A stretch of DNA of 34,139 bases, taken from positions 1 through 34,139 of the forward strand of contig CAMDNC010000015.1 in the NCBI GenBank assembly GCA_945902755.1. The letters run 5' to 3'. Under the pieces are notes generated by a model. It was not told where the DNA came from and searched no databases. It saw only the letters and a program-made list of their open reading frames with translations. The position numbers were made by a program, and so were the translations under genes. Of the stretch, positions 1-34,139 are shown piece by piece; position 1 is the first letter of the stretch, and each line of letters begins with the position of its first letter. This DNA is from Flavipsychrobacter stenotrophus (GTDB lineage: Bacteria > Bacteroidota > Bacteroidia > Chitinophagales > Chitinophagaceae).

Positions 1-596
1 AGCTTCACAAAATTGCAGATATGACCATATACCGATGAAAAAGCAATAGGCTTATGCTGCTGCCGATACAAGAAAGTCAAGTGAAAAAAGACATAGTACT
101 CGTAATATCGTTTCTTTCCTTTGTAGGGCAATACTATGCCAGAAGAATCAAAGAGTGGATCGTCTGGACCTAATACAATCTCGTATTCTTTATTATTTAA
201 ATCACTATTAATTTTGTTAGCATCAATTCTCTTTAAGATGTAGTTCATATTACATAGAGGGCGAAAGCTAGGATACCAATATAAAGAAACTGCATGTTGA
301 GAATAAAATACAGTATCGAAACAAGCCAAACAATAAGTAAACCACTTAGCTGAACTAATTATATCATCCAAATTCAATGAGTCTTCTATATACTTCTGTT
401 CTTCATTACTGTTCACGAATCTGACGGCATCACCATCATAGTCGTGAGCCAGATTCGCAAATTTTTTATTGATTCTTTGGTTTTCCAATAATACATTTTT
501 ACTACTTGGATCTATATCAGCAATTGGGTCAACTTTTAATTTACAACCTGATATTGTAAAAAAACAAAAAATAAATACAAAATAATGTTTTTTCAT
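1..596 (-). CDS. Putative lipoprotein, 3' end cut off by the window
   Basis: I translated this frame by hand: it stays open from the ATG at 596 to the left edge (about 198 codons), so the C-terminus is missing. Residues 1-18 form a short lipoprotein signal: Lys-Lys, a run of Phe/Ile/Val, then the lipobox I-S-G-C with Cys18 as the expected lipidated residue. The rest is Tyr/Phe/Asp-rich and contains Y-W-Y-P-S-F-R-P near residue 110; I do not recognise a family. The start codon overlaps the stop of an upstream short frame (ATGA), which suggests translational coupling. The region is more AT-rich than the housekeeping genes to its right, as is common for accessory genes. An immunity-type or surface lipoprotein is possible but unproven. 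Confidence 0.75.
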   Translation of the reverse strand, partial: MKKHYFVFIFCFFTISGCKLKVDPIADIDPSSKNVLLENQRINKKFANLAHDYDGDAVRFVNSNEEQKYIEDSLNLDDIISSAKWFTYCLACFDTVFYSQHAVSLYWYPSFRPLCNMNYILKRIDANKINSDLNNKEYEIVLGPDDPLFDSSGIVLPYKGKKRYYEYYVFFHLTFLYRQQHKPIAFSSVYGHICNFVK

Positions 597-709
597 GGCA
601 CATAGTTGATATTAGGTATTTTTCTACGAATGGTCATAATTGCACCGTCAATATTAAAGATAACTATTGGTGAAAGTTTACCACTATTGTTATACGTTAT
701 CTTACACAA
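593..709 (-). pseudogene. Tail of an unidentified reading frame (possible gene remnant)
   Basis: Reading the minus strand, about 38 codons are open between a TAA at 712-710 and a TGA at 595-593 that overlaps the lipoprotein ATG (ATGA). The tail reads in part ITYNNSGKLSPIVIFNIDGA and ends NYVP. There is no ATG near the beginning (only TTG at 709), and the same frame is closed by more stops further upstream. It therefore looks like the 3' end of a gene whose body has been lost or frameshifted, but a chance open frame cannot be excluded. I name no family. Confidence 0.25.
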
Positions 710-758
710 TTATTCAGAAGTATGGGTTAGTAAATTTACTCAGTAATTTAACGAAATT

Positions 759-795
759 AAAAAAGGTAGTAAGAAATATAAAATTTCGTACTACC
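759..795 (-). terminator. Rho-independent terminator of the OYE reductase gene
   Basis: A 13-nt stem (783-795 with 765-777, one mismatch) has a 5-nt loop. On the minus strand it is followed by six T residues (759-764). It lies 30 nt beyond the reductase stop codon. Confidence 0.8.
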
Positions 796-824
796 CTATC
801 TTAAATGTTACTATTCACAAAATA

Positions 825-1895
825 CTACAATGTAGCATAGTCATTATACCCCTCTGCACCGGGTGTGTAAAATGTATTTGGGTCAGCTGGTGTGAGTGCT
901 GCACCTTGCTGCATACGCGATACTAGGTCTGGATTGCTGATGTAGGTATTGCCAAAAGAGATGAGGTGTGCCTTGCCAGCTTGTATGTCTGCTGCTGCGC
1001 GGTCGGCAGTGTAACCACCATTCAGCATTATGGTACCCTTGTATTCTTTCTGTATAGATTGCAATAGTGCATCTGGCAATGTAAAGCCTAGAATGTGAAT
1101 GTAACTTACGCCTATTTCGTTGAGTCCTTTAGCCAATGCTGTATATTGTGCATCTTCATTTGTCTCATCAGGTGTCATGCTGTTGTATGGATTATAAGGT
1201 GACAAACGAATACCTACATACTCTTTACCTACAGCAGCTACCATTGCAGATGCCAACTCTAACACAAATCTGTTACGATTTTCGAAACTACCACCATACC
1301 CATCGGTACGTTTATTGGAAGCTACGTTCAAAAACTGCATTGGCAAATATCCGTTAGCTGAGTGTATCTCTACCCCATCAAACCCTGCCGCTACTGCATT
1401 CTTTGCGGCTTGTACATATTCTTCTATCACAGCTGCTATGCCTTCTGTAGGTATCTCTGTAGGGGTTGGCATGGGCTGCATGCCTTGTGCATCTGTCCAC
1501 ATATCGCCAGTAGCTGCTATGGCAGAGGGGGCCACTATTGCTGCGCCTTCGGGCAAATTCATTTGATGACTTACACGACCTGTATGCATTAGCTGCACTA
1601 CTATCTTTCCGTTGTTGGCATGTACCGCATCTGTTACAGCTTTCCAGCCATCTACCTGTGCTTCACTGAATATACCAGGTATACGTGCATATCCTAGTCC
1701 GTTGGGCGATGGCGACACACCTTCTGTTATTATCAATCCTGCATTGGCACGGTCGGCATAATATTTCGCCATTAGTTCGTTAGGCACATTGCCTATAGCG
1801 CGGCAGCGGGTCATGGGTGCCATTACTACCCTATTTTTTAGGGTTAAGGCTCCTAGTTTGTACTCTCCAAAAAGTACTTCGTTGTTCGGTTGCAT
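825..1895 (-). CDS. Old yellow enzyme family alkene reductase (NADH:flavin oxidoreductase)
   Basis: This is an FMN-dependent TIM-barrel ene-reductase that reduces activated C=C bonds (enones, maleimides or nitro-compounds in this family) with NAD(P)H in the cytosol. From the chosen start it has 356 residues, normal for the family. Visible signatures are APMTR at 26-30 (FMN contact), the substrate-binding HSANGYL at 178-184, and RTDGYGGSFENR at 196-207. I start at the ATG at 1895 (MQPNNEV). The frame extends to an upstream ATG at 1940, but a candidate promoter at 1930-1958 would place the transcript start downstream of that codon. It is a single gene with its own terminator. The natural substrate cannot be told from sequence; NemA, XenA/B or OPR-like names would all be guesses. 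Confidence 0.93.
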   Translation of the reverse strand: MQPNNEVLFGEYKLGALTLKNRVVMAPMTRCRAIGNVPNELMAKYYADRANAGLIITEGVSPSPNGLGYARIPGIFSEAQVDGWKAVTDAVHANNGKIVVQLMHTGRVSHQMNLPEGAAIVAPSAIAATGDMWTDAQGMQPMPTPTEIPTEGIAAVIEEYVQAAKNAVAAGFDGVEIHSANGYLPMQFLNVASNKRTDGYGGSFENRNRFVLELASAMVAAVGKEYVGIRLSPYNPYNSMTPDETNEDAQYTALAKGLNEIGVSYIHILGFTLPDALLQSIQKEYKGTIMLNGGYTADRAAADIQAGKAHLISFGNTYISNPDLVSRMQQGAALTPADPNTFYTPGAEGYNDYATL

Positions 1896-1929
1896 ATTGT
1901 TGTTGTTTAAATTTGCATGTATGTACATG

Positions 1930-1958
1930 TAAAAGTACACATACTTTAACTACCCAAA
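1930..1958 (-). promoter_or_regulatory. Candidate promoter of the OYE reductase
   Basis: On the minus strand, TTTG (1958-1955) is followed after 17 nt by TACTTTTA (1937-1930), which differs from the Bacteroidota -7 consensus TAnnTTTG only in the last base. The predicted transcript start near 1924 lies between the two possible ATGs and favours the inner one. Confidence 0.45.
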
Positions 1959-2031
1959 GTATTTAATTGACAATTAGGGGATAAGCAAAAAAGATAATGT
2001 TCTTTTACTTCTAAGTCACTAAAAAAGACAT

Positions 2032-2060
2032 GAAAAAGGCGACATGGAAATGCCGCCTTT
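2032..2060 (-). terminator. Terminator of the small heat-shock gene
   Basis: A 10-bp stem (2051-2060 with 2035-2044, one G-U pair) with a 6-nt loop runs into a short T tract on the minus strand, 23 nt past the stop codon. Confidence 0.75.
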
Positions 2061-2082
2061 AACTCATCCTCATTCACACTTA

Positions 2083-2520
2083 TTAGTTTACAGCAATCTC
2101 TAGCGTGCTAGATTCTACTGTTTCTTTTTTAGGCAATGTTACTACCAGTATACCATCAGCATACTTAGCAGCTATTTTGGTTACATCCACTTTTTCATTG
2201 ATGGTAAAGTTCCTTTTGAAAGAGCGCATACGATACTCGCTTCTCAGCCATTTACCATCTTTGTCTTCTTCTTTCTGCTCTTCTTTGTGCTCAAAGGAAA
2301 TGGTGAGCAGATTTTTGTCGATGCTGATTTTGAAGTCTTCTTTTTTAAGACCCGGAGCTACTACATGCAGGTCGTAACTAGCGTCAGTTTCCAGAATATT
2401 TACAGGCACCTGAAACAGTGCTGTTTCTTCATTTAACTTGTTGACACCATTGAAGAAAATGTCTTCCATCAATCCGTTTACTGTGCGTGGCAGAATGCCG
2501 TAATTTCTTTTTGTGTACAT
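2083..2520 (-). CDS. Small heat-shock protein, Hsp20/alpha-crystallin family
   Basis: This is an ATP-independent holdase chaperone that forms oligomers and binds unfolding proteins in the cytosol. At 145 residues it has the usual bacterial Hsp20 length. The N-terminal arm covers about residues 1-35. The alpha-crystallin domain spans roughly 36-135, starting FQVPVNILETD, with the hallmark A-x-x-x-D-G-I-L-x-V-x-L-P-K near residues 120-131. A short tail carries an I-A-V-type motif at the end (LEIAV), the usual site for inter-dimer contacts. It is monocistronic: the terminator follows within 25 nt and about 230 nt of AT-rich DNA lies upstream. Two copies of a 10-bp sequence upstream (2582-2622) may be regulatory. 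Confidence 0.95.
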   Translation of the reverse strand: MYTKRNYGILPRTVNGLMEDIFFNGVNKLNEETALFQVPVNILETDASYDLHVVAPGLKKEDFKISIDKNLLTISFEHKEEQKEEDKDGKWLRSEYRMRSFKRNFTINEKVDVTKIAAKYADGILVVTLPKKETVESSTLEIAVN

Positions 2521-2581
2521 AATTGTTTGTTTTTAGTTGTTTGGTATTACTATTACAAACAGTATGCCTTTACAAAAATTA

Positions 2582-2622
2582 CGCCATAATGGCATTAATT
2601 AAATAAATAAAGCGCCATAATG
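2582..2622. repeat. Pair of 10-bp direct repeats upstream of the hsp20 gene
   Basis: CGCCATAATG occurs at 2582-2591 and 2613-2622, exactly 31 bp apart (three helical turns). The first copy continues into a GCCATAATGGC palindrome. It lies 62 to 102 bp upstream of the Hsp20 start, where an activator or repressor could bind. Confidence 0.5.
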
Positions 2623-2684
2623 TCCACTTTAATGATAGAAGCAATAAAATATACTGTCAAAACACACAAAAAGAAGATTTAAAA

Positions 2685-2725
2685 CAAAGAAAAAGGGCTT
2701 TCTCAGTTGAATGAGAAAGCCCTTT
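2685..2725 (-). terminator. Terminator of queA
   Basis: A perfect 14-bp stem (2712-2725 with 2692-2705) has a 6-nt loop. On the minus strand it is followed by a T-rich tract, starting 24 nt after the queA stop codon. Confidence 0.9.
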
Positions 2726-2748
2726 ATGAAATATACTAAGTAAATAAA

Positions 2749-3798
2749 CTATATCACTAGCATAGCATCGCCATAGCTAAAGAAACGATATTTTTCTTTG
2801 ATAGCTGTTTCGTATGCAGTCATCATAAGATCATAACCTGCAAAAGCACAAGCCATTATCATAAGGCTGGTTTTGGGCAGGTGGAAGTTTGTGATCAATG
2901 AATCTGCAATAGAGAATTTGTAAGGAGGGTGAATGAACACGTTTGTCCATCCCTCTTCAGGCTTAAGTAGACCCTGAGCAGTAACTGAACTCTCCAACGC
3001 ACGCATAGTAGTGGTGCCTATAGAGCAGATGTGCCTTTTTTCAATTTTAGCTCTGTTTACCAGATTAGCAGAATAATCGTCTACTCTGAAATATTCAGCA
3101 TCCATTTTGTGCTTAGAAAGATCCTCCACCTCTATAGGACGGAAGGTACCTAAACCAGTGTGTAGGGTAACCTCGGCAAACTTTACTCCTACTATCTCCA
3201 GTCTTTTTATAAGCTCGCGGCTGAAGTGCATACCTGCAGTGGGGGCTGCTACAGCACCCTCATACTTGGCATATACTGTTTGGTAGCGCTCTTTATCTTC
3301 TTCTTCTGGTTTGCGCTTGATGTATTTAGGCAATGGGGTTTCGCCCAAAAGATCGAGCATACCACGGAATTCCTGGTCATTACCATCAAACAGGAAACGA
3401 ATAGTACGACCTCTGGAAGTGGTGTTGTCTATTACTTCTGCAACCAACTCATCGTTGTCGCCAAAATACAATTTATTACCTACACGTATTTTACGAGCAG
3501 GATCTACTATTACATCCCAAAGATGATTGGGTTTGTTGAGCTCGCGAAGCAAGAAAACCTCAATTTTAGCACCGGTTTTTTCTTTACGACCATACAAACG
3601 AGCTGGGAAAACCTTTGTGTTATTGGCTATCATTACATCTTTGTCGTGAAAGAAACCCAAGATGTCTTTGAAAGTTTTGTGTTCTATTAAGCCAGTATCA
3701 CGATGGATAACCATCAGGCGACTTTCGTCACGTTTTTTGGCAGGATGTTGCGCTATGAGATTTAATGGTAAGTCGAACTTAAACTGCGACAACTTCAT
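2749..3798 (-). CDS. queA: S-adenosylmethionine:tRNA ribosyltransferase-isomerase QueA
   Basis: QueA transfers and isomerises the ribosyl group of S-adenosylmethionine onto 7-aminomethyl-7-deazaguanine at tRNA position 34, giving epoxyqueuosine in the queuosine pathway. The product has 349 residues, normal for QueA. Visible family signatures are [17 protein letters not shown] near the N-terminus, AAPTAGMHF at 184-192, [12 protein letters not shown], and [10 protein letters not shown] close to the C-terminus. The frame can be extended to a TTG at 3840, but I start at the ATG at 3798: it gives the usual QueA N-terminus [11 protein letters not shown], and a perfect TAnnTTTG element lies inside the putative extension. 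No other queuosine gene is in the window. Confidence 0.97.
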
Positions 3799-3827
3799 AT
3801 ATTGGAAGAGATTGATTGAAAAGTGTG

Positions 3828-3835
3828 CAAAGTTA
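3828..3835 (-). promoter_or_regulatory. Candidate -7 promoter element of queA
   Basis: TAACTTTG on the minus strand matches TAnnTTTG exactly, about 30 nt before the ATG. No clear TTTG element sits at the expected -33 distance. Its position rules against a start at the upstream TTG. Confidence 0.45.
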
Positions 3836-3985
3836 AACAAAAGTAACGATAACTAGAGAATATACGTTAGTATAATATTTTAACAAAATGTGTGAGTGTA
3901 AATGATTAGCACATCAGACATTTCGCTAATTGACAAGAATCGTATAACATTGCCCAAGAATGATAAAAGTAACAGCTAAGCGCAT

Positions 3986-5035
3986 ATGCAAATAAAATTT
4001 AGTGAAGCAGTACTGAAAGCAGTGTCGGTACACTATGTGGGCAATAAATGTAACGGACAAGAGGTAAGAACCACAGATACTCCTATAGCACTAACCATAG
4101 ATGAAAGTAAAGTGATAAAGGAAGCTTTTCTGGGTAAGTTCAATCTGGAATCAGATAAATATTCTTTCAGTCATGGGGCCGCGCTGAGCTTTAATGAAGT
4201 CTATACGTTCTGTCTGGAAAGTTTGGCTGATGAAACAGTTTTTCAGAAAAACGCTATCAACATAGCCAAACATCTTTATGAAAACAGCACCCACCCAAAG
4301 ATAAAACCTGGCGAGTTGTACGTGTGCTATTTTGGCAACTGCTTGGTGAATGGCGCATTTGTAGACGCAATGGGTATCATTAAAACAGAAAACAAAAGCA
4401 ACTTTCTGGATATAACAGACGAGAACAGCCTGTCTGTGAAACTAAGAATAGGGGCAGACGTGTCGAAATTTGACAAGGCATGTCTAGTACTGCCCACCAA
4501 TGCCGAAAATGGGTTTGATGTGCTTATATACGATAGCAACGGCAACCGGGGGGAAGAAGCAGCTTTTTGGAGAGAGGGCTTTCTGGGAGTGACACCACAA
4601 GCTACCGGTTTTTATCATACCAATCAGTTTTTGGGATTGGCTAAAGAGTTTATTACAGCACAGCTACCACAAGAGTATGACATAGAAAAAACAGGCCAAA
4701 TTGATTTGCTCAACAAATCGATGGAATACTTCAAGGCTAATGAATCGTTTGATAAAGAACAGTTTGCAGAGAATGTATTTGAAGACAAAAGAATCATCAA
4801 AGCCTTCAAAAGTTTTGAGGATAGCTATACGGAGATGAATGAAATAGAACTACCTGACAATTTTGACATATCTACGCAAGCAGTAAAAAAACAAGTTAGG
4901 GTGTTTAAAAGTGTATTGAAGCTAGACAAAAACTTTCACGTATATATACATGGCGACAAGAGCCTAATAGAAAAAGGATTTGACGAGCGAACAGGAAAAA
5001 ACTTCTACAAAATATACTTTGATGAAGAAGAATAA
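3986..5035 (+). CDS. Nucleoid-associated protein, NdpA/YejK family
   Basis: The 349-residue sequence resembles the 37-kDa nucleoid-associated (NdpA/YejK) family, proteins that co-purify with bacterial nucleoids and whose molecular role is poorly known. The family feel comes from an N-terminal segment pairing MQIKFSEAVLKAVSVHYVGN with an early acidic domain, a central F-x-x-A-M-G-I-I-K-T-E-N strand pattern, the G-F-D-V-L-I-Y-D segment, and a charged C-terminus ending in K-I-Y-F-D-E-E-E. No catalytic motif, signal peptide or membrane segment is visible, consistent with a cytoplasmic protein. It is followed after 112 nt by a lipoprotein gene with its own promoter, so the two need not be co-transcribed. 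I am fairly sure of the family but not of any function. Confidence 0.75.
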   Translation: MQIKFSEAVLKAVSVHYVGNKCNGQEVRTTDTPIALTIDESKVIKEAFLGKFNLESDKYSFSHGAALSFNEVYTFCLESLADETVFQKNAINIAKHLYENSTHPKIKPGELYVCYFGNCLVNGAFVDAMGIIKTENKSNFLDITDENSLSVKLRIGADVSKFDKACLVLPTNAENGFDVLIYDSNGNRGEEAAFWREGFLGVTPQATGFYHTNQFLGLAKEFITAQLPQEYDIEKTGQIDLLNKSMEYFKANESFDKEQFAENVFEDKRIIKAFKSFEDSYTEMNEIELPDNFDISTQAVKKQVRVFKSVLKLDKNFHVYIHGDKSLIEKGFDERTGKNFYKIYFDEEE

Positions 5036-5062
5036 ATGGCAAACAACCTCTTTGTAAAGCAA

Positions 5063-5095
5063 TTTGAGATACATTCTACAAATGAGGTAAATTTG
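5063..5095 (+). promoter_or_regulatory. Promoter of the small lipoprotein gene
   Basis: TTTG (5063-5066), a 21-nt spacer and a perfect TAAATTTG (5088-5095) fit the Bacteroidota sigma-ABfr consensus. The expected transcript start is near 5101, giving a leader of about 46 nt. Confidence 0.6.
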
Positions 5096-5147
5096 CACCC
5101 GTTAGTACAATACGCCACGCAACTAAAAATAGAATACTAAAATAACC

Positions 5148-5576
5148 ATGAGATACATAATCGCTATAACACTGTCGCTACTATCATTACTGGTGTCTTG
5201 CAAGAAGAAAGATGATACCATAGAGCCGTTTGTGGCAGCTAAGGCTGGCAACTTCAACTTTTTTGCGTCGGGCAAAATGGTGACTAATACTAAAACACCA
5301 AGTGGTACTAATCAATCTACTGAGATACAAGGTGTTATGGCGTCTGGGGCAACAGTAAAAATATGGATGAGAAACTTTGAAGGCAGACTGGAAACACTTC
5401 CGCTCGACAGCACACTAGCCAGTGCATCTTACCTTGCACCTACACCCAGCATAGAAAAAATATCGGTACATGGCACGCTAACTATCACATCTGTAACACC
5501 TGCCATCAGGGGCAAGTTTACATTTACATGTATTGACTCGTCAGTAGTAACTGGCGATTTTGGTGTAAATCCATAA
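5148..5576 (+). CDS. Small lipoprotein of unknown function
   Basis: A 142-residue protein with a lipoprotein signal peptide: a hydrophobic core at residues 3-17 and the lipobox L-V-S-C, with Cys18 as the lipidated residue, followed by a Lys/Asp-rich linker (KKKDD). The mature part looks like one small beta-sandwich with alternating polar and hydrophobic strands and the pattern F-N-F-F-A-S-G-K near residues 36-43. It is reminiscent of small Bacteroidota lipoproteins with a single beta-rich domain, but I cannot assign a family. It probably sits in the outer or inner membrane facing the periplasm. Its own promoter lies at 5063-5095. The stop codon is only 3 nt from the convergent GWxTD gene's stop. 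Confidence 0.8.
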   Translation: MRYIIAITLSLLSLLVSCKKKDDTIEPFVAAKAGNFNFFASGKMVTNTKTPSGTNQSTEIQGVMASGATVKIWMRNFEGRLETLPLDSTLASASYLAPTPSIEKISVHGTLTITSVTPAIRGKFTFTCIDSSVVTGDFGVNP

Positions 5577-5579
5577 GTC

Positions 5580-7103
5580 TTACCTACTTCCAAAAAACTG
5601 CTCGGCGCGAGAGTTGGAACTACTACCACCAGAACTCGTAGAAGAATTGGTGGTAACGTACAGAAACATGCGCCAAGACAAGTTAACTACCTCGCCGGGC
5701 ACGGTAGAGTGTAGTAGCCTGTAACTACTCATCATTTGCGCTGGCTTGTAAAATAGGAACAGAGCATTCGGTAGCTCTTTTTTATTGCTGAATTGCGTCA
5801 GGGTATTATATTGCCATATTTCATAGGGTAGAGAGCCTGTTTCGCCCGATACTGTAATGATATCCGATGGCTTGCCATACCTGAGGTATATCATCCCCCG
5901 GTCGGTTTCATAACCTGCAGTACCACTTTCAGTGAATTTTTTATTTACACTCATTATGAGCTCTGAATATTCTTTCCATGCTTTGGCAGGGTCTTTGGGG
6001 TTTAGTGCCAAATAATAATTGTAGATGTAATAACGCATGTACATTTCATCTGGCTTCTTCAAGAAATTGTTGATGGTACTAGCTTGCATAGGGTCACTGA
6101 GCGGTATCAGCATTTTCAGCATAGCCTTAATTTGGGTAAGAGAGTATTTTGCAAGAAATGTTTTTTCGAGATCTAATACGGTAATATTTTCCATAGCAGT
6201 ATCCTTAAATATTTCTTTAACGGGTGCTTTTTTCACCTCATCTTTATCAGGGTTCATGTTTAGCCGCTGAAAAAATAAGCTCTGGGACGCTAGGTTATAC
6301 CCCAATTTATCGTCGAGTGATGCAGTTATGTAATAGTTGCCAGAAGTTAACCTACCAATAGCAAACCTACCATGAAAGTTTGTATCTGCTGTGCTTAGTA
6401 TAGTATCCGTAATGGTAAACTCTGGTGAAAAACCTTCGTTAAGTTTTTTGCTGATTCTAATTCTTGAAAAAAGTGGATACCGGTCTTTAGGAATATTGGC
6501 AAGGTTATTGAGTTCGGTGTAATAAAACACGCTACGCATGTGATTGTCTAGAAAATTAGCACATATTGGAATGTTTTGTTTACCATTCTTATGAAACTGA
6601 GTGTTGACTGAAGTTTGAATGATGGTATCTAGCAACTGAATACTACTAAAAAACGGCTTTGTAGTATCGGGAACGATGGTTACACTATCTATGTAGTTGA
6701 AAACACTAAAAGTATCATTGAGATCAGTAAGTTGCAACGATATTTTGTATTTGCCATTCACTAATGAGTATTTGCGCAACTCTAATATATTTAAATCTGC
6801 CAACTCAGCCACAGTAGCTTTAGGGGGTGTTTGTAAAATGAAATGATCTTCCTTAAAAACACCTTTGTCATCAGAAATTATGATATCGGTTTTTATCCTG
6901 GCAACAATCATTTTTTGTGGAGTAGTAGCAAAATGTAATTTAGTGGGGTTGACCTGCCAGTAGATCTCAATGTTGGGAGTATAACCTGAATAAAACGTAG
7001 CACTATGTTTGTAAAAAATACTGAAATTGACTGAAGCATCGATACCTGAAGCCTCTAAAAAGATGGATAGGAAAAACAAACAAAGAACACTTACTCTTAT
7101 CAT
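5580..7103 (-). CDS. GWxTD domain-containing secreted protein
   Basis: The 507-residue product starts with a signal peptide (MIRVSVLCLFFLSIF, probable cut near IDA) and appears to be exported. The middle consists of beta-rich segments typical of the Bacteroidota GWxTD family. The C-terminal domain carries G-Y-E-T-D-R-G at 397-403 followed by Y-L-R-Y-G-K-P, the family hallmark G-W-x-T-D-R-G-x-x-Y-x-x-Y-G-x-P with Trp replaced by Tyr. The biochemical role of the family is not established. I start at the ATG at 7103 rather than the TTG at 7124, because the ATG directly precedes the signal peptide and the TTG sits inside a promoter-like TAATTTG (7128-7122). The tail is Ser-rich (SSTSSGGSSSNSR). 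Confidence 0.85.
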   Translation of the reverse strand: MIRVSVLCLFFLSIFLEASGIDASVNFSIFYKHSATFYSGYTPNIEIYWQVNPTKLHFATTPQKMIVARIKTDIIISDDKGVFKEDHFILQTPPKATVAELADLNILELRKYSLVNGKYKISLQLTDLNDTFSVFNYIDSVTIVPDTTKPFFSSIQLLDTIIQTSVNTQFHKNGKQNIPICANFLDNHMRSVFYYTELNNLANIPKDRYPLFSRIRISKKLNEGFSPEFTITDTILSTADTNFHGRFAIGRLTSGNYYITASLDDKLGYNLASQSLFFQRLNMNPDKDEVKKAPVKEIFKDTAMENITVLDLEKTFLAKYSLTQIKAMLKMLIPLSDPMQASTINNFLKKPDEMYMRYYIYNYYLALNPKDPAKAWKEYSELIMSVNKKFTESGTAGYETDRGMIYLRYGKPSDIITVSGETGSLPYEIWQYNTLTQFSNKKELPNALFLFYKPAQMMSSYRLLHSTVPGEVVNLSWRMFLYVTTNSSTSSGGSSSNSRAEQFFGSR

Positions 7104-7213
7104 TAGGTGCGAAGTTTGGTGCAAATTATGAATAATAGCGACAGGGAACTATCGGGACTGTAAACACAGAGACACAATAGTTGATGAGGTATCAAAAAAT
7201 TGCGTTAAAAATG

Positions 7214-7221
7214 TAGATTTG
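7214..7221 (+). promoter_or_regulatory. Candidate -7 element next to the histidine kinase start
   Basis: TAGATTTG matches TAnnTTTG exactly and ends 7 nt before the ATG at 7229. If used, the transcript would begin almost at the start codon. No good -33 TTTG is present, so this is tentative. Confidence 0.35.
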
Positions 7222-7228
7222 AAATGAA

Positions 7229-8614
7229 ATGACTAAGAAACTGTTATTTGTACTTGTTGCTTTTAGTTTTTCCTTCTTAGTGATGGTGGGTTTATCTATG
7301 TTTTCTATAGAACGGTTAACCACCTTTACAGAATATTCTAATGAGTTGCTACACAGCAATAAAATTATTAGAACATTGTACAAAACCGAGGTGTACCTGA
7401 AAGACTTAGACCGGTGGGAACGAGGATATATGCTTACAAAGGATACGGTTTACAATAGGTTGGTTAACAGCGCCATTGACAGTATTTACCCTTCTATAGA
7501 CAACCTGGAACTGCTAGTAAAAAAAGACAAATCGGATTATAAAAACATTCTCGATCTAAGAGATCTTATTTTTCTCAGAATAAAATATGGAAAATACAAT
7601 CTAGCGTTTATGGATAGCTCCAAACCTGAAGTTGCATCTACTTTTTATTACAAGGGCAGAAAGAAAATGATTGCTGCAAATAGGCTCATACGAAAGTTAC
7701 ATGGGAATCAAAACATAATATTATCGCAGAGATATAATAAACAGCAATTTTACCAGCAATTAACAACCAATACGCTAAAGTTGTTATTAATTGTATTTTG
7801 TACTGTTACACTATTACTCTTCATTCTGTTAGTTAAACTAATGAAAACCAGTACTTTATACTACAATAATTTGCAAACGAAAGTGCAAGAGTTAAAGAAT
7901 TCACATTCTGAGCTTCAAGATATAACCTACGCCATATCGCACAACTTACAAGAACCACTTCGTAAAATACAAGTACTGAGTAACATGCTTATGTACAAAA
8001 ATGAGGATGCAAACAACGAAACTAATGACACATTAAGTAGAATTAATAAATCAGCTCACAAGATGCATTTAATTATTGCAGACCTTGCAGACCTTACCAA
8101 CCTCACAAAAACGGAAGAAAATAAAAGTCCAGCAGACTTAAACAGAATAGTACAACATACATTGATAGACCTCAGTGAACAGATGAAGGAAAAAAACGCT
8201 GAAGTTGAGATAGGCGATTTACCCACTATTGAAGGATATGAACCACAGTTAAAAATGTTGTTTAAAGCCTTGATTGATAATGCTCTAAAATTTTCTAAAA
8301 AAGATAAACATCAAATAATCAAAATTAGTTACAACAAAGGGTTGGATACAAAAGGAGTACACAAATCTAGTATTAATGCTGATGACCGCTACCATATTAT
8401 TTCAATATCAGATGAAGGAATAGGTTTTGACAATAAGTACAATGGCAATATATTTAAAATATTCGGTCGCTTACATACTGACCACTCAGTGTATGATGGC
8501 AAAGGATTAGGATTGGTTAAATGTAATAGAATAATGACCAATCATCATGGCTACATCAAGGCAGAAGGAATAGCGGGAAATGGAGCAACATTTTATTTAT
8601 ATTTTCCCATTTAG
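7229..8614 (+). CDS. Membrane sensor histidine kinase with CHASE3-like sensor
   Basis: A 461-residue two-component sensor kinase. Membrane segments lie at about residues 5-27 and 182-204. Between them is an all-helical periplasmic domain of about 155 residues with the R-W-E-R-G-Y-M-L-T pattern near 62-70, typical of CHASE3-type sensors. A short coiled coil (210-232) leads to the dimerisation/phosphoacceptor helix with AISHNLQEPLRKI (His238). The ATPase domain shows the N box at LIDNALKFSK (Asn351), DEGIGF (395-400), an F box at IFKIFGRL and GKGLGL (424-429). All catalytic residues look intact. No receiver domain is fused and no response regulator is adjacent, so its partner is elsewhere. The signal sensed cannot be inferred. 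The closest architecture is the phytochrome-like kinases common in Bacteroidota. Confidence 0.92.
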   Translation: MTKKLLFVLVAFSFSFLVMVGLSMFSIERLTTFTEYSNELLHSNKIIRTLYKTEVYLKDLDRWERGYMLTKDTVYNRLVNSAIDSIYPSIDNLELLVKKDKSDYKNILDLRDLIFLRIKYGKYNLAFMDSSKPEVASTFYYKGRKKMIAANRLIRKLHGNQNIILSQRYNKQQFYQQLTTNTLKLLLIVFCTVTLLLFILLVKLMKTSTLYYNNLQTKVQELKNSHSELQDITYAISHNLQEPLRKIQVLSNMLMYKNEDANNETNDTLSRINKSAHKMHLIIADLADLTNLTKTEENKSPADLNRIVQHTLIDLSEQMKEKNAEVEIGDLPTIEGYEPQLKMLFKALIDNALKFSKKDKHQIIKISYNKGLDTKGVHKSSINADDRYHIISISDEGIGFDNKYNGNIFKIFGRLHTDHSVYDGKGLGLVKCNRIMTNHHGYIKAEGIAGNGATFYLYFPI

Positions 8615-8835
8615 CATAAGCATAGATTTTATAGCATGTAATAATTAAGCCACATTAATAGAAAAGAAATCCAATCTCATTAAATAAGTAATGAATACGT
8701 ATATATAAAGTTCTATAAAATAAGACCGTAAACTAGCAGGATTCTTTTTTTGCGTGATTATTTGCACAAAATAAAATGTTAGTACAATGAGAAAAAATTG
8801 GAAAATTTAACACACACTATTACGGCATTATGTAT

Positions 8836-8843
8836 TACTTTTG
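8836..8843 (+). promoter_or_regulatory. Candidate -7 element of pckA
   Basis: TACTTTTG matches TAnnTTTG, 31 nt before the ATG, implying a leader of about 26 nt. The -33 element is unclear. The rest of the 260-nt region 8615-8874 is AT-rich, and I see no hairpin or gene in it. Confidence 0.5.
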
Positions 8844-8874
8844 CCCCCGAAAATTCTTAATAAAAATTTAATCT

Positions 8875-10482
8875 ATGCAGGAATTCGGCAGAAAAAATCC
8901 ATCAGTTAATTTAGCTGATCTAGGGATAAATGTTGGTATTGCACACTGGAACCTAACTCCGGAAGAACTAGTGAATACTACCCTATCATTAGGGCAAGGA
9001 GTGCTAAATGACACAGGAGCACTTTGCGTAAGTACTGGTAAATTTACAGGCCGCTCGCCTAAAGACAAATTTACAGTACAAGATGCTATAACAGAACATA
9101 GTGTAGACTGGGGAGATGTAAACATACCAATGTCGCCAGATACGTTTGATAAGCTATACGATAAAGTATGTGCCTACCTTACTGGGAAGGAAGTATGGGT
9201 AAGAGACGCTTATGCCTGCGCTGACCCTACTTACAGACTGAACATTAGAGTAGTAAACGAAACTCCATGGGCCAACCTGTTTTGTAATGATCTTTTCCTT
9301 CGCCCAACTGCTGAAGAGATAGACAATCAAAACCACGACTGGCTGATACTGCAAGTCCCTAGCTTTCAAGCAGACCCAGCAATAGACGGTACTCGTCAAG
9401 CGAACTTTACAATTGTAAATTTTACTCGCAAGATTATTCTGATAGGTGGATCTGGTTATACCGGAGAAATGAAGAAAGGTATATTTGGTGTATTAAACTT
9501 CATTTTACCCCACAATCATAAGGTATTGAGTATGCATTGCTCTGCCAACGAAGGGAAAAACGGTGACGTTGCTTTGTTCTTTGGATTGAGCGGTACAGGT
9601 AAAACAACACTTAGTGCCGACCCTGAACGTGCACTGATAGGTGATGATGAACATGGCTGGTCAGATACCAGCGTTTTCAACTTTGAAGGTGGCTGCTATG
9701 CTAAATGTATAGACCTAAGTGCCGAAAAAGAACCACAGATTTTTGCTGCGATCAAACCAGGTGCTTTGTTGGAGAATATTGTTTTTACTGAAGGCACCAA
9801 CACTGTCGATTACACCAACGCAAGTATTACCGAAAACACACGTGCTGCATACCCGATCGACTTTATCTCTAACGCCAAAGAACCATCTTATGGCGGTCAA
9901 CCACAAAACATTTTCTTCCTTACCTGCGATGCCTTTGGTATCCTACCTCCTATATCCAAGCTGACGAAAGCTCAGGCAATGTATCACTTTATAAGCGGTT
10001 ATACTGCTAAAGTAGCCGGTACCGAGGTAGGTGTAACAGAACCACAAACTACCTTCTCTGCTTGTTTTGGTCGTGTGTTTTTACCGCTACACCCTGCTAA
10101 ATATGCAGAGTTGCTAGGAAAAAAATTAGAAGAGCATACTAACGTGAACGTATGGCTTATCAACACAGGCTGGAGCGGTGGCGCATATGGCACCGGTAGC
10201 CGTATGAAACTGAGCTACACAAGAGCTATGATAACTGCTGCCATGAATGGTCTGCTGGATAATGTAGCTTATGAGGCGCATCCGGTTTTTGGTGTACTGA
10301 TGCCTGCAGAGGTGCCAGGTGTACCGTCTGAAATACTGACACCACGCAACACATGGAGCGACAAAGCTGCTTATGACAAAAAAGCAAACGAACTTGCTAA
10401 ACTGTTTGTAAACAACTTTGCAAAATATGCAGATAAAGCAAATGACGAAATACGCTCTGCAGCACCAGTTGTAGCAGAGTAG
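8875..10482 (+). CDS. pckA: Phosphoenolpyruvate carboxykinase (ATP)
   Basis: This enzyme converts oxaloacetate and ATP to phosphoenolpyruvate, CO2 and ADP, the entry step of gluconeogenesis (cytosolic). At 535 residues it has the standard length of the ATP-using family. Visible motifs are the oxaloacetate-binding G-R-S-P-K-D-K-F at 59-66, GYTGEMKKGIFGV at 194-206, the P-loop GLSGTGKTTL at 237-246, and the kinase-2 loop GDDEHGW at 256-262 that holds the metal-binding Asp residues. The GTP-using family lacks this arrangement. Nothing appears truncated. It is a single gene with its own promoter element and a strong terminator. Confidence 0.98.
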   Translation: MQEFGRKNPSVNLADLGINVGIAHWNLTPEELVNTTLSLGQGVLNDTGALCVSTGKFTGRSPKDKFTVQDAITEHSVDWGDVNIPMSPDTFDKLYDKVCAYLTGKEVWVRDAYACADPTYRLNIRVVNETPWANLFCNDLFLRPTAEEIDNQNHDWLILQVPSFQADPAIDGTRQANFTIVNFTRKIILIGGSGYTGEMKKGIFGVLNFILPHNHKVLSMHCSANEGKNGDVALFFGLSGTGKTTLSADPERALIGDDEHGWSDTSVFNFEGGCYAKCIDLSAEKEPQIFAAIKPGALLENIVFTEGTNTVDYTNASITENTRAAYPIDFISNAKEPSYGGQPQNIFFLTCDAFGILPPISKLTKAQAMYHFISGYTAKVAGTEVGVTEPQTTFSACFGRVFLPLHPAKYAELLGKKLEEHTNVNVWLINTGWSGGAYGTGSRMKLSYTRAMITAAMNGLLDNVAYEAHPVFGVLMPAEVPGVPSEILTPRNTWSDKAAYDKKANELAKLFVNNFAKYADKANDEIRSAAPVVAE

Positions 10483-10504
10483 TACTGTATAAGTTATAAA
10501 AACG

Positions 10505-10545
10505 AAACAGGGGTAGAATCATATTCTATCCCTGTTTTGTGTTTA
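10505..10545 (+). terminator. Terminator of pckA
   Basis: A 15-bp stem (10505-10519 with 10523-10537, one G-U pair) with a very short loop runs into a T-rich stretch, 23 nt after the stop codon. Confidence 0.88.
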
Positions 10546-10616
10546 ATTAGCAAGCACTCATTACTATATCCTTTAACTACTAAAGCTTATAGCACCAAAT
10601 TGTGGTATAATTGTTG

Positions 10617-10624
10617 TATATTTG
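10617..10624 (+). promoter_or_regulatory. Candidate -7 element of the DEAD-box helicase gene
   Basis: TATATTTG matches TAnnTTTG exactly. A TTG lies 14 nt upstream, shorter than the usual spacer. The predicted start near 10630 leaves an unusually long leader of about 128 nt. Confidence 0.5.
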
Positions 10625-10682
10625 CAATGTAACATTTTGTTCCAACCTTTTAGTGTCGGTTTTTTTAGGTGCACCGGCTGTC

Positions 10683-10737
10683 AAATCCTGATCATATGTA
10701 TCGGAATTATCAATACACTTCAGGGTTTCACTTTTTT
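10683..10737 (+). promoter_or_regulatory. Attenuator-like hairpin in the helicase 5' leader
   Basis: An outer stem of 9 pairs (10683-10691 with 10720-10728, one G-U) encloses an inner stem of 5 pairs (10697-10701 with 10713-10717). A run of six T residues (10732-10737) follows, 21 nt before the ATG. The geometry resembles a terminator placed inside a leader. Control of the helicase by attenuation or by leader structure is my inference. Confidence 0.45.
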
Positions 10738-10757
10738 ATTTAATAAACAGATTACAA

Positions 10758-12026
10758 ATGACATTTAATGAGTTAAACATTATATCGCCGATACTCAGTG
10801 CGCTGGATGCGGAAGGATATAAAAACCCTACTCCTATACAAGAGCAGGCAATACCCATATTGCTGGCAGGAAAAGACCTGCTGGGATGTGCACAAACAGG
10901 TACAGGCAAAACAGCAGCGTTTGCTATACCCATACTGCAACTGCTAGATGCAGCACATGCAGAAAGAAACCACAGACATATAAAAGTACTGATACTGACC
11001 CCCACACGTGAGTTGGCTATACAAATAAATGAAAGCTTTGGGGCCTACGGTCGCAACCTGAAACTGAAACATACAGTAATATTTGGCGGGGTGCCACAAG
11101 GCGCACAAGTACAGGCACTACAAAAAGGAATAGATATACTTATAGCCACACCTGGCAGACTACTTGACCTAATGAGTCAAGGCTATATAAGCCTGAAAGA
11201 CCTTAGCATTTTTGTGCTAGACGAGGCAGACCGTATGCTAGACATGGGCTTTATACATGATGTAAAAAAGGTAGTTGCAAAACTACCATTGAAACGTCAG
11301 ACACTTTTTTTCAGTGCCACTATGCCACCTGAAATACAAAAGTTGGCAAACACAATACTCGTGAACCCAGAAAAGGTAGAAGTAACCCCAGCATCTACCA
11401 CAGCAGAAACCATAGACCAAGCAGTATACTATGTAGACAAAAAAGACAAAAGACTACTGCTGAACTTTGTGCTGCGCGACCCGAAAATAAAAATGGCTCT
11501 GGTTTTTACCAGGACCAAACATGGCGCAGATAAGGTGGTAAAAGAGCTACATAAAGTAGACATAACAGCCGAAGCTATTCACGGCAACAAATCGCAGAAT
11601 GCGAGGCAACGTGCACTGAGTAATTTTAAAGATGGCAGAATACGTGTGCTAGTAGCTACTGACATAGCTGCCAGAGGTATAGATGTGGATAGCCTTACGC
11701 ATGTAATCAATTACGAAATACCTGAAGTACCTGAAACGTATGTACATCGCATAGGCCGTACAGGCAGAGCTGGAGCTGCAGGGATTGCCGTATCTTTTTG
11801 TGATGATGAAGAACGGACAGATTTCAGAAATATTTTAAAACTGATAGGCAAACAAATACCTGTAATAGAAGGTCACCCATACCCAGCATCGGGCTCAGGT
11901 CAACTCACCATTAATCCTCCCAAAAACAAACAGGTAGTTGCTCGACCAGGTGCCGTACCTGGAGCCGGGAATGGCAATGTAAGGAGGCGACCAACAGGGT
12001 CACCCAGAAGTTTTGATAAGCGATAA
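10758..12026 (+). CDS. rhlE: DEAD-box ATP-dependent RNA helicase, RhlE-like
   Basis: A 422-residue RNA helicase that unwinds short RNA duplexes with ATP, typically in ribosome assembly, mRNA decay or cold adaptation. All core motifs are visible: Q-motif (P-T-P-I-Q-E-Q-A at 24-31), motif I AQTGTGKT (45-52), PTREL (82-86), GG (110-111), TPGR (131-134), DEAD (155-158), SAT (186-188), and in the second RecA domain [20 protein letters not shown] and HRIGRTGR. The tail after about residue 370 is basic and Gly/Pro/Arg-rich ([11 protein letters not shown]), as in RhlE-type proteins that bind RNA through a disordered extension. RhlE fits best, but subfamilies are hard to separate by eye. It has a long structured leader. 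Confidence 0.95.
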
Positions 12027-12200
12027 AGAGTTAAGCCACAATGTTGCATAATTTCAGGCACGATATTTGGGCGATAATAAATAACACCCTTTTTACCCGC
12101 TATTGAATTGTTATTTTTTTTGCGCAGGAAAGTATTTTGAATTCAAAAACCGCTTAACTTTACAGAAACCATTTTTTATCTCAAAAATCAATTACGAAAA

Positions 12201-13649
12201 ATGAAAAAATTACTTTTACTCCTAGCCTCTGGCTCAATCGCCTTTTCGGCAGGTGCACAGCAGCGTGTAATGAGTGCAGTATCTACTTTGCGCTCAGAAG
12301 AAGGTTTTACCAAAGTGAAAAAGTCTGATGACATGCGTGCTTACATCAAATCAAAAAACAACGCAGCATCAAAAGGCACAGCTCCTAATCGTTGGTATTA
12401 CTATGCAGATTATTTTGATACTTTGATGGAAATTCAAGGTTTCGGTACAGATCTTACAGTTCCATTATTGTGGAATGACACTTTGGCTCGTTTCCAAACT
12501 ACCACTGGAGAGTCAAACAATACAATGGTATCAGTAGCTAACGTTTTTGATCCTTCTTTCCCAGGTTTCAATAACTACGATTATTATCCTGGCATTATGA
12601 GAGTTACTCCTACCGACGCTGTTACCATTACTAAAGTAGATGTTTGGGGTCTTTATGGTTATAACACATCTAAATCTGCAGTGGTTGACACTATCCGTCT
12701 GTCTTTCGTAAGAGGTTCAGGTGGTCCAATAGCTTCCGATGATATATTTAGCGGTTATTCTCTGGGCCCAGGTGGTCACTATGGTTCTACTTGCGTATTC
12801 ATGGATGTGCATTACGATAGCGTATTGAATTATATCCAGAAAGCTGGTATCCTTCCTTCATTGGCAGGTACACCAAACACTGGTTATACTTACGACATCC
12901 TGTTGAACAACTCAGGCGCAACTCCAGCATGGGGTGATACGCTGACAAACGGTCTGTGGCATAAAGAAATAACATTGCCTACACCATTGAATGTTCCAGC
13001 TAATGGTTATGCAGCAGCTTCTATCTCTTTCAAGAGCGGTGATGCTTCATTCCCTACTACTCTCCCAGGTACACGTGTTTTCAATAGCGATGGTACTTAC
13101 AACTACAACATGTTCCGCCCTTTGGTGATGTACAAAACAGATGGTACTACAACTGATCCACAATGGGTAGATTACACTCACCCAATCACAGACAGCAACG
13201 CTAACTTGTCTTATTACCGTAGATTGCCTGCTTACCTTAACGGTTGGGAAGATACTTATGTTCCATTGTGGGCATGGTCTACTAACAGTGGTGCTAACGC
13301 AGCTACTTTGCAACACATATACATGGGTTATGAAGTACAGTGCGCAGCTTGCGGTGTAACTTTTGAACCAGTTGTTGGTGTAAATCAAGTAGCTACTGTT
13401 ACAAAAGCAAACGCTTATCCTAACCCAGCAAACGATCAAGTAAATGTTCCTTTCACTGTTAGCGCTGCTACAGAAGTTACAGTTACTTTGAGCAATGTAT
13501 TAGGTCAGGTAATAGCTACTCAGAACATGGGTAAAGTATCTACTGGTACTGCTGTATTTAGCACTGCTACTTTCGCTCCAGGTGTTTACACTTACAGTGT
13601 TAATGCTAATGGTCAGAAAACTACAGGTCGTGTAGTGTTGGCTCACTAA
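12201..13649 (+). CDS. Secreted protein with T9SS type A sorting domain, paralogue 1
   Basis: A 482-residue protein with a Sec signal peptide (MKKLLLLLASGSIAFSAGAQ, probable cleavage after Gln20) and a C-terminal type A sorting domain of 78 residues (405-482) that begins A-Y-P-N-P-A and ends G-R-V-V-L-A-H. It should be exported by the type IX system to the surface or medium. The middle (about 50-380) is beta-rich and I recognise no catalytic family. It shares several blocks with the next gene, for example G-F-N-N-Y-D-Y-Y-P-G and S-A-V-V-D-T-I-R-L-S-F-V. The motif C-A-A-C-G-V (Cys381, Cys384) lies just before the sorting domain. A possible promoter is TTTG (12136-12139) with TAACTTTA (12155-12162). 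Confidence 0.9.
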   Translation: MKKLLLLLASGSIAFSAGAQQRVMSAVSTLRSEEGFTKVKKSDDMRAYIKSKNNAASKGTAPNRWYYYADYFDTLMEIQGFGTDLTVPLLWNDTLARFQTTTGESNNTMVSVANVFDPSFPGFNNYDYYPGIMRVTPTDAVTITKVDVWGLYGYNTSKSAVVDTIRLSFVRGSGGPIASDDIFSGYSLGPGGHYGSTCVFMDVHYDSVLNYIQKAGILPSLAGTPNTGYTYDILLNNSGATPAWGDTLTNGLWHKEITLPTPLNVPANGYAAASISFKSGDASFPTTLPGTRVFNSDGTYNYNMFRPLVMYKTDGTTTDPQWVDYTHPITDSNANLSYYRRLPAYLNGWEDTYVPLWAWSTNSGANAATLQHIYMGYEVQCAACGVTFEPVVGVNQVATVTKANAYPNPANDQVNVPFTVSAATEVTVTLSNVLGQVIATQNMGKVSTGTAVFSTATFAPGVYTYSVNANGQKTTGRVVLAH

Positions 13650-13672
13650 TTGCTAAAACAAATTTTCGATAG

Positions 13673-13708
13673 AAAGAGAGTAATGGAACCCCATTACTCT
13701 CTTTTTTT
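13673..13708 (+). terminator. Terminator of T9SS cargo gene 1
   Basis: A perfect 14-bp stem (13673-13686 with 13691-13704), a 4-nt AACC loop and seven T residues (13702-13708), 23 nt after the stop codon. Confidence 0.95.
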
Positions 13709-13957
13709 GTGGGTATGTATGTGTCTTTATTAGCACCTAAACATGTAGTTAATATATATACATAATGCTGTTCAGTATACTATTTGAATAAAAAATCGGT
13801 GGCAATCATTGACATTGAAAAGATTAAAAAAAAATGCAAAGATATTTTCTAAGAGAATTGACAGAAATGTAATATTTGGTACAATTTTTGCTGTTAATAA
13901 TTTTATAAAAGTCTAACTAGTTAACAATTTACAATCAATAAAAACAAAAAGTAAAAA
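13709..13957. other. AT-rich leader region between cargo genes 1 and 2
   Basis: The gap between the two genes is 308 nt; apart from the terminator it holds no gene that I can see. A 10-bp palindrome TAACTAGTTA lies at 13914-13923. A TTG near 13855 followed by T-rich stretches (TAATATTTGG, TACAATTTTTG) could hold the promoter of the next gene, but neither matches TAnnTTTG exactly. Confidence 0.4.
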
Positions 13958-15349
13958 ATGAAAAAAGCACTTTTACTCATTGCATCGGGCCTTATAGCCC
14001 TATCCGCTGGCGCGCAGGAGCGTTCCATCAGCGTATCTGCCAATCCTTTACAAAACAGCTATGATTACAGAGCCGTAAAGGAAGCCATTAACCAAAGAGC
14101 GGCAACTACAGCTGCAAAATCAACCGCTGATGACAGATGGTTTAGTTATGTTGACTATTTCGACCTAAATGAGACAGCCTTCTCCAGCTCAATAGCGCTT
14201 GCTGCCCCTTATTTGTGGAAAGACACGATGGCTGTTATGGCATATTCTAGTGCATCTGGTGGCACTATTTGGCAACACAACCGTACTGTATCTTTAGGTT
14301 TGGTGGCCGACTTAGCATATTCTGGATTCAACAATTTCGACTATTTTCCAGGATTGATGAACATTACATCTAGCAGCACTTATGCAGTAGACTCCATCCG
14401 CTTTTTCGGTAGATATGGCTTTAACCCTACTAAAACAAGTGTGGTAGATACTTTACGCGTTGCATTTGTATATGGCAATGGTGATGCATCTGCTGACATT
14501 TACAGAGCTAACACCACCAATCCAACCGTTCTTGCTAATTATGGGCTTGCTTCAACCGATACCCTCAAGAATCACAGAATGAGATTTGATAGTACCACTA
14601 CAAGAGCCAATGGTGCTACAGTAATAGTAAAAGATATACTTCTCGACAACACAAGATGGGGTGATACGCTTTCAAACGGTACTTTCGTTGGCGAATTATC
14701 AATAGGCGCAACAGCTGCAGGTGTTTCAATACCAGCTAATAATATGATAGGCGCCTCCCTTACTTTCATAAGCGGAGATCCAACATTTGTAGCTCATGAT
14801 ACTGTTTTTGGCTCTACACTAGGTTACAAATACAATATGTTCCGCCCATATGTCGGTTACAAAGGCACTACCTCAACTCCCCAGTTTGCTACTTATAGCC
14901 CCACAGACAGAAACAATGGCATGTTTAAGACTTTGCCTGATACTACTTTGGGCTGGGGCGGACAATTTATCCCTATGTGGTTTTGGAGTGCAAGTGGTGG
15001 TGCTAGTACAAGCCAGTATCCATACATCGACTTCCATGTTAAATGTGCTGCGTGTGGTGTTATAACTGATTTAGGAAATGTAAATGATGTAGCTCAAATA
15101 ACTAGGATAGAAGCATATCCTAACCCAGCAAATGGTACTGTATTTGTGCCATTCACTGTATCTGTCGCATCTGATGTTACTGTTACTCTTAGCAATATGC
15201 TGGGTCAAGTAATAGCAACTACTACTTTTGCCAACACCAAAAATGGCAAAGCCGAGTTCAATACAGCTAATTTGCCTACGGGTATTTACACTTACACCGT
15301 ATCTGCAAAAGGTAAAAAATCTACTGGCCGTATAGCAGTAGCAAACTAA
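13958..15349 (+). CDS. Secreted protein with T9SS type A sorting domain, paralogue 2
   Basis: A 463-residue protein, clearly a diverged tandem copy of the preceding one. It has a signal peptide (MKKALLLIASGLIALSAGAQ) and a 78-residue type A sorting domain (386-463) beginning A-Y-P-N-P-A. Shared internal blocks include D-R-W-F-S-Y-V-D-Y-F-D, G-F-N-N-F-D-Y-F-P-G and S-V-V-D-T-L-R-V-A-F-V. The same C-A-A-C-G-V motif (Cys363, Cys366) precedes the sorting domain. Predicted export is by the type IX system. No enzyme motif is evident; an adhesive or structural surface role is possible. The two copies differ most in loops between the shared blocks. It has its own terminator, so it is expressed separately from its neighbour. 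Confidence 0.9.
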   Translation: MKKALLLIASGLIALSAGAQERSISVSANPLQNSYDYRAVKEAINQRAATTAAKSTADDRWFSYVDYFDLNETAFSSSIALAAPYLWKDTMAVMAYSSASGGTIWQHNRTVSLGLVADLAYSGFNNFDYFPGLMNITSSSTYAVDSIRFFGRYGFNPTKTSVVDTLRVAFVYGNGDASADIYRANTTNPTVLANYGLASTDTLKNHRMRFDSTTTRANGATVIVKDILLDNTRWGDTLSNGTFVGELSIGATAAGVSIPANNMIGASLTFISGDPTFVAHDTVFGSTLGYKYNMFRPYVGYKGTTSTPQFATYSPTDRNNGMFKTLPDTTLGWGGQFIPMWFWSASGGASTSQYPYIDFHVKCAACGVITDLGNVNDVAQITRIEAYPNPANGTVFVPFTVSVASDVTVTLSNMLGQVIATTTFANTKNGKAEFNTANLPTGIYTYTVSAKGKKSTGRIAVAN

Positions 15350-15371
15350 TATATCTTTTGTGCTATTTTAC

Positions 15372-15406
15372 ATACAGGCTGCTACATCAGGCAGCCTGTA
15401 TTTTTT
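15372..15406 (+). terminator. Terminator of T9SS cargo gene 2
   Basis: A perfect 11-bp stem (15372-15382 with 15391-15401) with an 8-nt loop runs into six T residues (15401-15406), 23 nt after the stop codon. Confidence 0.93.
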
Positions 15407-15469
15407 AGCAAAAGTCTATAACTCATCTATCAACAACTTTTTAAATAATAATACCAAAACAAAAAATCG

Positions 15470-17458
15470 ATGAAAAAAACGGTACTCATTTTATCAATTG
15501 GTCTTATCGCTAACAGTGCTATCGCACAAAATGCGAAATATGTTGTGGACAATACACAAAACGCAACTTGTAGGGTTCCATTTGTAGCACCTCCATCGCT
15601 ACACAAAAAGAGTATAAAACCACAACCCGTAAATGCCGCTAGAACAACTGCGTCCACTTTTTGGGGACCAGAAACATTTGGTAGTGGCACGGCCAGTTCG
15701 CTGCCTACGGGTTGGACAGCAAATTCACTACCCTTCTCAGGCAGTAGTACCTGGAAATGGGCTAATACTGCTTCAACATCTACATTCACCATGGGAATGT
15801 TTAACTCTACCACAGCGTCAGATGGTTGGATGATATTCGACTCTGACCTTATAGGTGCAGCATCTGGTGGTACCCCCAGTGGATATTTACAAACACCGCT
15901 TATTAATGCTTGTGCTACTCAATCATCTGTACGGTTAAATTTCCAGAATTACTTCCGCAACTTTTACGACTCTTGTTCTGTATGGGTATGCACTAATGCA
16001 TCTTTTACACCTGGCACCTATCAGGTCTATCCTGTTGTGCTCAATAATACAACCCCTGTCAATGTCTACACAGACAATCCGTCACAAGTACAAATAAACA
16101 TATCTCCATCAGCAGCTATGCAAACTGATGTGTACATCCGTTTTGTATATTACGGATATGCAGGAGGTAGTTATTCGTGGATGATAGACGACATCAACCT
16201 AAGTGACATGGACCCTGTAGATGTAGCGCTTGATAAGTCGTCAATCGTTTACTATGGTGGAACAGCTGCTGGTTTCTCTTCATTTGGCGCCAAACCAGGT
16301 AAAATGATGGACACCGTTTACCCTGTTTCTTTTGCTACCAACTATGGTACTACTGGTTTTCCAGCAGCTACCGTTAATGCTAAAATCTTCCAGGGTACTA
16401 CTTCTGTTTATGATAACAATGTTGCTGTGAATCTACCAGTTAATGCAGTAGACTCTATAGTTGATTTTGTACCGGTGGGCTCGCCTGCTGGCTACTTTTC
16501 TACTACTAATAGCACTTACACTGTACCTTTTGCCGTTAATATGACAGGAGATGCAGTAACAGCCAATAATTTTGATTCTACAGCCTATGTGGTTACAGAT
16601 AGTGTATGGAGTGAAAATGCACCAAATGCACGTTTGACTGGTGGAGCATTTGTGTACAGAACTTCAACACCTCCGCTTATGTCGTTCAGCCCAGCTACTG
16701 GTTTTGTAGTTACTGCTGGCCGTACTGATACATTAACATCGGTAAGTGTAGCATTTGATGATAATACTGCTGCAGGTCAGGTGGTAGGTGTACAGATATT
16801 TCACTTTGATGGAAGTAGTTGGTTATACGATGGTGTAACACAATTCAGAGCATTGGCTGCTGAGGAGATCAGTACTGCTTCTACTATCAGATACGCGTCA
16901 TTCAAAGTAGATGCAGATGCATCTGGCGGCAATATAGTACTATCTGGTGGCGCTGAGGGCACTACATATGCAGCGGTGATAAAAGGACAAGGTAATACTG
17001 CTGATGTGGTGGTACTGCAAAGTACTCCGCCAGCACCTAATAGCATTGTAGGATACGTTGGTTTTTCTGACACCTCTTACAATGATGGTGCCAGCAGCCA
17101 ACAGTTTGGGCAAGACGGTCTTCCTTTTGCAAATGCTTCGGTTCCGCTTATTAATCTCAACTTTGGTCCAGTACCAGAAGTTAGTGTTAAAGATATTGCA
17201 AACAACCAAATAGCTTGCAACGCCTTCCCAAACCCAGCATCTGATGAGCTAACGATTTCATTCTCAGGCACAACTACGGCCGGTGTAACTGTTAGCATTA
17301 CTAACATGCTAGGACAAACGGTAGCAACACAAACACTTACGAACACAACCAGTAGCAAGGTTATATTCAACACCAAAAAAATAGCATCTGGAGTGTACAT
17401 TTTTACGGTGTATACTAATGGAAACAAAACTAACGGCCAAGTAGTAATAGCTCACTAG
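15470..17458 (+). CDS. Secreted protein with adhesin-like jelly-roll and T9SS sorting domain
   Basis: A 662-residue protein with a signal peptide (MKKTVLILSIGLIANSAIAQ, cleavage after Gln20) and a 78-residue type A sorting domain (585-662) beginning A-F-P-N-P-A and ending Q-V-V-I-A-H. Residues about 65-250 resemble the choice-of-anchor J/cleaved-adhesin jelly-roll: E-T-F-G-S-G near the start, L-P-T-G-W-T, D-G-W-M-I-F-D-S-D and the closing W-M-I-D-D-I-N-L. This fold often binds sugars or assists adhesion in Bacteroidota. A middle region (about 250-570) has further beta-sandwich character. Unlike the two genes before it, it is not their close paralogue outside the sorting domain and lacks the CAACGV motif. 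Surface or secreted location is inferred from the export signals. Confidence 0.9.
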   Translation: MKKTVLILSIGLIANSAIAQNAKYVVDNTQNATCRVPFVAPPSLHKKSIKPQPVNAARTTASTFWGPETFGSGTASSLPTGWTANSLPFSGSSTWKWANTASTSTFTMGMFNSTTASDGWMIFDSDLIGAASGGTPSGYLQTPLINACATQSSVRLNFQNYFRNFYDSCSVWVCTNASFTPGTYQVYPVVLNNTTPVNVYTDNPSQVQINISPSAAMQTDVYIRFVYYGYAGGSYSWMIDDINLSDMDPVDVALDKSSIVYYGGTAAGFSSFGAKPGKMMDTVYPVSFATNYGTTGFPAATVNAKIFQGTTSVYDNNVAVNLPVNAVDSIVDFVPVGSPAGYFSTTNSTYTVPFAVNMTGDAVTANNFDSTAYVVTDSVWSENAPNARLTGGAFVYRTSTPPLMSFSPATGFVVTAGRTDTLTSVSVAFDDNTAAGQVVGVQIFHFDGSSWLYDGVTQFRALAAEEISTASTIRYASFKVDADASGGNIVLSGGAEGTTYAAVIKGQGNTADVVVLQSTPPAPNSIVGYVGFSDTSYNDGASSQQFGQDGLPFANASVPLINLNFGPVPEVSVKDIANNQIACNAFPNPASDELTISFSGTTTAGVTVSITNMLGQTVATQTLTNTTSSKVIFNTKKIASGVYIFTVYTNGNKTNGQVVIAH

Positions 17459-17477
17459 TCAGCTGTTTATTTACTAA

Positions 17478-17524
17478 AGAAAGCAGGTTGAGCTCGTTTA
17501 AACTCAACCTGCTTTCTCGTTTTG
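17478..17524 (+). terminator. Terminator of T9SS cargo gene 3
   Basis: A 15-bp perfect stem (17478-17492 with 17503-17517), a 10-nt loop and a short T-rich stretch, 20 nt after the stop codon. The T tract is weaker than at the two preceding genes. Confidence 0.8.
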
Positions 17525-17661
17525 ACAAATATTTATTGATGTATGAAGAATAGAAAAAAACCTACTAGCACGGTACTGAAGTATTTTTCTCTATTTTTGG
17601 CGTTGTAGTATTGGTGGCAATAAATAAGCCAATTACTTACAATAATAAGATAGGATATAAA

Positions 17662-17754
17662 ATGATATATACCCAGTCAGATAATATTAAGCAGCATTTT
17701 ACGTTAACAATAAAACTGGTTGAATTAACCACAGAGATTGAGTATCAGCATTAA
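17662..17754 (+). other. Possible 30-codon leader frame overlapping the next gene's start
   Basis: An ATG at 17662 opens a 30-codon frame (starting MIYTQSDNIKQHF) that stops at 17754. It overlaps the TTG start of the following gene by 17 nt in another frame. It could be a chance frame; translational coupling to the non-ATG start is a speculative reading. Confidence 0.15.
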
Positions 17755-20700
17755 AACCATATTTATATGCTTATCGTTTCTTTTTGCTAGTGTGGGTGCT
17801 ATGGCCCAAACTGGCAAAAAGACTGGCACAACCAGTGCTAAGGACAGTCATGCCCGTGCTGATAGCATTGCTAATGCAAGAAAGCAGGCGCTGGAAGCCA
17901 CAACTAACGCCAGAAAGAGAGCGCAAGACAGCACAAAAGAAGCCAGAGCGGCGCTACTAAAATCACAAACCAATAGTAGAAAACGCTTTGCTGATAGTTT
18001 AGCTAAGGCCAGAAAAGTCAAAACAGACAGTACAGCAAAAGCTAGAAAATTCAAGACAGACAGTACTGCGAAAGTCAGAAAATATAAGACCAGCAAAAAG
18101 TACATTGATAGTGTAGCCAAAGCAAGAAATAATAAACTAAAAGCTACTCAGAAAGAAAGAACATCAAAATTGGATTCTGTTCAGGCTGTGCGTAAAAATG
18201 CCATGGATAGTATTACCACCGTGCGCAAACAACGAACAGACAGTGTACGTACCAAACAAAAATACAGAACTGATAGCCTAGCAAAAGTAAAAAAGTACAA
18301 GGCCAGCAAAAGATATGCTGACAGTGTTACCCTCACCAAACGGCACCGCTCTGATAGCATAAAGGCTGTGCAGAAAGCATCTAGAGATAAAATAGCTGCC
18401 GTGCGAAAACACTCGCTAGATAGTGCTAAAACAGTACGAACACGCAAAATGGATAGCACTAAAGCGGTAAGAACAAAGTTTGCAGACAGCATAAAACTAG
18501 TTAGAAAAAAGAAAACTGATAGCCTTTTTAAAAAGAAAGAAACCAAAGAAAAAGTAGCAAAGACCACCGAAAAGAAAAAGCAAGAATCAATGAAGCTGAA
18601 GCTGGAACTGAAGCTGAAGCAAAAAAGAGAGGAGTGGTCCAACAAATCGATGTTGAAGAAAAAATGGGGACCTATAAGGCGGGTCACCCAAAACTCTTTT
18701 ACGCATTATAACTATTACTTTAATGCGAATAGAAAGATGGAAGAAGCTGAGTTGAATATGCGGAGAGTAAATAAGGAAAACTACGACTCACTGATTGGGC
18801 TGTTCCCCTTCAACCCAAACAAAGACTCTTCCCTCATGGCTGCCGATATGGACAGTATTGTGCACAAAGTATCAGTAGGCATACAAATACATGACCCGCG
18901 GGTGAAGTGGTCTAATGATATGTATCTGCTACTAGGCCAAGCTTATTACTACAAGGGTAGCTACGAAAATGCTTCAATAGCCTTCAGGTACATTATCAGT
19001 AACAAACAAAAATCTAAAAAAGGCAAAACCAGTGGCAGAAGCAGTTATTATGCTCGTCCCAAAACTTCATCATCAGTAGTGGAAAAAAAGAAAAAGTCTA
19101 AACTGGGCTTTTTACAGCATAAGTCTGTACATAATGATGCATTGTTATGGCTGGCGCGTACTTACACTACTGCTGGGCAAATCGAAAACGGCGAATCTGT
19201 ACTCTCACTGCTAGAGTTTGATGGTAATCTGCCCGACGACCTTACTGGAAGACTGGCTGTGGAAAAAGCGTTCGCCTATATGGAGGCAAAAAATTACACC
19301 GAAGCGTCGAAACAATTATACATAGCTGTTGATGATAACAATCTTCCAGAATGGTTGCGACTTCGCATGGCGTTCCTCAACGGACAACTACTGCAAAATA
19401 TGGGTGATTATGCTGCTGCTGCTGCAAGCTATGAAGAAGTGCTGCATCACTTCCCCAAAATAGAAATGGACTTTTACACCCGTAAGTATATTGCTTATAA
19501 CAAATTAATGGCAGGCAATGCTGTAGCTGACGCCATGGTACCTCTAAAAAAAATGCTGAAGGATAATAAATACTCTAGCTACTATGATCAGGTATACTTT
19601 GTGTTAGGTAAACTAGCTGCCAAAGCCAACAAAAATGATGAGGCCATTACTTACCTCACTAAAAGCACCAAAACACCTAAGGCTACCAAACAGCAAAAAG
19701 CTTTGTCTTTTGCAGCACTTGGCGATGTTTACTATACTTCTGCTAGCTATTCTAATGCCAAAATTGCATACGATAGTTCTGCTAAATATGCTGGGGCTGC
19801 ATCTAAAGACAAAACTATTTTAGCTGCAATTCAAAAAAGCACTGGTTTAAGCGAAATCGCCGGTCCTGCTACTACTATCCGAGAACTGGATAGTATGTTA
19901 CGACTGGCGGCTATGAGCAAAAAAGATCAGCAAAATGTAGTAAGAAAACAAATAAGGGCACTAGAGAAAAAACGAGATGATAGCATTTTTAATGCAGAAA
20001 ATCCTACCGCCTCTGCGCTAAAAGAAGTTACACCAGATGGTACTGCTCCGGGTGGCCCAGCTTGGTATTTTGCCAATCCTGCATTGATGGCACAAGGAAG
20101 TGCTGACTTTAAAAGAAAATGGGGTAATAGACCGCTTAGCGACAACTGGAGAAGAGCATCAGCTGCTCCACTTGCTGGCGGACCAAAAACAGATCCAGGC
20201 ACTACATCTTCTGACGAGAAAGATGAGGCTGATGTGAAAGTAGGTAAGCTAGTTTTAAAAGATGGAATACCCACTGAGGAAAGCTTATTAGCAACCATCC
20301 CGAATACTACTGCCCAAAAAGAACAAGCGATAAAAACACAGCAAAAAGCATACGTGCTCTTAGCAAAAGCCTACATCAAACAGCTAAGCGACTACAAACA
20401 AGCATCTAACACACTGGATACGCTATGTAGACGTTATCCTAATCACTCACAAAAAGAAGAAGAATTATTCTTGAGATATCAGATAGCGGTAAAACAAAAC
20501 AGGCTGGACGAAGCTCAAGGTTATGCAAATGAACTGGTTACTAAGTTTCCCAAATCGCAATATGCGAGCATGCTATCTAACATCAACAGCGAAAGTAAAT
20601 TGAGCGATGAGGCTACTGCAGAAGTCGCAGCGTACTTTGACAAGACCTATGAACTGCTGATGCGCCACCAATACACTGAAGCTGGTATGAGGGCAGAACT

Positions 20701-21406
20701 AGGCAAAACAAAGTATAAACATCCAGTTTACAAAAAACGCTTTGAGGTTACAGAAGCAATGGCGTTTGCAGGTGCTGGCGACTACGATAAAGCAGATTCG
20801 CTAATTTCGAAGTTTATAAAAGCCAATCCTTCAGATTCACTAACAACATGGGCTAAATCAGTTAAGCAATATGTTGGAGATGTGCGCAGTAACAATGGTA
20901 AGCCATCTTGGTATAAAGAAGGACCGGCTGTGGCTGCAAAACCCAAAGAAGATAAGAAATCAACCGATGGCAAACCACTTGGAGCAATGCCTACGGAACC
21001 ATCAACACCGGCCAAACCTGCAGAGCCTGAAATTCCCAAAATGTATGCCTATCATGCCGATAGTGCTCATTATTGCCTCATAGTGCTACAAGGACTGGAT
21101 GCCAGAACAGGTAAATTGAAAAAAGCTATTACTTCTTTCGATTCTGCTAAATATGCTGCATCAAGCCTACAAACCTTAATTGATTTGTATAAAATGGATC
21201 AGGGTATTGTAGTTGTGAAAAACTTTAGCAATGCCGCTGATGCTACAAAATACCTCAGTGAACTAAAATCGTCTAACGTACTGAGCGCATACAAACCAGA
21301 AGAAATTAGTACGTGTATTATATCTGGGTTCAACTACAAAAAAATGTTCGCCGACAAGCAGGTTACTGACTACTTGGTATTCTATAACAAATATTACCCC
21401 AGATAG
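17738..21406 (+). CDS. SprE/PorW-like TPR protein with N-terminal hendecad repeats
   Basis: A 1222-residue exported protein. The start is TTG at 17738: an in-frame stop lies 12 nt upstream, and the next ATG (residue 22) would remove the signal peptide (ISIKTIFICLSFLFASVGA, cut after Ala-Gln near 24). Residues 42-270 are a strongly basic 11-residue repeat, predicted coiled coil. The segment from about 310 (K-K-W-G-P-I-R-R) to 420 has H-Y-N-Y-Y-F-N-A, I-H-D-P-R-V-K-W and Y-L-L-L-G-Q-A-Y-Y-Y, resembling the core of SprE/PorW, a TPR component of type IX secretion and gliding. TPR-like helical pairs continue to about 1050, then a Pro/Lys-rich linker (1055-1102) and a compact C-terminal domain. There is no lipobox, whereas PorW/SprE are usually lipoproteins. 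Its position next to three T9SS cargo genes supports the assignment. Confidence 0.65.
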   Translation: MSISIKTIFICLSFLFASVGAMAQTGKKTGTTSAKDSHARADSIANARKQALEATTNARKRAQDSTKEARAALLKSQTNSRKRFADSLAKARKVKTDSTAKARKFKTDSTAKVRKYKTSKKYIDSVAKARNNKLKATQKERTSKLDSVQAVRKNAMDSITTVRKQRTDSVRTKQKYRTDSLAKVKKYKASKRYADSVTLTKRHRSDSIKAVQKASRDKIAAVRKHSLDSAKTVRTRKMDSTKAVRTKFADSIKLVRKKKTDSLFKKKETKEKVAKTTEKKKQESMKLKLELKLKQKREEWSNKSMLKKKWGPIRRVTQNSFTHYNYYFNANRKMEEAELNMRRVNKENYDSLIGLFPFNPNKDSSLMAADMDSIVHKVSVGIQIHDPRVKWSNDMYLLLGQAYYYKGSYENASIAFRYIISNKQKSKKGKTSGRSSYYARPKTSSSVVEKKKKSKLGFLQHKSVHNDALLWLARTYTTAGQIENGESVLSLLEFDGNLPDDLTGRLAVEKAFAYMEAKNYTEASKQLYIAVDDNNLPEWLRLRMAFLNGQLLQNMGDYAAAAASYEEVLHHFPKIEMDFYTRKYIAYNKLMAGNAVADAMVPLKKMLKDNKYSSYYDQVYFVLGKLAAKANKNDEAITYLTKSTKTPKATKQQKALSFAALGDVYYTSASYSNAKIAYDSSAKYAGAASKDKTILAAIQKSTGLSEIAGPATTIRELDSMLRLAAMSKKDQQNVVRKQIRALEKKRDDSIFNAENPTASALKEVTPDGTAPGGPAWYFANPALMAQGSADFKRKWGNRPLSDNWRRASAAPLAGGPKTDPGTTSSDEKDEADVKVGKLVLKDGIPTEESLLATIPNTTAQKEQAIKTQQKAYVLLAKAYIKQLSDYKQASNTLDTLCRRYPNHSQKEEELFLRYQIAVKQNRLDEAQGYANELVTKFPKSQYASMLSNINSESKLSDEATAEVAAYFDKTYELLMRHQYTEAGMRAELGKTKYKHPVYKKRFEVTEAMAFAGAGDYDKADSLISKFIKANPSDSLTTWAKSVKQYVGDVRSNNGKPSWYKEGPAVAAKPKEDKKSTDGKPLGAMPTEPSTPAKPAEPEIPKMYAYHADSAHYCLIVLQGLDARTGKLKKAITSFDSAKYAASSLQTLIDLYKMDQGIVVVKNFSNAADATKYLSELKSSNVLSAYKPEEISTCIISGFNYKKMFADKQVTDYLVFYNKYYPR
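17861..18550 (+). repeat. Hendecad (11-residue) repeat region with 71-residue super-repeat
   Basis: The encoded residues 42-271 repeat the pattern D-S-x-x-x-x-R-K-x-x-x. Anchor positions are 42, 53, 64, 75, 86, 97, 108, 124, 135, 146, 157, 168, 179, 195, 206, 217, 228, 239, 250 and 261; 17 of the 20 anchors are Asp, and 16 are Asp-Ser. Two 16-residue steps (108-124 and 179-195) carry the related insert K-Y-K-[TA]-S-K-[KR]-Y. The spacing 11-11-16-11-11-11 repeats exactly (86-156 and 157-227), with a third partial copy from 228. Lys and Arg make up a large part of the sequence. Confidence 0.9.
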
Positions 21407-21456
21407 TATAACATTGGGAAGGATATTATTGCCTGCTTCACAAATATAATACACAC

Positions 21457-22683
21457 ATGCGCACACTCATCACCAACATCAACCAACTACATCAGGTAAC
21501 AAGTAACACTACTATCCCTACCACTATAGCAGGAGCCGAAATGGCTTACATCCCGCATATTGACAATGCATGGCTAGCTATCGAGAATGGCATCATACTC
21601 GACTATGGTGCCATGAGCTCATTGACTGACATTAATGCAGACGAAATACTAGATGCTACTGGTAGAATGGTGCTACCTGCTTGGTGCGATAGTCATACTC
21701 ATTTGGTTTTTGCCGCTCCAAGAGAGGGCGAATTTGTAGATAGGATAAAGGGTGTAAGCTATGAAGAAATAGCCCGCAGAGGGGGTGGTATACTCAACTC
21801 TGCCCGCAAACTAAACCTAATGGATGAGCAACAACTCTATGAGCAAAGCATGGAAAGACTGCATCAGGTAATGGCTCAAGGCACGGGAGCAATTGAAATC
21901 AAAAGTGGTTATGGATTGTCTACAGAGGGTGAATTGAAAATGCTGCGAGTGATACGTCGAATAAAAGAAAATGTGCAAATTCCAGTTAAAGCTTCTTTCC
22001 TGGCAGCACATGCCTACCCACATGAATATAAAGAAAACAAGCAGGCTTACATACAACTGATAATAGACACAATGCTACCAAGGGTAGCCGGCGAAGGTCT
22101 AGCTGACTACATGGATGTATTTTGTGAACAAGGTTTTTTTGGGATAGAAGAAACTGAACAACTGCTAGAAGCTGGATGGAAATATGGACTGAAACCAAAA
22201 ATACATGCCAATCAGCTACACTATTCGGGAGGGGTACAAGTAGGCGTTAAGCATAATGCATTGAGCGTAGACCATCTGGAATGTGTGGGTGATGCAGAGA
22301 TAGCCGCGCTGAAAGGTAGCACTACAATACCTACCCTACTACCGGGGGCTGCTTTCTTTTTAGGTATACAATACCAACCCGCTCGCAAAATAATTGATGC
22401 TGGCTTACCGGTGTGCTTGGCTAGTGATTACAATCCAGGGTCTTGCCCATCAGGCAATGTGCCTCTGTTGCTCACTATAGCCTGCACCCAACTAAAAATG
22501 ACCCCCGAAGAGGCCATTAATGCGGTAACAATCAATGGAGCAGCTGCCATGGAACTATCGGAAGCAATGGGTACAATAACTAGGGGCAAAAAAGCCAACC
22601 TGATTCTGACCCATAAAATACCCTCACTTGCATACATCCCTTACGACTATGGCAACAACCCTGTGTATAGAATGCTGTATTAA
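21457..22683 (+). CDS. hutI: Imidazolonepropionase
   Basis: HutI hydrolyses 4-imidazolone-5-propanoate to N-formimino-glutamate, the third step of histidine breakdown (cytosolic, metal-dependent amidohydrolase). The 408-residue length is typical. Metal and catalytic residues are visible: D-S-H-T-H-L-V-F with His80 and His82, the A-A-H-A-Y-P-H-E-Y segment (His185, His189), K-I-H-A-N-Q-L with His250, V-D-H-L with His273, and S-D-Y-N-P-G-S with Asp324. It lies 50 nt after the SprE-like gene with no terminator between them, so read-through is possible; a weak TATTATTG at 21424-21431 may be its own -7 element. The other histidine-degradation genes (hutH, hutU, formimidoylglutamase) are not in the window. 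Confidence 0.97.
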   Translation: MRTLITNINQLHQVTSNTTIPTTIAGAEMAYIPHIDNAWLAIENGIILDYGAMSSLTDINADEILDATGRMVLPAWCDSHTHLVFAAPREGEFVDRIKGVSYEEIARRGGGILNSARKLNLMDEQQLYEQSMERLHQVMAQGTGAIEIKSGYGLSTEGELKMLRVIRRIKENVQIPVKASFLAAHAYPHEYKENKQAYIQLIIDTMLPRVAGEGLADYMDVFCEQGFFGIEETEQLLEAGWKYGLKPKIHANQLHYSGGVQVGVKHNALSVDHLECVGDAEIAALKGSTTIPTLLPGAAFFLGIQYQPARKIIDAGLPVCLASDYNPGSCPSGNVPLLLTIACTQLKMTPEEAINAVTINGAAAMELSEAMGTITRGKKANLILTHKIPSLAYIPYDYGNNPVYRMLY

Positions 22684-22698
22684 ACTAGCCAATGGTGT

Positions 22699-23664
22699 TT
22701 ATTTATCTCTGTGTAGCAAATAAGTAGCCAGCTCGCGAAGCGGTGCTTTACGAGCAGATGGTACCGCCACCTCTTCCAAACAGCTAAATGCTAAATCAGA
22801 ATAGTATTTTGTTGCTGTTCTACAAGCCTCATCTGCACCTGTAGTTACAAATAATGCCAACATCTTAGCTACTTTGTGCGCATCATCTTGCATCAACAAA
22901 TTTTCCATTAGTTGCTTTTGCTCTGGTGTAGCATGTTCTTTAGCTTTAAGCAATAAGTAGGTCTTTTTGTTAGCTAATATATCGCCCCCGTTTTGTTTAC
23001 CCAACTTATCTGTATCGCCAAAAGCATCTAGGTAGTCGTCTTGTAGCTGGAAAGCGATGCCCATATTTTTACCAAACTCGTACAGTTTATTAGCATTATC
23101 GCCCAACGCACCACCAGTTATAGCACCCATTTTAAGGCTTGCAGCCAATAATACCGATGTTTTGAGTGTTATCATTTGCAGGTATTCTTCAATACTTACA
23201 TCGTTGCGCAACTCAAAATCCATATCTATTTGTTGGCCTTCACATACCTCAATAGCAGTTTTGTTAAACACCTGCATTACCTGAGGTAAAGCTTTTTTGA
23301 TGTGCGCTAATTGATCATAAGCATAGATGCACATTACGTCACCACACAGTATACCAGACGTAAGACCATATTTTTGGTGTAGTGTTTGTTGCCCACGGCG
23401 CAGTGGTGCCTTGTCCATTATGTCGTCATGAACCAATGTGAAATTATGAAACAACTCTACTGCAGCAGCTGCGCGCCACGCATCGTCAGTGATATCTGCA
23501 AATAACTCACACGCCATCAGGCATACAACAGGGCGTACACGCTTACCTCCTATACCCAAAAAGTAATTGCATGGGTCGTACAGCGTTGCTGGCTGCAACG
23601 GAAATGACGAAAGAGTAGAAAAGCGATTTTCAAAAGTTGTTACAAGGTTCGAAAATGATTGCAT
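22699..23664 (-). CDS. Polyprenyl synthetase (short-chain trans-isoprenyl diphosphate synthase)
   Basis: A 321-residue all-helical prenyltransferase that condenses isopentenyl diphosphate with allylic diphosphates. Visible signatures are G-G-K-R-V-R-P (39-45), the first Asp-rich motif D-D-I-M-D (80-84) followed by the Arg-Arg pair, and the second motif D-D-Y-L-D (209-213) with F-Q-L-Q before it. The first motif has the plain DDxxD form, and the residue five before it is aromatic (Phe75). This fits family rules for type I geranylgeranyl diphosphate synthases better than those for bacterial farnesyl synthases, which have a DDxxxxD insertion. The product length is inferred, not proven. Only 6 nt separate it from rnr upstream, so the two form an operon. 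The gap to convergent hutI is just 15 nt, with no visible terminator. Confidence 0.93.
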   Translation of the reverse strand: MQSFSNLVTTFENRFSTLSSFPLQPATLYDPCNYFLGIGGKRVRPVVCLMACELFADITDDAWRAAAAVELFHNFTLVHDDIMDKAPLRRGQQTLHQKYGLTSGILCGDVMCIYAYDQLAHIKKALPQVMQVFNKTAIEVCEGQQIDMDFELRNDVSIEEYLQMITLKTSVLLAASLKMGAITGGALGDNANKLYEFGKNMGIAFQLQDDYLDAFGDTDKLGKQNGGDILANKKTYLLLKAKEHATPEQKQLMENLLMQDDAHKVAKMLALFVTTGADEACRTATKYYSDLAFSCLEEVAVPSARKAPLRELATYLLHRDK

Positions 23665-23670
23665 TTAGTG

Positions 23671-25725
23671 CTATTTGCGTTTTTTAGTATTTGTTTTCCT
23701 GCCTTTGGGCGAACTGTTATTTGCCTTTGTCCTCATTACTGGTACCGATCTTCTTTTGCCTGCTGGCAACTCTGGCATCTCTGCCAACACATAATCAATT
23801 TGACGTTTGGTTAAATTTGCTGCTGCTACTCTTACTTTTACTTTATCGCCCATAGCAAACCGAAGTCCAGTATTTCTACCTTCTAGCGCATATTCACCCT
23901 CTTTGAACTCAAAATTATCAATATCTGACAAATCTATTGAAGAAACCATTCCCTCACACTTATGTGCAACAGTTTCCGCCCAGAAACCAAAGGTAGCAAC
24001 ACCGCTGATAACTGCATCAAATTCTTCGCCCACAAAGTCCTGCATATACTCCACTTGTTTGTATTTATTAGCAGCCCGCTCGGTTTCCATCGCACGTCTT
24101 TCCTGGTCTGAACAGTGACGGCACTGCGCCTCCAGATTCTTTATTGGTTGAATATTCTGGGTGATGCATTGCTGCAAAATACGATGCACCAATACATCGG
24201 GATATCTACGAATAGGAGAAGTAAAATGACAATAGTGCTGAAAACCTAAGCCATAATGTCCTATATTTTCGGTAGTATATACTGCTTTAGACATAGTGCG
24301 TATGCCCAGTTGCTCCAGCACATGCTGCTCTGGCTTACCTGTTACGGTTTCCAGCATTTTATTAAATGACTTTGCGATGGTTTCGGGGCCTGACAAATCA
24401 AACCTTACCCCAAACTTACCCGCAAACATCGTAAACATTTTAAGTTTGTCAGTATCAGGTATATCATGCACCCTGTATGGAAATGGTACTTGTTTGTCTT
24501 TAAATAAAATCCCACCTACATATTCAGCTATCGTACGGTTGGCCAGTAGCATAAACTCCTCCACCAACTGATGCGCTGGTTTGCTCTCCTTTACTATTAC
24601 CTCAACTGGCTTTGCTTTGTCATCGAGCCTAAATCTTACCTCCTGCGAAGAAAAATTAATAGCACCTTTCTTAAATCGTTCTGCTCGCAAACTTTGAGCC
24701 ATTTCATTTAGAAGCAGCAGTTCTTTATCATAGTCGCCAGCTGCACCCTCTATTACTTCTTGTACTTCTTCGTAGGTAAACCTCCTGTTGGAGTGTATCA
24801 CTGTTTTGGCTATCCAGTGATCTTTTACTTTACCTTTTTTATTAATGGTAAACCCAACTGAAAACGTATACTTCTCTTCATTGGGTCGCAGCGAGCACAA
24901 CTCATTACTCAGTCGCTCTGGCAACATAGGCGATACCCGGTCTGGCAAGTACACACTGGTTGCCCTTCGATAGGCTTCTTTGTCCAGTGCAGAGTCGGGC
25001 TCTATATAATGCGATACATCTGCAATATGCACCCCCACCTCATACCAGCCATCAGCAAGTGGTTTGATGGATATTGCATCATCAAAGTCTTTGGCATCAA
25101 ATGGGTCTATCGTCACAGTTAGCGTGTCGCGCATATCACGCCGCTTTTTTATTTCTTTTTTATCTACCCCCTCTGGGTAACGAGCTGCATCTTCCAGCAC
25201 ATCGTCCGGAAAACTAAGCGGAAAGCCATTTTCTGCCAACAATCCTTGCATAGCCACCTCATTCATCGACTCATTCGTCAGCACACTTACTATTTCGCCC
25301 ACAGGGTTTTTAGTCTTACCCGTCCACTCTACTACTTTCGCCATGGCACTATCTCCAGTGCGAGCACCATTTAGCAAGTGTAATGGTATGTAAATATCTA
25401 CTGGCATTTTATCACTATCAGGCACCAGAAATGCAAAATGCGCATGTACTTCTACTCTACCACTAAACTCCGATTGTTTCCTGCGCACTATCTCAGTTAT
25501 GGCACCTTCTGGTCTTCTTCCACCATCCTTGCTTTTGCCTACTTCCACACGCACTTCGTCTCCATTAAGCGCTGTAAGCATCTTATCGGGCTTTATCATT
25601 ATATCTCTCTCCAAGCCTGGCACTATCACAAAACCCAATCCACCCCGCGTTACTTCCAGCCTGCCGGTAAATACATCTTTACCAACTACATTACTTTTAC
25701 TTTTTTTCTTTACTTTTTTTGACAT
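23671..25725 (-). CDS. rnr: Ribonuclease R (RNB family 3'-5' exoribonuclease)
   Basis: A 684-residue processive 3'-to-5' exoribonuclease that degrades structured RNA. Order of parts: a Lys-rich start (MSKKVKKKSKS), cold-shock/OB domains (about 15-150), the RNB catalytic domain with T-I-D-P-F-D-A-K-D-F-D-D-A-I-S (the Asp residues 207, 210, 213, 215 and 216 that bind Mg2+), H-Y-C-H-F-T-S-P-I-R-R-Y-P-D near the domain end, an S1 domain from about 580, and a basic tail (K-G-R-K-T-N-T-K-K-R-K) as is usual for RNase R. It lacks the N-terminal helix-turn-helix of the E. coli enzyme. It is first in an operon with the polyprenyl synthase; I see no convincing promoter in the 237 nt upstream. Confidence 0.95.
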   Translation of the reverse strand: MSKKVKKKSKSNVVGKDVFTGRLEVTRGGLGFVIVPGLERDIMIKPDKMLTALNGDEVRVEVGKSKDGGRRPEGAITEIVRRKQSEFSGRVEVHAHFAFLVPDSDKMPVDIYIPLHLLNGARTGDSAMAKVVEWTGKTKNPVGEIVSVLTNESMNEVAMQGLLAENGFPLSFPDDVLEDAARYPEGVDKKEIKKRRDMRDTLTVTIDPFDAKDFDDAISIKPLADGWYEVGVHIADVSHYIEPDSALDKEAYRRATSVYLPDRVSPMLPERLSNELCSLRPNEEKYTFSVGFTINKKGKVKDHWIAKTVIHSNRRFTYEEVQEVIEGAAGDYDKELLLLNEMAQSLRAERFKKGAINFSSQEVRFRLDDKAKPVEVIVKESKPAHQLVEEFMLLANRTIAEYVGGILFKDKQVPFPYRVHDIPDTDKLKMFTMFAGKFGVRFDLSGPETIAKSFNKMLETVTGKPEQHVLEQLGIRTMSKAVYTTENIGHYGLGFQHYCHFTSPIRRYPDVLVHRILQQCITQNIQPIKNLEAQCRHCSDQERRAMETERAANKYKQVEYMQDFVGEEFDAVISGVATFGFWAETVAHKCEGMVSSIDLSDIDNFEFKEGEYALEGRNTGLRFAMGDKVKVRVAAANLTKRQIDYVLAEMPELPAGKRRSVPVMRTKANNSSPKGRKTNTKKRK

Positions 25726-25948
25726 TTAATTAAATTCTACAACTAAGGTAAGCTTAAAACAGGTAATCTATGTTATGGCTATAGTATCTTAACATACCTT
25801 CAGCATCAACATTTATATGCTAAGGTTGTATGAAATCATTGCAAATGGGCTAAATACAGTAGTATAAACTCCCCAACAAAACAACTTAATCAGTATACAT
25901 TCATCTGTTTATTTGCAATCGCACATTACACTTTTCACCGTTAACGCT

Positions 25949-25956
25949 TACTTTTG
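25949..25956 (+). promoter_or_regulatory. Candidate -7 element directly before the E1 dehydrogenase start
   Basis: TACTTTTG matches TAnnTTTG and ends 6 nt before the ATG at 25963, which would make the transcript leaderless. A second, poorer candidate is TTTATTTG (25908-25915), which would leave a leader of about 40 nt. No clear -33 element distinguishes them. Confidence 0.35.
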
Positions 25957-25962
25957 CTATCC

Positions 25963-28017
25963 ATGCTTCCTAAAGAATTATTACTAAAGGCATATCGCCT
26001 GATGATGACTGCCCGTGCTATGGCAGAAATTTATGATGCTAACAGACAAGTATGCAAATACGTTCATAGTACCTCTCGTGGTCATGAAGCTATACAACTC
26101 GCTACTGGTTTTTTAATACAACCCTGCGACTTCGTAAGCCCATATTACCGCGACGAAAGCCTGATGCTGGGTATGGGTTACCGTCCTTATGAGCTAATGC
26201 TACAGCTATTGGCTAAGGGTACCGATCCCTTTACTGGTGGCAGAGAGTACTACAACCACCCCAATATCCGCAGAGATGGTTTCCCTGGCATTATTCATCA
26301 GAGTAGTGCTACAGGTATGCAAGCAATACCTACCACTGGTATAGCCCAAGGCATACAATACCGCGAAAAAGAAAAATTATCGCAATATCCTGTTCCACCT
26401 GTCACTATCTGCTCGTTAGGCGATGGTAGTGTTACAGAGGGCGAGGTGAGCGAAGCCTTTCAGTTTGCAGTATTGCACCAGTTGCCTATTATCTATCTGG
26501 TACAAGACAATGACTGGGGTATATCCGTTAGCAGCGATGAGGCACGTAGTATGAATGCATACGAATTTGCTGCGGGATTTAAGGGCATGGAGCGCATGAG
26601 TATCGATGGCAGCGACTTTGTAGTATCATACACCGCTATGGAGACTGCTATCAACCATGTTCGCACTCACCGGTCTCCTATGTTGGTGCATGCTCGTGTG
26701 CCGCTGTTAGGCCATCACACCTCTGGTGTGCGCAAAGAATGGTACCGCACTCCCGAAGACTTGGCAAAACACTACGTTGACGACCCAGGCCCAAAGCTTA
26801 AAACATTACTGATTAATACCTATAAAATCAGCGAACAAGAACTGATTGCCATAGAAGAAGAAGAAATAGCATTTATACAAAATGAGTTCGACACTGCGGT
26901 CGCTGCTCCCGAACCAGACCCGCTTACTGTAACAGACCACGTATACCGCCCCTCACCCGTTACCGAAGAAAAAGGCAATCGTTGCCCAGCCGGCAGAGAT
27001 AAGGTAGTAATGGTAGATGCTGCACTACATGCGGTAGAGGAACTGCTACAAGACTACCCCGAAGCACTGTTTTACGGACAAGATGTAGGCAAAAGACTAG
27101 GTGGTGTGTTCAGAGAAGCAGCTACCCTCGCCGATAAGTTTGGCGACAACCGTGTTTTCAACATGGCCATTCAAGAAGCCTACATTATAGGCTCTACCGT
27201 AGGCATGAATGCTGTAGGGCTTAAGCCTATTGTAGAAGTACAGTTTGCAGACTATATCTACCCCGGTATCAATCAGTTAGTTACAGAAATCAGTAAGTCT
27301 TGTTACCTCAGTTGTGGCAAGTATCCAGTATCCATGATTCTGCGTGTGCCTATCGGCGCTTATGGTGGTGGTGGCCCTTATCATAGCGGCAGTGTAGAAA
27401 GCACACTGGCTACCATAAAAGGAATAAAAATAGCTTACCCTAGCAATGCTGCTGACATTAAAGGACTGATAAAAGCAGCCTATCACGACGGCAATCCTGT
27501 AGTAATGCTCGAACATAAAGGACTATACTGGAGCAAAGTACCCGGTACTGAGGATGCAAAAACTATAGAGCCCGACAGAGATTACATCCTACCCTTTGGT
27601 AAAGGCAACGTGGCACTAGCTGCCGACGAACAAGCTATAGAAAACGGAGCATCCATCTGCATCATTACTTATGGCATGGGCGTATACTGGGCCAAAAACG
27701 CAGCCAAACAATATCCTGGTCAGGTAGAGGTGATAGACTTACGTACTATTTATCCGCTGGATGAAGAACTGGTTTATGCCACAGTGCGCAAACATGGCAA
27801 ATGTATCGTACTAACTGAGGAACAACTACGAAACTCTTTCTGTGAAGCACTCGCAGGCAGAATAGCACAAAATTGTTTCAGATACCTAGACGCCCCTGTA
27901 CAAACGATAGGTGCATTAGACCTACCTGCTGTGCCTATGAACATGGCACTGGAAGCAGCAATGCTACCCAATGCCGATAAAGTAGCTGCACGAATAGGAG
28001 AACTATTGGAATGGTAA
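25963..28017 (+). CDS. Fused E1 alpha/beta subunit of a 2-oxoacid dehydrogenase complex
   Basis: A 684-residue thiamine diphosphate-dependent E1 component with both subunits in one chain. The alpha half (about 1-330) has the ThDP motif from LGDGSVTEGEVSEAF (GDG at 153-155) to L-V-Q-D-N-D-W-G. The beta half (about 340-684) has Y-G-Q-D-V-G-x-x-x-G-G-V-F-R, Q-F-A-D-Y-I-Y-P, the H-S-G-S-V-E-S loop and the transketolase C-terminal domain. Single-chain E1 of this length is common in Bacteroidota and usually annotated as branched-chain 2-oxoacid (2-oxoisovalerate) dehydrogenase; pyruvate is also possible. E2 and E3 genes are not adjacent. I start at the ATG at 25963; a TTG at 25954 falls inside a promoter-like sequence. 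Confidence 0.92.
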   Translation: MLPKELLLKAYRLMMTARAMAEIYDANRQVCKYVHSTSRGHEAIQLATGFLIQPCDFVSPYYRDESLMLGMGYRPYELMLQLLAKGTDPFTGGREYYNHPNIRRDGFPGIIHQSSATGMQAIPTTGIAQGIQYREKEKLSQYPVPPVTICSLGDGSVTEGEVSEAFQFAVLHQLPIIYLVQDNDWGISVSSDEARSMNAYEFAAGFKGMERMSIDGSDFVVSYTAMETAINHVRTHRSPMLVHARVPLLGHHTSGVRKEWYRTPEDLAKHYVDDPGPKLKTLLINTYKISEQELIAIEEEEIAFIQNEFDTAVAAPEPDPLTVTDHVYRPSPVTEEKGNRCPAGRDKVVMVDAALHAVEELLQDYPEALFYGQDVGKRLGGVFREAATLADKFGDNRVFNMAIQEAYIIGSTVGMNAVGLKPIVEVQFADYIYPGINQLVTEISKSCYLSCGKYPVSMILRVPIGAYGGGGPYHSGSVESTLATIKGIKIAYPSNAADIKGLIKAAYHDGNPVVMLEHKGLYWSKVPGTEDAKTIEPDRDYILPFGKGNVALAADEQAIENGASICIITYGMGVYWAKNAAKQYPGQVEVIDLRTIYPLDEELVYATVRKHGKCIVLTEEQLRNSFCEALAGRIAQNCFRYLDAPVQTIGALDLPAVPMNMALEAAMLPNADKVAARIGELLEW

Positions 28018-28070
28018 TATTACCGTGAACATGCTGTGTATCACCCCGGCTATTACCGGGTTATATAACT

Positions 28071-29480
28071 ATGAAATACGGATGGATAACTAGTATCAGA
28101 AGTAAAGGCAAAGAACTGTTTGAGGTTATTGCCAACGAACAGGTTAAAATAAACATTCTGCAGGCTATTCCCTTCTGGATAGCTTCCTTTATTACAGGTG
28201 CCGTAGCTGTTATCTACTCCAAACTCTTCACATACTCCGAAGGGCTATTGCAAAAAGCGCTCCATTGGCATGCATGGTCTATATTTCTATTAGCTCCGTT
28301 GTGTTTTCTCACAGCATGGTTTATAGTAAAACTTTTTGCACCCAATGCCAAGGGAAGTGGCATACCTCAGGTTATGGCTGCGCTCGACTTGTCATCTACC
28401 AAGGATGAAGACAAAATATCTGGACTACTGAGTATACGCATTTTGCTTACTAAAATTGCCTCCAGCTTCCTTATGGTACTGGGCGGTGGTGCAGTGGGCA
28501 GAGAGGGTCCTACTATTCAGATAGCTGGTTCGGTGTTCAGAATGGTCAACAAATGGATACCTGCTTCATGGTCAAAACTATCTGAGAAAAGTTTTATCCT
28601 CACAGGTGCAGCTGCTGGGCTTGCAGCAGCCTTCAATACCCCATTGGGTGGTATTGTATTTGCTATAGAAGAGCTGGCTAAAGTACACATCAACTATTTC
28701 AAAACAGCATTGTTTGCAGCAGTTATCATAGCTGGCCTTACCGCACAGGCGTTACTGGGCCCTTATCTATATCTCGGTTACCCAGACGTAAAAAATCTAA
28801 GCAAATTAGTTTTCCTAGGTGTCGTAGCCACCGCCATAGTAGCTGGTATACTGGGCAGCTTTATGTGCAAAATAATCTTACGGTTTATCCGCTGGAAAAA
28901 TACTTTTAGCAACACCAAAAACATCGTATACATCATTGCCACTGGTCTTATCGTTGCTACAATAGCATTTACGGTCAACACCCACATATTAGGCTCTGGC
29001 AAGGAATTGATGAACGAAACACTATTTAGCACTAACAAACACTCCCCCTGGCATACAGTATTACTCCGCATTTTGGGCCCCATATTATCCTTTAATGTTG
29101 GGGCAGCTGGTGGTATTTTTGCCCCCTCACTGGCAGCCGGAGCAGCGGTAGGTTCGTTCTTATCTGGTGTAATGCATGTGGTTGGTGCCAATGCCAATAT
29201 TCTTATACTCAGTGGCATGGTGGGTTTCCTTACAGGCGTTACCCGCACCCCGTTTACATCAGCCATACTCGTACTGGAAATGACCGACCGACACAGTGTT
29301 ATTTTTCACCTGATGCTGGCGGCCATGGTAGCTAACATTGTAGCACTCATGGTAGACAAACACTCCTTCTACGAACAACTAAAAAAAGGCTACCTCGATG
29401 ATGCCAAAGCAGATGGGGCTACTCCACCTCTATCCTCCTCTCCACTCCCCTCTTCCCCCGCTGTTCCTCCAGCAGCATAG
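28071..29480 (+). CDS. ClC-type chloride channel/antiporter
   Basis: A 469-residue multi-pass inner-membrane protein of the ClC family, which moves Cl- (or in some members F-), often coupled to H+. Three anion-pathway motifs are intact: GSGIPQ (95-100), GREGP (143-147) with the gating Glu145, and G-G-I-F-A-P in the C-terminal half. The conserved F-A-I-E-E-L puts a Glu at 201, matching the internal proton-transfer Glu of coupled antiporters such as E. coli ClcA, so an H+/Cl- antiporter is more likely than a channel. There are no CBS domains. The last 20 residues are Ser/Pro-rich low complexity, and the final 62 nt overlap the end of the convergent DUF3810 gene. It starts 53 nt after the E1 gene. 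Confidence 0.93.
   Translation: MKYGWITSIRSKGKELFEVIANEQVKINILQAIPFWIASFITGAVAVIYSKLFTYSEGLLQKALHWHAWSIFLLAPLCFLTAWFIVKLFAPNAKGSGIPQVMAALDLSSTKDEDKISGLLSIRILLTKIASSFLMVLGGGAVGREGPTIQIAGSVFRMVNKWIPASWSKLSEKSFILTGAAAGLAAAFNTPLGGIVFAIEELAKVHINYFKTALFAAVIIAGLTAQALLGPYLYLGYPDVKNLSKLVFLGVVATAIVAGILGSFMCKIILRFIRWKNTFSNTKNIVYIIATGLIVATIAFTVNTHILGSGKELMNETLFSTNKHSPWHTVLLRILGPILSFNVGAAGGIFAPSLAAGAAVGSFLSGVMHVVGANANILILSGMVGFLTGVTRTPFTSAILVLEMTDRHSVIFHLMLAAMVANIVALMVDKHSFYEQLKKGYLDDAKADGATPPLSSSPLPSSPAVPPAA
29419..29480. other. 3'-to-3' gene overlap in a pyrimidine-rich tract
   Basis: The stop codons of the ClC gene (plus) and the DUF3810 gene (minus) lie inside each other's coding sequence, a 62-nt overlap. 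The plus strand from 29421 to 29459 is almost all C/T, with only four A residues in 39 nt. Both encoded tails are low-complexity (Ser/Pro on one side, Arg/Glu/Gly on the other). Confidence 0.9.
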
Positions 29481-30531
29481 CCTCATAGGTCACATTGCCA
29501 TAGCTGCGTATACCGTCTTGTTGGTTTTGTGCTCTCAGGTAGTTGTCATATATCGTCCCCGAGTAACTCGTTAGTAGTCCATGATATTCTTTGCTCAGCA
29601 GCTCCAGCGTGTCTATATGCGCCTTGGTAAGCTGCGGCAACGTAGCCGCTAGCGTCTTTGCAGCATTGGAGTCCATATAATACAACCGCCTACTAGCATA
29701 CAACCACAAATTAAGATAGGCCGAATACCTAAACGTAGCATTGGTTGTAGTGGTGCTCAGTGCGTATGCGAGCAGATTAGCATCGCCCTCAGCAGCTATT
29801 CCTGACTGGTGCGCCATCTCATGACACAGCGTAAACGGCATCATAAACTCCGGCAACTGCCTTGTCACCTGTCCCTCACCCGTAAACGGGTTGAAATACC
29901 CATCCACCCCCATCCGCTGCATCAGCCCACCATACATCGACGGTTTTATACCTAGCCCATAACCCTTTACACTGCTATTGGTATACTGCCGGTAATAGGC
30001 CACCGCACTATCGTTAATCTCTGCCATACTCATTCTGGTATATAGCGGCGCATACTCATTTAGTTTGGCAGCCAGTAGCTGTGTGTAGCTACTCAGTGAT
30101 TTCTTTAATGCTTGTTTGCGCTCATCAGCATTGTTGTAGTGCGGCGGCTCCAGCCCCCACACCCTTGCAAGAGGAGGTCTGCTGTAGTGTGCGCCCCAAC
30201 CCACCAAAAACATTAGATACACCAACAACCATACATTAAGCGCGCCCAATACCGAACCTGCCAGTTTGGCTTTATCTTCCTTCCATCTATACAGATACCT
30301 GCCCCACTTCACCACCGTCACCAATACCCACACACCAGCTACAAAATACAGTACATCTCCCACACTTATAGGCACCAACCCCAGCACACAATGTCGCAAT
30401 GTCTGCAGCAGCGGATAAAGATGTCTGCCATATACACCTACTATTATATCATACTGCTCCAGCGCATAGCTCAGCCACCACAGTACTATCCACTGTAATA
30501 TCAATAGTATAAGTTTTCTGCGGTTAGACAT
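29419..30531 (-). CDS. DUF3810 family membrane protein with HExxH metalloprotease-like motif
   Basis: A 370-residue membrane protein. Three hydrophobic segments near the N-terminus (about 8-25, 60-78 and 95-112) anchor a large soluble domain. This domain holds L-C-H-E-M-A-H-Q-S-G (His237, His241) followed seven residues later by Glu248 in A-E-G-D-A-N, a gluzincin-like arrangement, so zinc peptidase activity is plausible but untested. The gene belongs to the DUF3810 family of Bacteroidota and related bacteria, whose function is unknown. I start at the ATG at 30531 (MSNRRKL) rather than the TTG 6 nt upstream. A perfect TAGCTTTG (30573-30566) lies 35 nt upstream. The C-terminus overlaps the ClC gene. 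Confidence 0.88.
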   Translation of the reverse strand: MSNRRKLILLILQWIVLWWLSYALEQYDIIVGVYGRHLYPLLQTLRHCVLGLVPISVGDVLYFVAGVWVLVTVVKWGRYLYRWKEDKAKLAGSVLGALNVWLLVYLMFLVGWGAHYSRPPLARVWGLEPPHYNNADERKQALKKSLSSYTQLLAAKLNEYAPLYTRMSMAEINDSAVAYYRQYTNSSVKGYGLGIKPSMYGGLMQRMGVDGYFNPFTGEGQVTRQLPEFMMPFTLCHEMAHQSGIAAEGDANLLAYALSTTTTNATFRYSAYLNLWLYASRRLYYMDSNAAKTLAATLPQLTKAHIDTLELLSKEYHGLLTSYSGTIYDNYLRAQNQQDGIRSYGNVTYEAMLLEEQRGKRGVERRIEVE

Positions 30532-30565
30532 TATCAATCAATATTTTGTCTCTCATTAACTAACG

Positions 30566-30573
30566 CAAAGCTA
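30566..30573 (-). promoter_or_regulatory. Candidate -7 element of the DUF3810 gene
   Basis: TAGCTTTG on the minus strand matches TAnnTTTG, about 35 nt before the ATG. No good -33 TTTG is at the expected distance. Confidence 0.4.
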
Positions 30574-30694
30574 CCTACTATTACCCTACCTCATCACTAA
30601 TACAACACCTATTCACCCAAAACAAATACATAACCCTCTGCATTAGTTTATACCACATTTTTTTCCGTTATTCGCAAACCTCAAACACAAAGAC

Positions 30695-31264
30695 TTGGCT
30701 ACAAATAAAATCATAGTTATTACAGCCCCATCAGGCTCTGGCAAAACCACTTTGGTCAAAAGACTGCTTGCATCCACTCCACAACTCATGTTTTCCATCT
30801 CAGCATGCACACGCTCTCCACGTCCGGGCGAGGAGCATGGCAAAGATTACTACTTCTACGATGCCGACACCTTCCAAAACCTCATAGCCCAAAACGCATT
30901 TGTAGAATGGGAAATGGTATACACTGGCAAGTATTATGGCACACTCATTGCCGAAATGAACCGCATTTGGGATGCACAGAAGTCTCCCCTTATAGATATA
31001 GATGTACAAGGCGCACTAGCCGTACGCAACAAATACCCCAACCAGTGCCTCACCATATTTATTCAGGCACCTTCTATCGACGAACTCAGAAAACGCCTCA
31101 TAGCTCGTGGCACCGAAACCCCACAGACCCTCGAAGAAAGAATACACAAAGCCGAATACGAACTTACCTTCATCAACCAATTTGACAAAACCATCATCAA
31201 TGACAACCTCGACGCTGCTGCCGAAGAATTAAATAAAATAGTAACAGATTTTCTGAAAAATTAA
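30695..31264 (+). CDS. gmk: Guanylate kinase
   Basis: Guanylate kinase converts GMP and ATP to GDP and ADP, essential for GTP/dGTP supply (cytosol). The 189-residue product shows the P-loop APSGSGKTT (11-19), the GMP-binding stretch S-A-C-T-R-S-P-R-P-G-E (36-46) with D-Y-Y-F, and the lid region with R-L-I-A-R-G-T-E-T. The start is TTG at 30695: an in-frame stop precedes it without any ATG, and the first internal ATG (codon 32) lies after the P-loop. Nothing is truncated. It is followed after 63 nt by the TMTC-like gene, which has its own -7-like element. It is divergent from the DUF3810 gene. Confidence 0.97.
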   Translation: MATNKIIVITAPSGSGKTTLVKRLLASTPQLMFSISACTRSPRPGEEHGKDYYFYDADTFQNLIAQNAFVEWEMVYTGKYYGTLIAEMNRIWDAQKSPLIDIDVQGALAVRNKYPNQCLTIFIQAPSIDELRKRLIARGTETPQTLEERIHKAEYELTFINQFDKTIINDNLDAAAEELNKIVTDFLKN

Positions 31265-31302
31265 GGGGTACATTTAGCATCAATTCTACCCGATTAAATA
31301 AT

Positions 31303-31310
31303 TATTTTTG
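31303..31310 (+). promoter_or_regulatory. Candidate -7 element of the TMTC-like gene
   Basis: TATTTTTG matches TAnnTTTG, 17 nt before the ATG at 31328, in the short gap after gmk. No -33 partner is evident, so co-transcription with gmk is equally possible. Confidence 0.35.
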
Positions 31311-31327
31311 GGTATCATTTTCCTGCA

Positions 31328-33643
31328 ATGGCAAAAAAACTAACAGCACAACCGATCATAGCTGCTAAGCACACCGAAGCTCCTCCTGTAGCCGAAAAAA
31401 CGGTGCTCGACAAAGAGCCCTTCAATGTCAAAGACATTAGCTCCTGGCTCCTCCACTTCAATGGTCAAGCCATTATCGTAGCCCTGTTGGCGTTTATATT
31501 GTATGCCAATACCTTTCAGCACGAGTTTGCCCACGACGATGGCATTGTTATCGTCAAAAACGAATACGTACTTAAGGGGTTTTCAGGCATTCCGGGCATC
31601 CTTACCAAGGACGCCTACGATAGCTACTACCGCCAGCTCAACACCACCAACCAGCTCAAAGGCGGCCGTTACCGCCCGCTATCCATGGTCACATTTGCCA
31701 TAGAGCAGCAATTTATGGGTGCCGTACCCGAAGAAAACCTCGACAGCGTACTCAAAAACACCATCTCTTACGGCGTCTCCGGCCCCAACCAAAAAAAACT
31801 GATAGATACCATGCACGTTCGCCATGTGTTCAGTGTCCTCTGGTACATGCTCTCAGCCGTAGTGCTCCTCTACTTTCTTAGGTACATTATTTTCCACAAG
31901 TATCCCGCTATGGCGCTCATAGCCGCCGTGCTGTTCACCGTTCACCCAGTCCATACCGAGGTAGTAGCCAATGTCAAAAGCCGCGACGAAATCATGTCAC
32001 TACTTTTCATGTGCCTCACTTTCATCTACGCCTTCAAGTACGACGAGCAAAAACAAAAACTCTGGTTCCTCGCCGCCGGCCTCATCAGCTTTTTCTTTGC
32101 CTTCCTTTCCAAGGAATACGCCATTACTATGCTAGCGCTCCTACCCCTGTCCTTCTATATCTTCCGCGGCTATTCCCTAGCCCGCAGCATCACCATAGCC
32201 CTCCCCTATGCCGTTGTGGTCACTGCCTACCTCGCGGTGCGCCTACACGCCATCACCCCGCCCGATACCGATATGTCGTCCAATGCACTCATTGGTGCAT
32301 TTCCACTACTGGGCACCATCCTCTTTGGCGGAGCCATGTACTACTACCTCAAGCCCTCAGCACCTGCCAGTTCCGACACTTCTATACTTTTTGCCAAGCT
32401 AGTACCCTTTTTGCCTTACTTCCTCCTCTCTGCCGCATACCTCATGCAGCGCTTCCAGGCATTGCCCGAGGTCGTAGAGAGTGCATCACAGGAGGTCCTC
32501 AACAACCCCTACCTCTATGCCGAGGGCAACCAAAAACTAGCTACCGAAATCGCATCATTACTCTATTATATCAAGTTCCTACTTTTCCCTCACCCCCTCT
32601 CTGCCGACTATTCCTATGCCCAAATCCCCTACAAGGAGTTCACCCACCCCATGGTTTGGGCATCTATCATAGTCCACCTCGCACTCATTTGGGTCATGTT
32701 ATCCTTCTTTCCTCGCACCCATATCAGCACCAGCACCACCACACGCCCCAGTCTGGCCAACGGCAAAGGAATACTTTGTTTTGCCATAGCATTCTACTTT
32801 CTCCATCTTATGATGGTCAACAATCTCGTGTTCGATATCGGTGCCACCCTCGGCGAGCGCCTTATCTATCACTCATCCGTAGGTTTTGCCATCGCCGCCG
32901 CATGGCTGCTCTACAAGGGTGCCGAGCGCCTATTGCCCCTTGCCACCGCCCACAAAGCGCTCGCAGCGCTCATGCTCGTAGTGGTAGGTCTATTCAGCTT
33001 CAAAACCATCGATCGCAACAAAGCCTGGAAAAACGATAGCACCCTCTTCGGCACCGACATCAAAACCGTACCCAATAGCGTATTGGTCAATGCCAACGTA
33101 GCCGCATCCTATATCACCCTTGCCGACTACGCCAAAGACTCTACCGAACGCAAAAAATACCTTACCGATGCCGTCGACATTCTCGATCACACACTAGGCA
33201 TACACCGCAAGTTCGTAGCCGCCTTCCTCAACCGAGGTATAGCCCGCTACAAGCTAGGCGACATAGCTGCCGCCACCGCCAACATCGATACCGTGCGCAT
33301 GCTCTACCCCACCTATCCCACACTGGGCGGCATGTACAAACTCATTTGCGACTACTATCTCAAGCTAGGTTGGGAGCAATATGGCAAACACGGCCGCTAT
33401 GCCGAAGCCATAGAAGTATACAAAACCGGACTAAAAGTAGACTCTAACAATATAGACCTCTGGTACAACATGGGCGGCGCCTACTACACCAACAAGCAAG
33501 CCCCCGAAGCAATAGCAGCCTTTCAGCGCGCCCTCAAGCTACAACCCAGCAACCAGCAGGCACAAGCCGGCCTCAACGCCTCCTTACTCCTGCTCAATGG
33601 CGGCGCACCACCACCCACCACCACCACACCTCCGCAAAAGTAA
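31328..33643 (+). CDS. Multi-pass membrane protein with C-terminal TPRs (TMTC/PMT-like)
   Basis: A 771-residue protein. After a soluble N-terminus (1-45) come about ten membrane segments. The first extracytoplasmic loop holds H-E-F-A-H-D-D-G-I-V (Asp70-Asp71) and G-G-R-Y-R-P-L-S, the next loops H-P-V-H-T-E-V-V-A-N-V-K-S-R-D-E, and later L-G-E-R-L-I-Y. These fit the GT-C fold of protein O-mannosyltransferase-like TMTC (DUF1736) proteins, where the acidic pair is expected at the active site. The last 170 or so residues are TPR repeats (for example D-L-W-Y-N-M-G-G-A-Y-Y-T-N-K). A glycosyltransferase acting from a lipid-linked sugar is likely but inferred. The tail is Pro/Thr-rich. Codon use is strikingly C-ending compared with the T9SS genes. 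A strong terminator follows. Confidence 0.8.
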   Translation: MAKKLTAQPIIAAKHTEAPPVAEKTVLDKEPFNVKDISSWLLHFNGQAIIVALLAFILYANTFQHEFAHDDGIVIVKNEYVLKGFSGIPGILTKDAYDSYYRQLNTTNQLKGGRYRPLSMVTFAIEQQFMGAVPEENLDSVLKNTISYGVSGPNQKKLIDTMHVRHVFSVLWYMLSAVVLLYFLRYIIFHKYPAMALIAAVLFTVHPVHTEVVANVKSRDEIMSLLFMCLTFIYAFKYDEQKQKLWFLAAGLISFFFAFLSKEYAITMLALLPLSFYIFRGYSLARSITIALPYAVVVTAYLAVRLHAITPPDTDMSSNALIGAFPLLGTILFGGAMYYYLKPSAPASSDTSILFAKLVPFLPYFLLSAAYLMQRFQALPEVVESASQEVLNNPYLYAEGNQKLATEIASLLYYIKFLLFPHPLSADYSYAQIPYKEFTHPMVWASIIVHLALIWVMLSFFPRTHISTSTTTRPSLANGKGILCFAIAFYFLHLMMVNNLVFDIGATLGERLIYHSSVGFAIAAAWLLYKGAERLLPLATAHKALAALMLVVVGLFSFKTIDRNKAWKNDSTLFGTDIKTVPNSVLVNANVAASYITLADYAKDSTERKKYLTDAVDILDHTLGIHRKFVAAFLNRGIARYKLGDIAAATANIDTVRMLYPTYPTLGGMYKLICDYYLKLGWEQYGKHGRYAEAIEVYKTGLKVDSNNIDLWYNMGGAYYTNKQAPEAIAAFQRALKLQPSNQQAQAGLNASLLLLNGGAPPPTTTTPPQK

Positions 33644-33665
33644 CCATCATAACCTACCATACACC

Positions 33666-33707
33666 ACACCACCCCCTACTGCACTCAGTATGGGGTGGTG
33701 TTTTTTT
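33666..33707 (+). terminator. Terminator of the TMTC-like gene
   Basis: A 10-bp stem (33666-33675 with 33692-33701), one mismatch, then 5 more pairs (33677-33681 with 33686-33690) around a CACT loop, followed by a run of seven T residues (33701-33707). Confidence 0.95.
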
Positions 33708-33852
33708 ATTATTAACCTCATGTCTTCGTTTGGGTCACCAGCTACAGCACACCCATCAGCGGGCATTGCATCGCTCTCTTCTACGGGCGGGGCAATGAGG
33801 GGCTTTGTCCATAGAACAATCACAACCACTTACATCATTCCAAACAAACTAT

Positions 33853-33906
33853 CAAGCGTAGAAATATGCATTATATCACCCTGAAAAATGCGTATTTCTA
33901 CGCTTG
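33853..33906. repeat. 19-bp inverted repeat overlapping a promoter
   Basis: Arms at 33853-33871 and 33888-33906 pair over 19 positions (18 Watson-Crick, one G-U) around a 16-nt spacer. The outer 14 nt are identical (CAAGCGTAGAAATA). No T tract follows, so it is not a typical terminator. The right arm ends with the TTG of the promoter at 33904-33934, which suggests an operator; a stable RNA hairpin from read-through is the alternative. Confidence 0.75.
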
Positions 33907-33934
33907 TAACCCAACAACAACCTCAATATTTTTG
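33904..33934 (+). promoter_or_regulatory. Promoter of the last, truncated gene
   Basis: TTG (33904-33906), a 20-nt spacer and TATTTTTG (33927-33934) fit the Bacteroidota -33/-7 consensus well. The predicted transcript start near 33941 is about 30 nt before the TTG start codon. Confidence 0.6.
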
Positions 33935-33971
33935 TTTCTATAAAAATTACTAATCAAACAAAAAATCAATT

Positions 33972-34139
33972 TTGCCATTACCCATCGATCCGATTCTTCC
34001 GGACAATACTCAGATACTGGGCAATAGCAATGCACCGGGCTCACCTCTTTACGTTCGCTTCACTGGCACCCTCAATCCCGATGGTAGTCAGCCATCAGGA
34101 CAGTCAGCCACTTTCACCTTCCCCGATGGTTCCACCCTC
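33972..34139 (+). CDS. Unidentified protein, 5' end only
   Basis: A frame is open from the stop at 33951-33953 to the window edge (56 codons from the TTG at 33972). No ATG occurs at the front, so the start is probably the TTG. The sequence starts L-P-L-P-I-D-P-I-L-P-D-N and has alternating beta-strand patterns (S-P-L-Y-V-R-F-T-G-T, A-T-F-T-F-P-D-G-S-T). It is rich in Pro, Thr, Ser and Gly, with no signal peptide. It uses C-ending codons like the gene before it. Too short to assign a family. A well-formed promoter and an inverted repeat lie directly upstream. Confidence 0.55.
   Translation, partial: MPLPIDPILPDNTQILGNSNAPGSPLYVRFTGTLNPDGSQPSGQSATFTFPDGSTL

Follow-up and report, generated by a model that had tools for sequence, protein, structure and literature searches.

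A jointed, predicted-helical arm of 11-residue modules on PorW/SprE, with candidate O-glycosylation sequons in most modules

Introduction

The window analyzed here is the whole 34,139-nucleotide stretch of Flavipsychrobacter stenotrophus DNA (assembly GCA_945902755.1, contig CAMDNC010000015.1, positions 1 to 34,139 of the forward strand). It contains a gene whose product carries a long and regular 11-residue repeat ahead of a type IX secretion component, which raises the question of what such a repeat does at this place. A preliminary description, made from the letters of the window, had proposed a coiled-coil rod or ruler crossing the periplasm. We reanalyzed the gene together with its relatives, and the results point to a putative jointed arm with fixed inner distances, most modules of which carry the O-glycosylation motif of the phylum.

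Results

The repeat-bearing protein is identified as PorW/SprE

The protein encoded at 17738-21406 scored 383.1 bits against the PorW/SprE equivalog model NF052312 (cut-off 250), and a single-sequence search of the PDB returned a sole chain at E ≤ 0.1, 8gl8_I, which is SprE of the extended translocon of F. johnsoniae. The same chain ranked first of 1446 matches to the predicted fold (E = 4e-16, TM by target 0.49), in a loose superposition with an rmsd of 12.3. Judged by these matches, the protein is PorW/SprE, a part of the type IX translocon, and the earlier label of a SprE/PorW-like protein was borne out. SprA (TIGR04189, 2461.1 bits) and GldM (TIGR03517, 310.7 bits) are encoded in the same genome, both above their cut-offs. 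Type IX sorting domains are present in three consecutive frames directly upstream of porW (12201-13649, 13958-15349 and 15470-17458). In the genus, 16 of 25 genomes contained two frames of >500 aa over the GldM family cut-off (about 515 and about 525 aa), pointing to GldM paralogues or to a second set of motors.

The protein resembles known PorW/SprE (8gl8 chain I) in its core equivalog match, top fold match, TPR repeats and sequons, as also described in excerpts of PMC10994853 and PMC8754138, but adds a basic and predicted-helical extension to it (Table 1).

Table 1. Coordinates of the features of the porW/sprE gene in the window
Feature	Positions	Strand	Basis
porW/sprE gene, TTG start, 1222 residues	17738-21406	+	open reading frame
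Signal peptide, residues 1-23, TTG start	17738..17806	+	peptidase-I-like end AMA before Q24; cleavage judged by eye
N-terminal extension, residues 24-300 (277 residues)	17807..18637	+	absent from sampled PorW/SprE outside the clade; predicted helical
Array, 20 modules of 11 residues, 16 D-S-[AILVT] sequons	17861..18550	+	self-identity, module count
Joint 1, YKTSKKYIDS, residues 116-125, first 16-residue step	18083..18112	+	helix break in both models; conserved motif
Joint 2, YKASKRYADS, residues 187-196, second 16-residue step	18296..18325	+	helix break; 71 residues past joint 1
PorW/SprE core, residues 301-1222, TPR scaffold and nine further sequons	18638..21403	+	NF052312; 8gl8_I by sequence and fold

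The extension contains an 11-residue array that is periodic mostly at the protein level

The array modules start at residues 42, 53, 64, 75, 86, 97, 108, 124, 135, 146, 157, 168, 179, 195, 206, 217, 228, 239, 250 and 261. The module count thereby recovered everything that had been reported of the spacing, namely 20 modules and two 16-residue steps (108 to 124 and 179 to 195) placed exactly 71 residues apart. The motif D-S-x4-R-K attributed to each module was too strict as written: of the 20 modules, 16 have D-S, ten have R-K at places 7-8 and seven have the full form. Nine pairs of D-S were found 11 residues apart, a number reached by none of 10000 shuffles of residues 24-300, among which the largest count was 2.

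At lags 11, 71 and 82 the self-identity of the array gave z values of 11.8, 7.3 and 8.3, respectively, so that lag 71 has no special status beyond the register. Two full copies and a partial third of a 71-residue unit had also been proposed; the protein has only two steps, though the spacing of 71 recurs in relatives (see below). In the DNA of the array, Tandem Repeats Finder detected only 2.7 copies of a 33-base unit, which indicates that the periodicity resides mostly in the protein. The region is strongly basic (87 K+R, 28 D+E), in line with the preliminary description.

Searches with the extension gave nothing over the cut-off in Pfam (the best was Mucin-like, 16 bits against 28.7), no PHROGs match with E ≤ 1, and no match better than E = 0.1 by sequence in the PDB. 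Foldseek with the arm alone also gave no match, which is expected of a bare helix and says little.

The array-bearing extension is confined to one clade of the sampled PorW/SprE proteins

PorW matches were present in 57 of 60 genomes (own included) and, in a sample of the family, in 184 of 195. The array was found at all 32 genus loci fetched, some of them cut by contig ends, and in total the array-bearing extension occurred at 63 fetched loci under 22 genus labels, including relatives of Taibaiella and Flavipsychrobacter. Among the matches listed for the family sample, one set begins at residues 5-227 and the other at 282 or later; one later alignment piece, starting at 331, comes from a genus that has the extension and belongs to a row cut by a contig end. 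The D-S array was present at 30 of 30 loci from the early-start set and at 0 of 10 from the late-start set, a split that is partly by choice, these loci (L056-L085 and L086-L095) having been picked by alignment start. One PorW without the extension, L090, has four sequons before its core, out of the 11-residue register and the most among the ten such proteins. Record titles among 80 of the 98 loci include Taibaiella, Flavipsychrobacter and Chitinophagaceae, on which the assignment of the family to Chitinophagaceae was based; Taibaiella soli, T. chishuiensis, Flavipsychrobacter stenotrophus and strain LGM1 are represented there. One record, L160 (JASGCQ010000061.1), bears the PorW of the clade under a Phycisphaerales title and is probably mislabelled or a mixed metagenome bin. 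In two other families of the order, L044 and L050 contain long K/E/Q-rich insertions within the PorW core.

A quick-search tree of 89 rows was built from the core only, with L007, L017, L028, L032, L053 and L055 left out and with rows labelled as extended when the 300 residues preceding the core contained at least six sequons. All 59 extended rows were separated from the rest by a single branch (SH-aLRT 99), a pattern that fits one gain and no loss of the extension within the 89-row sample.

F. johnsoniae SprE is without the array. Used as a query against 395 genomes of the phylum, the extension returned PorW only, in two genomes, one being the window's own, and at E up to 10 it found only itself in its own genome; a single-sequence query of such biased composition may miss distant arrays. 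Among 300 frames from the genome of a relative, obtained with a home-made frame caller and signal-peptide rule, none had more than one sequon pair 11 residues apart. Among the open-licence PubMed Central texts listed by literature searches, no title or abstract opening mentioned this extension of PorW/SprE. The preliminary description had regarded functional homologues lacking the repeat, with an unconserved period, as evidence against its proposal: PorW/SprE outside the clade does lack the repeat, while within the clade the period is kept.

The joints lie at nearly fixed distances from each other and from the core

AlphaFold2 was run on residues 24-350 with 20 rows and on the whole mature protein with 40 rows. 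The former model reached a mean pLDDT of 82.3 over 327 residues (160 of them at ≥90; pTM 0.25) and placed helices at 11-95, 97-165 and 168-280 in mature numbering, that is, of 85, 69 and 113 residues. The preliminary description had left the choice between an ordered and a disordered chain to structure prediction, which thus returned helix and not coil. The whole-protein model (pTM 0.46) gave much the same helices (19-95, 97-164 and 168-276), with a pLDDT of about 43-75 per block in the arm, partly under 50 and clearly below that of the residues 24-350 model. In both models the helix breaks at joint 1 at mature residue 96, which is residue 119, and at joint 2 at mature residues 165-167 (whole protein) or 166-167 (residues 24-350), corresponding to residues 188-190. 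Both predicted breaks therefore fall inside the 16-residue steps.

Across relatives, the joints follow a consensus close to Y-[KRH]-x-S-[KR]-[KRH]-[YF]-x-D-S. The last two joints are 71 residues apart in 47 of the 51 proteins with at least two joints (89 in three, 82 in one), and among the 59 joint-bearing proteins, 51 have their last joint 114 residues ahead of the core boundary; one of the 60 examined shows none by pattern. In L018 a single joint is listed, the pattern missing the other; the joint table leaves out L007, L017 and L028, which are cut by contig ends. The free arm measures 19-154 residues across 48 proteins and 71-154 across the 27 of the genus, a count from which L032, L062, L065 and the proteins with fewer than two joints are also left out. 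Its standard deviation in the 48 proteins is 26.5 residues, compared with 4.6 for the joint-joint and joint-core distances, which indicates that the arm accepts indels almost exclusively at its free end.

Of all the results, the near-fixed joint distances argue most strongly for a definite shape of the arm, and they count against a ruler of fixed total length. A match of length to a periplasm-spanning partner, also raised earlier, fared no better, since full-length GldM of the genus measures 508-531 aa against a free arm of 71-154, compared here as ranges only. On these distances, the extension is a predicted jointed arm and not a whole-length ruler.

Helix breakers are rare in the extensions (Pro 0.19% and Gly 0.30%, compared with 3.92% and 4.60% in cores), and among the 119 joint motifs two contain Gly and one contains Pro, a scarcity that makes tight hairpin turns at the putative joints somewhat less likely. 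Three joints were observed in L004, L029, L032 and L069, where the first precedes the second by 60, 46, 59 and 71 residues, respectively, a pattern that resembles duplication of the segment between joints.

The O-glycosylation sequon is enriched and conserved in the array

According to excerpts of the published work, the O-glycosylation motif of Bacteroidota is D(S/T)(A/I/L/V/M/T) (PMC12871550; PMC8729774). The protein in the window contains 25 such sequons, 16 in the array and nine in the core, and its signal peptide, recognized by eye, implies export. In this respect the array resembles Bacteroidota O-glycoproteins, with the motif in 16 of 20 modules of a protein bearing an export signal, and differs from them in that the sites form a regular 11-residue array, lie in a predicted helix, are nearly all Ser and are known here from sequence alone.

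In the 63 extensions, 1017 D-S-[ILVTAM] sequons were counted against 84 by shuffling, and PorW cores contained 581 against 160. Ser comes next after 1064 of the 1351 Asp residues in extensions, 668 of 1001 successive D-S spacings equal 11, and in the genus 559 of 625 modules keep D-S. In the 40 rows of alignment A2, Asp is retained in D columns at 91.0% (extension) versus 83.6% (core) and Ser in S columns at 87.8% versus 76.7%, with overall identities to the query of 0.47 and 0.50, respectively. In the four deepest relatives, whose cores are 27-30% identical, D-S-hydrophobic is still present in a looser register: their 50 D-S spacings include 38 that equal 11n or 11n + 5, compared with 508 of 553 in the genus. 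Within cores, nine D-[ST] columns are strongly conserved, five of them with both Ser and Thr among the rows, and two of the nine align with motifs in F. johnsoniae SprE.

That SprE is an O-glycoprotein, and that O-glycosylation is important for its stability, is stated in an excerpt of PMC10994853. In P. gingivalis, following excerpts of PMC8729774, PorW is among the outer-membrane-associated proteins with the most sites found or predicted, and PorM is glycosylated. An excerpt of PMC12871550 describes the oligosaccharyltransferase of the system as still undiscovered and its function as largely unknown, and reports a common glycan core that includes hexuronic acid.

Several observations weigh against glycosylation or fail to argue for it. 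D-T occurs 25 times in extensions compared with 1064 D-S, whereas D-S : D-T is 593 : 200 in PorW cores and 83 : 67 in a sample of exported proteins of a relative. Since the system also takes Thr, the sequon alone leaves the near-exclusive use of Ser unexplained; helix propensity may, we infer, lie behind it. A hydrophobic third place was dropped as evidence for glycosylation, the same restriction appearing in 61 of 66 modules without D-S, and so was avoidance of Glu, which accounts for similar shares of Asp replacements in the extension (25/61) and the core (93/203). In the relative, sequons showed a modest excess in exported proteins (observed/expected 1.72 versus 1.38 in other soluble proteins, p = 0.04), and Asp was preferred to Glu before [ST]-hydrophobic with an odds ratio of 2.08 (p = 0.0001), where shuffled composition gives about 1.34. 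In the genome of the window, GldM has no sequon and SprA has 10, compared with 7.0 by shuffling.

A strict lipobox is absent from the extension-bearing rows

All PorW members share a lipobox in a comparison of nine species, as given in an excerpt of PMC8754138. The protein in the window departs from this published PorW by its peptidase-I-like signal, and a strict lipobox was not found in it. By crude patterns, none of the 63 rows with the extension had the strict lipobox (in five of them a contig end removes the N-terminus), compared with 1 of 11 rows from the rest of the family and 7 of 19 from the rest of the order; a looser pattern gave 5 of 63, 3 of 11 and 9 of 19, respectively. Taken together, 8 of the 30 rows without the extension (from L034-L054 and L086-L095) have a strict lipobox, at variance with the published comparison. 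As the published comparison covers nine other species and the rows here differ, the lipobox is a variable feature of PorW. Most clade members have a TTG start at the matching place under a simple start rule, and ATG codons are scarce around the signal peptide.

A direct swap of the lipid for the extension was considered and rejected, because 10 of the 11 family rows without the extension also lack the strict lipobox. The lipid seems to have been lost before the arm was gained, and the lineage in which the arm arose probably has no lipid anchor on its PorW.

Discussion

The locus encodes PorW/SprE with what appears to be a new kind of arm on a core that is already known. We favor, at a probability of roughly 0.45, a glycosylated helical arm, in which the sugars are inferred. 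The PorW chain would be exported by Sec and then cut by signal peptidase I, and many of the D-S-[ILVTAM] sequons of the arm would be O-glycosylated in the periplasm. With three turns of the helix completed every 11 residues, the sugars would stand in a row along one side of the basic helix. The arm would begin at the translocon mouth, where the N terminus of SprE contacts SprA. It may serve as a tether, stiff, jointed and coated with sugar, by which PorW is placed and shielded from proteolysis, its likely partners being glycans of the wall or the outer membrane. The hexuronic acid of the glycan core could, as a guess, offset the basic helix. A more specific version, which we regard as rather doubtful, is a glycan ladder: a jointed helix with O-glycans at steps of about 1.6 nm and joints at exact distances from the translocon, whose sugars position PorW. 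These sugars would dock to wall or outer-membrane glycans and do the positioning job that a lipid does elsewhere, their acidic core sugar being set against the basic helix.

It is also quite possible, though we prefer the glycosylated arm, that the array has a structural role only, as a hendecad helix or coiled coil without sugar, its Asp and Ser being kept for packing and for salt bridges (Asp with Lys or Arg of an adjacent turn or chain). The array has the 11-residue period of right-handed hendecad coiled coils, two hydrophobic places three apart and a predicted helix, which reached a pLDDT of at least 90 in about half of the shorter model. Conservation of D-S goes together with that of hydrophobic residues at places 3 and 6 and of Arg at place 7, and the preference for Ser over Thr, the hydrophobic third place kept even without D-S and the unexceptional share of Glu among Asp replacements all agree with a demand of the helix itself. 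Hendecad coiled coils have a continuous hydrophobic core at a, d, e and h, and in this respect the array is mixed, with Arg and Lys/Arg at would-be core places and two 5-residue insertions: places 3 and 6 of its seam are mostly hydrophobic or small, while in the genus place 7 is Arg in 69% and place 10 Lys/Arg in 52%. Against the structural account, D-S persists in the deep relatives despite their looser register. Moreover, Asp and Ser tend to be lost together, since among 144 intermediate modules without D-S, 97 have neither residue, 26 have Asp only, 16 have Ser only and five have Thr without Asp, counts that are inflated by shared descent. We know of no reason why packing should demand exactly the sequon of the phylum.

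We consider two further explanations improbable. At a rise of 0.15 nm per residue, about 270 helical residues would measure about 40 nm if straight, and the almost fixed joint-to-core distances would suit a periplasm-spanning rod or ruler, a straight right-handed coiled coil setting the distance from the outer membrane to the wall or the inner membrane. Such a ruler is at odds with a free arm of anything between 19 and 154 residues (71-154 within a genus whose GldM stays at 508-531 aa), and with the helix breaks at both joints; it is also absent from PorW outside the clade, and P. gingivalis PorW is likely monomeric in an excerpt of PMC8754138. As for a basic tether of low complexity, produced by repeat slippage and largely disordered, it would account for the biased composition, for the duplication-like extra joints in four proteins and for the low pTM of both models. 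LEA proteins offer a comparison for such a tether, which would perhaps be LEA-like. Nevertheless, Pro and Gly are nearly absent, a helix is predicted, the distances are fixed where slippage should vary them, and the extension is nearly as identical to the query as the core is.

If the glycosylated arm is the right reading, it would offer a built-in test of what O-glycans do. The rows without a lipobox further suggest that lipidation of PorW is not universal, in which case some translocons must hold PorW otherwise.
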